Shown here: one piece after another, positions 1-64,000 of the stretch
How positions within the stretch are numbered: position 1 is the stretch's first letter
How the letters are laid out: each line of letters opens with the position of its first letter
Origin: an uncultured Dehalococcoidia bacterium
GTDB taxonomy: Bacteria > Chloroflexota > Dehalococcoidia > Lucifugimonadales > GCA-2712585
DNA length: 64,000 nt
Direction: 5' to 3'
Assembly: GCA_958295715.1 (NCBI GenBank)
Contig: OY282371.1
Coordinates: 62,001 to 126,000 of the forward strand
Notes under the pieces: model-generated
Told to the model about the DNA's origin: nothing
The model's input: only the letters and a program-made list of their open reading frames with translations
Database searches by the model: none
Translations under genes and position numbers: made by a program

Positions 1-2
1 CC

Positions 3-347
3 GCGCCGCCGCCGGCCTTCGACTTCGGCGATGAGATGCGCGAGATCCGGCTGGAAACTGACCGGCTTCTGGCTGAAGGCCGCGTGGATGCGGCTGAGGA
101 GTACATGGAGGAGCGACGTCAACGGTTTTTGGACAACGGCTACTACATCCGGAAGCTCAACCAGGCCTACTTCGCCTTCTACGGGACCTACGCCGAGCAT
201 CCCGCATCGGTTAGCCCGGTGAACGACGAGCTGAAGCGGTTCCGCGCCTCACTGCCCACCGTCGGGGCCTTCATTAGAGAGGTGGCCCGGTTCGGCAGCT
301 ACCAGGAGTTTAAGGAGCATCTGCAAACCCTACCGGCTGACGGCTGA
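3..347 (+). CDS. C-terminal part of an unrecognised protein
   Basis: The frame is open to the left edge, so only the last roughly 115 residues are seen and the true start lies outside the window. The visible part begins with a Pro/Ala-rich stretch, followed by a charged helical segment (ETDRLLAEGRVDAAEEYMEE), an aromatic-rich stretch (YYIRKLNQAYFAFYGTYAE) and a short tail. No membrane segment, Cys cluster or catalytic motif is visible in this fragment. I do not recognise the family and assign no function. An in-frame ATG at 36 could start a small protein, but the frame continues upstream of it with no stop, so a longer protein is more likely. Confidence 0.6.
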   Translation, partial: APPPAFDFGDEMREIRLETDRLLAEGRVDAAEEYMEERRQRFLDNGYYIRKLNQAYFAFYGTYAEHPASVSPVNDELKRFRASLPTVGAFIREVARFGSYQEFKEHLQTLPADG

Positions 348-493
348 ATGACTGGATAGTGGGACGCGCTCCCCTCCTGGCCCTCCTGTTAAATCCCCAA
401 GGGAGCCGCTATTATAGAAACCGCAACCCGCTAGAGGCCGGACCCCGCGCCGTGGCGGGGGCGGTTCACACGGATGGAGGACAAGGGCGGCAA

Positions 494-1420
494 GTGAAGT
501 ATCGCATCCTGCCACGAACGGACCTGGAGCTTTCCGAGGTGGGGTTTGACCTCTGGACCGTCGTCAACCGCAGGTTGGAGACGATGGATGAGCGGGATGG
601 GGTTAGGCTCCTGCGCGAGGCCGTTGAGTTGGGCGTCACCTTTTTCGACACCGCCGACATAGACGGCAAGGGTTACGGCGAGGAGATTCTGGCCAAGGCC
701 CTTGGCAAGGGGCGGCACGACGCGGTTATAGGCTCCAAGTTCGGCTACGACTTCTATGACGCGCCGCCGGGCCGGAGTTCCTGCCCCCAGAAATTCGATC
801 CGCCCTTCATCCGGAGGGCCTGCGAGCAGAGCCTCCGCCGTCTGCGCGCCGACTACATAGACCTGTACCAGATTCACGACCCCGGCATGGATACCATTGA
901 GCGTGACGAGGTCTTTGAGACCCTGGAGGCCCTGGTTAAGGAGGGGAAGATACGCTTCTACGCCATCGCCTTTGGGCCGGGCGCGGGTGGACTTGAAGCG
1001 GGCGAGGCCTCCATGCGCTACAGAGATGTGAAGGCCCTTCAGATACCCTACGGCATTGTGCGGCAGGAACCGGCCCAAAGCCTCTTTCCTATAGCCGCCG
1101 AGAAGGAGATAGGGGTGATAGCCAGGACGCCACGCCCGGTGGAGCCCGGCGGCCCTCCCGGTCTGAAAGCGCAGGCCCTTAGATTCCTGGCCGAGGAGAT
1201 GGGCGGCGGCGAGGCCCAGGGCGACGTAAAGTTTTGCCTGGCCCAGCCCTCCGTGGCTTCGGTTATTCCAATGGTCACGGGGTTGGAGACGCTGAGGGAG
1301 TGCGCCGCGGCGTCAGAGGCCCCGGGCATTTCCGTCGAGGCCCTGGGCAAGTTGGAGGAGCTTTGGCGGGAGGGGTTTGAGGCCACGGCGTCTAGAGGCG
1401 CGGCGACTGGAGGGGGCTAG
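494..1420 (+). CDS. Aldo/keto reductase-like protein lacking the catalytic Tyr
   Basis: About 308 residues, a TIM-barrel aldo/keto reductase by overall pattern (family knowledge: NAD(P)H-dependent reduction of carbonyls). The GTG at 494 is chosen because the family N-terminus (VKYRILPRTDLELSEVGF) begins there; a GGAGG lies 13 bases upstream. The frame is open further upstream but reads low-complexity sequence. Of the family's Asp-Tyr-Lys-His tetrad, D52 (FFDTAD), K82 (GSKFGY) and H128 (YQIHDP) are visible. The Tyr expected five residues after D52 is Asp57 (DTADIDGKGYGEE), a one-base TAC-to-GAC change if ancestral. The Gly usual in the VGFG strand is also Asp. It may be an inactive or functionally altered member. 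The substrate is unknown. Confidence 0.8.
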   Translation: MKYRILPRTDLELSEVGFDLWTVVNRRLETMDERDGVRLLREAVELGVTFFDTADIDGKGYGEEILAKALGKGRHDAVIGSKFGYDFYDAPPGRSSCPQKFDPPFIRRACEQSLRRLRADYIDLYQIHDPGMDTIERDEVFETLEALVKEGKIRFYAIAFGPGAGGLEAGEASMRYRDVKALQIPYGIVRQEPAQSLFPIAAEKEIGVIARTPRPVEPGGPPGLKAQALRFLAEEMGGGEAQGDVKFCLAQPSVASVIPMVTGLETLRECAAASEAPGISVEALGKLEELWREGFEATASRGAATGGG

Positions 1421-1504
1421 TTCCCGCCGTAAAACCCAACTTCCGGCCAGTCAAAAGATGCGTCAGTATTGCGATTATCCCCCTTTACAGAGGTTGAAAC
1501 TCTA

Positions 1505-1534
1505 TTGACAACGGCTTTTTTCACGTGATACGAT
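1505..1534 (+). promoter_or_regulatory. Sigma70-type promoter for the secreted protein gene
   Basis: TTGACA at 1505-1510 and TACGAT at 1529-1534 are separated by 18 bases. The match is a perfect -35 and a 4 of 6 -10. It lies about 170 bases upstream of the start codon at 1703, leaving room for a long structured leader. Confidence 0.6.
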
Positions 1535-1587
1535 GCTTCAACTTACGCAGACGGGGCCGGATTTCGGAGATAAAGCAGAAAGCATCA

Positions 1588-1660
1588 CTAAAGGGCGCGG
1601 CCCAAGTCGGGGCCTCCGTGGAGAGAAAACTGAGGTTTCCACACATGAGCCGCGCTTTAG
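1588..1660 (+). promoter_or_regulatory. Structured 5' leader RNA candidate
   Basis: The arms 1588-1601 and 1649-1660 pair as a 12-bp stem interrupted by a two-base GG bulge on the 5' side. Between them, GTGGA (1618-1622) can pair with TCCAC near 1637-1641. The element lies between the promoter at 1505 and the gene at 1703 and ends about 30 bases before the ribosome binding site. It does not match the riboswitch consensus cores I know (TPP, SAM-I, cobalamin, FMN, c-di-GMP-I). It could be an unknown riboswitch, a thermosensor or merely a stabilising hairpin. Confidence 0.4.
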
Positions 1661-1702
1661 GGACGAAAAACAGGTATTAAACGGTAGAGTGGAGGAGGTT
1701 AG

Positions 1703-2116
1703 ATGAGTCGCTTCCTGGGGTCTAGATTAACCTTGGTAGGTCTCCTTGTTTCAATCCTGGTTGTAGTCGTAGGCGTGTCTGTGGCAATGGGCGCCGGGGC
1801 CAGCGGTAGCAGTTCCTCCGCTCACGCGTCCAGGCCCTCCGTGCAGGCTAATCCCATAGCCGTCGTGGTGGAAGAGTGCATGGGCAACGCCGAGTTCGAC
1901 ATCTACGGCGCGGGTTGGAGGGCAGACGACATAGTGCTCCTCAGCCTCAACACCGGCGCGGGCCGCCTGTACGTCGGCGCGGGATTCCCCGGAGAGTCCA
2001 TGGCCTTCGTCGACGGCGTCACCGCCCCCGTCACGGGTTGCGGCGTTATGACCATTGAGGCGACGGGTGGAAGCACCACCATAACCGCCCCCGTCTCCAT
2101 AGTCGCAAGCAAGTAA
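1703..2116 (+). CDS. Small secreted or membrane-anchored protein, unknown function
   Basis: 137 residues. GGAGGAGG at 1691-1698 sets the ATG at 1703. Residues about 8-30 form one strongly hydrophobic segment (LTLVGLLVSILVVVVGVSVA) followed by a small-residue, Ser-rich stretch, consistent with a signal peptide or an N-terminal anchor. The rest is a small domain rich in Gly, Val and Thr with two Cys (EECMGN near residue 58 and TGCGVM near 112) that could form a disulphide outside the cell. No family is recognised. It is transcribed alone, behind a strong promoter and a structured leader and before a hairpin. Confidence 0.7.
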   Translation: MSRFLGSRLTLVGLLVSILVVVVGVSVAMGAGASGSSSSAHASRPSVQANPIAVVVEECMGNAEFDIYGAGWRADDIVLLSLNTGAGRLYVGAGFPGESMAFVDGVTAPVTGCGVMTIEATGGSTTITAPVSIVASK

Positions 2117-2191
2117 CGCCCAACTTTTGAGAAGCCATCCAACGCCGGGCGCCGCCCTCTTGAGGGCAGCGTCCTGCTAGGGCAACGAACT

Positions 2192-2224
2192 AAGCAATCA
2201 CCTCTGATAACGGGGTGATTGCTT
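2192..2224 (+). terminator. Hairpin after the secreted protein gene
   Basis: The arms 2192-2202 (AAGCAATCACC) and 2214-2224 (GGTGATTGCTT) are perfectly complementary over 11 bp, with an 11-base loop. Only a short T run (2223-2225) follows, so termination may be inefficient. It lies between the stop at 2116 and the next start at 2267. Confidence 0.55.
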
Positions 2225-2266
2225 TGCCGTTGGTCTACAACCCCGAGTCAGGGGGAAACGGCTCCC

Positions 2267-2800
2267 ATGATTAGAAGCCTAGAGGGCAAGACGCCGAAGA
2301 TTCACCCCACCGCCTTTGTCAGCGAGGCCGCCTACGTGGTGGGAGACGTGGAGATAGGCGAGGGCTCCAGCGTGTGGCCCGGCGCCGTTATCCGGGGCGA
2401 CTTTGGAGTGATACGGGTGGGCAGGAACACGACCATCCAGGACAACTGCGTCCTCCACGCCGACGACTACCTGTACGTTGGCGACAACGTGGTGGTGACC
2501 CATGGCGCGGTCCTCCACTGCCACAGCGTGGGCAGCAACGTGTTGATTGGAATTAACGCCGTGCTGTTGGAGAACGTGGAGGTGCAGGACTACTGCCTCA
2601 TTGGCGCGGGGGCCGTGGTTCTGGCCGGCTCCGTCGTGCCCAGCGGCTCCGTGGTGGTTGGCGCGCCGGGGCGGATCAGGCCCCTCAAGGAGGAGCATCG
2701 CAGGCTAATTGAAGCCGGCGCGGCCCAGTACAGAGATAACGCCCGGCGGTTCAAGAACGCGGGTCTGGGCAGGTCGCCATCCGACTGGCCCTTCTCGTAG
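2267..2800 (+). CDS. Gamma-carbonic-anhydrase-like hexapeptide-repeat protein
   Basis: 177 residues, a left-handed beta-helix protein of the YrdA/CaiE/PaaY group (family knowledge: metal-dependent trimers, some of them carbonic anhydrases). Repeated hexapeptide-like turns run from about residue 20 to 135. Candidate zinc ligands are H64 (CVLHADD), H79 and H84 (VVTHGAVLHCH), in the order and spacing typical of the family. The C-terminal helix (LKEEHRRLIEAGAAQYRDNA) matches family members. The ATG at 2267 is chosen because homologous sequence starts there and GGGGGA lies upstream; the earlier in-frame ATG at 2219 lies inside the preceding hairpin. The reaction is not proven by sequence. Confidence 0.85.
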   Translation: MIRSLEGKTPKIHPTAFVSEAAYVVGDVEIGEGSSVWPGAVIRGDFGVIRVGRNTTIQDNCVLHADDYLYVGDNVVVTHGAVLHCHSVGSNVLIGINAVLLENVEVQDYCLIGAGAVVLAGSVVPSGSVVVGAPGRIRPLKEEHRRLIEAGAAQYRDNARRFKNAGLGRSPSDWPFS

Positions 2801-2816
2801 AGGCGGCCCGGCCCGG

Positions 2817-4001
2817 CTACAGGCCAAACTCCTTGGCGCACCGGTAAAACCCCTCCATCGCCCCCTCCAGAACCCGGTCCTCCACGCAGTAGGAGATTCG
2901 GAAGTGGCCCGGAGCGCCGAAGCCCTGGCCCGGCACGGTGAGGACCCTCCGATTCTGTAGGGCCTCGACAAAGGCGACGTCGTCCTCCACGGGCGACTCC
3001 GGGAACATGTAGAAGGCCCCCTGGGGTCGCTGCGTCCGGTAGCCCATTCGCGTAAGCTCTCCGTAGAGGTAGTCCCGCTTGTCCTGGTACATGGCCGCGT
3101 CCACCGACACGCCCTGGAGCGGCGCGATGGCCCGTTGCATCACGGCGGGGCTGTTGACGAAGCCAAGACTGCGGTTCCAAAAAATAATCCCGTCCACCAG
3201 TTGGGACTTGCCGCCGTATCCGGGGTTCACCGCAAGGTAGCCCACCCTCTCGCCGGGCACGGCCAGGTCCTTGGAGTGGGAGTGGATGGCCACGGAGGCG
3301 TGGTGGTGGGAGAAGACGTGGGGATATGTTAGGCCGTCGAAGACGATGCGGCGGTAAGGCTCGTCGCTGAGGAGGAATATCTCGGTCCCGTGTTCCCGCT
3401 CCTTGCGGCCGATGAGTTGGCCCAGTTCCCGGATGAGGGCTTCGGGGTAGAGGACCCCCGTCGGGTTGTTGGGCGAGTTTATCAGGATGGCCCTGGCGCG
3501 CGGCGTTATCAGTCCCTCCAAGGCGGCCAGGTCCGGCTGGAAGGAGTCGCCGGTGGGCGCGACGACGGGTTGGCCCCGGTGGTTCTCTATGTAGAAGGTG
3601 AACTCGCCAAAGAAGGGCGCGAATATGATAACCTCGTCGCCGGGGTTGAGGATGGACTCAAGCGCTACGTTGAGGGCGCCGGCGGCCCCGCAGGTCATTA
3701 CGATTTCGTTGGCCGTGAAGGGGAGGCCCGTCTCCCTTTGCAGCCCCTGGGCTACGGCGTCGCGGGTCTCACCGTACCCGGCGTTGGGCATGTAGCGGTG
3801 GGTCCCGGTGGCGTCGGAGGCCGCGACCCGCCTTAGCTCGGCCACCAGTTCGTCGGGTGGCTCCACCACCGGGTTGCCCAAGGAGAGGTCGAAGACGCTG
3901 TCCTCGCCGTGCTGCCGCTTCAGGGCGGCGCCGACCTCGAACATGCGCCGGATCCACCCGCCCTGCTCCATGGCCCTAACCGTCCTCTTGGAAACCGCCA
4001 T
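2817..4001 (-). CDS. PLP-dependent aminotransferase, class I/II
   Basis: 394 residues, full length for fold-type I aminotransferases of the AspC-like group. Visible hallmarks are the NSPNNPTG loop (about 175-182), the DEPYRR motif that binds the pyridine nitrogen (about 213), the Schiff-base lysine K244 in HSHSKDLAVPGERVG, and a C-terminal Arg in FRISYC expected to bind the substrate carboxylate. The enzyme is cytoplasmic. The donor and acceptor amino acids cannot be read from sequence. It is convergent with the carbonic-anhydrase-like gene (16 bases apart) and has no obvious operon partner. Confidence 0.88.
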   Translation of the reverse strand: MAVSKRTVRAMEQGGWIRRMFEVGAALKRQHGEDSVFDLSLGNPVVEPPDELVAELRRVAASDATGTHRYMPNAGYGETRDAVAQGLQRETGLPFTANEIVMTCGAAGALNVALESILNPGDEVIIFAPFFGEFTFYIENHRGQPVVAPTGDSFQPDLAALEGLITPRARAILINSPNNPTGVLYPEALIRELGQLIGRKEREHGTEIFLLSDEPYRRIVFDGLTYPHVFSHHHASVAIHSHSKDLAVPGERVGYLAVNPGYGGKSQLVDGIIFWNRSLGFVNSPAVMQRAIAPLQGVSVDAAMYQDKRDYLYGELTRMGYRTQRPQGAFYMFPESPVEDDVAFVEALQNRRVLTVPGQGFGAPGHFRISYCVEDRVLEGAMEGFYRCAKEFGL

Positions 4002-4046
4002 GCTTGCCCCCTAGCTTTCTCCCGTCACGGGATGAGGAACAAATTA

Positions 4047-5678
4047 CTAGCCCTTCCGAATCTTCTGCCCTATTCGAGCGAGTTCCGGTAATATGCCGCG
4101 TATTCCCATTCCAAAGAACCTTCGGACTAAAGGCCGTATTTTCTCTCGGGGCAGTGTGCCTCGGGACTGGTGCTCGCCGAAATTCCTTGCCTCTCGAAGT
4201 TGCTCCATGGCCGTGGCTAAGTCATGGGTCACGAATTTAACGTCCTTTTCAGATATATTTCGCCGCTTCAAAAAGTTCTTGAGGTAGCTCATTCCACAGA
4301 CTTGGATGTATTCTCGAATTTCAGGACGTCTTCCATCAATATCTACTGTGTGCTTGAGGCTTAAGAACTCGAGTATATCCTTTCCACCACTGCTACGTGA
4401 TAGAGGCTCCCAGATAAACTTGTAGCACATCTCTTCCGTGGCAATACGCAAGTCGCTCAGCGTTGATTCCCAGGCCAATTTCTCCGGAGAGTTCCAAATA
4501 ACGTCCGCAGTAACGAGTCTTTCTCTAGCGCGCTCCGGTAACGCAGGCCAGTATTGATGAAAAAAATAGTTAGTCAAGCGCTGTTTGGATGCGCTTTTCA
4601 TATCGGCTTTTTGCATCTTCCGATACTCGTTGGGGCTGAGTTGAGCTTCAGCCCAACCCAAGGCCCTGTGCCAAAACTCCCTCCAACTCAGGTCCTCACC
4701 TTCTTCACTTATGACGGACTCAGGTTCATTCACACCCCACGTAAAATCGGAGCGGAGCAATAGCCTGCAATCCCAGACTACGCGCATCCAACTATCGGTC
4801 TGTCCGGATCTCTTGAGCGACGTGAACATAGAGGTTATCTCCTGAGGTGAGATATTATCCAACCCCTTTCTCCACTCCCTATCTAGGCGTGAATACATTT
4901 CACGCATATCTTCAGATGCAGCTTGTCCATCACCCATGTAGAATTCAACGGCATAGCTTGACATATTCACGGCTTCGGCTAGATAACTCAGCCCTTCAGC
5001 GTAACGGCCTTGGCCACGGCTAAAGTGACTGAGTTCCGCGAATGCCTTAGCTGACACCAGTTGTGCTGAAAAGAATTCCGCTCTAAGCTCCCCGAATTCA
5101 TCAGGTACTATTAGATCCACAATGCCTGTTGGATCCACAAGACCAGCCAATTTAAGACGGTTGACGGCTCGTTCCACCTCTCTTAGGCAAGTGAGAACCT
5201 CCTCAGACAAGTTCCCACCTTGGTTCTGTTGTATTCTGAATGCACGAGCGGCAGCTATGTGGAGAAACCTAAGCAGTTTGGTAATTTCTTCTGGGATTTC
5301 TGACGCTTCATGTAGCACATCTGCAAGCGTCCCACTTGGGCTGCTACGAAAATCTTGTATATCGGAGTCATCGCCATCCGGGTCGTAGGGAACCCGGTGA
5401 GTTTGATATAAGCTTTCTAGGAACTTAAGAACAATCTTATTAACGAGCTCCGAAAACTCTTCAGTGGTGTCATTGTCATTGCGATAGTAAAACCTAGGCC
5501 TATAGAAACTCCAGAACAGATCAACAGGGTCGGGAGCCGTATCCTTATATTGAATTATCGTAGAGGTGTCTGAGTGGCCACAGTACCTATTTATTATATC
5601 CACAGAATTGCTAGCTTCTTGTAATTCTCGACCAAATTGGTCCGCCAACTCCCGTTTTAAATCATCTAAGATCGCCAT
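4047..5678 (-). CDS. Hypothetical protein with a C-terminal HEPN-like motif
   Basis: 543 residues, not recognised as a whole. It is largely helical and charged, without membrane segments or a signal peptide. Near the C-terminus LREARNFGEHQ contains R498-x4-H503, the R-x4-6-H pattern of HEPN ribonuclease domains, within a helix-turn-helix context as in HEPN proteins; this is suggestive only. Codon use is visibly more AT-rich than in the neighbours, which points to recent transfer. GGAGGAAG sets the ATG at 5678. A promoter overlapping a TGACAC-TCAT-GTGTCA palindrome lies immediately upstream, suggesting repressor control. Possible roles include abortive infection or an RNase toxin. It is next to a methyltransferase remnant. 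Confidence 0.6.
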   Translation of the reverse strand: MAILDDLKRELADQFGRELQEASNSVDIINRYCGHSDTSTIIQYKDTAPDPVDLFWSFYRPRFYYRNDNDTTEEFSELVNKIVLKFLESLYQTHRVPYDPDGDDSDIQDFRSSPSGTLADVLHEASEIPEEITKLLRFLHIAAARAFRIQQNQGGNLSEEVLTCLREVERAVNRLKLAGLVDPTGIVDLIVPDEFGELRAEFFSAQLVSAKAFAELSHFSRGQGRYAEGLSYLAEAVNMSSYAVEFYMGDGQAASEDMREMYSRLDREWRKGLDNISPQEITSMFTSLKRSGQTDSWMRVVWDCRLLLRSDFTWGVNEPESVISEEGEDLSWREFWHRALGWAEAQLSPNEYRKMQKADMKSASKQRLTNYFFHQYWPALPERARERLVTADVIWNSPEKLAWESTLSDLRIATEEMCYKFIWEPLSRSSGGKDILEFLSLKHTVDIDGRRPEIREYIQVCGMSYLKNFLKRRNISEKDVKFVTHDLATAMEQLREARNFGEHQSRGTLPREKIRPLVRRFFGMGIRGILPELARIGQKIRKG

Positions 5679-5706
5679 AGTTCTTCCTCCGACACTTTAG
5701 AAATTC

Positions 5707-5735
5707 ACCCTAATAGTATGACACATGAGTGTCAA
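5707..5735 (-). promoter_or_regulatory. Promoter with a palindromic operator for the HEPN-like gene
   Basis: On the minus strand TTGACA (5735-5730) and TAGGGT (5712-5707) are 17 bases apart. The perfect palindrome TGACAC-ATGA-GTGTCA (plus strand, 5719-5734) overlaps the -35. The arms resemble those of the hspR operator at 26053-26073 (TTGACA/TGTCA), but the spacer is shorter, so use by the same regulator is only a possibility. Confidence 0.5.
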
Positions 5736-6120
5736 GCGAGTCATCATTGGTTTAGCGTTCACAATCGCGCCGTGATCTCCAGAGGCAACTTGATAGTGAG
5801 TAGCCCTCGCTCCCTGTCCACCTTGGGCGTTTGACTACCCCATAGCCCTATGTTAGCCTACTTTTAACCATCCTGCGCGCCGCGAGACGGGCGGGCGCAT
5901 GGGAAGCGCGCCCTCCACGCGTCGAGTTGGTTGGAGGATCCGGCGAGCCGCGGCATCCACAAGAAGCTGAGTCGTCACCCACTGATTGAGCAAGGGATAA
6001 TGCCTTACAACGCTAGGGAAACGGATACGATGGCGTTGGACCCCGTGACCACGCGGATGGCGCAGGGCCGGCTGCTGGCGGGACCCGTGGACAGTCCCTC
6101 AGCTAAATGGAAGCGGCGGC
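5736..6120. other. Intergenic stretch without a recognisable gene
   Basis: The stretch between the HEPN-like gene and the methyltransferase remnant holds short open frames without a convincing start or family. It is consistent with decayed sequence belonging to the same old insertion as the remnant that follows. I saw no RNA gene or repeat here. Confidence 0.4.
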
Positions 6121-6273
6121 AGGGTTCTAATTCCATTGGCCGGGTCCGGTTTCGAGCGCCTGGTCGCGCAGGAGCTTGGCCTGGACTTTTTGGGCGTTGA
6201 AGTCAACTCGGAATACGTCGAGTTCGCCGGCAAGTGGCCGAAGGCCGCCGCTGACCTGTCATGTGCCGCTTGA
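6121..6273 (+). pseudogene. Remnant of a DNA methyltransferase C-terminus
   Basis: In the frame ending at the TGA 6271-6273 the translation reads VLIPLAGSGFERLVAQELG and then LDFLGVEVNSEYVEFAGK. This matches the C-terminal SAM-binding motif I of N4/N6 beta-class methyltransferases (usual form V-L-D-P-x-x-G-S-G-T-T, then a G-I/V-E-x-N-x-E-Y strand). The DP is now IP and the GSGTT is GSGFE, and no methyltransferase body or start lies upstream. It is therefore a decayed fragment. It sits next to the AT-rich HEPN-like gene, which hints at a former defence locus. Confidence 0.6.
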
Positions 6274-6354
6274 CTCCACGGATGCAGCAGCATTTCTGGC
6301 GCTAATCGGGTTGTGACTAAATGAGAAATCCCCCGTTCTTTTAGGGAGGCAGGC

Positions 6355-7146
6355 ATGGAAGACCACTTGGAGATAGCCGGCAGGCGGTTCAAGTCCCGCC
6401 TCATTGCGGGCACGGGCAGACATCGCAACATGGAGGAGATGGTCCAGTCCATTGAGGCGTCCGGCGCGGAGATGGTGACGGTGGCCATTCGCAGGCTGGA
6501 CTTGGACAATCCCACCGAAAAGACCATCTTGGACTACCTGGACTGGAACCGGTACGCCATACTTCCCAACACCGCGGGATGCCGCACTGTGGAGGAGGCC
6601 CTGTTCGTGGCCCGGCTGGGCCGGTCGGTGACCAACTCCAACTGGGTGAAGCTGGAGGTGATACCCGACCCCAAGTACCTGTTCCCCGACCCCGTCGGCA
6701 CGCTGAAGGCCGCCGAACTGCTGATAAAGGAGGGCTTTGTGACGCTGCCCTACATCCACGCCGACCCGGTGCTGGCCGCCCAGTTGGAGGGGTTGGGCTG
6801 CGCCGCCGTGATGCCCCTGGGGTCGGCCATCGGCTCGGGGCAGGGCATCCACACCACCGAAGAGGTGCGAATAATCCTCGAGCAGGCGCGAGTTCCCGTG
6901 GTGGTCGACGCCGGGCTGGGCGTTCCCTCCGACGCGGCCCAGGCCCTTGAAATGGGGGCCGACGCCGTTCTGGTGAACACCGCCATCGCCCAGGCCCAAG
7001 ACCCTTCCCTCATGGCCCAGGCCTTCAGGCTAGGCGTTGAGGCGGGGCGAAAGGCCTATTTGGCGGGAAGGATATCCAAGCGGCTCTACGCTGTGGCCAG
7101 CAGCCCAACCCAAGACGTGCCCCAACCGGCGGCCACCTCTTCATAA
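6355..7146 (+). CDS. thiG: Thiazole synthase ThiG
   Basis: 263 residues. ThiG makes the thiazole phosphate of thiamine from deoxyxylulose 5-phosphate, dehydroglycine and ThiS thiocarboxylate, in the cytoplasm. The N-terminal [11 protein letters not shown], the Schiff-base lysine K99 ([10 protein letters not shown]), NTAGCRT, the [10 protein letters not shown] phosphate loop and [12 protein letters not shown] are all clear. GGGAGG upstream sets the ATG at 6355. It is the first gene of thiG-thiE-thiS; its stop TAA (7144-7146) directly abuts the thiE ATG, indicating translational coupling. No TPP riboswitch (CTGAGA core) is visible in the 80 bases before the start, which is unusual for a thi operon. 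Confidence 0.95.
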
Positions 7147-7818
7147 ATGGCCCCCAAGCCCCTCACGCCGCCCATCCTGTGCCTGGTGACGGACCGGCGG
7201 CGGAGTCTGGACGCGCCCTTGGCCGAGACGGTGGCCCTCGCCGTGGAGGGCGGCGTGAACATGGTTCAGCTGCGGGAAAAGGACCTGCCCGGCGGGCGGC
7301 TGCTGGCCTTGGCCCTGGAGATCCGGCAGGCCGTTGGCGACAGGGCCTTGCTGGTTGTCAACGAGCGGGTGGACGTGGCCTTGGCGTGTCGCGCGGATGG
7401 CGTGCATCTGGGCGAGGAGGCCCTTGACCCCGCGACGACCCGGCGGATTACGGGGGATGGCCTGCTCATTGGCCGGTCCGTCCACAGCCTCCGGGGGGCC
7501 GTTGAGGCCCACAACCGGGGCTGCGACTATCTGATAGCCGGCCCCGTATACGCCACCGGGTCCCATCCCGGCGCGGCCCCCGCGGGGCTGGGGTTGGTTG
7601 AGGAAGCGGCCGCGGCCATCCCGATCCCCTGCCTTGGCATCGGCGGCGTCAACCCCCAAAACGCCGCCGCGGTCATCGCCGGGGGAGGGTCGGGGGTGGC
7701 CGTCATCAGCGCCATCCTGTCATCTGACCGGCCCAAGGAGGCGGCAAGGGACCTGTGGGAGGCGGTCAAGGCGGCGTGGGAGTCTCGCCCGTCCTCCCTG
7801 AAGGTGGCGTCCGCGTGA
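7147..7818 (+). CDS. thiE: Thiamine-phosphate synthase ThiE
   Basis: 223 residues. ThiE joins the thiazole phosphate and hydroxymethylpyrimidine diphosphate to give thiamine phosphate. A TIM-barrel layout is visible: CLVTDRR, VQLREKDLPG, the metal and diphosphate site around NERVDVALACRADGVHLGEE, AGPVYATGSHPG, and GIGGVNPQNAA near the C-terminus. It starts at the base after the thiG stop and overlaps the thiS start by four bases. Together with thiG and thiS it covers the thiazole branch and the joining step. thiC, thiD and thiO/thiH are not in the window. Confidence 0.93.
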   Translation: MAPKPLTPPILCLVTDRRRSLDAPLAETVALAVEGGVNMVQLREKDLPGGRLLALALEIRQAVGDRALLVVNERVDVALACRADGVHLGEEALDPATTRRITGDGLLIGRSVHSLRGAVEAHNRGCDYLIAGPVYATGSHPGAAPAGLGLVEEAAAAIPIPCLGIGGVNPQNAAAVIAGGGSGVAVISAILSSDRPKEAARDLWEAVKAAWESRPSSLKVASA

Positions 7819-8018
7819 TAACCCTCATGGTCAACGGCAAGCCCAGGGAACTGCCTGGCCCCACGGGTCTGGTGGAGTTCCTGGAGGGCCTGGACATCAG
7901 GACCCAGTTCGTGGCGGTGGGCTACAACGGCCAGGTCATCGACAAGGAGGAGTTCCACCGCGTTGAACTGCGCCACGGCGACGTGCTTGAGATAGTGCGG
8001 CCCGTGGGCGGCGGCTAG
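7815..8018 (+). CDS. thiS: Sulfur carrier protein ThiS
   Basis: 67 residues, a ubiquitin-like sulfur carrier. Its C-terminal Gly-Gly (the protein ends PVGGG) is adenylated and thiocarboxylated and donates sulfur to ThiG. The GTG at 7815 forms a GTGA overlap with the thiE stop and gives the usual start (VITLMVNGKPRE); AAGGTGG lies upstream. The frame is open further upstream but only inside thiE. The last four bases overlap the convergent selD stop through a shared CTAG. Confidence 0.92.
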   Translation: MITLMVNGKPRELPGPTGLVEFLEGLDIRTQFVAVGYNGQVIDKEEFHRVELRHGDVLEIVRPVGGG

Positions 8019-9061
8019 GGGACCACCTCCACCGGCCGCGCCCCGGCCTCCAGGACCTCGCCTATGACCACGGAACCCTCCACGCCTTCGGCCTCCAACT
8101 GCCGCAGCAGGGCCTCGGCCTTGGATTTGGGCGTCGATATGAGCAGTCCGCCGGAGGTCTGAGCGTCGCAGAGGAGGAGCCGCTGGCGCGGGGTGACGTC
8201 GCGATGCCACGTCGTCGTCGGCTCCGCGCCTTCCAGGTTCCGGTGGGTGCCGCCGGGAGCGACGCCCCGCTCCAGCAGCGACAGGACGCCGGGGATGACC
8301 GGGACCCGGGACACGCTGACGCGGCCCCGCGCGCCGCTGGCCGCCATCATTCCCCTGAGATGCCCAATCAGCCCGAAGCCCGTCACGTCGGTGGCGGCGT
8401 TGGCGCCGACCTTCATCATGGCCCGCGAGGCGGCGGCGTTGAGCTGCGACATCACCCGCACGGCATCCTCCAAGACCGGCGCATCGGCGACCCCCTGCTT
8501 CCCGGCGGTGGTTATGACGCCGGTTCCCAGGGGCTTGGTGAGGACCAGGGCGTCGCCCGGCCTGGCGCCGGCGTTGGTTACCTGCTCGCCGGGGCGGGTC
8601 AGTCCCACCACGGCCAGGCCGTACTTCGGCTCCTTGTCGTCCACCGTGTGGCCCCCCGCTATCACGCACCCGGCCTCCTGGGCCTTGGCGTAGCCGCCGC
8701 GGAGTATCTCCGTAAGTATCTCCTTGGGAAGGTCGGCGGGGAAGCCGACTATGTTCAGGGCGACGAGGGGAACGCCCCCCATGGCGTAAACGTCGCTGAA
8801 GGAGTTGGCGGCCGCCACGGCTCCAAAAGAGAAGGGGTCGTCGACCACCGGCGGGAAGAAGTCCACGGTGAAAATCAACCCCTGCTGGGGGTTCAGCTGG
8901 TAGACGGCGGCGTCGTCGCCGGACTCGAACCCCACCAGCAGGTTGGGGTCCGCCATTTGGGGGAGCTTCTCCAAGACCTGGACCAGGTCTTCATGGCTAA
9001 ACTTGGAGGCTCAACCGGCGCAGTTGGCGAGGGACGTTAGACGAATGCTTTTAGTCTGCAT
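8015..9061 (-). CDS. selD: Selenide, water dikinase SelD, selenocysteine-containing
   Basis: 348 residues when the TGA at 9011-9013 is read as selenocysteine. SelD makes selenophosphate from selenide and ATP for Sec-tRNA and selenouridine synthesis. Without readthrough the longest frame would begin at a TTG at 8974 and lack the catalytic N-terminus. With it the protein starts at the ATG 9061 behind AGAGGA and reads RLTSLANCAGUASKFS, placing Sec17 and Lys20 at the positions of the catalytic Cys17 and Lys20 of E. coli SelD. GFESGDDAAVY, TVDFFPPVVDD, GGHTVDD, TDVTGFGLIGHL and CDAQTSGG follow as expected. A hairpin fitting a bacterial SECIS lies just after the TGA. It is convergent with thiS and divergent from tRNA-Asn. 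Confidence 0.93.
8973..8991 (-). promoter_or_regulatory. SECIS-like hairpin in selD
   Basis: On the minus strand AAGACCTG and CAGGTCTT form a perfect 8-bp stem closing GTC, so the apex reads GGUC if the top pair opens. It begins about 19 bases after the UGA (9013-9011). Apical G and U in the loop and this distance fit bacterial SelB-recognised SECIS elements. CTCCAA and TTGGAG flank it and can extend the stem. Confidence 0.7.
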
Positions 9062-9166
9062 AAGGGTTCCTCTCTAAGGCTGAATCCATTATAGCGCCAT
9101 GCCATCCGTATTGAGGAGAGCCTGCGCTGGTGGTACAATCCAAAGGTGGCGGAAACCCGCCGTCGT

Positions 9167-9242
<76 letters not shown>

Positions 9243-9288
9243 GTCCCATCGCCGCCGAACGCAGGCGCGCACAATTAGCGCCTCTTCC

Positions 9289-9374
9289 TTGACCATGCCC
9301 TTCGCGTGGGAATGACCATCTTTTACGCGGGCCCTTGTGGTAACATTAGGCGAGACCTTCCCCCAGGAGGCCCT
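9289..9374 (+). promoter_or_regulatory. Conserved upstream block of the first TPR gene
   Basis: This 86-base block up to the start codon is nearly the same as 15282-15367 before the second TPR gene and has the same length. It contains TGTGG-TAACAT (9336-9346), a possible extended -10, and ends with an AGGAGG ribosome binding site. No good -35 lies 17 bases upstream of it. Confidence 0.5.
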
Positions 9375-12080
9375 ATGTCATTCTGGTCGACAAACCCTGA
9401 AAATCCCTCACTAGCCCAAGCTAAAGAGGCTGCCGCCTACGCCGACCGGGGAGGCGTCTATCACGAAAAGGGCGAATACGATGAGGCCATTCAGTACTAC
9501 GACATAGCCATCGCCCTCAACCCGACGGACGCTAAAATCTACGCTGTCCGTGGGATCGCCTATCATGAAAAGGGCGAGTGTGACAGGGCCATTCATGACT
9601 ACGACAAAGCTATCGCGCTCAATCCAACGAATGCTGACTTCTACGCTGGTCGGGGAGGCGCCTACAGTCAAAAGGGCGAGTATGACAAAGCCATACGGGA
9701 CTATGACAGGGCCATCGCTCTAGATCCAACGGACGATGCCGCCTACGGGGCTCGGGGATATGCCTACATTCAAAGGGGCGAGTACGACAGGGCCATTCAG
9801 GACCTGGATAGGGCCATCGCGCTCAATCCAACGGACGATGCCGCCTATTTTAATCGGGGACTGGTCTATGCCGAGAAGGGCGAGCACGACAAGGCCATAC
9901 AAGACTACGACAGGGCTATAGATCTCAATCCATCGGATGATAGAGCCTACGCCGGTCGGGCACTGGGCTATGCCGAGAAGGGCGAGCACGATAAGGCCAT
10001 ACGGGACTACGACAAAGCTATCGCGCTCAATCCGACTAGCACTGTCGCCTACGCCGGTCGGGGACTGGTCTATGACAATGAGGGGGACTACGACAGGGCC
10101 ATACAGGACTATGACATGGTCATTGCGCTAGATCCATCGCATGCTAGAGTTTACATTAGTCGGGGACTAGTCTATGTGCAAAAGGGCAAGCACGACAAAG
10201 CCATTCAGGACTACGACAGGGCCATTGCGCTAGATCCAACGGACCCTGACGCCTACTACAATCGGGGACTGCTCTATGCCGAGAAGGGCGAGCACGACAA
10301 GGCCATTCAGGACTACGACAGGGTTATCGCACTCGACCCAACGGACGCTGACGCCTATTACAATCGGGGAATGGCCTACGATGAAAAGGGCGACTTAGAC
10401 AGGGCTATTCTGGACTTTGATGAAGCCATAGCCATCAATCCAAAGCACGCTTTCGCCTACAGGTTTCGGGGAGGCGCCTACGAGAAAAAGGGCGAGCACG
10501 ACAAGGCCATTCAGGACTACGACAAAGCCATAGCACTAGATCCGACGGACGCTTACACCTATTACAATCGGGGAGCCGCCTACGACGAGAAGGGCGAGCA
10601 CGACAGGGCTATACAGGACTACGACAAAGCCATAGCACTAGATCCGACGGACGCTGCCGCCCACAACAATCGGGGAATCTCCTTCAGCCATAAGGGCGAG
10701 TACGATAAGGCCATTGAGGACTTCAACAGGGCGATATCACTCAACCCAACGGACGCTAAAGCCTATCACAATCGGGGAGTCGCCCACCTTAGAAAGGATG
10801 AGTACGACAGAGCGATACAGGATCTCGACAGAGCCATCGCGCTCAACCCGAAGGACGCTGTCTTTTATTCCAATCGGGGAAGCGCCCGCGCTAAAAAGGG
10901 CGAGCACGACAGAGCCATTCAGGACTACGACAGGGCCATCGCTATAGATCCAAAAGACGCCGTATCCTATGGTTTTCGGGGAGTCGCCTACCTTAGAAAG
11001 GACGAGCACAACAGGGCGATGCAGGACCTCGACAGGGCCATCGTTCTAGACCCAAAGGACTCTGTTGCCTACTACAATCGGGGAGGAGTCTACGAGAAAA
11101 AGGGTGAGTACGACAGGGCCATTCAGGACTATGACAGGGTCATTGCTCTAGATCCAAAAGACCCTGATGCCTATTCCAATCGGGGAAGCGCTTACGGTCA
11201 AAAGGGCGAGTACGATAAGGCCATTCAGAATCTCGATAGAGCCATCGCCCTCAATCCAAAGGACGCTTACGCCTATTCCAACCGGGGAGTCGCCTACCTT
11301 AGAAAGGACGAGTACGACAGAGCGATACAGGATCTCGACAGAGCCATCGTGCTCAATCCAAAGGCCGCTGTCTTTTATTCCAATCGGGGAAACGCCTACG
11401 CTAAGAATGGCGAGCACGACAGTGCCATTCAGGACTACGACAGGGCCATCGCTATAGACCCAGAGGACGCTGTGTCCTATGGTTTTCGGGGCGTCGCCTA
11501 CCTTAGAAAGGACGAGCGCGACAGAGCGATGCAGGATCTCGACAGGGCCATCGCGCTAGACCCAAAGGACACCGATGCCTATTACAATCGGGGAACTGCC
11601 TACGGTCAAAATGGCGAGTACGACAAAGCCAAACAGGACTTCGATAAAGTCATCGCTCTAGATCCAACGGACGCTATCGCCTACGGGGCTCGGGGATTGG
11701 CCTATGATAAAATGGGCGAGTACGATAGGGCCATTCAGGACTATGACCGGGCTATATCACTTGATCCGACGGACGCTGTCTCCTACTACAATCGGGGAGG
11801 CGCCTACATTGAAAAGGGTGAGTACGATAGGGCTATACAGGACTATGATGAAGCCATCGCGCTCAGTCCAACGGACGCTGACGCCTACGCCGGTCGGGGA
11901 GAGGCTTACAACAATAAGGGCGAGTACGATAAGGCCATTCAGGACTGCGACAGGGCTATAACCCTTGACCCCAATAACGCAGACGCCCACCGAGTCAGGG
12001 GAGACGCCCACAAGAAACTTGGCAATGAGGAGAAGGCGGAGCAGGACTACCGGCGCGCCGCGGAGTTGGAGCGGGGCTAG
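9375..12080 (+). CDS. Giant tetratricopeptide repeat protein 1
   Basis: 901 residues made almost entirely of about 26 tandem 34-residue TPR units. The usual unit is A-Y-x-N-R-G-x-A-Y-x-x-K-G-E-Y-D-K-A-I-Q-D-Y-D-R-A-I-A-L-(N/D)-P-T-D. TPRs form a right-handed superhelix that binds peptides or proteins, so this is a scaffold of unknown partner. No signal peptide, membrane segment or enzymatic domain is seen; the short N-terminus (SFWSTNPENPSLAQ) and a final NNADAHRVRGDAHKKLGNEEKAEQDYRRAAELERG cap are the only non-repeat parts. The ATG at 9375 is chosen from AGGAGG directly upstream; a longer frame begins at 9306. The near-identical DNA units are prone to recombination. Its paralogue is at 15368. 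Confidence 0.9.
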   Translation: MSFWSTNPENPSLAQAKEAAAYADRGGVYHEKGEYDEAIQYYDIAIALNPTDAKIYAVRGIAYHEKGECDRAIHDYDKAIALNPTNADFYAGRGGAYSQKGEYDKAIRDYDRAIALDPTDDAAYGARGYAYIQRGEYDRAIQDLDRAIALNPTDDAAYFNRGLVYAEKGEHDKAIQDYDRAIDLNPSDDRAYAGRALGYAEKGEHDKAIRDYDKAIALNPTSTVAYAGRGLVYDNEGDYDRAIQDYDMVIALDPSHARVYISRGLVYVQKGKHDKAIQDYDRAIALDPTDPDAYYNRGLLYAEKGEHDKAIQDYDRVIALDPTDADAYYNRGMAYDEKGDLDRAILDFDEAIAINPKHAFAYRFRGGAYEKKGEHDKAIQDYDKAIALDPTDAYTYYNRGAAYDEKGEHDRAIQDYDKAIALDPTDAAAHNNRGISFSHKGEYDKAIEDFNRAISLNPTDAKAYHNRGVAHLRKDEYDRAIQDLDRAIALNPKDAVFYSNRGSARAKKGEHDRAIQDYDRAIAIDPKDAVSYGFRGVAYLRKDEHNRAMQDLDRAIVLDPKDSVAYYNRGGVYEKKGEYDRAIQDYDRVIALDPKDPDAYSNRGSAYGQKGEYDKAIQNLDRAIALNPKDAYAYSNRGVAYLRKDEYDRAIQDLDRAIVLNPKAAVFYSNRGNAYAKNGEHDSAIQDYDRAIAIDPEDAVSYGFRGVAYLRKDERDRAMQDLDRAIALDPKDTDAYYNRGTAYGQNGEYDKAKQDFDKVIALDPTDAIAYGARGLAYDKMGEYDRAIQDYDRAISLDPTDAVSYYNRGGAYIEKGEYDRAIQDYDEAIALSPTDADAYAGRGEAYNNKGEYDKAIQDCDRAITLDPNNADAHRVRGDAHKKLGNEEKAEQDYRRAAELERG

Positions 12081-12096
12081 CCGCCGCCCCACCTCA

Positions 12097-12411
12097 CTAC
12101 CGGACGGCTATCTCGCTGATGAGGAACCGCGGGTAGACGTTGGTATAGTTGCGAAAGTCGTCCTTCAACTCCTTGCCGTGCTCCTCCATCACCTGCCGGA
12201 GGTCCTCCTCCGAGGTCAGCGTAATGTAGGCGGCCACCTGATAGGGCGCCGGGGAGCCGGGCGCCTCGCCTTCCACCCCCTTATCTATCTCCCACCGCAG
12301 CACCGCGTCGCCAAACCGCTTCTTGGCCAGGGGGGTGTGGACGTTTACGTAGTAGTCCCAGTTGAACCTTGACCCCTTGAGGTTTGGATAGAGGACTGTG
12401 AGCCGTATCAT
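12097..12411 (-). CDS. EthD-like domain protein
   Basis: 104 residues of the dimeric alpha-beta barrel EthD family (MIRLTVLYPNLKGSRFNWDY, then VNVHTPLAKKRFG). Members are small cytoplasmic proteins; the name comes from a protein needed for ethyl tert-butyl ether degradation, but most have no known reaction. The sequence shows the family's Y-x-x-x-H-x-P-L motif. It is convergent with the TPR gene (16 bases) and no partner gene is evident. Confidence 0.8.
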   Translation of the reverse strand: MIRLTVLYPNLKGSRFNWDYYVNVHTPLAKKRFGDAVLRWEIDKGVEGEAPGSPAPYQVAAYITLTSEEDLRQVMEEHGKELKDDFRNYTNVYPRFLISEIAVR

Positions 12412-12489
12412 GTGGTTCCCTCCTAAACTGCCCGTAATCTTGCGCCTGCCTCTACATCATACATCGTAGGGGGTTGGAGTGGTGAGGCG

Positions 12490-13470
12490 TTAGAGGAACC
12501 TGAGTTGGATATTTTCGCGCCCGTTCTCCAGATGCTGGGCGTCGTACCCCTCGGCCCGCAGGCGCCGCGCCAGATGGGGGAAGCCGAAGACGGTGTATAC
12601 CCGCTTAGGACTCACCGCCTTCACGTAGTCGATAAGCTCGTTGTAGTCGGCGTGGTCGCTGAAGGGAAGGGCCTCGTCCGCGCCCAAGCGCCGCCGCGCG
12701 CCGTCGAGGACGGCCCAGCCCGACATGGCCATGTATCGCTTCCTGCGTATCCCCTTGAGGGCGGCGCGGGTCCGACGGCCGGGTGGAAACAGCAGCGTCT
12801 CCCCGTCGCGTAGGTCGCCCTGAAACGACCGGAAGCCGCCGGGAAACTTCACGCCCAACTCCTCGTGGCGGCGGGCCACCGCGTAGGCCCCCTCCTCCAG
12901 GGCCACCTCAAACCCCTCCGACAGCAGGTGATGCAGCAGTTCCTGGGCCTTCCCCATGCGGTAGGCGAGGACTACGGGAACGCATCCCGCGGCCAGCCAC
13001 CGGCGCAGCGTCGCGAAGAACCGGGCCAGGGTCTCCTCCTGGGGCGGGAAGACGTACTCCGGACTGCCGAAGGTCGACTCCATGATGAGGGTGTCGCAGG
13101 ACGCCGGCTCCAACGGCTCGGCGGTGGGGCTGGGCCTCACCCTGAAGTCGCCGGTGTAGAGGACGCGATGCCCCGACGCCTTGGATTCCACCAGGACCTG
13201 GGCCGACCCCAGGCAGTGCCCCGCCGGGTAGAGGGTTAGGGACCAGCTTGGCGCGTGGTGGGTGTCGCCGTACTCCAGGGCGCAGGGGTCCGAGCGTCGC
13301 AGCAGCTTAGACAGCAGCCCCAGGGTGGCCCCGGTCAGGATGGGCCTGTCGTGGGCCGCCGTGTGGTCGGCGTGGGCGTGGGAGATGCAGCTTACCGGCC
13401 GCTTCCGCCGCGAGTCGAGCCACAGGTCCGGCCCCGGCAGGTAGATGCCCCTGTCAAAGATAACGTCCAA
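12490..13470 (-). CDS. Metallo-beta-lactamase exonuclease-like protein
   Basis: 326 residues. The HxHxDH zinc motif is HAHADH, further ligands are probable in YPAGHCLGSAQ and YTGDFRV, and a late SDHADYNELIDYV matches motifs of the beta-CASP or archaeal mRNA 3'-end-processing-like nucleases. It resembles the putative exonuclease proteins that are often found with DNA ligases. Activity on RNA or DNA is inferred from family, not shown. It is cytoplasmic. The ATG at 13470 opens a typical N-terminus (MDVIFDRGIYLPGPDLWLDS). It is divergent from the DUF503 gene. Confidence 0.8.
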   Translation of the reverse strand: MDVIFDRGIYLPGPDLWLDSRRKRPVSCISHAHADHTAAHDRPILTGATLGLLSKLLRRSDPCALEYGDTHHAPSWSLTLYPAGHCLGSAQVLVESKASGHRVLYTGDFRVRPSPTAEPLEPASCDTLIMESTFGSPEYVFPPQEETLARFFATLRRWLAAGCVPVVLAYRMGKAQELLHHLLSEGFEVALEEGAYAVARRHEELGVKFPGGFRSFQGDLRDGETLLFPPGRRTRAALKGIRRKRYMAMSGWAVLDGARRRLGADEALPFSDHADYNELIDYVKAVSPKRVYTVFGFPHLARRLRAEGYDAQHLENGRENIQLRFL

Positions 13471-13649
13471 CGCCCCTCCCCAGCCGCCAGTCTAACGCGC
13501 GGAGCGGCGGCGCACAACGCGTTGCCCCGGGCCGGCGCCTCCACTATACTTCACCGCGCCGCCCGGCCAGGGGCGGGAAGCATCCTGGGAGGGGCGCGTT
13601 TGCCGTTGAACAACCCCGTTGCGCCGGTGGCCACGGCCCCGGTTCCCCA

Positions 13650-13943
13650 ATGAACGTTGCCCTCTGCCGCGTCACCCTGCGGCTCCACGGCGTCCACAGC
13701 CTGAAGGAGAAGCGGGGGATAGCCAGGTCCCTAATCGCGAGGGTTGGGCGCAAGTTCGGCGTCTCCGTCGCCGAGGTGGAGGATAACGACCTGTGGCAGC
13801 GGCTGACCCTCGGCGTCTCCTGCGTGAGCAACAGCGCGGCCCACGCCGGCCAGACCATTGATAGCGTTATAGAGTTCATAGCCGAGGGCCGGGGCGAAAC
13901 GGAGGTCATCGACTACGACGTGGAGATGGTGACCGTCTTCTAG
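13650..13943 (+). CDS. DUF503 family protein (YlxP-like)
   Basis: 97 residues, normal for the family. It begins NVALCRVTLRLHGVHSLKEK, with the conserved H-x-x-x-S-L-K-x-K-R, and continues with KFGVSVAEVEDNDLWQR and GVSCVSNSAAHA. DUF503 proteins are small alpha-beta proteins often near ribosome maturation genes (YlxP beside rbfA), but here no such neighbours exist. Function is unknown. Its last bases and stop are part of a 39-bp sequence repeated at 15225-15263. Confidence 0.88.
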   Translation: MNVALCRVTLRLHGVHSLKEKRGIARSLIARVGRKFGVSVAEVEDNDLWQRLTLGVSCVSNSAAHAGQTIDSVIEFIAEGRGETEVIDYDVEMVTVF

Positions 13944-13970
13944 CGGCCGGGGCGCCACGCCGGGCGGCCC
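13932..13970. repeat. 39-bp imperfect direct repeat, left copy
   Basis: Matches 15225-15263 at 36 of 39 positions. It contains the DUF503 stop codon (TTCTAG) and GCGGCCGGGGCG. The pair brackets about 1.25 kb carrying the two small membrane protein genes, as expected for a duplication or insertion with repeated ends. Confidence 0.75.
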
Positions 13971-14125
13971 TTCAGCAAATCTGCCTTCTCCCGACGAAGT
14001 CGGGAAGGATGGCGTGAGGGGATCTGTGAACGGGATGGCTCATACCAACGGGATGGAATCAGTCCAGGCGGTTACGACGATAATTCACCTGCGAAGGATG
14101 ACGCGCAACATCCCGATAGGAGGCG

Positions 14126-14617
14126 CTAATCAGGGTTTCCATCCTCCAAGAAGGGTATCGGCTCGTCAAACTTCTTCCCCTCCTTTTCAGCCGCCTTGCG
14201 CCGCTGATGCCACGCCCTTAATGCAGTTAGGATCTCCTCCCGGCCTTCCCTCCGGCCTTCCTCCCGGCGTTTTTCTCTTAGCTTTCTAGCTTTATCTAAC
14301 ACTACTTGAGAATACCCGAACACTATTCCGCCTCCTTCCGTTAATACCATCGCTACAGCCGCCGCCGCTATCGCTATCGGCGCAAGAGCAGCCCATATGG
14401 TTAAGAATGTGTCAAGACTGTCTTTAGCGTTCTCATTAGATAGCTCTTGCCATGTGAGTAGTGATGCGCCAAGAACCATTAGGACGGCAAAGACAATAAA
14501 GTAGACGTTCTTTGTTCCCTTCGATACGCTCCATATCGATTCTCTGTCGTTTTGTATCTCGCCGCCTATAGGCTTTGTGAGTGTTTGGGAATCTCGTCCT
14601 CCTCCGTAGTCAGGCAT
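14126..14617 (-). CDS. Two-TM protein with charged coiled-coil tail, copy A
   Basis: 163 residues. After a soluble N-terminus come DRESIWSVSKGTKN, TM1 (VYFIVFAVLMVLGASLLTW), a short loop (QELSNENAKDSLDTF), TM2 (LTIWAALAPIAIAAAAVAMV) and an Arg/Glu-rich helix (KARKLREKRREEGRREGREE), ending in DEPIPFLEDGNPD. The family is not recognised. The protein at 14689-15171 is a close paralogue and the flanking DNA is duplicated too. Both may be subunits of one membrane complex or redundant copies. Confidence 0.7.
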   Translation of the reverse strand: MPDYGGGRDSQTLTKPIGGEIQNDRESIWSVSKGTKNVYFIVFAVLMVLGASLLTWQELSNENAKDSLDTFLTIWAALAPIAIAAAAVAMVLTEGGGIVFGYSQVVLDKARKLREKRREEGRREGREEILTALRAWHQRRKAAEKEGKKFDEPIPFLEDGNPD

Positions 14618-14688
14618 CAGCGGTGGCCGAACCCGCCGGCGCTTTCAGGCTTTGCGAAGGATGACGCGCAACAGCCCGATAGAAGGGG

Positions 14689-15171
14689 CTAATCAGGGCT
14701 TCCATCCTCCAAGAAGGGTATCGGCTCGTCAAACTCCTTCCCCTCTTTTTCAGCCGCCTTGCGCCGCTCATGCCACGCCCTTAATGCAGTCCTGATCTCT
14801 TCCAGAGCTTCCCTCCGGCCTTCCTCCCGGCGTTTTTCTCTTAGCTGCCTAGTTTTTTCTCTTTCACGTTCAACTTTTTCAAACAATGCTTGAGAAAGCA
14901 CGAACATTACTAGACCTCCTTCCGTTAATACCATCGCTACAGCCGCCGACGCTATCGCTATTGGCGCAAGAGCAGCCCATATGGTTAAGAGTGTATCAAG
15001 GCTGTCTTTAGCGTTCGCATTAGATAGCTCTTGCCATGTGATTAGCGCCGCGCCAAGAACCATCAGGACGGCAAAGACAATAAAGTAGACGTTCTTTGTT
15101 CCCTTTGATACGCTCCATATCGATTCTCTGTCGTTATTTATCGCTGCGCCGCCATAGGGATAGATTATCAC
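14689..15171 (-). CDS. Two-TM protein with charged coiled-coil tail, copy B
   Basis: 160 residues, a tandem paralogue of the gene at 14126-14617 with the same two membrane segments, loop and tail. It has a somewhat longer coiled coil (VEREREKTRQLREKRREEG) and a shorter, different N-terminus (MIIYPYGGAAIN). The start is a GTG at 15171. The sequence downstream of its stop (14654-14720) repeats that downstream of copy A (14092-14157), so the duplication included the 3' flank. Function is unknown. Confidence 0.7.
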   Translation of the reverse strand: MIIYPYGGAAINNDRESIWSVSKGTKNVYFIVFAVLMVLGAALITWQELSNANAKDSLDTLLTIWAALAPIAIASAAVAMVLTEGGLVMFVLSQALFEKVEREREKTRQLREKRREEGRREALEEIRTALRAWHERRKAAEKEGKEFDEPIPFLEDGSPD

Positions 15172-15224
15172 AGCTTGAGCATACTTGAAACTGTTCTACC
15201 TAGTTGTTGAGTCTATCAAGCATA

Positions 15225-15263
15225 ACCATCTTCTAGCGGCCGGGGCGCAACGCCGGACGGCCC
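15225..15263. repeat. 39-bp imperfect direct repeat, right copy
   Basis: Near-copy of 13932-13970, the end of the DUF503 gene. Here it lies outside any gene, upstream of the second TPR gene, and marks the right edge of the duplicated or inserted segment. Confidence 0.75.
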
Positions 15264-15281
15264 GTAACTCCCCCCTCTCCC

Positions 15282-15367
15282 TTGACGATGCCTTTGCGCG
15301 GGAATGACCACTTTTTATGCCGGGCGCTTGTGGTAACATTAAGCAAGACCTGCCCACAGGAGGCCCG
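15282..15367 (+). promoter_or_regulatory. Conserved upstream block of the second TPR gene
   Basis: Same length as, and strongly similar to, 9289-9374. TGTGG-TAACAT at 15329-15339 and the AGGAGG site are identical in both. Shared regulation of the two TPR genes is likely. Confidence 0.5.
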
Positions 15368-18250
15368 ATGTCAATCTGGTCAAAAATCTTTGGGGATCCC
15401 TCTGAATCCCAGGCTAGAGACCTCTTTAGGCGGGGAGCCTCCTACGTTAAAAAGGGCGAGTATGACAAGGCCATTCAGGCCTTTGATAGGGCAATTGAAC
15501 TCGACCCAACGTCCGCTGTCGCCTACATGTTTCGTGGATTCTCCTATGGCCAAAAGGGTGAATACGACAGGGCAATTCAGGACCTGGATAGGGCCATCAC
15601 GCTCAATCCAAAGGCCGCAAGCGCCGCCTACACGCCTCGGGGAGCCGCCTACGGTGAAAAGGGCGAGTACGATAAGGCCATTCAGGACCTAAACAGGGCG
15701 ATATCACTCAATCCAACGGACGCTTTAGCCTACAGATTTCGGGGACAGGCTTACAGCGGAAGGGGCGAGTACGACAGTGCGATACAAGACTATGACTGGG
15801 CGATATCACTCAATCCAAGGTATGCTGACGCCTACAGGGTTCGGGGAATTGTCTACGAGAAACTTGGCGAGTACGATATGGCCATTGAGGACTTCGATAG
15901 GGCCATCGCGCTAGATCCAAAGGACGCTGCCGCCTATTACGCTCGGGAAGACGCCTACGAGAAAAAGGGCGAGCACGACCGGGCCATTGTACTCAATACA
16001 ACGGACGCTGACGACTATTTCGAACGGGGAATGCTCTGCGTCATGAAGGGCGAGTACGATGAAGCTATACCGTACTTTGACCGAGCCGTAGCCTTCGATC
16101 CAACGTACACTTCCGCCTACATGTTACGGGGACTGGCCTACAACAAAAAGGGCGAGTACGACATGGCTATACAAGACTACGATGAAGCCATCGCACTCGC
16201 TCCAGAGCACGCTGCCGCCTACAGCGGCCGGGGATTCGCTTACGGGGGACTTGGTGAGTATGACAGGGCCATTCAGGACTGCGATAGGGCCATCGCTCTA
16301 GGTCCAACGGACTCTGAAGCGTACTCGGTTCTGGGACAGGCCTACGCAGAAAAGGGCGAGCGTGACAAGGCCGTTCAGAACTACGGCATGGCTATCGCAT
16401 TCAATCCAATGGACGTTGCCGCCTACGCCGGTCGGGGAATCGTCTACGAGAAACTTGGCGAGTACGACAAGGCCATACAGGACTACGATATGGTTGTCGC
16501 GCTCAATCCAACGAACGCTGCCGCTCACTCAAAACGGGGACAGGCTTACGACAAAAAGGGCGAGCGCGACAGGGCCATACAGGACTACGATACGGCCATA
16601 GCGCTCAATCCAACGGACGCTAGACATCACTACGATCGGGGAACTGCCTACTACGAGAGGGGCGAGTACGACAAGGCAATTCAGGACTATGATAAAGCCA
16701 TCGCCCTCAATCCAACGGACGCTGCCGCCTATTATAATCGGGGACTCACCTACTACAATATGGGCGATCACGACAAGGCCATACAGGACTACGATACGGC
16801 CATTACGCTCAATCCATTGGACGCTAGACATCACTACAATCGGGGATTGGCCTACTATGAAAAGGGCGATCACGACAAGGCAATTCAGGACTATGATAAA
16901 GCCATCGCCCTCAATCCAACGGACGCTGCCGCCTATTATAATCGGGGACTCACCTACTACAATATGGGCGATCACGACAAGGCCATACAGGACTGTGACA
17001 GGGCCAGTGCTCTAGATCCAACGAATGCTCTCGCCTACGGTGTTCGGGGAGCAACCTACATCCATAAAGGCGAATACGATAAGGCCATTCTGGACCTCGA
17101 CAGGGCCATCATGCTCAATCCAAGAGACGCAGCCGCCTATCACAATCGAGGAATGGCCTACGTTAAAAAGGGCGAATATGATAAGGCCATTCTGGACCTC
17201 GACAGGGCGATATCATTTAATCCGACGGACGCTGACGCCTACAGATTTCGGGGATTCGCCTACGTTGAAAAGGGCGAACAGGACAAGGCCATTCAAGACT
17301 ACGACAGGGCCATCGCGCTCAATCCAACGGACGCTGCCGCCTATCACAATCGGGGAGTCGCCTATAGGCGAAAAGGCGAGTATGACAAAGCCATACAGGA
17401 CTACGACAGGGCCATTTCCCTTGATCGAACGAACGCTCTCGCCTATTCCAATCGGGGACTCACCTACTACAATAAGGGCGAGCACGATAGGGCCATACAG
17501 GACTACGACAGAGCTATAGATATCAATCCAAAGTACGCTGACGTCTACAGGTCTCGGGGAGTCGCCTATGCTGAAAAGGGCGAGTACGACATGGCCATAC
17601 AGGACTACGACAGAGCTATAGCCCTCAATCCAACGGACGCTGACGCCTACAGAGCTCGAGAAGTTGCCTACGTTGAAAAGGGCGAGCACGACAAGGCCAT
17701 TCAGGACTTTGACAGGGCGACAGCACTTAATCCGATGGACGCTGACTTCTACAGGAATCGGGGACTGGCCTACGTTGAAAAGGGCGAGTACGATAAGGCC
17801 ATTCAGGACCTGGATAGGGCCATAGCCCTCAACCCATCGGACGCTGCCGCCTACAGCGTTCGGGGAGTCGCCTATGTCTATATGGATGACTACGATGAGG
17901 CCATACAGGACTACGACAAGGCCATCTCGCTCAATCCAGCGGACGCTAGATCCCACCACAATCGGGGACTCGCCTACTGCGAGAAGGGCGAGTACGACAG
18001 GGCTATTCAGGATCTCGATAGGGTGATATCACTCAATCCAACGAACGCCCCCGCCTATTCCGATCGAGGACTAGTTTACGAGAAAAAGGGCGAGTACAAC
18101 AGGGCGATTCAGGACTGCGATCTTGCCATAACCCTTGACCCCAATAACGCCCACGCATACCACGTCCGGGGGTATGCCCACAAGAAACTTGGCAATGAAG
18201 AGAAGGCGGCGCAGGACTACCGGAAGGCCGCGGAGTTGGAGGGGGGTTAG
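15368..18250 (+). CDS. Giant tetratricopeptide repeat protein 2
   Basis: 960 residues, paralogue of the protein at 9375, with about 28 TPR units and the same C-terminal cap (NNAHAYHVRGYAHKKLGNEEKAAQDYRKAAELEGG). The ATG at 15368 follows AGGAGG and gives SIWSKIFGDPSESQA, similar to the N-terminus of copy 1. Around residues 200-215 one unit is about seven residues short (KKGEHDRAIVLNTTDADDYF), which breaks the superhelix phase. A roughly 60-residue block (GDHDKAIQDYDKAIALNPTD and its neighbours) is repeated almost exactly near 16660-16990, evidence of recent internal duplication. No signal or membrane segment is seen. It is presumably a cytoplasmic scaffold. Confidence 0.9.
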   Translation: MSIWSKIFGDPSESQARDLFRRGASYVKKGEYDKAIQAFDRAIELDPTSAVAYMFRGFSYGQKGEYDRAIQDLDRAITLNPKAASAAYTPRGAAYGEKGEYDKAIQDLNRAISLNPTDALAYRFRGQAYSGRGEYDSAIQDYDWAISLNPRYADAYRVRGIVYEKLGEYDMAIEDFDRAIALDPKDAAAYYAREDAYEKKGEHDRAIVLNTTDADDYFERGMLCVMKGEYDEAIPYFDRAVAFDPTYTSAYMLRGLAYNKKGEYDMAIQDYDEAIALAPEHAAAYSGRGFAYGGLGEYDRAIQDCDRAIALGPTDSEAYSVLGQAYAEKGERDKAVQNYGMAIAFNPMDVAAYAGRGIVYEKLGEYDKAIQDYDMVVALNPTNAAAHSKRGQAYDKKGERDRAIQDYDTAIALNPTDARHHYDRGTAYYERGEYDKAIQDYDKAIALNPTDAAAYYNRGLTYYNMGDHDKAIQDYDTAITLNPLDARHHYNRGLAYYEKGDHDKAIQDYDKAIALNPTDAAAYYNRGLTYYNMGDHDKAIQDCDRASALDPTNALAYGVRGATYIHKGEYDKAILDLDRAIMLNPRDAAAYHNRGMAYVKKGEYDKAILDLDRAISFNPTDADAYRFRGFAYVEKGEQDKAIQDYDRAIALNPTDAAAYHNRGVAYRRKGEYDKAIQDYDRAISLDRTNALAYSNRGLTYYNKGEHDRAIQDYDRAIDINPKYADVYRSRGVAYAEKGEYDMAIQDYDRAIALNPTDADAYRAREVAYVEKGEHDKAIQDFDRATALNPMDADFYRNRGLAYVEKGEYDKAIQDLDRAIALNPSDAAAYSVRGVAYVYMDDYDEAIQDYDKAISLNPADARSHHNRGLAYCEKGEYDRAIQDLDRVISLNPTNAPAYSDRGLVYEKKGEYNRAIQDCDLAITLDPNNAHAYHVRGYAHKKLGNEEKAAQDYRKAAELEGG

Positions 18251-18295
18251 TCGCCGGCGGTAGTGAAGGTTAGCGTCTGAACTCCCCGCCACGGG

Positions 18296-18324
18296 TTGAC
18301 CGCTTCTTTCCCGGTTCCTATAAT
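18296..18324 (+). promoter_or_regulatory. Sigma70 promoter of the aspartate dehydrogenase gene
   Basis: TTGACC (18296-18301), a 17-base spacer and TATAAT (18319-18324). The predicted 5' end is about 30 bases before the ATG at 18362. Confidence 0.75.
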
Positions 18325-18361
18325 CGCTTCCGGCTAGACCAGCCGCCGGGGGTTAGTTAGC

Positions 18362-19180
18362 ATGACCAAAATCGGGTTGATGGGCTGCGGGGCCATCGGC
18401 TCCGAGGTGGCCGCCGCCGTTGCCCAAAAGAGGGCAGGCGACGCCCGCTTGGTCGCCCTGTTCGACCAGGACGCGGATAGGGCCGCCGCCCTGGCCCGCC
18501 AGCTTTCCCTAAGCGTGCCCATCCACTCCGACGTGGCCGGGTTCCTGTCGGCGCCGGGGCTGGAGATGGTGGTGGAGTGCGCCTCGCCCGGGGCCGTGAA
18601 GGCCCACGCCGAGGCCGTCCTCTCCGGGGGAAAGGACCTGCTCATGGTCAGCTCCGGCGCCCTCACCGACACCGCCCTGTTTCGCCGCCTGGCCGACCTT
18701 TCCCGGGAGCGGGGGCGGCGGCTGATAATTCCCGCCGGCGCCCTTGGCGGCATCGACGCCATCCGAGCGGCCAGAGACAGCCTTGAGGAGGTGGTCCTCA
18801 CCACCACCAAACCGCCCAGGGGTCTGGCCGGGGCCCCCGGCTTCAGGGAGTGGGAGTCGAGGGAGATAACCGAGGCCCAGGTCATTTTTGACGGCTCCGC
18901 GCTGGAGGCCATCAAGCTGTTTCCCGCCAACGTCAACGTGGGGGCCACCCTGAGCCTGGCCGGCCTTGGGCCGGAGAGGACGCGGGTGAGGGTGGTGGCC
19001 GACCCGCAGTCGCCGGGCAACGTCCACGAGATCTACGCCCGCGGCGACTCCGGCGTCATGCGCTTCACCCTGGAGAACCGCCCCCACGACCGCAACCCGC
19101 GCACCAGCTATCTGGCGGTGTTGTCGCTGCTGGAGACCCTGCGCGGCGCCTGCACCCACGGCCCCCGCATCGGCGGCTAG
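18362..19180 (+). CDS. Aspartate dehydrogenase-like protein (NadX type)
   Basis: 272 residues. NAD(P)-dependent L-aspartate dehydrogenase makes iminoaspartate for NAD synthesis. An N-terminal Rossmann fold starts at once (KIGLMGCGAIGSEVA); ECASPGAVK, SSGALTDTALF and IPAGALGGIDAIRAA match the family. The C-terminal catalytic region is ENRPHDRNPRTSYLAVLSLL, with the expected His in HDxNPxTS. nadA and nadB are not adjacent, so use in NAD synthesis is inferred. It has its own promoter; its stop shares CTAG with the convergent transporter gene. Confidence 0.85.
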   Translation: MTKIGLMGCGAIGSEVAAAVAQKRAGDARLVALFDQDADRAAALARQLSLSVPIHSDVAGFLSAPGLEMVVECASPGAVKAHAEAVLSGGKDLLMVSSGALTDTALFRRLADLSRERGRRLIIPAGALGGIDAIRAARDSLEEVVLTTTKPPRGLAGAPGFREWESREITEAQVIFDGSALEAIKLFPANVNVGATLSLAGLGPERTRVRVVADPQSPGNVHEIYARGDSGVMRFTLENRPHDRNPRTSYLAVLSLLETLRGACTHGPRIGG

Positions 19181-20484
19181 GCCCGCCGCGGGGTTGAGGC
19201 GCCTTCCTGCCCCTTCCTTTCGCGCGTCGGCTTCTTGGCGAATAGGATGAGGACCGCCCCCATGAAGGTGAATGCGCCGAAGGCCGTGAAGGGCACAAAG
19301 TAGCTCTGGGTGGTGTCGTACATGTATCCCGCAAAGAGGGGCGCGCCTATCATTAGGAAGTTGGATGGAAGCTGCGACATGCCCATTATGGTGGCGAAGG
19401 ACTTCCTCCCAAAGTATTCCCCGCGTATGGAGAAGAGGAGGGGCATCCTCCCGCCGAAGGCTATGCCGAACAGGACGGCGAACAGGAAGGCCCCGGCCAG
19501 GGTCTGGGCCTGGGCTATCACGAGGAGGGCGATGGCCTGGAGGGTGAGGAACACGAAGATGAGGGGCGGCTTGGGCAGCTTGTCGCCCAGGAAGCCGGAC
19601 AGGAATTGGAAGGGCAGGGCTACGAGGGTGTAGGTGGCCACGACTACTCCGGCCATGCTCAGGGATAAGCCGATGTCGGTCAGCTTGGGCACCAGGTGTA
19701 TGGAGAGGGTGACGATGGGCACCGCCGAGGCGATGTGGGCGATGGCGATGCACCAGAAGGCCCGGGTGCGCAGGGCCTCCCTGGTGGTGAAGTCTGTCTC
19801 CAAGTCTCCGGGCCGCCGGGCGGGAGAGGCGGTCTGCGCTTCGGCCGGGCTCGAGTCGCCGTCGGGGGATAGGCCGTACTGCTCGGGCAGGTTCCTCACG
19901 AGTCTCCCAACGGGGATGGCGATGGCGATGAGGAGTATCCCGGTGCCCAGGGACACCACCTCGAACCCGAAGGCCTCGATGCAGAGGGCCAGGATGGGGA
20001 CCAGCAGCCCGGCGAAGTGGGTGCCGGACATGGCTATGGATAGGGCCAGGGCGCGGTGGCGAATGAACCAGTTGTTGACCGCCGCTATCATGGCCAGCCA
20101 CCCGCCCAGCCCCGCGCCCATGCCGATGATGACGAAGCTGGCGTAGAACTGCCACGGCGTTTGGACGAAGGAGAATAGGACGAAGCCCACGCCCATGACG
20201 ATGAATCCCACCATGACCATGAGGCGCGGGCCGAACTTGTCGATGAGGTAGCCTTCCACGGGGCCGAGGGCCGCCCCCTGCACTCGTATGAGGGCGAAGG
20301 CCCCGGACAGGACCGTGCGGCTCCATCCGAACTGCCGCTCCAGCGAGACAACGAAGGTTCCCACCCCCTGGAAGGAGACGAGGGATGAGAGGGTGAGCAT
20401 GAACAGGCTGATGCCCACCAGCTTCCAGCCGTAGAATGAGTCACGGATGCGGCGGTAGGTTTCTAGGTGTAAACTGGTGAACAT
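19177..20484 (-). CDS. Major facilitator superfamily transporter
   Basis: 435 residues with about 12 membrane segments in two halves joined by a hydrophilic loop (SPDGDSSPAEAQTASPARRP). It resembles MFS members of the monocarboxylate/oxalate-formate type (FYGWKLVGISLFMLTLSS near the N-terminus, the motif LIDKFGPRLMV after TM2, GFLGDKLPKP in the second half). The substrate is not predictable. The ATG at 20484 is chosen because homologous sequence starts near it; the frame upstream reads into palindromic repeat DNA and is not credible. It has no operon partner. Confidence 0.85.
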   Translation of the reverse strand: MFTSLHLETYRRIRDSFYGWKLVGISLFMLTLSSLVSFQGVGTFVVSLERQFGWSRTVLSGAFALIRVQGAALGPVEGYLIDKFGPRLMVMVGFIVMGVGFVLFSFVQTPWQFYASFVIIGMGAGLGGWLAMIAAVNNWFIRHRALALSIAMSGTHFAGLLVPILALCIEAFGFEVVSLGTGILLIAIAIPVGRLVRNLPEQYGLSPDGDSSPAEAQTASPARRPGDLETDFTTREALRTRAFWCIAIAHIASAVPIVTLSIHLVPKLTDIGLSLSMAGVVVATYTLVALPFQFLSGFLGDKLPKPPLIFVFLTLQAIALLVIAQAQTLAGAFLFAVLFGIAFGGRMPLLFSIRGEYFGRKSFATIMGMSQLPSNFLMIGAPLFAGYMYDTTQSYFVPFTAFGAFTFMGAVLILFAKKPTRERKGQEGASTPRRA

Positions 20485-20544
20485 GGGTCTGACGCTGTGC
20501 CATTTTAGCAGATATACGCGGCCCCCACGCGCCCTTGTTGGGGG

Positions 20545-21057
20545 AAGGGCGCGTGCGCCCACTTTTGTTTTGAGGAGCGTTGGTTCTGCCATGCGGGGTT
20601 CCTGGATTCCCGCCTGGGCGGGATGGCGTCAGGTATGATTGGGGGAAGGTGTGGCAATGACGAGTGGGGGGTGTGGCGCCGTGGCCCTGCCGCAGTGGGG
20701 GCGAGGAAGATGGATTCCCGCCTGCGCGGGAAGGGCGCGTGCGCCCACTTTTGTTTTGAGGAGCGCTGGTTCTGCCATGCAGGGTTCCTGGATTCCCGCC
20801 TGCGCGGGAAGGGCGCGTGCGCCCACTTTTGTTTTGAGGAGCGCTGGTTCTGCCATGCAGGGTTCCTGGATTCCCGCCTGCGCGGGAAGGGCGCGTGCGC
20901 CCACTTTTGTTTTGAGGAGCGTCGGTTCTGCCATGCAGGGTTCCTGGATTCCCGCCTGCGCGGGAAGGGCGCGTGCGCCCACTTTTGTTTTGAGGAGCGT
21001 TGGTTCTGCCATGCAGGGTTCCTGGATTCCCGCCTGCGCGGGAATGACGGAGGGGAG
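20545..21057. repeat. 78-bp tandem repeat with paired palindromes
   Basis: Units start (GATTCCCG) at exactly 78-bp steps: 20713, 20791, 20869, 20947 and 21025, the last being cut short. A diverged copy lies at 20545-20625. Each unit carries two inverted repeats: TTCCCGCCTGCGCGGGAA, and GGGCGC-GT-GCGCCC. There are no variable spacers, so this is not CRISPR. A related inverted copy lies at 38412-38476 and simple ATTCCCGC palindromes recur at 36946 and 38150-38385. It behaves like an amplified REP/MITE-type intergenic element. Confidence 0.9.
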
Positions 21058-21091
21058 AAGGGAATGACGGAAATGGAGAGTGGGTTTTGAC

Positions 21092-21883
21092 GTGAAGATT
21101 CGCGTTCTCGGCGCCCACAACCTGGAGACCGCCGACGCCAGGCACACCTGCTTTCTGGTCAACGACGTCCTGGCCATCGACGCCGGCAGTCTGATGACGG
21201 CCCTGACCCCGCGGGAGAGGGACGGCTTAGAAGCGGTCCTGCTGACCCATCGCCACTACGACCACATGCGAGACCTGCCCAGCTTGGCCCTCGCGACCAT
21301 GGACAACGGGGCCACCGTCTCCCTCTACGGCCTCCCGGACACCCTTGACGCCCTCTCCTCGCGCCTGCTGGACGGGCTGTTGTACCCGAACTTCACCCAG
21401 AGGCCCACGGCTGAGCGCCCCAAGTACCGCCTGCATCCCATCGCCCCAGGGCAGACATTGATGGCGATGGGGGCGACGGGGGCGGCGGGGTTGGAGGCGC
21501 GGGCCGCGGCCATGCCCCACGGCGCCCCGGCGGTGGGCTACGTTCTGCGGTCGAGCCGCGGGGCCGCGGCCTTCAGCGGCGACACGGGCGGCGGCCTCCA
21601 CGCCCTGCTCTCCGACCCCTTCAGGCCCAGCCTGCTGTTCGTGGAGGTGACCTTCTCCAACGCGGCGGCGGCCCGGGCGCGAGGGGCGGGGCATCTGGCG
21701 CCCTCTCTGCTGGAGGCGGAGTTGGCTGCGGCTCTGGCGCGGGGGCTGCCGGTTCCCAAGATAGTCGCGGTCCACATGGACCAGCGGCACGAGGAGGCCA
21801 TCAGGAGGGAGTTGGCCGGCGTCTCCTCAAGCCTCGGCGTTGATATAGTCCCCGGCGCTGAGGACTCGGAGTTCCTGATATGA
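21092..21883 (+). CDS. Metallo-beta-lactamase fold hydrolase, phosphodiesterase-like
   Basis: About 263 residues. LLTHRHYDHMRDLPSLAL carries the HxHxDH-like zinc motif (HRHYDH). Further ligands are likely in AMPHGAPAVGY, FSGDTGGG and AVHMDQRH. The layout resembles class II 3',5'-cyclic-nucleotide phosphodiesterases and RNase Z-like hydrolases; the substrate is not known. The GTG at 21092 (VKIRVLGAHNLETADARHT) with GGAGAG upstream is preferred over the GTG at 21080, which overlaps that site. It is followed by the AcuC-like gene 31 bases downstream, so the two are probably co-transcribed. Confidence 0.78.
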   Translation: MKIRVLGAHNLETADARHTCFLVNDVLAIDAGSLMTALTPRERDGLEAVLLTHRHYDHMRDLPSLALATMDNGATVSLYGLPDTLDALSSRLLDGLLYPNFTQRPTAERPKYRLHPIAPGQTLMAMGATGAAGLEARAAAMPHGAPAVGYVLRSSRGAAAFSGDTGGGLHALLSDPFRPSLLFVEVTFSNAAAARARGAGHLAPSLLEAELAAALARGLPVPKIVAVHMDQRHEEAIRRELAGVSSSLGVDIVPGAEDSEFLI

Positions 21884-21914
21884 TGGCCGGGGCCGGCGAA
21901 TTAGGAGGGGAACG

Positions 21915-23039
21915 ATGAACGCGGATACGGTTTTTGTGTACGACTCTTCTCTCAGCCAGCACGTGTTGAGGTCGGACCACCCCATGCGTCCCGTCCGGCT
22001 CCAGCACACCTACGACCTGCTGGCGTCCTACGGGGCCTTTGAGGACCCCTCCCGGTTGGCCGCGCCCAGGCCGGCCACCGAGGAGGAGTTGGCCACCTTT
22101 CACAGCCGGGAGTATATCGCGGCGGTGGAGAGGTTCAGCCGGGGCGAAGGCATGGGCGATCTTGCGCGCTTCAACTTCAGCGCCACCGGGGATAACCCGG
22201 TCTTCCCCGGCATCTACGAGGCCGCGGCCCTCAGTGCCGGCGCCTCTATGGTGGCCGCCGAGATGGTGGCCAAGAACGAGGTCAAAACGGCCTTCAACAT
22301 ATCGGGCGGGCTTCACCACGCCGCCGCGGGTCACGCCTCCGGGTTCTGCGTGTTCAACGACCCGGTAATTGCCATCAACCATCTGCTGAGCCAGGGGATG
22401 AGGGTGGCCTACGTGGACATCGACGCGCACCACGGCGACGGCGTTCAGGACGCCTTCTACGACACCGACCAGGTCCTTACGGTGTCCACCCACGAGTCGG
22501 GCCAGTTCCTGTTTCCCGGCTCCGGCTTTGCCGACGAGATTGGGAGCGGCAGAGGGCGCGGCTACGCCGTTAACCTGCCCCTGTTTCCGTACACCGGGGA
22601 CAACGTCTACACGTGGGCCTTTGAGGAGGCGGTCCTTCCCTTGGTGAAGGCCTTCAAGCCCGACGTTTTGGTGACTCAGTTGGGCATCGACACCCACTTC
22701 AGGGACCCAATCACCCATCTACGGTTGACATCCGGCGCCTTCACCTCGGCGGTTGGGGCCTTCGCCGGCCTGGGGCTTCCCTGGGTGGCCCTTGGCGGCG
22801 GTGGATACGACCTGGGCGCGGTGGCCCGGTGCTGGACCCTGGCCTACGGCGTCATGACGTCTACCGAGTGGCCCCAGGGCATACCGCCGGGTTACGCCGC
22901 TCAGGACGGCCTGCGCCAGCTGCGGGACGACGCGGCCCCGCCCCTCTCCAAGGACATGGAGGAGCAGGTCAGCCGCTACGCGCGGGACTCCGTGGACGCG
23001 GTGAAGCGGCTGCTGTTTCCCATCCACCGCCTGCTCTGA
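21915..23039 (+). CDS. Histone-deacetylase-family amidohydrolase (AcuC-like)
   Basis: 374 residues, the length of bacterial class I HDAC-like deacetylases such as AcuC, which deacetylates acetyl-CoA synthetase. Visible parts are HPMRPVRLQHTYDLL, the HH pair in GGLHHAAAGHASGFC, the zinc site DIDAHHGDG with the later Asp in LGIDTHFRDP, and the GGGGYDLGAVARCW loop. Substrate identity is inferred from the family. GGAGGGGAACG sets the ATG at 21915. It is convergent with dnaK. Confidence 0.88.
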   Translation: MNADTVFVYDSSLSQHVLRSDHPMRPVRLQHTYDLLASYGAFEDPSRLAAPRPATEEELATFHSREYIAAVERFSRGEGMGDLARFNFSATGDNPVFPGIYEAAALSAGASMVAAEMVAKNEVKTAFNISGGLHHAAAGHASGFCVFNDPVIAINHLLSQGMRVAYVDIDAHHGDGVQDAFYDTDQVLTVSTHESGQFLFPGSGFADEIGSGRGRGYAVNLPLFPYTGDNVYTWAFEEAVLPLVKAFKPDVLVTQLGIDTHFRDPITHLRLTSGAFTSAVGAFAGLGLPWVALGGGGYDLGAVARCWTLAYGVMTSTEWPQGIPPGYAAQDGLRQLRDDAAPPLSKDMEEQVSRYARDSVDAVKRLLFPIHRLL

Positions 23040-23063
23040 GCCTGGCGGCGTCGGGGTCTCGCC

Positions 23064-24968
<1,905 letters not shown>

Positions 24969-24970
24969 GT

Positions 24971-25510
24971 TTAACCCTCCTTGTCCTCCGTGCCGCTTTG
25001 ATGTATTGCGCCGGCGTTCGTGGCCACTATCACCTGGGCGGGCCTCAAAACGCGGCCCTGAATTCGGTAGCCTTCGCGAATGACCGACATAACCGTTCCG
25101 TCCGGGCTGTCGGAGCTTTCCATCTGAGCCAGGGCCTCGTGCTCCGACGGGTCGAACTCCCTGCCCTGGGCCTCTATCCGCGTCACCCCTTCCGACTCCA
25201 GCAGGGTCTGGAGCTTGCGGCTGATGAGGCGAAACCCCTCCAACCACGGCTCCGGGGCCTCCCCCTGGGGAGCCTGGCCCAAGGCCATGCCGAACTCGTC
25301 TAGGGCGGGAAGCAGCTTGGCCAGCAGGCGGCTGTTGGCGTACTTCAGCAGGTCGTTCCGCTCCGCCTCGGCGCGATGGCGGTAGTTGACCAGGTCGGCC
25401 TGGGCCCGCTGTAGGGCGCCCTTCAGCTTTTCCATCTCACTTTGGAGTTCGTTCACGTCAACGGCGCCGCCGTCGCGTTCTACGTCCGGGTTGTCCTGTC
25501 GCTGCTCCAT
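24971..25510 (-). CDS. grpE: Nucleotide exchange factor GrpE
   Basis: 179 residues. GrpE releases ADP from DnaK. It has an acidic N-terminus, a long coiled coil ([20 protein letters not shown], then [13 protein letters not shown]) and a C-terminal beta domain ([18 protein letters not shown]). The ATG at 25510 is preferred to a TTG one codon earlier because AGAGGAAC is well placed. It lies between hspR and dnaK, 25 bases after hspR. Confidence 0.95.
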
Positions 25511-25535
25511 CAAGTTCCTCTAGCAGCGCTCAATT

Positions 25536-26018
25536 CTACAGGCTGAAGGGAAGGTCCAGTTGCCTGAAGAGGCGCTGCATCTCCTTCTTCATAATCACGT
25601 CCATAGCCTGAGCGCCGTTGTGGGCGCGCACCCTTTGCCGCATCTCCAGTAGCTGTTCCAGCAGACTGAGGATGAACTCCACGCCTGCCAGGTTCATTCT
25701 GCGCTCGGTCTCTAGGTAGCGGATGAGGCGCAGCTTTTTTAAGTCCTGGTCGGAATACAGGCGCAACATTCCCACGGTGCGGGCGGGTCTTACCAGTCCC
25801 AGGCGCTCGTACTTGCGCAGGGTTTGGGGATGCATCTCCAGGAGCCGGGCCGCCACGCTGATGATGTAGACCCCCTGGACCTCCCTGTTCTGAGGGTGAG
25901 CGTCCTTGGGGGAGACCCGGCTCGCCGGCTCCAAGGCCAGGTTGTCCGGCCTGGCGCCCATGGAGAGGGGCTGCGCGGCGTCTGTCTGCTGTTTAACTCT
26001 TTTTTCGCTTTGTTCCAT
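25536..26018 (-). CDS. hspR: MerR-family heat shock repressor HspR
   Basis: About 160 residues. HspR represses chaperone operons by binding HAIR inverted repeats with DnaK as co-repressor (known in actinobacteria). The MerR DNA-binding helix-turn-helix is YIISVAARLLEMHPQTLRKY, then ERLGLVRPARTVGMLRLYSD, followed by a helical effector region. About 50 residues precede the HTH, longer than usual for HspR. Start choice is open: the ATG at 26018 leaves a short leader after the predicted transcript start, whereas the GTG at 26030 would leave almost none. It is first in hspR-grpE-dnaK, the reverse of the common actinobacterial order, and sits behind its own probable operator. Confidence 0.9.
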   Translation of the reverse strand: MEQSEKRVKQQTDAAQPLSMGARPDNLALEPASRVSPKDAHPQNREVQGVYIISVAARLLEMHPQTLRKYERLGLVRPARTVGMLRLYSDQDLKKLRLIRYLETERRMNLAGVEFILSLLEQLLEMRQRVRAHNGAQAMDVIMKKEMQRLFRQLDLPFSL

Positions 26019-26043
26019 AACTGCCGACACTTAGCATGTATCT

Positions 26044-26082
26044 ATACTAATAGTTGACACGATTCATGTCAAGTCATATAAT
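26044..26082. promoter_or_regulatory. Divergent promoters sharing a HAIR-like operator
   Basis: The inverted repeat GTTGACA-N7-TGTCAAG (26053-26073) has the arm length and 7-base spacing of the HspR HAIR element (known consensus CTTGAGT-N7-ACTCAAG). Each arm is also the -35 of one promoter. Rightward: TTGACA 26054-26059, 17 bases, TATAAT 26077-26082, a perfect consensus. Leftward: TTGACA 26072-26067, 17 bases, TAGTAT 26049-26044. A protein bound here would block both hspR-grpE-dnaK and the zinc-ribbon gene. Confidence 0.8.
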
Positions 26083-26134
26083 CCAATTGAGCTTATGAAG
26101 CGTATAGTAGCAAAGCTCGCTTAAGGAGCCCGAG

Positions 26135-26320
26135 ATGCTTTTGCTGAAGACCTGCCCACGATGTAGAGGCGACCTGCATCTCAGAAGCGATTTGGACGGC
26201 AAGTTCCTGAGTTGCATCCAGTGCGGCTACGCTAGAGACCTGCCCGGCAAGACGGCGACGCCCAAGGAGAAGCCGGCGGTCTTGAGGGGAAGGCCGCCCG
26301 CCGAGGCTCACGCGGTCTAA
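26135..26320 (+). CDS. Small zinc-ribbon protein
   Basis: 61 residues with two CxxC pairs, CPRC at the N-terminus and CIQC about 20 residues later, the spacing of a zinc ribbon. A basic, Pro-rich tail follows (KTATPKEKPAVLRGRPP). AAGGAG sets the ATG at 26135. It is expressed from the consensus promoter that shares the HspR-type operator, so it may be part of the heat shock response. Function is unknown. Confidence 0.75.
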   Translation: MLLLKTCPRCRGDLHLRSDLDGKFLSCIQCGYARDLPGKTATPKEKPAVLRGRPPAEAHAV

Positions 26321-26349
26321 ACTTGGCTCCGGGGGACGCGGCGCCACCG

Positions 26350-27015
26350 CTACGCTTCCATCTCCTCAAGGCGGTCGGAGATTATGAGCGGGGCCTCCGT
26401 TAGCTCCTGCACCTCCTCGGGCCGGTAGCCGGGAGCAATCTCCCACATCAACAGCCCCTCCGAGGTGACCTCGAACAGGCCCAGGTCGGTGGCTACCAGC
26501 TTCACCACGCCCTTGGCGGTTATGGGCAGGGCGCACCGCTTGAGGAGCCGCGGGGTTCCCCCTCTGGTGGTGTGCTGCATGGCGATGAACACCCGCTTGG
26601 CGCCAACGGCCAGGTCCATGGCCCCGCCGATGCCCCCGCCGAGCCTGCCCGCCGTCTTCCAGTTGGCGAAGTCGCCGTTTTCCGCCACCTCGTAGGCCCC
26701 CAACACCGTCAGGTCCAACAGCCCGCTGCGAATTATGGAGAAGGAGTCGGCGTGGTGGGCGATGGAGGCCCCGTCGACCAGGCTCACGTACTGCCCGCCG
26801 GCGTTGACCAGATACGGGTCCTCCTCGCCCCTGGGATAGATGGGTCCGTAGCCGATGACGCCGTTTTCCGAGTGGTAGACAATCTGCTTATCCCCCTGGT
26901 CGTAGTTGGAGCAGAGGGTGGGTATCCCGATGCCCAGGTTCACCAGCCACCCGTCCCGGAACTCCCGGGCCAGGCGGTTGGCCATCTGCTGCTTGCTTAG
27001 CCGCTTCTTCTGCAT
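26350..27015 (-). CDS. CoA-transferase subunit B
   Basis: 221 residues, beta subunit of the family I 3-oxoacid CoA-transferases. The catalytic Glu is expected in YHSENGVIGYGP (SENG). NLGIGIPTLCSNY, LVDGASIAHHADSF, GAYEVAENGDFANW and GGAMDLAVGAKRVFIAMQHT are family motifs. Its partner, subunit A, lies at 30769-31488, separated by three unrelated genes. The ATG at 27015 is only eight bases from the stop of the inserted gene at 27024, and its AGGGGTAGG site lies in that gene's 3' end. Substrate (acetoacetate or other 3-oxoacid) is not determined. Confidence 0.9.
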   Translation of the reverse strand: MQKKRLSKQQMANRLAREFRDGWLVNLGIGIPTLCSNYDQGDKQIVYHSENGVIGYGPIYPRGEEDPYLVNAGGQYVSLVDGASIAHHADSFSIIRSGLLDLTVLGAYEVAENGDFANWKTAGRLGGGIGGAMDLAVGAKRVFIAMQHTTRGGTPRLLKRCALPITAKGVVKLVATDLGLFEVTSEGLLMWEIAPGYRPEEVQELTEAPLIISDRLEEMEA

Positions 27016-27023
27016 AGCGCTGC

Positions 27024-28163
27024 CTACCCCTGGTCTTGGTATCCCGCCGCCAGTTCACAGGCGGTTTCCCGGAGGCTGAGGGCCGTCCGGTCGATGCGGG
27101 CCTTGTTCTTGTAGTAGAACAGGTCGTCGCGGCTCAGCCCGGTAATGTCCAAGGCCAAGTCTAGCATGTGGGGCTGGAGATGCCTGTTCAGGTAGGTTCC
27201 CATGCCGGCGCCGCCCAGGGCGCCAACGACACCGCCGACGATGTTTCCCACCCCCGGGACTGCGGTTCCCGCCGCGGCCCCTCCCATGCCCCCCACCGTC
27301 GCCAGGGTGGCGCTTACGCCCATGCGGGACATCACCGTCAGCGTCTGCACCACCTGTATCTTGTTCCTGGTGGTGCGGTCGGCGGCCTTGAACTCCTTTT
27401 CGGTCTGTAGAACGGTGTAGACGAGGCGCGCCCCCGCGAGGATGGCCCCCACGTAGGGAAGAAGCTCGCCCACCTCGTCGGGCACGTCTATGCCCATGCC
27501 GTCGCTCAGGGTGTTCAGCCCGTCTCTGGTCCCCTCCACCAGTTCATAGTTCGACCCTATCTCCGTCATTTGGTCGACCAGCTCCGGCGACGTTTCGGCT
27601 ATCTTGTCGTATATCTCGGCGCCGACGGCGTAGTGAATGTCAGTATGCTCCGTCATCAGGCCTTGGACATCCCCCGCGTAGCCCTCGGCGCCCACCTTGA
27701 CTTGGATGAGAACGTCCTGGCCGTCGGGGGCGGTGGCGCTGATGTCCCACACCGGTTGGGTGGGGTCGGGGGGAATGCGAACGTTGGTGTATCCCCGTTG
27801 CTCCAGGCTTTCGGCGGTGTTGAGTTCGGCGACCTTGCCCTTCAGGGCGGACATAAACCCCCGCGTGGAGTCGGGGCCGCGCTCCAACATCTCCTGCCAG
27901 TGATCCGTGAGAGTCCCATCGTAGTTATTAAAGGACCTCTCGTGGGCCTTGGTCATCGTCTCAAGGAGTTCGTCGTCCACGTTCACGTTGGAGTAGACGG
28001 CCCAGAGTCCCGCGGAGGCGGTCTCCGCTTTTTCGGCCCCGTAGAAGGACCTGTCGGAGTTCGTCAGGTCGGAGATGGTCTCGCGAAAAGACCGGCGGGG
28101 CCCCGGTTCTCCGGCGGGCAGTTCGCGCAACGCCGGCAGCAGGTCTAGGGATTTCATGGACAT
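27024..28163 (-). CDS. Putative PD-(D/E)XK-like protein with glycine-zipper segment
   Basis: 379 residues, family not recognised. A region of about 105-165 reads like a restriction-type PD-(D/E)XK core: helix with E113 (GKVAELNTAESLEQRG), strand with D140 (PVWDISATAPDG) and QVK at 154-156. Further on, residues about 285-325 are a Gly/Ala-rich stretch (GGAAAGTAVPGVGNIVGGVV, then GALGGAGMGTYL) of the glycine-zipper kind that inserts in membranes or packs helices. The N-terminal 100 residues are acidic and helical. GAGGGGGC sets the ATG at 28163. It is the last of three genes inserted between the CoA-transferase subunits, 13 bases after its neighbour. A nuclease effector or a pore-forming toxin are the main options; both are inference. 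Confidence 0.6.
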   Translation of the reverse strand: MSMKSLDLLPALRELPAGEPGPRRSFRETISDLTNSDRSFYGAEKAETASAGLWAVYSNVNVDDELLETMTKAHERSFNNYDGTLTDHWQEMLERGPDSTRGFMSALKGKVAELNTAESLEQRGYTNVRIPPDPTQPVWDISATAPDGQDVLIQVKVGAEGYAGDVQGLMTEHTDIHYAVGAEIYDKIAETSPELVDQMTEIGSNYELVEGTRDGLNTLSDGMGIDVPDEVGELLPYVGAILAGARLVYTVLQTEKEFKAADRTTRNKIQVVQTLTVMSRMGVSATLATVGGMGGAAAGTAVPGVGNIVGGVVGALGGAGMGTYLNRHLQPHMLDLALDITGLSRDDLFYYKNKARIDRTALSLRETACELAAGYQDQG

Positions 28164-28176
28164 GGCCGTGCCCCCT

Positions 28177-29346
28177 CTACCCGGCGAGGAAGCCCATTAC
28201 CAGCGTCGCAACGCCGATTAGGAGGGCCCCGGCGGTGATTCCGATGAGCAGGTTTCGCGTCTTGCGCGCCCCCTGGTTTAGGATTGTTAAGGCCCCCTCC
28301 ACGCGGGCGTCGGCATGTCTGCCAAGCTCGGCTTTCTGGGATTCTAGGGTGGCGCGGACATCCATCAAGACCTGAGAGAGGGCGACTTGGGCCTGTTGGC
28401 CGATCTCGGTTTTCTGAGAGGTTGCGGAGGTGTGGACGTCCATCAGGGCTTGGGAGAGGGCGGCTTGGATCTGCTTGCCAAGCTGGGCTTTGTGGGCGTC
28501 GAGGGCGGCATGGACATCCGTCAGGGTCTTGGAGAGGGCGGCCAGGGTCTGTTGGCCGAGCTCGGACTTGTGGGCGTCAAGGGAAGCGTTGACATCCGTC
28601 AGGGTCTGAGAGAGGGCGGCCTGGGTCTGTTGGCCGAGCTCGGACTTGTGGGCGTCCAGGGCGGCGTTGACATCCGTCAGGGTCTGAGAGAGGGCGGCCT
28701 GGGTCTGCTGGCCAAGCTCGGCTTTGTGGGAGTCCAGGGTGGCGTTGACGTCGGTCAGGGTCTGAGAGAGGGCGGCCTGGGTCTGATTGCCAATCTCGGA
28801 CTTGTGGGTGTCAAGGGCGGCGTTGACATCCGTCAGGGTCTGAGAGAGGGCGGCCTCGGTCTGTTGGCCGAGCTCAGCTTTGTGAGCGTCAAGGGCGGCG
28901 TTGACACCGGTCAGGGTCTGAGAGAGGGCGGCCTCGGTCTGTTGGCCAAGCTCGGACTTGTGGGCGTCCAGGGCGGCGTTGACATCCGTCAGGGTCTGAG
29001 AGAGGGCGGCCTCGGTCTGAGTGCCAAGCTCGGTTTTGTGGGCGTCGAGGGCGGCGTTGACATCGGCCAGGGTCTGAGAGAGGGCGGCCTGGGTCTGATT
29101 GCCGAGCTCGGCTTTGTGGGCGTCTGAGGCTGCTTCAAACAGCCGCCTCTGTTCTTCCCGGCCTTTCGCGAGGGCCTCACCGATAACGTTGCCGGCCACT
29201 TCCGGCAGATTGGCGTGTTCTGCTACGTGCTCGGTCAGCAACTCGTGCTGTCGGAGGACCCTGGGGATTAGCTCCTGATTTATCTTGTCCTGTTCTTCCC
29301 AGAACTGGACCCGTTCACCGATTGAGTCCGGGGTTGGCGTGGTCAT
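28177..29346 (-). CDS. Membrane-anchored protein with eleven 26-residue repeats
   Basis: 389 residues. Residues 1-74 are a helical head. From about 75 to 360 there are eleven tandem 26-residue repeats of the form D-A-H-K-x-E-L-G-x-Q-T-x-A-A-L-S-Q-T-L-T-D-V-N-A-A-L, predicted long helix or coiled coil. The C-terminus is one membrane segment (LLIGITAGALLIGVATLVMG) ending FLAG, so the protein is tail-anchored with the repeats in the cytoplasm. The DNA units (78 bp) are almost identical, a sign of recent expansion. AGGAAAGGA precedes the ATG at 29346. It lies between the methyltransferase and the PD-(D/E)XK-like gene, all co-directional and tightly spaced. Function is unknown; a membrane sensor or spacer is plausible. 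Confidence 0.7.
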   Translation of the reverse strand: MTTPTPDSIGERVQFWEEQDKINQELIPRVLRQHELLTEHVAEHANLPEVAGNVIGEALAKGREEQRRLFEAASDAHKAELGNQTQAALSQTLADVNAALDAHKTELGTQTEAALSQTLTDVNAALDAHKSELGQQTEAALSQTLTGVNAALDAHKAELGQQTEAALSQTLTDVNAALDTHKSEIGNQTQAALSQTLTDVNATLDSHKAELGQQTQAALSQTLTDVNAALDAHKSELGQQTQAALSQTLTDVNASLDAHKSELGQQTLAALSKTLTDVHAALDAHKAQLGKQIQAALSQALMDVHTSATSQKTEIGQQAQVALSQVLMDVRATLESQKAELGRHADARVEGALTILNQGARKTRNLLIGITAGALLIGVATLVMGFLAG

Positions 29347-29386
29347 GTCGCGTCCTTTCCTATCTATAGAGGGCTGCGCCTTGTCA

Positions 29387-30733
29387 TCATATCTTAAGTC
29401 TGGCCAGTAGATGCTCTTGCGGCCTGTCGCCCTTCAACGAGTTGCAGGCCCCGCACAGCAGTTGCAGGTTGTCCTGGTGGTCGGTTCCCCCCCTGCTCTG
29501 AGGGATCACGTGGTCGATGGTGAAGTTGCGGAAGGGGAAGGCCAGCTTACACCCGCCGCATATGCCCTCCTGTTTCCCGAAGAGGGTATGCTTGTGGGTC
29601 TGATATCGTGGCAGCTTTCCCAGGTCGTCTCGCCGGGGGATGTCCGACCTGTAGACCGTCCGCAAGCCGAACAGCCCCAACTCCTTCCCCAATCTGCGGG
29701 CTATCAGGGTCTTGGCCACCGGCGACAGGTCTATCCCAATCCACTGCCGTTCCAGCTTCTCGGCGGCGATTAGCGCCGTGGCGCACCCGCAGAAGGGGTC
29801 AAGAACGATATCTCCAGCGGTGGAGGACGCCTTGATAATGCGCTCTAGCAAAGCCAAGGGTTTCTGAGTGGGATATCCTACCCGCTCCTTTGCTTGAGAA
29901 TTGAGCGGCGAAACGTCGTTCCAGGTGTCATGCACCGCTTGCCCGTCCAATTCATCCAAGAACCTCTTTAACCGGGGAACTCTACTACCAAAATAGATTC
30001 TACCGTTGCGTTCTAGCTCCCGCATCCTGGATTCATTGAATCTCCACGCTTTCGTTACTCCGTGAAAATCATAAACTGGACCTCGGCCTCCGGGAGGGTT
30101 TAGGTTGTCAAGACTAAAACGGCGGCCATCGGGGTCGGTATGAGTAAACTTGGTGTCGACGTATTTTTTTGCGAAGGGTTTTCTCTGCCTGTTGAAGACA
30201 TAATCTTCAGACTTGGTATAGAAAAGGAGGCGGTCAGACACCCTTCCAAAACGCTTAGCGTCAGCATGAAAATTGAACCGTTGCCAAACGATTTCGTTCT
30301 GGAAATTTGGAAAACCAAATACCGTGTCCATAGCCATTTTTAAGTAATGACTGGCCGTTGTGTCACAGTGAATGTAGATACTCCCCGACGGCTTGAGCAG
30401 ACGCCGCATTTCCAGCAACCGTACTACCATCATAATCAGGTAGGACTTCATGCCCTTGCCGTAAGCCATCCCCGCGGCGTCTATGACTTGATACAAGGCG
30501 GGATTTTGGTCGGCTATCAGCCCGTGCCACGCCAGGTCCACGTCGTCCAGCGTCCACGCGTCCTTGAAGGCCGCCCCCGCCGCCTCTGAACCGATGGGGG
30601 CGGAGTAGTTTTTGTTGCTGTTGAAGGGCGGGTCAAGATAAATCAGGTCTACGGACTCGGAGTTGAGGCCGCGCATGATATCTAGGTTGTCCCCGGTCCA
30701 CAGTGTCCGGTTTACAAAGTTTGGAGCGGCCAT
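29387..30733 (-). CDS. DNA methyltransferase-HNH fusion protein
   Basis: 448 residues. The N-terminal part is a beta-class N4-cytosine/N6-adenine methyltransferase: motif IV is DPPF at about 34-37 and the SAM motif I follows later (DPFCGCATALIAAEKLERQW from residue 312). The C-terminal 65 residues are an HNH domain with C392/C395, H408, N422 and C427/C430 (TIDHVIPQSRGGTDHQDNLQ), which suggests a zinc-bound nuclease or DNA-binding module. The ATG at 30733 is chosen because family sequence (NRTLWTGDNLDIMRGL) starts there; an upstream extension overlaps the CoA-transferase gene and is not credible. Target sequence is unknown. It could be an orphan methylase or the modification arm of a system with the two genes downstream. 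Confidence 0.85.
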   Translation of the reverse strand: MAAPNFVNRTLWTGDNLDIMRGLNSESVDLIYLDPPFNSNKNYSAPIGSEAAGAAFKDAWTLDDVDLAWHGLIADQNPALYQVIDAAGMAYGKGMKSYLIMMVVRLLEMRRLLKPSGSIYIHCDTTASHYLKMAMDTVFGFPNFQNEIVWQRFNFHADAKRFGRVSDRLLFYTKSEDYVFNRQRKPFAKKYVDTKFTHTDPDGRRFSLDNLNPPGGRGPVYDFHGVTKAWRFNESRMRELERNGRIYFGSRVPRLKRFLDELDGQAVHDTWNDVSPLNSQAKERVGYPTQKPLALLERIIKASSTAGDIVLDPFCGCATALIAAEKLERQWIGIDLSPVAKTLIARRLGKELGLFGLRTVYRSDIPRRDDLGKLPRYQTHKHTLFGKQEGICGGCKLAFPFRNFTIDHVIPQSRGGTDHQDNLQLLCGACNSLKGDRPQEHLLARLKI

Positions 30734-30768
30734 TCTCGCCTTAATCCGGTCTTCCCGTTCCCCGCCTG

Positions 30769-31488
30769 CTACCGGTAGACCGGGTCCTCGGGGATGCCGT
30801 CCTCCGGTATCCACACCACCCGGTCCACGCAGACGCCGGGCGTGTGGACGTTGTCCGGGTCCATGGCGCCGAGGGGCAGTATCTCCTGCTCCACCTCAAC
30901 GATGGTGACGCGGGCGGCCATGGCCATAATGGGGTTGAAGTTGCGCTGGGTCAGGCGGTACTGGAGGTTGCCGAAGGTGTCGCTTCGGTAGGCGCGAATG
31001 AAGGCGTAGTCGGCGTGAAGGGGGAACTCCAGCAGGTGCTCCCTGCCGTTTATCATCCTGGTCTCCTTGCCGGCGGCCACCTCCGTTCCCGCGCCGGTGG
31101 GGGTGTAGAAGGCCCCTATGCCGGCGGCGGCGGCGCGGATGCGTTCGGCCAGGGTGCCCTGGGGCACGAGTTCGCCCACGATGGCCCCCCGGTCGTGCAG
31201 CTTCTCGAAGGGCGTCGGCTGGGATGGGCGCGGCGAGGCGGTGAAGGAGCACACCACCTTTATCACCCTGCCGGCCTCTACCAGGTTGGTCATGTCCACC
31301 CGGTGGTCGTAGTCCCCGGAGCTGGCGTGGTTGGAGATGGCCGTTAGGTCTTTGGCCCCCTGCCGTATGAGGGCCGCGATGAGGTTCCGGGGCGTTCCCG
31401 GCCCCGCGAACCCCGGTATCATAATGGTCGAACCGTCGGGAACGCCGGCCACCGCTTCGTCGAAAGTTCTGTAGACCTTGTTTTTCAC
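30769..31488 (-). CDS. CoA-transferase subunit A
   Basis: 239 residues, alpha subunit of the family I 3-oxoacid CoA-transferases: MKNKVYRTFDEAVAGVPDGS, then IMIPGFAGPGTPRNL, SNHASSGDYD, GELVPQGTLAERIRAAAAGI, FYTPTGAGTEVAAGKE and FNPIMAMAARVTIVEVEQE. With subunit B it moves CoA between succinate and a 3-oxoacid or a similar pair. Normally the B gene follows at once; here it is 3.75 kb away, behind three inserted genes read in the same direction. The methyltransferase starts 35 bases after its stop. Confidence 0.9.
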   Translation of the reverse strand: MKNKVYRTFDEAVAGVPDGSTIMIPGFAGPGTPRNLIAALIRQGAKDLTAISNHASSGDYDHRVDMTNLVEAGRVIKVVCSFTASPRPSQPTPFEKLHDRGAIVGELVPQGTLAERIRAAAAGIGAFYTPTGAGTEVAAGKETRMINGREHLLEFPLHADYAFIRAYRSDTFGNLQYRLTQRNFNPIMAMAARVTIVEVEQEILPLGAMDPDNVHTPGVCVDRVVWIPEDGIPEDPVYR

Positions 31489-31682
31489 TTCACCTTCCGG
31501 CTCAAGACGCCGCCTTTATCGCCTTTACCCTTATCTCCTTTAATGGATATTACCCTACCCGAACCCTTTGCGCCACAGCCAATGGGGGCTTCCTCCCACG
31601 GCTTTAAGGGGCTGGATTCCGCCGCGCTTCTGGGGCACAATGGCGTCATCCACTTCGCCCGTTGGCACAATGGGAGGTCCCT

Positions 31683-33167
31683 ATGACCCAGTCACCCTAC
31701 GTGGGAACCGTGAGGGCGCCCGATTTTCCCCAAGGCTTGGACTGGCTCAACGCCCAGCGGCCCGTAAGCCTGTCGGACCTGAAGGGCAAAATCGTTATCC
31801 TGGACTTCTGGACCTACTGTTGAATTAACTGTATGCACGTCTTTCCGCAGTTGCGGAAGTTGGAGAGGAAGTACCGGCGGGAGTTGGCCGTCATTGGCGT
31901 CCACTCGGCCAAGTTCCCCACGGAGCGGGAGACGGAGAACGTGCGCATGGCCATCCTCCGCTACGAGATAGGGCATCCGGTCATCAACGACAGCCGTTTT
32001 CAGGTGTGGCAGTCCTACTCATGCCGCGCCTGGCCCACCCTCATGTTTCTTGACCCGGAGGGGCGGGTGGTCGGCAAGCACGAGGGGGAGATACCCTACG
32101 ACGCCTTCGACAGGCTCTTGGAGGAGATGGTGAAGGAGTACGACGCCAGGGGTCTCTTGGACCGGCGGCCCTTGGACTTTCTGCCGGAACCGCCGCCGGG
32201 AACGCCCCTCTCCTTTCCCGCCAAGGTCCTGGCCGACGAGGAGGGCGGGCGGCTCTTTATTTCCGACTCCAACCATAACCGCATCGTCCAGACCGGTCTC
32301 GATGGCGGCGCGGCGCGGACCATCGGCGGCGTGACGCCCGGGTTCCAGGACGGGGATTTCGTGATTGCGGCCTTCGACCATCCCCAGGGCATGGCCCTTG
32401 ATGGCGATTTCCTCTACGTTGCCGACACGGAGAACCACGCCGTTCGCAGGGTTGACCTGGCCCAGGGGTACGTGGATACCGTGGCGGGAACCGGGCGGCA
32501 GGGGCCTTTCGGCAACCGGGGCGGCAAGCTCAGGGAGGCGTCGCTAAACTCCCCGTGGGACCTCACTATCGCCGGTGGCGTCCTCTACGTGGCGATGGCC
32601 GGCCCCCACCAGTTGTGGAGGCTGGACCTGCGGGGCGGCATGGCGGCTCCCCACGCCGGCAGCGGCCGGGAGGATATTGTTGACGGCCCCTTGGCTTCGG
32701 CGGCCTTGGCCCAGCCCAGCGGCATAACCACCGACGGGCGCAGGCTCTATTTCGTCGACAGCGAGACCAGTTCCGTCCGCATGGCCGACGTGGACCCCGC
32801 CGGACGGGTGACCACCATTGTAGGCCGCGGCCTGTTCGAGTTCGGCGACGTGGACGGCATGGGCGCCAAGGCGCGGCTTCAACACCCCCTGGGCATATGC
32901 CTGCTCGGCGGCGTTCTTTACATAGCCGACGCCTATAACCACAAGATTAAGAGGGTGTATCCGAATACCCAAACGGTAATGACCTTCGCCGGCTCCGGGG
33001 GGCAAGGCCTCCTGGACGGCCCGGCCGCCGAGGCCGAATTCTTTGAACCCGGCGGCGTCTCCGCGGCCCGCGGGAAGCTGTACGTGGCCGACACCAACAA
33101 CCACGCCATCCGCGTCGTAGACCTCGCCTCCGGCCAAGTGACCACCTTGGAGATTAGCGGGTTGTAG
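31683..33167 (+). CDS. Selenocysteine thioredoxin-NHL repeat protein
   Basis: 494 residues if the TGA at 31821-31823 is selenocysteine. The N-terminal thioredoxin-like domain reads [19 protein letters not shown], with Sec47 in place of the first Cys of the CxxC redox site (U-I-N-C50); Cys forms (WTYCCINC) are the usual family sequence. Residues about 170-490 form an NHL beta-propeller with six visible blades (for example [16 protein letters not shown] and [16 protein letters not shown]). GGGAGG sets the ATG at 31683. Both sides of the TGA encode the same known domain without frameshift, and a hairpin follows it. No signal peptide is visible. It is probably a redox protein; its substrate is unknown. 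It is divergent from the CoA-transferase operon. Confidence 0.92.
31841..31860 (+). promoter_or_regulatory. SECIS-like hairpin in the thioredoxin-NHL gene
   Basis: TTCCGC (31843-31848) and GCGGAA (31853-31858) form a perfect 6-bp stem with the loop AGTT, which carries an apical GU. It begins 19 bases after the TGA, about the same distance as in selD of this window. Confidence 0.65.
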
Positions 33168-33173
33168 GGAGGG

Positions 33174-34040
33174 TTACGCCGGCGGGACGCCCTCTTGGGC
33201 CAGGAGCTCGTGGAGCTGGGCCAGGGGCTGGCCGTACTCCGCTAGGGGGAAGCCGTCCACGTACTCCTTGGCTTCCCCGGTGAATCCGTCCACCACGCCC
33301 ATGGCGACGCAGGTCTTGACCCATCCCGCCTCCTCCTCCACCGGCGGGAGCAGGTTTCTGCCCGCCAGCTTGGACATGGCCGCGACCAGGCCCCACCCGC
33401 CCCAGTTGGAGACGCTGGCGATGATTAGGCGTTCGCAGGCCACCGCCGCCGGCTCCTTGGGCAGTCTGGGCAGGGTTGGGATGGTGTCGGCCAGCAGCCC
33501 CATGCCTATCTCGTTGCCGCCGTCGCCCACTCCCACCGTATTCCCGTGGAGGCTGAAAAGGGCGTCTATCTTGGCGGTCTGCTCCGAAACGTCCACCGAC
33601 TTCATGTTGCGGTAGAGGCCGTCTGCGGAGGGGCTGCACCGCTCGATGGATATGAGGAGGCCGGGGTTGAGCCGTTCCAACAGCCTTTGGGCGTACTCAC
33701 GGCTCTCCTCGGCCCCCGCTATGGGGAACTCCACCACCGGGGCGTCGGGGCCGGCCAGGGCCTGCATTACGGGTTGGCAGTGGCGGTCGGTAACGTAAAT
33801 GACCTGCCTTCCCAGGGACTCCAAGGCCCTGCCGATGGCCAAGGCCCCGGGGGGGCCGTCGGTTTCCACGGCGTCGCCGTACAGGATGAAGAAGCCGGTG
33901 GCGATGAGGGTGGGGCCGGGATGGTCCAGCGCGTAGGCGGCGGCCTGGGCGCAGTAGTCCGGCGGCAGGAAGGGCCTGAGGGCGGATATCCCCCGCTGGT
34001 CCTTCTGAAGGATGATGTCCTCTATGGTGGTCTGGGCCAT
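33174..34040 (-). CDS. D-glutamate cyclase domain protein (DUF4392-like)
   Basis: 288 residues. It matches the C-terminal half of mammalian D-glutamate cyclase (DUF4392): LIATGFFILYGDAVETDGPP, VIYVTDRHCQPV, LISIERCSPSADGLYRNMK and GVGDGGNEIGMG are conserved landmarks. The family converts D-glutamate to 5-oxo-proline. The gene directly upstream (34071-34865, 30 bases away) encodes the partner half (DUF1445), so the two-domain enzyme is split here into two cistrons. It is convergent with the thioredoxin-NHL gene. Activity is inferred from family and pairing. Confidence 0.8.
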   Translation of the reverse strand: MAQTTIEDIILQKDQRGISALRPFLPPDYCAQAAAYALDHPGPTLIATGFFILYGDAVETDGPPGALAIGRALESLGRQVIYVTDRHCQPVMQALAGPDAPVVEFPIAGAEESREYAQRLLERLNPGLLISIERCSPSADGLYRNMKSVDVSEQTAKIDALFSLHGNTVGVGDGGNEIGMGLLADTIPTLPRLPKEPAAVACERLIIASVSNWGGWGLVAAMSKLAGRNLLPPVEEEAGWVKTCVAMGVVDGFTGEAKEYVDGFPLAEYGQPLAQLHELLAQEGVPPA

Positions 34041-34070
34041 AATGCGCCTTTCGTGTTGAGAGATTCGCCG

Positions 34071-34865
34071 CTAGAGGGCGGCCAGGTCCGTGTCCTTCAT
34101 GTCGGTGATGAACATGTGCCCCGGGGCGTGGGTTATCATAAAGGGCGGCTTCGACTGGAGGGCCACCGCCTGGGGGGTGACGCCGCAGGCCCAGAAGACC
34201 GGGACCTGGTTCTCCTTGAACCCGGACGGGTCGCCATAGTCGGGGCTGTTAATGTCGCCCACGCCGATACGCTCCGGGCTGCCGATATGCACCGGGGCGC
34301 CGTGGGCCCCGGGGAACCGGGACGTCACCTGCACGGCGCGCACCACCTGCTTGTGGTGAATGGGCCTCATGCTCACCACCATGGGGCCGGAGAAGGCCCC
34401 GGCGGGTACGGTGTCCATGTTGGTGACGTACATGGACACGTTCTTGCCCGTTTCCCAGTGCCACAGGGGGATGCCGGCGTCCACCATGGCCGACTCGAAG
34501 GTGAAGCTGCATCCCAATAGGAAGGTGACCAGGTCATCCCGCCACAGGTGTTCAATGCTGGTGACCTCCTCGGTCATCTGCCCGTCGCGGAAGACGCGAT
34601 AGCGGGGCACGTCGGTGCGGATGTCGGCCTGGGGAGAGGTGAGGCGCGGCTCGAACTGGCCCGGCTCCATGGCCTCCAGCAGGGGGCAGGGCCGGGGGTT
34701 TCGCTGGCAGAAGAGCAGGAAGTCGAAGGCCTGGGCCTTGGGCAGAATCACCAGGTTGGCCTGGACGTAGCCGGGGGCCAGGCTCCCGGTGACGCCGCCG
34801 TACTCGCCGCTGCGGATGAGGCCCCGTATCTCTGCCGGAACTCTGGGCAAGGTCTGTATGGTCAC
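34071..34865 (-). CDS. DUF1445 putative hydro-lyase (D-glutamate cyclase partner)
   Basis: 264 residues, full length for the YcsI/DUF1445 family (annotated as putative hydro-lyase). RGLIRSGEYGGVTGSLAPGY, VQANLVILPKAQAFDFLLFC, TFLLGCSFTFESAM, NVSMYVTNMDTVPAG and MVVSMRPI are typical, with FWACGVTPQAVALQSKPPFM near the C-terminus. The same domain forms the N-terminal half of mammalian D-glutamate cyclase, and here it sits next to the other half. It is the middle gene of a three-gene operon. The reaction is inferred. Confidence 0.85.
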   Translation of the reverse strand: MTIQTLPRVPAEIRGLIRSGEYGGVTGSLAPGYVQANLVILPKAQAFDFLLFCQRNPRPCPLLEAMEPGQFEPRLTSPQADIRTDVPRYRVFRDGQMTEEVTSIEHLWRDDLVTFLLGCSFTFESAMVDAGIPLWHWETGKNVSMYVTNMDTVPAGAFSGPMVVSMRPIHHKQVVRAVQVTSRFPGAHGAPVHIGSPERIGVGDINSPDYGDPSGFKENQVPVFWACGVTPQAVALQSKPPFMITHAPGHMFITDMKDTDLAAL

Positions 34866-34905
34866 TGTTTCCCCCTTATGTTGTAGCGGTGTCGGAATGT
34901 GCCGG

Positions 34906-35529
34906 TCAGTACCCGGTGGCGTCGAACCCCTTGCTGGAGACCTTCAGGCCATGGGCCACGGCCTCGTAGCAGTCCCAAATGGGTTTGGAAGGTGGTCTGC
35001 CCGCCTCGCGATTGGAGATTATCCAGTATCCGTCGGGGAAGGCCATTATCTCCACGTCGACGGCGGCCTTGATGAGACGCCGCTTGAGGGACTCGTCGCT
35101 GGCCATGGGCTCCAGCGGGACGGGCTCAAGCTCGTTTTGCCAGGTGACGTCAACGGCCCGGCCCAGGGGACCGATGGCCCTGCGCCGCTTGGAACTCAGC
35201 TTTAGGGTCGGGGCCGTGACCTTAAGGTTGGGGTCGTAGAGGCCGTACCAGATGCGATAGTAGAAGGGGTGGGGGTTGGTGCGGAGGAAGAGGAGGTCGA
35301 CGCGGGAGCGTGACCGGTAGTTTCCCTGCACCACGTTGGCCCAGGCGATCTCCTGGTTTCGCACGTATATCAGCCCGATGGAGCGCTCTTGGGCGTCGCG
35401 GAAAAGCTCCTCGGGCTGCCCCTTCTGAGCCAACTGCGCGTTGACGCCAATGGAGTTCAGTTGGGCGCAGATACCCTGGCATTTCCGGTAGGAAGACCTG
35501 AGCTTGAAGCCGCTTAGCAAACCGGCCAC
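34906..35529 (-). CDS. Hypothetical protein, first gene of the D-glutamate cyclase operon
   Basis: 207 residues, not recognised. It is basic, with no membrane segment, signal or Cys cluster. It has a mixed alpha-beta look with many aromatic residues (NPHPFYYRIWYGLYDPNL). The start is a GTG at 35529 behind GAGGTGG. It precedes the DUF1445 gene by 40 bases and a consensus TATAAT lies upstream, so it is the promoter-proximal gene of the operon. No function can be given. Confidence 0.65.
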   Translation of the reverse strand: MAGLLSGFKLRSSYRKCQGICAQLNSIGVNAQLAQKGQPEELFRDAQERSIGLIYVRNQEIAWANVVQGNYRSRSRVDLLFLRTNPHPFYYRIWYGLYDPNLKVTAPTLKLSSKRRRAIGPLGRAVDVTWQNELEPVPLEPMASDESLKRRLIKAAVDVEIMAFPDGYWIISNREAGRPPSKPIWDCYEAVAHGLKVSSKGFDATGY

Positions 35530-35564
35530 GTTCCACCTCGCCCGTTACCCTCGCCAATGAAAGG

Positions 35565-35593
35565 ATTATACTCTCTAAGGCCCGTTGGTGAAA
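35565..35593 (-). promoter_or_regulatory. Promoter of the D-glutamate cyclase operon
   Basis: On the minus strand a perfect TATAAT (35570-35565) is preceded at 17 bases by TTTCAC (35593-35588), a weak -35. The expected transcript starts about 30 bases before the GTG at 35529. Confidence 0.5.
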
Positions 35594-35725
35594 GGCGCAG
35601 GACGCCGGGGCTTTGCCGGGGTAGGTTCCCACAGGAAATTTCGCCAAAGTGTCCCGGCGGGAGAGGCCGCTTGCGCAAATGGGTGTGAAGGCCGCCCGCA
35701 ATCAATAGTCGCTTAGCCATTCCTA

Positions 35726-35734
35726 TGCTATAAT
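35726..35734 (+). promoter_or_regulatory. Extended -10 promoter of the ferredoxin gene
   Basis: TG-C-TATAAT, an extended -10 with a perfect hexamer at 35729-35734. No clear -35 is present, as is common with extended -10 promoters. The ATG is 55 bases downstream. Confidence 0.6.
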
Positions 35735-35789
35735 TACTAGTGGAGGCGGCCCGTGTGGGACGCGCAATAACTAGGAGGAGCTATAGTCA

Positions 35790-36062
35790 ATGACCTACAT
35801 CATCGCGGAGCCATGTGTTGATCTGAAGGATGCCGCGTGCGTCGACGTTTGCCCCGTTGACTGTATCTACACCACCGACGAAGACAACATGTTCTTCATC
35901 AACCCCGACGAGTGCATCGACTGCGCCGCCTGCGAGCCCGTTTGTCCCGTGGTCGCCATCTTCCCGGAGGACGCCGTTCCGGAGGAGTGGAACAACTACA
36001 CCCAGATGAACTACGACTACTTTAAGGACAGGGACCTCTCCACCCTCAAGCGCAGCAACTAG
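35790..36062 (+). CDS. 7Fe ferredoxin (3Fe-4S and 4Fe-4S)
   Basis: 90 residues. Cys at 9, 17, 21 and 25, then 42, 45, 48 and 52. By the Azotobacter-type 7Fe pattern C9, C17 and C52 hold the 3Fe-4S cluster and C21, C42, C45 and C48 the 4Fe-4S cluster, with C25 free. VDVCPVDCIYTTDEDNMFFI and NPDECIDCAACEPVCPVVAI are classic. It is a cytoplasmic low-potential electron carrier; its partners are not visible. AGGAGGAGC precedes the ATG at 35790. The DtxR-like regulator follows in the same direction about 100 bases on. Confidence 0.93.
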   Translation: MTYIIAEPCVDLKDAACVDVCPVDCIYTTDEDNMFFINPDECIDCAACEPVCPVVAIFPEDAVPEEWNNYTQMNYDYFKDRDLSTLKRSN

Positions 36063-36163
36063 CCTTTGCCGGAACCTGCCGCGCGCCCGGTTCTTTGAAC
36101 AACGGCCCTTCCGGCGCAGCTCCAAGGACTTGGGGAGCGCGGCTAGGCGCATCCTGCCAACAG

Positions 36164-36910
36164 ATGAAACAAGGCTCAACCACCGCCGCTCCGAAGACCC
36201 AAGAGCCCGAACGCCTTTCGTCGGCGGTGGAGAACTACCTCCTATCCCTCTACATCCTCAAGGAGGAGCAGGAGAGGACCGTTCTCGGCCAGTTGGCCGC
36301 CTACATCCGGAGACTCCCCGCCGCCGAGGGACTGGGCACGTCGCTGCCCTCGGTTCTCGGTATGCTCCGGCGCATGTCCCGCGACGGCCTCATCCAGATA
36401 TCCTCCCAAAAGGAGATACAGTTCACCAAGAAGGGGAGCGAGTTGGCCGCCCGCATAGCGCGGAGGCACCGGTTGGCCGAGCGGCTGGTGGTGGACATCC
36501 TGGGTGTGAGCCTGCCCAACGCCGACCAGGAGGCCCATATCTTGGAGCACGGCATCTCCCCTTTCCTAGAGGAGCGGATAAAGGCGGCCGTGGGGAACCC
36601 CACCACCTGCCCCTTCGGGAAGCCGATACCGGGCAGCGGCTACAGGAAGCCCACAGGCCCCGTCGTGCCCATGAGCGAGGCGAAACCGGGCGTCCCCTAC
36701 GTTGTCAGCAGCCTCCCCGATGAAGACCCCAAGCTCCTACAGTTCCTATGCGACCACCGCATCCTGCCCGGCGAGGAGATAGAGATACTGGAGATAGGGG
36801 ACTACCGCGACGTCATCACCTTCCAGACGCCCATCAGGGAGACGGCCTTGGGCTTTGCCACGGCCTCGCGGATATACCTAACGCACCGGCCCACCCGCCG
36901 CGACGCCTAA
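36164..36910 (+). CDS. DtxR/MntR-family metal-dependent regulator
   Basis: About 248 residues. Such proteins bind Fe2+ or Mn2+ and repress metal uptake genes. An N-terminal winged helix (VENYLLSLYILKEEQERTVL to DGLIQISSQKEIQFTKKG) is followed by the dimerisation and metal region RRHRLAERLVVDILGV, EAHILEHGISPFLEERI and NPTTCPFGKPIP, and a C-terminal FeoA/SH3-like domain (LPGEEIEILEIGDYRDVITF). The ATG at 36164 is the best match to the family start; frames upstream begin with rare start codons and non-family sequence. The insertion within the wing makes the HTH longer than usual. A role in iron control fits the adjacent ferredoxin. Confidence 0.85.
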   Translation: MKQGSTTAAPKTQEPERLSSAVENYLLSLYILKEEQERTVLGQLAAYIRRLPAAEGLGTSLPSVLGMLRRMSRDGLIQISSQKEIQFTKKGSELAARIARRHRLAERLVVDILGVSLPNADQEAHILEHGISPFLEERIKAAVGNPTTCPFGKPIPGSGYRKPTGPVVPMSEAKPGVPYVVSSLPDEDPKLLQFLCDHRILPGEEIEILEIGDYRDVITFQTPIRETALGFATASRIYLTHRPTRRDA

Positions 36911-36945
36911 GCCCGGCCTACCGCCATTCCCGGCCACCCCCATCC

Positions 36946-36973
36946 GTCATTCCCGCACAGGCGGGAATCCATC
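36946..36973. repeat. ATTCCCGC palindromic repeat
   Basis: CATTCCCGCACAGGCGGGAATCC is an inverted repeat of the same family as the elements at 20713-21050 and 38150-38476. It lies about 150 bp to the left of the IS30 element. Confidence 0.75.
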
Positions 36974-37125
36974 TTTCTTACCGACGCTGCTACAATACAA
37001 TGGCGCAACGACGCGCCGTGGTGAGGATGGGGCCGCCGCGGCTCAGATCCGTGTAAGAGGCGTCCCTACGGGTGACGCCGGAGTTCGAGGCGTTGGTTCT
37101 GCGTTGGGGGATGGATTCGCTAAAC

Positions 37126-38145
37126 TCACAAACGAAGTGCAACACTTAATTGAGGTGTTGCCATGGGACTCCACTACACGCAGCTCGACATTGTGGAACG
37201 GTGTGAAATTGCCCGACTACATGCCACGGGACACTCCCTCCGCCAAATCGCGGCAGCTCTGGATCGCTCGCCATCAACGGTTGCTCGGGAGTTGAAGCGC
37301 AATCCTTCGGCCAATGGCGGCTACCGGCCCAAGTACGCCGACCAACAGGCCCACGCCCGCCGTTGGCACGGTCACCGGCTGACCCGCGACCCCACCCTTC
37401 GGGAGGATGTCCTCGCCCGTCTCGAGCTAGGCTGGTCCCCGGAGCAGGTGTCCGGCCGGCTGGCCCTGGAGAAGGGAAGGACGGTCATCTCCTATGAGTC
37501 GATCTACCGGTTCATTTACGCCCAGATAGCCCGCACGAAGGACTACTCGTGGCGGCTCTACCTGCCCCGGCGCAAGTCCAGACGAGGCTGGCGGGGGCGC
37601 AGGGGCGGCAGTTCCGTGTCCTTCATCCCCGACCGCCTTCCCTTGGAAGAGCGTCCTCAGGATGCGGATGACCGCCAGAGGCCGGGCCACTGGGAGGCCG
37701 ACACCATGCTCTTCAGCGCCTACGGCCAAGTCGTCCTCATCCTCCACGAGCGCTGCACCCGCCTGCTCATAGCCCTCAGGCCCCCGGGGAAGGCCGCGGG
37801 ACCTATCGCCACTGCCATCGCCGAGGCCCTGGGACCCTTGCCCCAGGAGTGGCGCCAGACGGTCACCTTCGACAACGGCACGGAGTTCGCCCGCCACCAT
37901 CTTCTCCACGCCCTCGGCATCCAGACCTTCTTCTGCGACACCCGCTCCCCCTGGCAGAAGGGTGGCGTGGAGAACGCCATTGGCCGGCTGCGGAGGACCC
38001 TGCCCCGCAAGACCGACCTAGCGGCGGTGTCCCAGGAGCGCTTCACCCAACTGGTCCAAGCCTACAACCACACCCCTCGCAAGTGTCTGGACTACCGGAC
38101 CCCAGCCGAAACTTTCCGGAACAAGGTGTTGCACTTGAAATGTGA
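37126..38145 (+). mobile_element. IS30-family insertion sequence
   Basis: About 1.02 kb. Terminal inverted repeats 37126-37145 (TCACAAACGAAGTGCAACAC) and 38126-38145 (reverse complement TCACATTTCAAGTGCAACAC) match at 16 of 20. A hairpin (CAACAC at 37140-37145, GTGTTG at 37155-37160) lies just before the transposase start. No target duplication is evident. The element abuts an ATTCCCGC palindrome on its right. Confidence 0.85.
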
Positions 38146-38173
38146 ATTCACATTCCCGCCTGCGCGGGAATGA
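37163..38173 (+). CDS. IS30-family transposase
   Basis: 336 residues. The N-terminal HTH is IVERCEIARLHATGHSLRQI, then AAALDRSPSTVARELKRN. The DDE triad is visible as D in GHWEADTMLF, D in VTFDNGTEF and E in GGVENAIGRLRRTLPRKTDL. The length is normal for IS30. The frame does not stop inside the element: it crosses the right inverted repeat and ends CEFTFPPARE at a TGA (38171-38173) supplied by the flanking ATTCCCGC palindrome. The element appears intact and may be active. Confidence 0.93.
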   Translation: MGLHYTQLDIVERCEIARLHATGHSLRQIAAALDRSPSTVARELKRNPSANGGYRPKYADQQAHARRWHGHRLTRDPTLREDVLARLELGWSPEQVSGRLALEKGRTVISYESIYRFIYAQIARTKDYSWRLYLPRRKSRRGWRGRRGGSSVSFIPDRLPLEERPQDADDRQRPGHWEADTMLFSAYGQVVLILHERCTRLLIALRPPGKAAGPIATAIAEALGPLPQEWRQTVTFDNGTEFARHHLLHALGIQTFFCDTRSPWQKGGVENAIGRLRRTLPRKTDLAAVSQERFTQLVQAYNHTPRKCLDYRTPAETFRNKVLHLKCEFTFPPARE

Positions 38174-38476
38174 CGGAATGGGGGGCTGGCGCGTGCGTCG
38201 TTGCGCGGTTGGCTCGGCGCAGCGGCAGGGGAAAGATGGATTCCCGCGCAGGCGGGAATCCAGGAACCCTACACAGCAGAACCAAAGTCCGAAACCCCGG
38301 CGTCACTCGTGGGGACGCCCTCCATGTACGAGCGTTGCCCGTCCTTGCCAAGGGGAAAGATGGATTCCCGCCTACGCGGGAATGCGGATGGGTGGGCAGA
38401 AGCCCCCATCGCAAAACCAACGCTCTTCAAAACATAAGTGGGCGCACGCGCCCTTCCCGCCTGCGCGGGAATGACG
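38150..38476. repeat. Cluster of ATTCCCGC palindromes, one composite element
   Basis: Palindromes lie at 38150-38176, 38235-38261 and 38359-38385. The segment 38412-38476 is an inverted, slightly diverged copy of most of the 78-bp unit of 20545-21057, including GGGCGCACGCGCCC and CCCGCCTGCGCGGG. The stretch holds open frames only because the repeats lack stops; no gene is supported between the IS and 38640. Confidence 0.85.
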
Positions 38477-38640
38477 GATAAGAGGGGGGGGGGCAAGGGG
38501 GAGCGGCCTCAGCGCAACCGGGGCGACTAGGGGGTGAGCTTGACCATGCAGGACGCCCGCATTATAATTCCGGTACTTCATGGACACTTCCGCGTCAGGG
38601 CCGGCGGCGGCTCCTGATCTACAGAGTGGGGAGGCGCGTT

Positions 38641-38976
38641 TTGGCCAACTACCTTCTTATCGAATCCCGCGACCCCTTCGAGTACGGGGACACTCGCTAC
38701 ATGTACAACTTGGCCGCCGACCTGGCCCTCAAGGGCAACCGGGTTACCCTGTTCCTCATCCAGAACGGGGTCCTCACCACCAGAACGGGGGTCAAGGACA
38801 ATCCCCTAGACGGCCTCTCCGAGAAGGGACCGGCGGTGACGGTGTTGGCCGACGAGTTTTCCCTCCGCGAGCGGGGCATATCCCAAGGCTCTCTGGTGGA
38901 AGGGGTGGAGGTCTCCAACGTAGACAGTCTGGTGGATATGCTGGCCCAGGCGGACACCAAGGCCGTGTGGCACTGA
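38641..38976 (+). CDS. DsrE-like protein 1
   Basis: About 111 residues of the DsrE/DsrF sulfur-relay fold (ANYLLIESRDPFEYGDTRYM, then the strand NRVTLFLIQNGVL). It has no Cys, so it is not itself a persulfide carrier. A TTG at 38641 behind GGGGAGG gives the natural N-terminus. It ends ADTKAVWH, like TusB/DsrH proteins. It is first of three adjacent DsrE-type genes (gaps of 9 and 17 bases). Confidence 0.75.
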   Translation: MANYLLIESRDPFEYGDTRYMYNLAADLALKGNRVTLFLIQNGVLTTRTGVKDNPLDGLSEKGPAVTVLADEFSLRERGISQGSLVEGVEVSNVDSLVDMLAQADTKAVWH

Positions 38977-38985
38977 GGAGGAGTT

Positions 38986-39375
38986 ATGGCAACCCTAACC
39001 ATCGCCCTTATGGACCCCCCCTATGAGGCGGAGACCACCACCACCGTTCTTCGCATCGCCGACGCCGCCGTGCGCAAGGGCCACCGCGTTAACATCTTCG
39101 CCTACGAGGGGGCCGTCAACCTGACCATGAAGGACCAGGCCGCCCATCCCAACCCCGTTAAGGGGACCACGGCCGAGGAGGAAGACCACCCCACCACATC
39201 CAGGTTCATCGCCGGGCTTCTGGGCACCGGGCAGTTGGACTGGATTAACTGCGGCCTGTGCGTCGACGAGCGGGGGTCGGGGAACTGGGTGGAAGGCGTC
39301 CGCCGCGGCGCCCCGGCCGACTTTTTCAAGTGGTCCCAAGAGAGCGACAACACCCTGGTTATCGGCACGAAATAG
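38986..39375 (+). CDS. DsrE-like protein 2 with the conserved Cys
   Basis: 129 residues (TLTIALMDPPYEAETTTTVL, then RKGHRVNIFAYEGAVNL). It contains WINCGLCVDERG, where one Cys matches the active persulfide Cys of TusD/DsrE, within an N-terminal Rossmann-like fold. GAGGAGTT precedes the ATG at 38986. In a TusBCD/DsrEFH-like trio this would be the sulfur-carrying subunit. No dsrAB or tusA-like gene is in the window, so the sulfur pathway is not identified. Confidence 0.78.
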   Translation: MATLTIALMDPPYEAETTTTVLRIADAAVRKGHRVNIFAYEGAVNLTMKDQAAHPNPVKGTTAEEEDHPTTSRFIAGLLGTGQLDWINCGLCVDERGSGNWVEGVRRGAPADFFKWSQESDNTLVIGTK

Positions 39376-39392
39376 GAGAATAGGAGGCGCGC

Positions 39393-39776
39393 GTGGCCAA
39401 GATTCTTTCCGTTGTAGAGCGGGCCTACCACGGCACCCTTGAGGAGCAGGACGACACCATCCTATGGATGTCCCACATCCTCAAGAACGCCGGGGCCGAC
39501 ATATCCGTACTCCTCCGTTCCAACGCCGTTAACTACGCCGTGAAGGGGCAGGACGCCAGCGGCGTTACCATTGGCGGCATACCCCTATCCAACCCGCCCA
39601 AGTTGGACGAGGACGTTGAGGGCCTCATCGGGGCCGGCGTAGACACCTACGTGGTCGCCGAAGACGTGGAGCAGAGGGGCATTGGGCGGGGGGAGTTGGT
39701 GGACGGGATTAAGATGGTAGGCGTCAGCGAGTTGGCCGACCTGTTCGACGGCCACGACGCCATCTGGCACTGGTAG
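39393..39776 (+). CDS. DsrE-like protein 3
   Basis: 127 residues (AKILSVVERAYHGTLEEQDD, TILWMSHILKNAGADISVLL), DsrE fold with no Cys, ending HDAIWHW as in TusB/DsrH. The start is a GTG at 39393 behind ATAGGAGG. With its two neighbours it probably forms a heteromeric complex resembling TusBCD or DsrEFH; this rests on gene order and fold only. Confidence 0.75.
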   Translation: MAKILSVVERAYHGTLEEQDDTILWMSHILKNAGADISVLLRSNAVNYAVKGQDASGVTIGGIPLSNPPKLDEDVEGLIGAGVDTYVVAEDVEQRGIGRGELVDGIKMVGVSELADLFDGHDAIWHW

Positions 39777-39784
39777 GCAACCTA

Positions 39785-41195
39785 GCGGTCTGATTCTGCA
39801 ACCCGCCGTCTAACCGGGGATGGGGCGCGGCTCCTTGGCGCTGGCAACCGCACGGCCTGACTTGCAACCCGCCGTCCAACTGGGATGGCTCGCGGCCCTT
39901 TGACGCTGGTAGGCCGCCGCCTGACTTGCAACCCGCCGTACAGCCGGGGGTGGCGCGTGGCCCTTGGCGCTGGCAGCCGCACGGCCTGACTCTGCAACCC
40001 GCCGTCTGACCGGGAATGTCGCTCAACCCCTTGGCCCTAGCAGCCGCCGGCCTGGCTTTACAAACCGCCGTCTGACGGGGGTGGCGCGCGGCTCCTTGGC
40101 GCTTGCAGCCTCGCGGCCTGACTATGCAACCCGCCGTCCAACCTAGAACGTCGCGCGGCTCCTTTGGGATGTGTAGCCACACCGCCTGATTTATCGAACC
40201 GCCGTTCAACCGGGGGTGGGCCGCGGCTCCTTGGCCCTGGCAGCCCCGCCGGCCTGACTCTGAGAACCGCCGTCTGACCGGGATGGCGCGCGGCCTGACT
40301 CCGTAAACCGCTGTCTAACCGGGGGTGGCGCGTGGCTCCTTGGCGCTGGCAGTCCCGCGGCTTGACTCTGAGGACCGCCGTCTGACCGGGAGTGGTGCGC
40401 GGCTCCTTGGCACTGGCTGGCGCGCGGCCCTTGGCGCTGGCAGGTTGGCGGCCTGGCTTTACAAACCGTCATCTAGCCGGGGGTGGCTCGTGGCCCTTGG
40501 CGCTGGGAGCCCGCCGCCTGACACTGCGAACCGCCGTTCACCCGGGGGTGGCGCGCGGCTCCTTGGCGATGGCTGGCGCGGGCCTGGCTCTGCGAACCAC
40601 CGGCCAACCGGGGATGGCGCGCGGCCCTTGGCGCTGGCAGCCCCGCCGGCCTGACTTCGCGAACCGCCGTCTGACCGAGAATGTAGCTCGGCTCCTTGGC
40701 CCTGACAACCGCCGGCCTGACTCTGCAAACCGCCGTCCAGCCGGGGATGGCGCGCGGCCCCTTGGCGCTGGCAGCCGCCGGCCTGACTCCGTAAACCGCC
40801 GTCTAACCGGGGATGTGGCTCGGCTCCTTAGCGCTGGCAGTCTAGCGGCCTGGCTTTACAACCCGCCGTCCAGCCAGGGATGGCGTGCGGCTCCTTGGGG
40901 ATGTAGCCCCGCAGCCTGACTATGCAACCCGCCGTCTGACCGGAGATGGGCCGCGAATCCTTGGCGTTGGCAACCCCGCGGCCTGGCTCTGCGAACCGCC
41001 ATCCAACCGGGGATGGCGCGCGGCCTGGCTCTGCAACCCGCCGTCCAGCCGGGAGTTGAGCGCGGCCCTTTGGCTCTGGCAGCCGTCGGCCTGACTCTGC
41101 AAACCGTCATCCAGCCCGGGGATGGCGCGTGGCTCCTTTGCCCTGGCAGCCTAGCGGCCTGGCTCTGCAAACCGCCATCTGACCGGGGGTGGCCC
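39785..41195. repeat. 1.4-kb noncoding imperfect tandem repeat
   Basis: About 20 degenerate units of roughly 60-70 bp. Each has AACCGCCGTC (or AACCCGCCGTC), a GACCGGGGATGGCGCGCGG-like block, CTTGGCGCTGGCAGCC and GCGGCCTGACTCTG. Unit lengths differ, so no reading frame is kept through it and the open frames seen on both strands are by-products. It lies between the DsrE trio and the convergent PQQ-propeller gene and has no gene, promoter or RNA that I can support. Such a structure may be a minisatellite or a site for protein binding. Confidence 0.85.
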
Positions 41196-41199
41196 GCTT

Positions 41200-42642
41200 T
41201 TACCCTATGGCGTGAACTCGTCCGTCATCGGTGCGAACGAAGAGCTTGCCATCCGCCAGGGCCTGGGCCAGAGTGATGGGCGACCCCAGGGAGAGGTTCC
41301 ATAACTCCTGACCCGTTCGCCGGTCTACGGCGTGCATAACGCCGTCCGTGGTGCCGAAGTAGATGGTTTCTCCGGCCACGATGGGAGAGGAGGCAATGCC
41401 GCCCGGAGCCTTGAAGGTCCATATCTCCTTCTTGTGGTCCGTGGCATCGCGGGCGTACAGGTTCCCCGCCGAGTCGCCTATGTAGAAGGCCTCTTCAGTC
41501 ACGGCCGGGGCCGCGGCTACGAACCGGGACCCCTCCGGCGAGAACCTCCACACCGTGCCCTGCTGGGCCGGCGGGCGGGGAATGGGCGCCCCCCATCGCA
41601 ACCACATAGTGCGCCACAGCTTCTCTCGCTGCCAGCGTCCGGGAACCTCCCGGATGCCCGCCTTCGACGTCAGAATCCCGCTGCCCGACGGCATGTAGAC
41701 CAGGCCGTTGGCCACCACCGGCGGGTCGAAGGCGCCGAGGCCCCGGGTGCGGAACTGCATCCTTCCCTCCCCGGTGCGGTAGTTCACGGAATAGAGGCTG
41801 TCGTCTTGGGAGGTGAAGTAGAGGACGCCGTTGTGGAGGGCTGGCGGCGAGGTCACGAGGTCAGCCGTCCTGAAGTCCCACAGCTTGCCCCCCGTCTCGG
41901 CGTCGAGGGCGTACATGTAGTGGTCCCCGGAGCCGATGAAGAGGAACCCGTTGGATATGAGGGGGGAGCTGCTGATGTAGTTGTTGGTCTCAAAGGTCCA
42001 TCGCGTCTCGCCGGTGAGCTTGTCGAAGGCCCAGACCTTGGTGTCCGTCGCGCCGACGTACACCTTGTCGCCGGCCACTGCGGGGGACGAGTTCACCAAC
42101 CCGGGCATGTCCCGGCTCCATCTGATATCCCCCGTGCCGGCGTCTAGGGCCAGGAACTCGAAATGGCTTCCAACATAAAGGGTCCCGTCGGCCACGACGG
42201 GCACGGATATGCCCTTCACGAGGTCAGGCTCGGTGGACCACAGCAGGCGTCCCTGGGGCAGCGCGGGAGGGTTCTCCACGTGCCGGGTGCGCTCAAAGTC
42301 GCCCCCCGTCATTGCCCACTGCCCCGGCGCCGACAGGGAGGAGAGGTCGGAGCTGGGGCGGGTGGTTAGAAGGGTGACGGGGTTGGGAACCACGCGGAAG
42401 TTGTGCCAGGTGAAGGCCCCGATAACAAGAATGGACAGCACGATGAAGAGCCACTTGTTTTGGGTCATAAAAATCAGGCCCTGCCGTCCAAACAGGCCTT
42501 GGCGTCGGCGGCCCTGCACCCACTCCGGCACGGCGCTCGCAATAAAGCGGCCGCAACCCAGGCAGTTGGCCCCCTGTTTCTGGTCCATGGCTCCGCAGTG
42601 GGGGCAGGCGGCTGCGGATTCGGTAGTCACTTGTTGGTTCAC
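41200..42642 (-). CDS. Membrane-anchored PQQ-type beta-propeller protein with zinc ribbon
   Basis: 480 residues. An N-terminal zinc ribbon (C13, C16, C27, C30) is followed by one membrane segment at about 63-82 (KWLFIVLSILVIGAFTW). An outer domain of PQQ-like propeller blades follows (for example GTLYVGSHFEFLALDAGTGD, KVYVGATDTKVWAFDKLTGE, FLFIGSGDHYMYALDAETGG, TIYFGTTDGVMHAVDRRTGQ). It resembles BamB-like outer propellers in architecture, with no PQQ ligand motif to show enzyme activity, so a binding or scaffold role is more likely. The N-terminus faces the cytoplasm. Its stop borders the tandem repeat. Confidence 0.85.
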   Translation of the reverse strand: MNQQVTTESAAACPHCGAMDQKQGANCLGCGRFIASAVPEWVQGRRRQGLFGRQGLIFMTQNKWLFIVLSILVIGAFTWHNFRVVPNPVTLLTTRPSSDLSSLSAPGQWAMTGGDFERTRHVENPPALPQGRLLWSTEPDLVKGISVPVVADGTLYVGSHFEFLALDAGTGDIRWSRDMPGLVNSSPAVAGDKVYVGATDTKVWAFDKLTGETRWTFETNNYISSSPLISNGFLFIGSGDHYMYALDAETGGKLWDFRTADLVTSPPALHNGVLYFTSQDDSLYSVNYRTGEGRMQFRTRGLGAFDPPVVANGLVYMPSGSGILTSKAGIREVPGRWQREKLWRTMWLRWGAPIPRPPAQQGTVWRFSPEGSRFVAAAPAVTEEAFYIGDSAGNLYARDATDHKKEIWTFKAPGGIASSPIVAGETIYFGTTDGVMHAVDRRTGQELWNLSLGSPITLAQALADGKLFVRTDDGRVHAIG

Positions 42643-42920
42643 AGATGGGATCTCCAGGTTAATGATACGCCCCCGCCCATCCGTCGGTTCTCACGGGTAG
42701 GCGCGGCAGAAAGTTTCGTCCCAACATTTTGTAGCGCTAGGGCGTATAAAGCAAGCCGTCCAACCCCGGTGGCCCTTTAGGTTCATGGCGGCGGCGGGCC
42801 GGCCCTGCTGTCCGGGGGTGGGAAGCGATGGGTTCCCTCAACCTAACTGTCAATGGGAACCGGCCCCCGCCGCGCCCGTTAGATGTTATGATTAGCGGAA
42901 AGACGCGGGGGGTTGAAACT

Positions 42921-44081
42921 GTGGACGTTGAACGGGTGAGAGAGCAGATTCCGGGATGCCGCAGCGCCATTTACATGAACACGGGCTGGTCAGGCCCATC
43001 GCCCAAGGGTGTGGTGGAGGCCATGAAGGACCGCTTGGAGTACGAGAGCTACGAAGGGCCTACAAGTCCGCCCGTCTACGAGAGCGGGCGGGTGATTCAG
43101 CAGGAAGCGAGGGCCGCAGTCGCCTCCCTTCTGAACGTGTCTTCCCATGAGGTGATCCTGACCCAGTGCACCACCGACGGCCTGAACATGGCCTTGAACG
43201 GCCTATCCTGGAGCGAGGGGGACGAGGTGATCACCTTCGGCCTGGAACACAGTTCGGTTCTGGTGCCGGCCTACCGCCTCCAGGAGCGGGGCGTTAGGGT
43301 TAAGGCCCTGCCGCTTCAGCCCGGCGACTCCGGCGAGGATATCCTGGCCAGGGTTGAGGAGGCCATCACCCCCCGCTCTCGGCTGCTGTTCTTCAGCCAC
43401 ATCGAGTACACCTGCGGCCTCCGGATGCCCATTGAGGACCTCAGGGCGCTGACCAAGGCCCATGGCGTCCTGATGCTCGTGGATGGCGCTCAGACCGCGG
43501 GCCACGTCGCCCTGGATCTTCGCGCCCTGGACGTCGACTTCTACTCCATTCCCGGGCAGAAGTGGCTTCTGGGTCCGGATGGAGTCGGAGCTTTCTACGT
43601 TCGAGAGGACCTTATTTCATCCCTCAACCCTGTCAGGGTGTCGGGTCACGCCGCCGTATCCTACGACGACCGCGGAGGCTACGAGTCCAACGCCAACTCC
43701 ATTAACAAGTTTCTGCTCACCACCAGCAGCGCGCCCCTGGCCCTTGGGCTGACCCGCGCCGTGGGTTTCTACCGGGAGTTGGGGGCGGAGGCCGTGGAGC
43801 GGCGCGCCTTGGCCCTGTCTAAGCTGCTCAAGAAGAGCTTGTCGGAGATACCCGGCGTCACCCTGATGTCGCCCACGGAAGACCGGCGCTCCTGCGGCCT
43901 GACCTCCTTCCGGATACGGGGTGTGGACTCCAACGACGCGGTGGCCCGGCTGTGGGACGACCACCGGATAGTGGTCCGCTACGTGCGGGAGCTTTCGTGC
44001 GTTAGGGCGGCGACCCACGCTTTCAACACCGAGGACGAGGTTGGAAGGCTGGCCGCCGCGGTGAGAGGGCTGGCGCAGTGA
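42921..44081 (+). CDS. Class V PLP aminotransferase (cysteine desulfurase-like)
   Basis: About 386 residues. EHSSVLVPAYRLQERGVRV, MLVDGAQTAGHVALDL with the ring-nitrogen Asp, and the PLP Lys in YSIPGQKWLLGPDGVGAFYV are visible, as in the IscS/NifS and isopenicillin-N-epimerase group. No mobile Cys loop of the kind needed by cysteine desulfurases is evident, so the epimerase or aminotransferase side is likely. The start is uncertain: the GTG at 42921 with GGGGGG upstream is preferred, and ATGs at 42828 and 42888 are in frame. No operon partner. Confidence 0.8.
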   Translation: MDVERVREQIPGCRSAIYMNTGWSGPSPKGVVEAMKDRLEYESYEGPTSPPVYESGRVIQQEARAAVASLLNVSSHEVILTQCTTDGLNMALNGLSWSEGDEVITFGLEHSSVLVPAYRLQERGVRVKALPLQPGDSGEDILARVEEAITPRSRLLFFSHIEYTCGLRMPIEDLRALTKAHGVLMLVDGAQTAGHVALDLRALDVDFYSIPGQKWLLGPDGVGAFYVREDLISSLNPVRVSGHAAVSYDDRGGYESNANSINKFLLTTSSAPLALGLTRAVGFYRELGAEAVERRALALSKLLKKSLSEIPGVTLMSPTEDRRSCGLTSFRIRGVDSNDAVARLWDDHRIVVRYVRELSCVRAATHAFNTEDEVGRLAAAVRGLAQ

Positions 44082-44154
44082 GGCGGATGAGGGCGCGAGG
44101 CGTCTAACCCGGCCCGGATGGGCCGGCCAGCGTCCGCTTAGCCAGGAGGAAGAA

Positions 44155-44835
44155 ATGTTAAAGCTTTCAGTAGTCAGTGTCTTGTTAGTTGGGATCTTAG
44201 TAGGTTGTGGGAGTCAGGCAGCTGCTCCAACAGTAGTCACCACTCCGGTTCCCACTGAGACAACTGCTCCGGCTCCTACTGAGATGACCACTCCGGTTCC
44301 TACTATAGATGTATTGCCACCTGAAATTCTATGGGGCCTAGAGTTAGATCAGGTTCAAGACGTACTCATGGAGTTCGACTCAGTTAGGTATAGTTTTGGA
44401 GACTCCACCTTCCATATCGCTGAGTTTGTGAACGCGTCTCAGGCGGATTACAACAAGGTAGTCTCTCCGGATGGAGAGGTGACTTATGATTGGGAGGGAG
44501 GGGTCTTCAATAAGTACTCACCCGAGAGAGAGAGATTTGATACTCCTCCATTTGAGATAGAAGGTCTGGGTTACTATGAACTCTATAACCCAATGAGTTT
44601 AATGGAAGTCTTGCATAAGGAAATAGAGTCAGTTGAGGTAACTACTCTAGGAGGAGAATACTTAATCTCGTTGGTCTCAGAAGAAGATACCGGCTATTAC
44701 CTACCTCCGGGAAAGTATGAGATCAACGTCTCAGTGAGTCCCAGCGCTAAGCAGATAACCTCGACTGAGATAGTTATAGATGGAGAAAGGACCGTTACTT
44801 CTGATTGGGAGTATGGAGCAGAATTAGAGAGGTAG
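44155..44835 (+). CDS. AT-rich putative lipoprotein
   Basis: 226 residues. A signal peptide (LKLSVVSVLLVGILVGCG) ends in the lipobox LVGC with Cys18, followed by a Thr/Pro-rich linker (TTPVPTETTAPAPTEMTTPV) and an acidic globular domain of unknown family. AGGAGGAAG precedes the ATG at 44155. Codon use is clearly more AT-rich than most neighbours and the gene sits directly beside the CRISPR array, which suggests transfer. Function is unknown. Confidence 0.7.
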   Translation: MLKLSVVSVLLVGILVGCGSQAAAPTVVTTPVPTETTAPAPTEMTTPVPTIDVLPPEILWGLELDQVQDVLMEFDSVRYSFGDSTFHIAEFVNASQADYNKVVSPDGEVTYDWEGGVFNKYSPERERFDTPPFEIEGLGYYELYNPMSLMEVLHKEIESVEVTTLGGEYLISLVSEEDTGYYLPPGKYEINVSVSPSAKQITSTEIVIDGERTVTSDWEYGAELER

Positions 44836-44943
44836 AAAAGAATTAGACTCTAGACAGACGGCCGTACTCTTTTATTGGACTCCTCAGCTTTGGAATCTTA
44901 GCGGCTCCTTTCTTTTTGACCTCCTTCGTTGGGAGTATACATA

Positions 44944-45276
44944 GGTCCATCCCCGCCCATGCGGGGGAGCCATTGACCATCTGCCTGTAAGCTCAATCCG
45001 CCACGGTTTATCCCCGCGCGTGCGGGGGAACCCCGGGCGGATGGGGGCACGATGACTAAGAAGCGGGTTTATCCCCGCGCGTGCGGGGGAACCACGGAAC
45101 CTTGGGGCACGACCCCCAGGACCACCGGTTTATCCCCGCGCGTGCGGGGGAACCACGGAACCTTGGGGCACGACCCCCAGGACCACCGGTTTATCCCCGC
45201 GCGTGCGGGGGAACCACCCCTTCCCGCCGCCGGTGGTGGAGACAATGGGCTTTATCCCCGCGCGTGCGGGGGAACC
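44944..45276 (-). repeat. Leader-distal end of the array with variant repeats
   Basis: The first repeat (44944-44971) reads GGTCCATCCCCGCCCATGCG and then GGGGAGCC. Four repeats (45005, 45066, 45127, 45188) begin GGTTTATCC and the next (45249) begins GCTTTATCC. From 45310 the form GGTCTATCC takes over. The same spacer is present twice (45094-45126 and 45155-45187). Confidence 0.9.
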
Positions 45277-45736
45277 ACTTCGCCCTGTTCCTGCTGGTCA
45301 ATAAGCCGGGGTCTATCCCCGCGCGTGCGGGGGAACCGGGCCTCCGCTCCATGTTGGAGCGCGTGGGATGGGTCTATCCCCGCGCGTGCGGGGGAACCGA
45401 TGCTACCCGCGAGGGCTGCGTCGTGCATGACGGTCTATCCCCGCGCGTGCGGGGGAACCGTCCGGTTGGCCCTCCCAGATGTGCATGTATAGGGTCTATC
45501 CCCGCGCGTGCGGGGGAACCGCGCGGGTATCAAGACTGCGACTGGTCTGCGTGGGTCTATCCCCGCGCGTGCGGGGGAACCGTGCAAGCGTACGCGATAC
45601 GATACCGGCCCCCGGGTCTATCCCCGCGCGTGCGGGGGAACCGAGGCGTCGTCCGAGTCGGCCAGCAGGGGCAGCGGTCTATCCCCGCGTGTGCGGGGGA
45701 ACCTGGTCTTTCGTCGCAAATATGCCTTGTAGGTGC

Positions 45737-45947
45737 GGTCTATCCCCGCGCGTGCGGGGAAACCGAAGCTGCCCTGGGGTACGCAGCCCTTGGTTGCGGT
45801 CTATCCCCGCGCGTGCGGGGAAACCGTCCGCATAGAAGGCCACGGCCTTCCAGTCTGCGGTCTATCCCCGCGCGTGCGGGGAAACCCATGCCGACTTGGC
45901 GGCGGAGTACCCGCACCGGGGTCTATCCCCGCGCGTGCGGGGAAACC
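45737..45947 (-). repeat. Block of four repeats ending GGGGAAACC
   Basis: The repeats at 45737, 45798, 45859 and 45920 end CGTGCGGGGAAACC in place of CGTGCGGGGGAACC. They lie directly to the left of the 234-bp insert. A single repeat at 45676 has CGCGTGTG. After the insert two repeats (46243 and 46304) end GGGGGACCC. Confidence 0.9.
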
Positions 45948-46165
45948 CGTCTCCACCTCTTTTCTCTGGCCTGGCGCGAGTTCTCCCGCCAGGCCTCCAA
46001 CGCCGGCACAAACAGCGCCTCCAACTCTGGCCGCCGTCTCAGGGTCTTGTACAGCGCTCGTCGCGTGATCCTTAGCTCCCGCGCGACCGCCACTTTGGTC
46101 ACCAGGCCCCCACGGTCCCGCACCGCCGCCGCCGCCTGCTCCACCCGCTCTCCTGCACTGCTCAT
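45923..46165 (-). CDS. Captured HTH-like gene fragment inside the array
   Basis: Between the repeats at 45920 and 46182 lie 234 bp in place of a 33-bp spacer. On the minus strand GGGAGGTGAT is followed at once by an ATG (46165-46163) and an 80-codon frame. It begins SSAGERVEQAAAAVRDRGG and contains a probable helix-turn-helix (VTKVAVARELRITRRALYKT) and a basic tail. Its last seven codons and stop (VSPHARG, then TAG) are CRISPR repeat sequence, so the true gene is truncated. It resembles a small phage or plasmid regulator, but I do not recognise the family. Confidence 0.6.
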   Translation of the reverse strand: MSSAGERVEQAAAAVRDRGGLVTKVAVARELRITRRALYKTLRRRPELEALFVPALEAWRENSRQAREKRWRRVSPHARG

Positions 46166-46975
46166 ATCACCTCCCGACGCCGGTCTATCCCCGCGCGTGC
46201 GGGGGAACCGTGAGTAAGTCGTTGCCGCGCTACAGGTCACCGGGTCTATCCCCGCGCGTGCGGGGGACCCGACTTTGGATAGCGTGCTCTCAAGCAAGCC
46301 CGCGGTCTATCCCCGCGCGTGCGGGGGACCCTATAGATAGTCTTGGTTCTTTGTGCAACCTCAAGGTCTATCCCCGCGCGTGCGGGGGAACCGAGGCAAG
46401 GGCGTTCAAGCCGGAAGAATCAACCGGTCTATCCCCGCGCGTGCGGGGGAACCCCACCTTGGCGAGGCCAAGGATTGCCAGCATTGGGTCTATCCCCGCG
46501 CGTGCGGGGGAACCACTGCAACATGCCCATATCTAGACTCCCTTCCCGGGTCTATCCCCGCGCGTGCGGGGGAACCGCCTTGAGGGAGTCCAAATTGCGG
46601 CTCACGGTCGGTCTATCCCCGCGCGTGCGGGGGAACCGTGATGCCGCCCTCCCCGCCCAAGTTGTCAATCGGTCTATCCCCGCGCGTGCGGGGGAACCTC
46701 GGAGGCGCCATCTTGGGGTCCTTCGGAATACGGTCTATCCCCGCGCGTGCGGGGGAACCCGACGGAGAACTGCCCGGAAACAAAGGCGCACAGGTCTATC
46801 CCCGCGCGTGCGGGGGAACCTGCGACAGTGGAGGAGGTTAGGCCGGGGCCGGCGGTCTATCCCCGCGCGTGCGGGGGAACCATGGTCTTATTGACCCTCG
46901 CCAGGGCCCTGTGGGGTCTATCCCCGCGCGTGCGGGGGAACCGTGTAGCTGACTGTGTTGGTATCGCCGTTAGCG

Positions 46976-47005
46976 GGTCTATCCCCGCGCGTGCGGGGAT
47001 AGACC
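46976..47005 (-). repeat. Perfectly palindromic aberrant CRISPR repeat
   Basis: This 30-base repeat starts as usual (GGTCTATCCCCGCGCGT) but its right half is the reverse complement of its left half (GCGGGGATAGACC) instead of GCGGGGGAACC. The arms are 13 bp with four central bases. A normal 33-bp spacer (47006-47038) follows. Confidence 0.92.
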
Positions 47006-50000
47006 CGGCTGGTCCTTCCGGTACATCGACCGGTCTAAGGTCTATCCCCGCGCGTGCGGGGGAACCTTATGGCTGTAGTCATCGCTGGTCCCCATAGCGG
47101 GTCTATCCCCGCGCGTGCGGGGGAACCTTCATCGTGACGGGCGCGTGGACAGCAAGACGGGGTCTATCCCCGCGCGTGCGGGGGAACCTCCCAAGTGTCG
47201 GGGGCCAGAAATGCCGAGAGCGGTCTATCCCCGCGCGTGCGGGGGAACCTTCCCAGGTTCATCCCGCGCTCCTCCTCCTCGCGGTCTATCCCCGCGCGTG
47301 CGGGGGAACCGGGGGCGCCCCGCCGCAACATACCCCCCCTCAGGGTCTATCCCCGCGCGTGCGGGGGAACCCACGATGGTGCAGAAGGTGGTCAATGTCT
47401 AGTCGGTCTATCCCCGCGCGTGCGGGGGAACCGATTTTGTCTTCGCTGACAGACTCGTCAGCGAGGGTCTATCCCCGCGCGTGCGGGGGAACCTAGGGCA
47501 AGGTGAGTCGTCCGCCCGTCATGGTGGGTCTATCCCCGCGCGTGCGGGGGAACCACGGAATGCCAAAGCCGTTCACCTGAGTGAAAAGGTCTATCCCCGC
47601 GCGTGCGGGGGAACCGGATGTTGTAGGCGGCAACGTTCGGGTCAAAGGGGTCTATCCCCGCGCGTGCGGGGGAACCGTGGTTGTTAGGCGCAGTGTGTGG
47701 ACGCTCACCGGTCTATCCCCGCGCGTGCGGGGGAACCTGGCAGTGTCCATTGTGCAAGCGTCGAGTGACCGGTCTATCCCCGCGCGTGCGGGGGAACCTA
47801 TCCCCCCCGCTCTCCCCTTCTCCCGGCGCGCGGTCTATCCCCGCGCGTGCGGGGGAACCTGACGGAACGGGAGAAGACCGCCAAGGCCGCGCGGTCTATC
47901 CCCGCGCGTGCGGGGGAACCAAGACTATTTTGGCCGCCGTCCAAGCCTTCAAGGGTCTATCCCCGCGCGTGCGGGGGAACCCGCGGAGCCGCCCGTCTGC
48001 GCGCCCTAGTGGACGGTCTATCCCCGCGCGTGCGGGGGAACCAGTAGGCCATGAGCCGGCGCAAGGGCGGCCAGAGGTCTATCCCCGCGCGTGCGGGGGA
48101 ACCTAGCCCACGCCGGAGGTGCCGGTGGAGAGCCGCGGTCTATCCCCGCGCGTGCGGGGGAACCCCTGCCACCAAAGTAAACTGAATGGGACCATCGGGT
48201 CTATCCCCGCGCGTGCGGGGGAACCGGCGGCGGCGGCTCCCGGTCTTAGCCATTGGCGGGTCTATCCCCGCGCGTGCGGGGGAACCCAGGCCGGCGGCGC
48301 GCTTGAGCGCGCTCCGCTCGGTCTATCCCCGCGCGTGCGGGGGAACCTGCAAGAGGTCGCCCTATAACCACTGACCTGGCGGTCTATCCCCGCGCGTGCG
48401 GGGGAACCTGCAAGAGGTCGCCCTATAACCACTGACCTGGCGGTCTATCCCCGCGCGTGCGGGGGAACCTCCCCCCCCTCGGTCAAGGCCGCGGTGGAAG
48501 GGGGTCTATCCCCGCGCGTGCGGGGGAACCGCATGGAACCCTCGTCGTAAATCTCCTGTATGTGGTCTATCCCCGCGCGTGCGGGGGAACCGTTGGCGAC
48601 GACATGGGGGAGCCGGTTGGAGTAGGTCTATCCCCGCGCGTGCGGGGGAACCCGAGGGGGGGGAAGGCGTCGAGAGCTGCACGGCGGTCTATCCCCGCGC
48701 GTGCGGGGGAACCTAAGCCGTGCTCCCCACTGGCGAAGTAGACGGAGGTCTATCCCCGCGCGTGCGGGGGAACCCTCAAACTGCTCCTTTAGCCAGTCAA
48801 CGCGGTCGGTCTATCCCCGCGCGTGCGGGGGAACCTCGCCGGTCTCTGACATCTTTTCCAGTGCAGCCGGTCTATCCCCGCGCGTGCGGGGGAACCTCGC
48901 CGGTCTCTGACATCTTTTCCAGTGCAGCCGGTCTATCCCCGCGCGTGCGGGGGAACCTAGAGAACGTGGGCTTCTGGCACAAGCTGCCGGGGTCTATCCC
49001 CGCGCGTGCGGGGGAACCTGGAGGGAACGTTCCCCCAGTCCTTCGAATACGGGTCTATCCCCGCGCGTGCGGGGGAACCTTGTGGCTGTAGTCATCGCTG
49101 CTCCCCATAGCGGGTCTATCCCCGCGCGTGCGGGGGAACCGATATCCGAATGGAGTCTTGGGCCGCGTCAGCGGGTCTATCCCCGCGCGTGCGGGGGAAC
49201 CGGATGGAGAGGAAGCCGACGCCCAAGTGGGAGCGGTCTATCCCCGCGCGTGCGGGGGAACCACGCTTCATCACCTCTCTGCTCCCTGATTTTCCGGTCT
49301 ATCCCCGCGCGTGCGGGGGAACCGGGAGGATAGGGTTCGGAGGTCGGGACACTGCCGGTCTATCCCCGCGCGTGCGGGGGAACCCGGCTCCTGCTGACTC
49401 TGAATAGCGGCCAGCCGGGTCTATCCCCGCGCGTGCGGGGGAACCAGCACAGGACGCACAGGATGAAGCGTGGGAGAAGGTCTATCCCCGCGCGTGCGGG
49501 GGAACCCCCAAGAAGTCCGGGCGGTACGTGGACGTGGAGGGTCTATCCCCGCGCGTGCGGGGGAACCAACCGATGGGCGCTCAGCGACGCCGCCTTTGAC
49601 GGTCTATCCCCGCGCGTGCGGGGGAACCAATCTACCTCCACATAGACCACACCGCCCACGCGGTCTATCCCCGCGCGTGCGGGGGAACCAATGCGTCTAC
49701 CACATAGCCGCGCCAGCCTCCAGGTCTATCCCCGCGCGTGCGGGGGAACCCGCTTCAGTACGTCACCGATGCTGGGAACGGACGGTCTATCCCCGCGCGT
49801 GCGGGGGAACCCCCATCGTCTTTGTCCTTGACACCAGCGCCTCGGGTCTATCCCCGCGCGTGCGGGGGAACCCCGACAACCCGATGTCATTGCCGGCTTG
49901 GATGGGGTCTATCCCCGCGCGTGCGGGGGAACCCCCATCACCGGCTACAAGACCGTGAGCCGCAACGGTCTATCCCCGCGCGTGCGGGGGAACCTTAAAT

Positions 50001-52372
50001 TTCGTGCGCTTGGACCCCGCCCTATCCGGTCTATCCCCGCGCGTGCGGGGGAACCTCTATAGAAAGTCTACCCGTCATCCCGTGGGCCGGTCTATCCCCG
50101 CGCGTGCGGGGGAACCGCCCGTATTATCGGCGGCCGCCATAACCCTATGGGTCTATCCCCGCGCGTGCGGGGGAACCTGATAGGACGGCGCCCGAATATA
50201 TGGCGATACGGGTCTATCCCCGCGCGTGCGGGGGAACCACCGTCCGGAGAAGCCACTGCCACCGGTCCCAAGGTCTATCCCCGCGCGTGCGGGGGAACCC
50301 CCTTCCACATCGTAACCCGCTTTCTCAAGCCCGGTCTATCCCCGCGCGTGCGGGGGAACCGGCGCGATGATACCCGCGCCGGGAAAAGACGGGGGTCTAT
50401 CCCCGCGCGTGCGGGGGAACCCATCCGATTTGCTCCACTATCCCGTTGTAGAGGGGTCTATCCCCGCGCGTGCGGGGAACCCGGGGTGACGCGCCGCGCG
50501 GCGGCGATTTTCGCGGTCTATCCCCGCGCGTGCGGGGGAACCATAGCGCGGCGGGCCTCCCAGGTCCACAGCGACGGTCTATCCCCGCGCGTGCGGGGGA
50601 ACCCATCATCCACGCTATGGCGTGCTCCCCCCGCGCGGTCTATCCCCGCGCGTGCGGGGGAACCATTTCCCACTCACGAGATACACCCTGCGCTACGGGT
50701 CTATCCCCGCGCGTGCGGGGGAACCCAGACTACGATAGCGAAGGGGCTACTCGGGCGGGGTCTATCCCCGCGCGTGCGGGGGAACCCTCCCTCTTGCCCA
50801 CAGTGACATTTTTGACATCGGTCTATCCCCGCGCGTGCGGGGGAACCCGGCGCCACCAGTAGCGCGCCCTCCGACGCGGCGGTCTATCCCCGCGCGTGCG
50901 GGGGAACCTTAGGGCAGACTCCCAGCGCCGGGCCAGAACAAGGTCTATCCCCGCGCGTGCGGGGGAACCTAGTACATTTTCCCGTATAGCCGTCTGTATT
51001 CCGGTCTATCCCCGCGCGTGCGGGGGAACCGTCTTGTAGCTCCGGTGGCGGTGGGGGCAGGGCGGTCTATCCCCGCGCGTGCGGGGGAACCCGCCCATGA
51101 CGCAATGGAGGGAGCGGAGCGGCGGGTCTATCCCCGCGCGTGCGGGGGAACCGCGCCGTTACGCAGGGTGAGTGTCAACGTGGACGGTCTATCCCCGCGC
51201 GTGCGGGGGAACCTCCCCAGTTTGCGGATAGTCAACTGGATGGGCAGGTCTATCCCCGCGCGTGCGGGGGAACCGATTAAGACCTAGCCGCCTCTTCCCG
51301 CAAGGACGGTCTATCCCCGCGCGTGCGGGGGAACCACGGCTGGGACGCCCGTCATGTCCTCCCACCTCGGTCTATCCCCGCGCGTGCGGGGGAACCGCGT
51401 CAAGGAGCCTCAGAACGGGGAGCGATATCGGTCTATCCCCGCGCGTGCGGGGGAACCGGTCTGATTTCCGGTTCCCGTTGTTCCAACTGGGGTCTATCCC
51501 CGCGCGTGCGGGGGAACCCCTATGATGGTCCCTGCGCCGGATAGCCGGGCGGGTCTATCCCCGCGCGTGCGGGGGAACCCGCTCCAAGTTGGCGACGACG
51601 TGGGGGAGCCGGGGTCTATCCCCGCGCGTGCGGGGGAACCGCGGCCTTCTCCGGGCCGCCCACGGCGTCACGCGGTCTATCCCCGCGCGTGCGGGGGAAC
51701 CGTCCGTGGACGCTGGCCGCCCTCCACCGCGGCGGGTCTATCCCCGCGCGTGCGGGGGAACCCGGACTGAGGCGTGTCCCTACAACCCTGCGACGGGTCT
51801 ATCCCCGCGCGTGCGGGGGAACCCGCAGACGGCCCAGCAGTTGATAGATGGCGCGGGGTCTATCCCCGCGCGTGCGGGGGAACCGCGTCGGACGCTGTGG
51901 TAGCCGCCTTGGGTGACGGTCTATCCCCGCGCGTGCGGGGGAACCCGCGACGAACTCTCCATCGGCTACCGGTGGCAGGGTCTATCCCCGCGCGTGCGGG
52001 GGAACCAGATGGGTAGCGCAACCGCCGGGGTGGAACGGGGGTCTATCCCCGCGCGTGCGGGGGAACCGACCTGCGCCAAGTGTCCATACGGCGTCAGGTT
52101 GGTCTATCCCCGCGCGTGCGGGGGAACCCCCCACCGCTCCACCTAGCCGCCGCCCAGCATTGGTCTATCCCCGCGCGTGCGGGGGAACCTCCTTCAAGGG
52201 CAAGTATAGGGTGAATCTGTGGGGTCTATCCCCGCGCGTGCGGGGGAACCTCAAGTGTAAACTCCCACCCTGTGTCCGTTTCCGGTCTATCCCCGCGCGT
52301 GCGGGGGAACCTTGCGCCATGCGGCAAGGGCGGCCTTCTCCTCAGGTCTATCCCCGCGCGTGCGGGGGAACC

Positions 52373-52405
52373 GGGGGCCTCCGGGCTATCCCCGCGTTTG
52401 CGGGG
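52373..52405 (-). repeat. Spacer that is itself a CRISPR-repeat-like sequence
   Basis: This 33-bp spacer contains GGCTATCCCCGCGTTTGCGG, close to the array's own repeat (TCTATCCCCGCGCGTGCGGG) but with TT for CG in the centre and a different start. Both flanking repeats are normal, so it is a true spacer position. Confidence 0.85.
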
Positions 52406-55400
52406 GGTCTATCCCCGCGCGTGCGGGGGAACCGTGGTGGAAGGACTTCTACAGGAAAACGTGGAGGGTCTATCCCCGCGCGTGCGGGGGAACCGTCCCT
52501 ATGGCGTCAAGCCAGCCGTAATGCGCCGGTCTATCCCCGCGCGTGCGGGGGAACCGACTCTGGGAGTCGCTGGGCAAGGTGCAGGTACGGTCTATCCCCG
52601 CGCGTGCGGGGGAACCGCCGCGCCGCGCCGGATGCGAAGACTGAAGACCGGTCTATCCCCGCGCGTGCGGGGGAACCAAAGCGGGAAGGCCGGCGGCCAT
52701 GACCGGAATGGGTCTATCCCCGCGCGTGCGGGGGAACCTGGATGCGCACGAACACCCTGCGATTATGCCGCGGTCTATCCCCGCGCGTGCGGGGGAACCG
52801 AGTACAGCGCAGTATCCCCTACCACGATGGTGGGTCTATCCCCGCGCGTGCGGGGGAACCAAGAAGCGGGGTGTCCGTGAACTCGAGGGTCAGGGTCTAT
52901 CCCCGCGCGTGCGGGGGAACCGGTTCAGTGACGGCAGTGGGCAAGTCGGACGGGGGTCTATCCCCGCGCGTGCGGGGGAACCGCACGTCCTGGGCTAACC
53001 ACCCGCGCCCTCAAAGGTCTATCCCCGCGCGTGCGGGGGAACCGACTACGGATGGCTTTGGCCGCCATGATGACAGGGTCTATCCCCGCGCGTGCGGGGG
53101 AACCGCGGTCGTCCTGCTGGTGGCCGGCTCGTTCAGCGGTCTATCCCCGCGCGTGCGGGGGAACCGGCGGCGTCTATGAGGGTAGCCCGTCAAGGGGCGG
53201 TCTATCCCCGCGCGTGCGGGGGAACCGTCAGCAGTAGACGCTGGAGGTAGGCTATGCGCGGTCTATCCCCGCGCGTGCGGGGGAACCTGGCTCCGGGTCC
53301 CAATGCTAAAGTCCGTGATGGGTCTATCCCCGCGCGTGCGGGGGAACCACCGCTTTATCCCCTGGGCTTCTTGGGGTATAGGGTCTATCCCCGCGCGTGC
53401 GGGGGAACCAAAAGGGGTATGAAGTAAGAAAGGATACTCTCAGGTCTATCCCCGCGCGTGCGGGGGAACCCTCCGCCGCTGACGCGATAATGCCCACCAC
53501 CACGGTCTATCCCCGCGCGTGCGGGGGAACCGTTCCCTATACCGGCTAGCCGATGACACTACCAGGTCTATCCCCGCGCGTGCGGGGGAACCGCGATAAT
53601 GGGTTCCACTTTCTCCAGTATCACCGGTCTATCCCCGCGCGTGCGGGGGAACCATGGGCGTCAGGCTGGCGGAGATGCACCGGGTGGGTCTATCCCCGCG
53701 CGTGCGGGGGAACCGGATATCCGAAGGACTGGACCGACTCGGAGGCCGGTCTATCCCCGCGCGTGCGGGGGAACCACGTCTTCCTTCGCCGCGGCCTCCG
53801 TCGGGTAGGGTCTATCCCCGCGCGTGCGGGGGAACCTGCCCCAATAACTTAGGCGTGTCCTGTAATCAAGGTCTATCCCCGCGCGTGCGGGGGAACCGTC
53901 GGATGAGTCGGGCGGAAATGCTAGCCCACCGGTCTATCCCCGCGCGTGCGGGGGAACCTCCGTCTGGGCGGCGGCCTTGACCAGCGCCTGCGGTCTATCC
54001 CCGCGCGTGCGGGGGAACCATGCTTCAGTACATCACCAGTAGCGGGAGTGGGGGTCTATCCCCGCGCGTGCGGGGGAACCTGGGGTCTAGGCGCGGTGAT
54101 GGCGGAGACCAGCGGTCTATCCCCGCGCGTGCGGGGGAACCCTTTTTAGGACAAGCAGGGATAAGCGCGGCAATGGTCTATCCCCGCGCGTGCGGGGGAA
54201 CCTGAGGTGGTCGCCGTGGTGCCTTCTGATGCGGCGGTCTATCCCCGCGCGTGCGGGGGAACCCGAGTCAAACTGCTCGGCCATGAAAAGCACGTCGGTC
54301 TATCCCCGCGCGTGCGGGGGAACCGCTAACGCTGATGAAGCCGTAAGGCTTACGCTGGGTCTATCCCCGCGCGTGCGGGGGAACCAGCTTGCCGGTTCCC
54401 ACAATCCCCTTCCACACGGGTCTATCCCCGCGCGTGCGGGGGAACCATCATTCCACCCCGCGCTGACCAGGGCGTCGAGGGTCTATCCCCGCGCGTGCGG
54501 GGGAACCGCAGAGGAGGCTACGCGCCACGAATGCCTGAGAGGTCTATCCCCGCGCGTGCGGGGGAACCGCTCAAGGAACCGCGCATAGGCCAGCTTTTGG
54601 AGGTCTATCCCCGCGCGTGCGGGGGAACCCCACTACGGCGCGCTTATGAGGCCGCCAAGCGGGGTCTATCCCCGCGCGTGCGGGGGAACCTTGTTGATGC
54701 TCTAAGAAGGATAAACCACACACGGTCTATCCCCGCGCGTGCGGGGGAACCCCAAGCGAGAGGCTATGAGAGAGGCCCACCGCCGGTCTATCCCCGCGCG
54801 TGCGGGGGAACCCTCCCACCACCACGCCGGCTATGAGCGCCGCGAGGTCTATCCCCGCGCGTGCGGGGGAACCGCAGCGAAAATGTATGGGGTTCAGGGT
54901 CATATCGGTCTATCCCCGCGCGTGCGGGGGAACCCCGCCGCTGTCTGCGCCGGCCTCCTCTATGGCGGGTCTATCCCCGCGCGTGCGGGGGAACCGCCGG
55001 TAGGAGATAGCGCGGGTCTACGTGAACCGGTCTATCCCCGCGCGTGCGGGGGAACCTCCGTCAGGGTAAGCCGTGGCTCCGAGCCTGGGGGTCTATCCCC
55101 GCGCGTGCGGGGGAACCCGGTGGAGGGGGCTAGGATAGACGGCTTTATAGGGTCTATCCCCGCGCGTGCGGGGGAACCGGCGATAGACCAGCCACTGTCG
55201 GTTTCTTGGACGGTCTATCCCCGCGCGTGCGGGGGAACCGGTGATTGTCAGGCTCCCGGCGGGCGCGTCAATCCTCTATCCCCGCGCGTGCGGGGGAACC
55301 GGATAGCGGGTCGGAGTCACGGACCGCGCGCACGGTCTATCCCCGCGCGTGCGGGGGAACCGACTCCGAGACATGGTGGGGCATCATAGCCCTGGGTCTA

Positions 55401-58400
55401 TCCCCGCGCGTGCGGGGGAACCGCAACGATGCCAAGCCGGGCGATTCAATCGCCAGGTCTATCCCCGCGCGTGCGGGGGAACCTACATGATGAGTCCACT
55501 GGCCGCGCCTGCGCCGGGTCTATCCCCGCGCGTGCGGGGGAACCCACCGCGCCACTGGTAGCCTCGGCCAGCCCTACGGTCTATCCCCGCGCGTGCGGGG
55601 GAACCGGCGCCAGATTCCCCACCGTCCCATCCCCATTGGGTCTATCCCCGCGCGTGCGGGGGAACCTGCCGCCTCCTAGCTCCTTCTGCCTTTTCCACGG
55701 GTCTATCCCCGCGCGTGCGGGGGAACCAGGCGCGCACCGTGGACATCACCTGGCGGGAGCGGTCTATCCCCGCGCGTGCGGGGGAACCGTCTAAGGGCGA
55801 CCTGTTGATGGCTAAAGTTACGGTCTATCCCCGCGCGTGCGGGGGAACCGGCGGCGTCTATGAGGGTAGCCCGTCAAGGGGCGGTCTATCCCCGCGCGTG
55901 CGGGGGAACCCTCAAGCGGCGCGACATCCAGGTGACGGCCAGCGGTCTATCCCCGCGCGTGCGGGGGAACCTCCACCAGCCACTCGTCCATTCTGTCCTC
56001 CTGCGGTCTATCCCCGCGCGTGCGGGGGAACCGTGGCTATCACAGTGGACGACGGAGCCGTCCACGGTCTATCCCCGCGCGTGCGGGGGAACCTCCTTCG
56101 CCATGCCTCATAACGCCGCCTCCTCGGGTCTATCCCCGCGCGTGCGGGGGAACCGTCCCACTGTTCATCCCGCGCAGGAACGGGAGGGGTCTATCCCCGC
56201 GCGTGCGGGGGAACCGTAGACCCCAGAAACCCGTCGTTCATGTGGGACGGGTCTATCCCCGCGCGTGCGGGGGAACCCGCCGCACCCGTCACTCCCGCCG
56301 GACACCCCTGGGTCTATCCCCGCGCGTGCGGGGGAACCGGCCTCGACAGGGACTTCCTTGGGGTGGGTTCCGGTCTATCCCCGCGCGTGCGGGGGAACCC
56401 TTGCGCTTCAGTGCCTCACGGGTGAGTGGGACGGTCTATCCCCGCGCGTGCGGGGGAACCTCGTCCTGAAGGTCATGGTCATGCTGGTTCTGAGGTCTAT
56501 CCCCGCGCGTGCGGGGGAACCACGCCCGGCTCCCCTCTCAAAGTCGCTATCCCGGGTCTATCCCCGCGCGTGCGGGGGAACCGGCGTGAACGCGGCGGTT
56601 CTCCGTAACAAGATGGGTCTATCCCCGCGCGTGCGGGGGAACCGACACCCCAAGGCGGCCTGTCTTTAACCAGATGGGTCTATCCCCGCGCGTGCGGGGG
56701 AACCCAGGCCGGCGAGTACATCACCATGTCGCGCGGCGGTCTATCCCCGCGCGTGCGGGGGAACCCCTTTATCTCCCTCAACTGCAACCATCGTAATCGG
56801 TCTATCCCCGCGCGTGCGGGGGAACCTTTATAGTTGCTTGCTCACGCAACTTTTCCGGGGGTCTATCCCCGCGCGTGCGGGGGAACCGAGTGGGCGGTCG
56901 TGCAAGTCAAGCTCTCCATCGGTCTATCCCCGCGCGTGCGGGGGAACCCGCCAAGGGGTGTAGGGGATGTCCTTCCCGTTCGGTCTATCCCCGCGCGTGC
57001 GGGGGAACCAAGCCGGGGGTGGACGACCCGTACCGGCGGCGGGGTCTATCCCCGCGCGTGCGGGGGAACCGACTACCCACCAAGCCGGCTATCCGGTCAA
57101 TGAGGTCTATCCCCGCGCGTGCGGGGGAACCCAGACGCGGCTAAGCTGTTCCTGTCCCAGCCGCGGTCTATCCCCGCGCGTGCGGGGGAACCGAGCCGCA
57201 CCTGCGCCAGCCGACCTACGTCTGGGGTCTATCCCCGCGCGTGCGGGGGAACCCTGGCGGCACCTCTCCATCGGCAATATCACCGGGGTCTATCCCCGCG
57301 CGTGCGGGGGAACCTCCTCCTCTCTCTGATGAAGCCCCCGGCCAGGGGGTCTATCCCCGCGCGTGCGGGGGAACCTAACCGGCGATAACACGGACTACGA
57401 CGGAAAGGGGTCTATCCCCGCGCGTGCGGGGGAACCATAGCTGCCTGGGTGTAGCCCTCTAGCGTGGCGGGTCTATCCCCGCGCGTGCGGGGGAACCGGC
57501 ATAACTATTTGCTTCTCCAGGACGACGTAGGGTCTATCCCCGCGCGTGCGGGGGAACCCGCCTGGTCGTCGTCTTCAAAGCGCAAGGTGGCGGTCTATCC
57601 CCGCGCGTGCGGGGGAACCCGGAGGCCGCGATGAAGGCAGACGCGGCGCGCGGGTCTATCCCCGCGCGTGCGGGGGAACCTGAGTCCGAGGCCACGGACG
57701 CGCGGCTAGTGGAGGTCTATCCCCGCGCGTGCGGGGGAACCGAGATATCCGGCCTTCTACGCCTCCCCTCGCCAGGTCTATCCCCGCGCGTGCGGGGGAA
57801 CCGCCATGCTTTCCCCAAAGAGAGAACCCGGCCAGGGTCTATCCCCGCGCGTGCGGGGGAACCATGGGTAGCCCGCTCCGGTGGCACGGCTCCGAAGGTC
57901 TATCCCCGCGCGTGCGGGGGAACCGTGGATGGCCAAGCGAGCGGACGGCTCATCACCGGTCTATCCCCGCGCGTGCGGGGGAACCCAACCCGCGACCTGG
58001 AAGAAAGTGTGCCGGACGGGTCTATCCCCGCGCGTGCGGGGGAACCTAAATCGGACTCCACCCCATAGGAGCCAAAGCAGGTCTATCCCCGCGCGTGCGG
58101 GGGAACCTGCAACAGGCCGCCGACCGGTGGCGCAAGACGAGGTCTATCCCCGCGCGTGCGGGGGAACCCCCTCATATCCTCGGCGCTGGCCAGCGCGCCG
58201 CGGTCTATCCCCGCGCGTGCGGGGGAACCGTCCCGCTATTCATTCCGCGCAGGAATGCCAGGGGTCTATCCCCGCGCGTGCGGGGGAACCGGCGCGATGT
58301 TGCGGGTAGGGACTACTACCTACGGTCTATCCCCGCGCGTGCGGGGGAACCGGTCCCTGACTGTCGTCGTGCTCACGCCACGCGGGTCTATCCCCGCGCG

Positions 58401-59632
58401 TGCGGGGGAACCTTTCATCCGGTCGGGGTTCATGGCCGTTTGGTGGGTCTATCCCCGCGCGTGCGGGGGAACCTGCCTGTCTTCGCGCAGGTGAACGGCT
58501 TTGGAAGGTCTATCCCCGCGCGTGCGGGGGAACCGCTCTCCATTCCGAGATTGCAGCCGAGCGCGCAGGTCTATCCCCGCGCGTGCGGGGGAACCCCACG
58601 GGCATAAGCTCCGACGACGCCACCAGGAGGTCTATCCCCGCGCGTGCGGGGGAACCGCCGCCGGCTTTGACTTTGAGGCGGTGGCGGCTGCTCTATCCCC
58701 GCGCGTGCGGGGGAACCGCCATCGCAGCGCTGGCCCATAGCATTTTGACAGGTCTATCCCCGCGCGTGCGGGGGAACCGCCAACATCTAGGAGGAAGGCA
58801 TGGCTGGAAGAGGTCTATCCCCGCGCGTGCGGGGGAACCCGAGACAGTGAGCGCGGAGCGGCTGGAGGTGTAGGTCTATCCCCGCGCGTGCGGGGGAACC
58901 GGATTCCTGATAGTCGGTGTAGTCACCAGCAGCGGTCTATCCCCGCGCGTGCGGGGGAACCCGCTATAGCCTGAATAGCTTGCCTTTTCCCAACGGTCTA
59001 TCCCCGCGCGTGCGGGGGAACCATAGAGCCAACCCCAGACTTTCCCGGCCACCTAGGTCTATCCCCGCGCGTGCGGGGGAACCGCCGGTTAAACATGTCT
59101 AGGCGGGGCGCTTCCGGGTCTATCCCCGCGCGTGCGGGGGAACCGTTCCCCCATAAACATGGGGATAGCCCCCAGACGGTCTATCCCCGCGCGTGCGGGG
59201 GAACCATCCTGAAGGGCGCGCGACTGACTGGGCAACAGGGTCTATCCCCGCGCGTGCGGGGGAACCGCGCCGCCGCTCACCCCGGAGCAAGAGGCATTCG
59301 GTCTATCCCCGCGCGTGCGGGGGAACCCTCACGAGCCGCCGTGCCTATCTCAAGCGGGAGGGTCTATCCCCGCGCGTGCGGGGGAACCCAGTCCTGGCAG
59401 GTGACGCCGCGACCGTTCCGGGGTCTATCCCCGCGCGTGCGGGGGAACCCGCTACAGGACCGCCAGGGCCGCGTGGTACAAAGGTCTATCCCCGCGCGTG
59501 CGGGGGAACCGTTTCCGGGCGGTTCTCCATCGGCTTGGGCGGCGGTCTATCCCCGCGCGTGCGGGGGAACCTAGTACGCATTAAAAGACTACTATAAACA
59601 CAGAGGTCTATCCCCGCGCGTGCGGGGGAACC

Positions 59633-59787
59633 TCGTCCTAGCCATCCGTGGACGTGGCGCTTCTCGGTCTATCCCCGCGCGTGCGGGGGAACCTCGTCCT
59701 AGCCATCCGTGGACGTGGCGCTTCTCGGTCTATCCCCGCGCGTGCGGGGGAACCTCGTCCTAGCCATCCGTGGACGTGGCGCTTCTC
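59633..59787 (-). repeat. Triplicated spacer
   Basis: The same 33-bp spacer occupies three consecutive positions: 59633-59665, 59694-59726 and 59755-59787. Adjacent doublets also occur at 48348/48409 and 48836/48897. This fits slippage or recombination between repeats rather than separate acquisitions. Confidence 0.92.
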
Positions 59788-62700
59788 GGTCTATCCCCGC
59801 GCGTGCGGGGGAACCGGCGTACACCTATGACAAGCGCGGGCGGTGGGGGGTCTATCCCCGCGCGTGCGGGGGAACCCAGGCGGCCGAGAAATGCGCGCCT
59901 TTTGAGGGGGGTCTATCCCCGCGCGTGCGGGGGAACCTGATGACCGGTGGACTCCGAGGCCGCAAGGCGAGGTCTATCCCCGCGCGTGCGGGGGAACCTC
60001 TCCATCACACCAAGACTTTCTGGGACTGCTAGGTCTATCCCCGCGCGTGCGGGGGAACCCGGCGGATCCCGAACAAGAAAGAACCCGGCCAGGGTCTATC
60101 CCCGCGCGTGCGGGGGAACCGGACGGTGCCTGCGCCCGGTGCGGCGGTCGGAGGGTCTATCCCCGCGCGTGCGGGGGAACCTCAATCAAAGTCTTGGCCG
60201 CGGCGACTGTCGACGGTCTATCCCCGCGCGTGCGGGGGAACCGTACTCAGGCGCGCCTTCAGCATGGCCAAGCCAGGTCTATCCCCGCGCGTGCGGGGGA
60301 ACCCTGTGCCTGGAGACGCCTGTCGCCGGCCCCGGGGGTCTATCCCCGCGCGTGCGGGGGAACCGTCGGGATGCTGTTGCCCTTCAAGGCAGGGAGCGGT
60401 CTATCCCCGCGCGTGCGGGGGAACCAGACTCGGAGCTAGGGACCTACCCCCGGCCGGGGGTCTATCCCCGCGCGTGCGGGGGAACCAACCCCCGCCCGGG
60501 GTGGCAAGGCCCCGGGATAGGTCTATCCCCGCGCGTGCGGGGGAACCGGCCACTGTGGAGTCTGAGCGGCCGCCGACCACGGTCTATCCCCGCGCGTGCG
60601 GGGGAACCTGGAGGTGATGGGCCTCGAAGGGAATATGACACGGTCTATCCCCGCGCGTGCGGGGGAACCCGGTTCGGCTTCACCCCCGACCAGTTGGAAG
60701 GAGGTCTATCCCCGCGCGTGCGGGGGAACCGACGCTGGACATTGCGCCGGTTATAGCCAGGGCGGTCTATCCCCGCGCGTGCGGGGGAACCTGGTACGTA
60801 TGGTGGTGCGGAATGACGGCATGAGGTCTATCCCCGCGCGTGCGGGGGAACCACACTGCCCTGGACTCCGCTCACGTCTTTCGTCGGTCTATCCCCGCGC
60901 GTGCGGGGGAACCATTGTGGACGGCGTGGCGACCACGGGCGCAGGGGGTCTATCCCCGCGCGTGCGGGGGAACCAGCCGACGGCCAAGGGGAGCCACCGG
61001 CGGGGCCGGTCTATCCCCGCGCGTGCGGGGGAACCCTCAGCACACCAGCGACACCGGCGGCCGTGAACGGTCTATCCCCGCGCGTGCGGGGGAACCTACT
61101 TTGACGACCTCTCGCTCAACGGCTCAAACGGTCTATCCCCGCGCGTGCGGGGGAACCGCCCGTGCCCAACTCCTCGCGTGCGCATTTCATGGTCTATCCC
61201 CGCGCGTGCGGGGGAACCCTGTCGCCGGCCCCCGGGTTGACAGGCGGGGGGGGTCTATCCCCGCGCGTGCGGGGGAACCGCTATAGACGGCGTCCCCGCC
61301 ACCGGCGCGGGGGGTCTATCCCCGCGCGTGCGGGGGAACCCGCGCTGCCAGTGTCCTATATGCGCCGCGCCGCGGTCTATCCCCGCGCGTGCGGGGGAAC
61401 CCGGCGCGGCACGGCGCCCAAGAAGGCAGGGCGGGGTCTATCCCCGCGCGTGCGGGGGAACCGCGACGACGGCCAGGTTGGCACTAAAAGGACAGGGTCT
61501 ATCCCCGCGCGTGCGGGGGAACCGTGGGCATGAGGATATCTACTCGGCCTATCCCGGGTCTATCCCCGCGCGTGCGGGGGAACCCACACGATGCAGTGGG
61601 CGGGCGTGCTATGCTCGGGTCTATCCCCGCGCGTGCGGGGGAACCTCGCCCAGGGAGTCGTATATCAGTAGCCTGAATGGTCTATCCCCGCGCGTGCGGG
61701 GGAACCAAGACCAGTGCGGCTCGACATCCTCCGACAGAAGGTCTATCCCCGCGCGTGCGGGGGAACCCGACGCTCAACATGATGTCGCATATCGCCATAC
61801 GGTCTATCCCCGCGCGTGCGGGGGAACCTTAGGGCTGGCAATCGGAACCTCAACAAACAGAGGTCTATCCCCGCGCGTGCGGGGGAACCGCTTAGAATCT
61901 CGTCAATCGGATACTCGACAAAGGTCTATCCCCGCGCGTGCGGGGGAACCAGCTACCATCGGCACGAGCGGGACGGCGGGCCAGGTCTATCCCCGCGCGT
62001 GCGGGGGAACCTGGCCCCTCGTGGTCCTACTGCTCTTTTCGTGGGGTCTATCCCCGCGCGTGCGGGGGAACCATGCCGGCTGCCTACCATCCCGCCGGCG
62101 GGCAGGGTCTATCCCCGCGCGTGCGGGGGAACCGGACGGCGAAGGCGTGACGCAGACTGTGGTGACGGTCTATCCCCGCGCGTGCGGGGGAACCGCCCGC
62201 CCGTGGACGCGGGCCAGCCGTGGATAAGGTCTATCCCCGCGCGTGCGGGGGAACCCCCCGCCCCTGGAGGTCGCTGAGCGGAGCGCGCGGTCTATCCCCG
62301 CGCGTGCGGGGGAACCAGCCGGGAGACAGTGGACGAGCAGGACGAGCAGGGTCTATCCCCGCGCGTGCGGGGGAACCACAGGGTGCGCCGGTGGGGAAGC
62401 GACCGCGTGGGGTCTATCCCCGCGCGTGCGGGGGAACCCTTCATCTGTCTCCTCCTTATTTGACGGGTTATGGTCTATCCCCGCGCGTGCGGGGGAACCG
62501 CGTCGCCAGGCACCGACCGACCGGTCGGTCGGGGTCTATCCCCGCGCGTGCGGGGGAACCGATCCTGCGCTGAGGCGAGGGCGGCGCGAGCGCGGTCTAT
62601 CCCCGCGCGTGCGGGGGAACCGTCGTCACTGACCCTCCCTATTTTCTGGACGGCGGTCTATCCCCGCGCGTGCGGGGGAACCGGTGGACTAACATGTTGA

Positions 62701-64000
62701 AATACGGTCACAAGGGGTCTATCCCCGCGCGTGCGGGGGAACCCTTATCTAACAACAATACGAAGAGGTACAATACGGTCTATCCCCGCGCGTGCGGGGG
62801 AACCGACCTGGCGCCGGGGATCTGCCCGGAGGTAGAGGGTCTATCCCCGCGCGTGCGGGGGAACCGCCGTTAGGCCCTTCCTCCACCTGGTAGATGTCGG
62901 TCTATCCCCGCGCGTGCGGGGGAACCGGTGTATGGAGCCACGACAAGGCGCGGGCGGCGGTCTATCCCCGCGCGTGCGGGGGAACCGGTTCTGGTTATGC
63001 TGGCCCTGATTGCGGCTGAGGTCTATCCCCGCGCGTGCGGGGGAACCCAGACCTTCAACGTGCGCGCCAAACTCTATGACGGTCTATCCCCGCGCGTGCG
63101 GGGGAACCGAACTGAATCATCAGATTCAATATTACTCAATGGGTCTATCCCCGCGCGTGCGGGGGAACCTAGATATGTACTCATTATATCCGAACGCATC
63201 AAGGTCTATCCCCGCGCGTGCGGGGGAACCCCCTGTGCGCTTGAACTTGCCCGCAGGCACACCGGTCTATCCCCGCGCGTGCGGGGGAACCAACCCGTCA
63301 CCCGTAGTGGGGGGCCGTTGCGGAGGTCTATCCCCGCGCGTGCGGGGGAACCACTGGGCCTATGGCTCTGGCGGCAACGGGGTGAGGTCTATCCCCGCGC
63401 GTGCGGGGGAACCGACTGGTACGAGCCGAAGGCGCAGGCGGGGATGGGTCTATCCCCGCGCGTGCGGGGGAACCAAAACACCTGACAAAGGCAAAGATAT
63501 GGTAATGGGTCTATCCCCGCGCGTGCGGGGGAACCAGTTCTACATCTACGCCCTCATGGACAGTGGCGGGTCTATCCCCGCGCGTGCGGGGGAACCTAGG
63601 GGTGACAGTGAACCGAGGCTGCAAGGTAAGGTCTATCCCCGCGCGTGCGGGGGAACCTGGAGGGAACGTTCCCCCAGTCCTTCGAATACGGGTCTATCCC
63701 CGCGCGTGCGGGGGAACCGCCGAGAAAGCCTTGGAAGCCGCCGAGAACGACGGTCTATCCCCGCGCGTGCGGGGGAACCCTCATGGCCTTCAAGGAGACG
63801 GGGCTGGGCGACGGTCTATCCCCGCGCGTGCGGGGGAACCTGGTTCAAAGACGGGGACACCAACAATGTGCTCGGTCTATCCCCGCGCGTGCGGGGGAAC
63901 CTGCGAGAGCTAGGGTCAACCCCGACCACCGGCCGGTCTATCCCCGCGCGTGCGGGGGAACCCACCGACGCCAAGTTCCACTCCGACAGTACGCGGGTCT

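Follow-up and report, generated by a model that had tools for sequence, protein, structure and literature searches.

In type I-E CRISPR-Cas systems the strand transfers made by Cas1-Cas2 cut at the repeat borders, and the Cas1-Cas2 ruler normally fixes the length of the spacer. In type I-F, spacers of variant length have been described, errors of the PAM-distal cut altering their length by a few nucleotides (PMC5059440). Long spacers have also been studied in type I-F: Cascade carrying a 176-nt spacer was purified, and the extended complexes interfered as the wild type did (PMC7296934). A shallow word search covering part of the literature retrieved no report of natural spacers as long as the one described here.

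We analysed a window of 64,000 nucleotides, the whole stretch of DNA considered, which corresponds to C1:62001-126000 in a genome of 2.40 Mb assembled in two contigs. It contains most of a type I-E array, with the following features (window coordinates):

44944-64000, minus strand: type I-E CRISPR array, 311 repeats and 310 spacers overall, extending to 64084, 84 bp beyond the window
45737-45947, minus strand: four GGGGAAACC repeats, older side
45920-45947, minus strand: older (trailer)-side flanking repeat, GGGGAAACC variant, sequence GGTCTATCCCCGCGCGTGCGGGGAAACC
45923-46165, minus strand: 80-aa open frame, ATG at 46165-46163 and stop inside the older repeat; weak HTH character, no relatives
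45948-46181, minus strand: oversized spacer of 234 bp with gene-start-like sequence on the crRNA-sense strand; single copy in the genome
46166-46175, minus strand: Shine-Dalgarno-like GGGAGGTGAT immediately 5' of the ATG
46182-46209, minus strand: newer (leader)-side flanking repeat, consensus
46243-46331, minus strand: two GGGGGACCC repeats, newer side

The array repeat is 28 bp long, with the consensus GGTCTATCCCCGCGCGTGCGGGGGAACC read on the plus strand, and 304 of the 310 spacers have 33 nt; the others have 32 (two), 34 (two), 35 (one) and 234 nt (one). A complete I-E cas locus (cas2e, cas1e, cas6e, cas5e, cas7e, cse2, a cas8e-like gene and cas3, each on the minus strand; the cas8e-like match narrowly misses the curated cut-off) adjoins the array just past the window. 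Since cas2e and cas1e adjoin the right end of the array, we place the leader there; the left end is the old trailer, and its first repeat is degenerate. The nearest Cas1e relatives belong to MAGs of Dehalococcoidia and other Chloroflexota. Two genomes of the same genus (G001 and G002) have neither cas1 nor the repeat, and the entire array gave no near match when compared with phages. Between cas8e and cas3 the genome has a second array (L005:7029-7726, G000:C1:132928-133625). It is degenerate, runs in the opposite orientation and has 12 repeats, of which two show the same GGGGAAACC-type change as beside the 234-bp insert.

The main array has further particularities. Exact spacer duplicates occur in tandem or thousands of bases apart (45094/45155, 48348/48409, 48836/48897, 59633/59694/59755, 63841/64024, of which 64024 is past the window end, 49019/63658 and 53166/55850). 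The repeat at 46976-47005, which at 30 bp exceeds the others by 2 bp, has turned into a perfect palindrome, GGTCTATCCCCGCGCGTGCGGGGATAGACC; this looks like a template-switch (quasi-palindrome) mutation. Two spacers, 52373-52405 and 59144-59171, contain sequence resembling the I-E repeats of other organisms, the first with matches of about 91-93% to repeats from several arrays of Chloroflexota; to judge from this resemblance, it is as if they had been captured from another CRISPR array, perhaps a phage- or plasmid-borne one. Elsewhere in the window, a dispersed palindromic REP-like family, ATTCCCGCCTGCGCGGGAA, unrelated to the CRISPR repeat, is found at 20542-20999 and 38151-38471.

The original prediction placed a 234-bp insert in the position of a spacer at 45948-46181, and these coordinates are exact: the insert fills the slot of one 33-bp spacer, and complete 28-bp repeats abut both of its ends (45920-45947 and 46182-46209). 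On the minus (crRNA) strand it reads GGCGTCGGGAGGTGATATGAGC... It is the 17th spacer counted from the trailer and is therefore old. Like any I-E spacer it has complete array repeats on both sides, but we call it an oversized variant rather than an ordinary spacer because it measures 234 nt instead of about 32-34 nt. An Rfam search of the insert gave no match. When it was folded as RNA together with its repeats, z was -2.7, a value owed mostly to the GC-rich hairpins of the repeats and to a single 9-bp stem.

On the same strand, GGGAGGTGAT-ATG spans 46175-46163 and is followed by 72 full open codons in a frame that runs into the older repeat, so that the signature, from ribosome site through the left border, occupies 228 of the 234 bp. 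A ribosome site with an ATG and at least 60 open codons was found in 89 of 20,000 random sequences from a first-order Markov (dinucleotide-matched) model, and in 396 of 20,000 (2%) random 234-mers drawn from the window. The arrangement thus looks like a real gene start, these chance rates being short of proof. In addition, the first 15 nt of the insert can be read as the final codons and stop of an upstream frame (GGC GTC GGG AGG TGA), as at a packed gene boundary. The frame had been predicted to provide 73 codons of an HTH-like protein. The ribosome site, the ATG and the open frame hold, but the HTH call is weak: the best Pfam matches of the 80-aa frame, HTH_8 (E=0.028) and YdaS (E=0.039), both miss the cut-off, so that no HTH family is matched significantly. 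An AlphaFold single-sequence model is all-helical with a pLDDT of 73 and has no significant fold match in the PDB. The HTH character of this orphan protein is only suggestive.

We searched for a source of the insert, as had been recommended, in phage and plasmid sequence and in the rest of the genome, and found none. Its DNA has no source among phages and plasmids and no second copy in its own genome. The protein has no credible relative in GTDB genomes, IMG/VR, phages, plasmids, 60 relatives and 343 members of the class, and the antisense open frame of the insert, also searched, has no source either. Two weak protein matches (L026 and L028), one across a lipase-like gene and the other inside an oxidoreductase locus, look like chance and were rejected. 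None of the other spacers of both arrays matches the insert over more than 11-12 nt. The second contig of the genome (G000:C2, 55,210 bp; L123-L125) reads phage-like, with large ORFs that resemble terminase and portal genes by eye. It carries no copy of the insert, and none of the array spacers matches it well.

The same DNA had been proposed to be either a captured fragment or the remnant of a mobile element, and the two options fared differently. No target duplication of at least 4 nt consistent with a 32-34-nt host spacer was detected, and no terminal inverted match exceeds 5 nt; applied to L033, a related array, the same test recovers an 8-bp duplication and 26-bp inverted repeats. The insert thus has neither the inverted repeats and target duplication of an insertion sequence or MITE nor further genomic copies, and the remnant option is unsupported. 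Nor did we detect any similarity of the insert to the leader, or any leader-like stretch bordering the older block on its leader side, so that the insert is not the junction of two whole arrays. Capture is favoured, and is backed by the exact borders, the gene-like sequence over nearly all of the insert, the absence of a leader and a 689-bp phage-like analogue found in a survey of related arrays.

This survey sampled DNA adjoining cas1e: 49 named loci, together with 40 regions from members of the class and the phylum. In 65 I-E arrays with 3,182 spacers, nearly all spacers deviate from the modal length by no more than 3 nt. When N gaps (three related arrays have them within spacers), array ends and the L033 element are set aside, two clear mid-array over-long spacers remain, one of 61 nt (L097) and one of 689 nt (L045). 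The statement that the ruler makes ordinary capture of 234 bp improbable is therefore fair (1 of 310 spacers here, about 1 in 3,000 in the survey). The window case is rare yet not unique, with one close analogue. L045, from Chloroflexota RHO3_bin_54 (JAPPMU010000024.1), has 107 and 31 normal spacers on the two sides of its insert, which contains, besides a short ORF, the beginning of an HTH-like ORF on the crRNA strand and a 75-aa ORF similar to the phage baseplate-hub family phrog_46 (E=1e-4). No second copy of it was found in its genome. Large gaps in L031, L034, L037, L038, L049 and L052 were not counted, being either between arrays and cas genes or N gaps; the 428-bp gap of L047, which sits among degenerate trailer repeats, was left as an undecided case. 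In L067 and L106, gaps of about 90 nt correspond in length to two spacers separated by a worn repeat. In the cas region of L034 (9338-9952), upstream of cas1, 615 bp with an ORF lie between two solo CRISPR repeats.

We then considered the repeats around the insert. A switch of repeat type had been described at this point, and four GGGGAAACC repeats do lie to its left and two GGGGGACCC repeats soon to its right; given the lack of leader-like sequence, the switch does not mark a fusion of two complete arrays. The repeat immediately right of the insert is the consensus, and the two flanking repeats differ by one base; in 15 of the 309 other adjacent pairs of the array the repeats differ as well. 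Copies of one parental repeat with a later change in one of them would also give this difference. In all three over-long non-transposon mid-array spacers (234 nt in the window, 689 in L045, 61 in L097) the flanks differ, the older repeat being a variant and the newer one the consensus, while adjacent pairs differ at a rate of 3-5% (16/310 in the window array, 5/139 in L045, 11/320 in L097); in the transposon case of L033 the flanking repeats are identical. Over-long insertions may thus accompany exchange or replacement of the leader-proximal repeat, an open lead that counts three cases, with high rates near the trailer and another explanation at hand for L097. Indeed, 10 of the 31 first adjacent pairs of the window array differ, and since trailer-side variants cluster anyway, the coincidence is weaker than it appears. 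In L097 (83-19599), a relative's array of 321 repeats, changes of the first repeat base start at spacers of 32 nt and stop at spacers of 34, 35 or 61 nt. Slippage of the spacer-side cut would be expected to produce this pattern, provided that the leader side is where measurement of the 28-nt duplication starts.

Putting these observations together, we give about even probability to the reading that the insert is an over-long foreign fragment, integrated exactly at the repeat borders by Cas1e-Cas2e after escaping the ruler. It builds on the borders, the polarity and the uniqueness of the insert and on the lack of transposon marks and of a leader, all directly observed. Exact borders at either end suggest the two strand transfers that Cas1-Cas2 carries out. 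We infer that the fragment would be foreign DNA, probably from a phage or other mobile element, comprising the end of one frame, the ribosome site of the next gene and its first 72 codons, and that it would have been joined while this position adjoined the leader. The ruler would bar 234 bp if a single complex held both ends, but uncoupled half-sites would not be so limited; the most likely route of escape would be an untrimmed fragment, each end of which was joined by a separate, uncoupled half-site reaction. Because the second end could then use a different repeat, unequal flanks would be explained. Transcription of the pre-crRNA would yield a predicted crRNA with a 234-nt spacer, which, by analogy with the extended type I-F complexes, need not be useless. 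Against this reading we counted that no source sequence was found, that the ruler normally fixes length and that one integration should leave identical flanks, whereas those observed differ. More generally, and only as a tentative and rather doubtful proposal, native I-E adaptation may rarely insert untrimmed fragments of hundreds of bp at repeat borders, the two ends entering by half-site reactions that are not coupled. This would often happen at a change of repeat type, and giant arrays would thereby retain phage DNA in gene-sized pieces.

The insert and its unequal flanks could also reflect a rearrangement in which the stretch between two distant repeats was lost and then replaced by, or fused across, non-array DNA through recombination or break repair. 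All three over-long cases share this inequality, and exchange between arrays is possible because the second array of the genome shares the GGGGAAACC-type repeats. Such an event is nevertheless unlikely in our view: in two independent cases both borders coincide exactly with repeat ends, nothing leader-like is present where the older block ends on its leader side, variants cluster near the trailer regardless, and those of L097 concern the first repeat base, go with 32-35-nt spacers and are explained by border slippage. Later insertion of a small fragment, mobile or random, into a normal 33-nt spacer has a precedent, since a tandem IS-like element lies within a spacer of L033, but the single genomic copy and the absence of the terminal marks seen there (longest inverted match of 5 nt, no compatible duplication) make this quite improbable.

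Arrays of near-identical repeats are hard to assemble, as the N gaps within spacers of three related arrays illustrate, and the insert might result from an artefact joining two arrays or collapsing part of one. In a genome of two contigs this has little probability: the insert and its repeats cover less than 300 bp, an easy span for a long read, and the spacing is regular on either side. We attach scarcely any probability to a functional small gene that the array retains, with the pre-crRNA serving as its mRNA. It would account for the ATG and its good ribosome site, both on the crRNA strand, and in L045 an HTH-like ORF likewise starts on that strand; on the other hand, the protein has no relatives, its HTH scores are weak, its C-terminus consists of repeat codons, and only 16 bp of insert precede the ATG, leaving no room for a promoter.

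Natural giant spacers with exact borders would reveal failure of the ruler in vivo, would preserve longer pieces of invaders than any normal spacer and would serve as natural test cases for long crRNAs. Array finders that rely on regular spacing may miss them, and they could be under-reported.

Compared with known systems, the insert shares with an ordinary I-E spacer acquired by Cas1e-Cas2e its slot, its complete 28-bp repeats and the full cas locus adjoining the array, but differs from it by its length (234 against 33 nt) and its non-identical flanks. The mis-measured spacers of type I-F are likewise altered in length, but by a few nucleotides and not by 200 (PMC5059440). The tandem element pair of L033 (13289-14687), with IS6-like ends, is also non-array DNA between repeats; unlike the window insert, it has 26-bp terminal inverted repeats, an 8-bp target duplication, two element copies and identical flanks. 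The L045 insert resembles that of the window in its exact repeat borders, its foreign-looking gene fragments, its lack of duplication and inverted repeats and its unequal flanking repeats, but it is three times as long and more clearly phage-like, and the two have no sequence similarity to each other.
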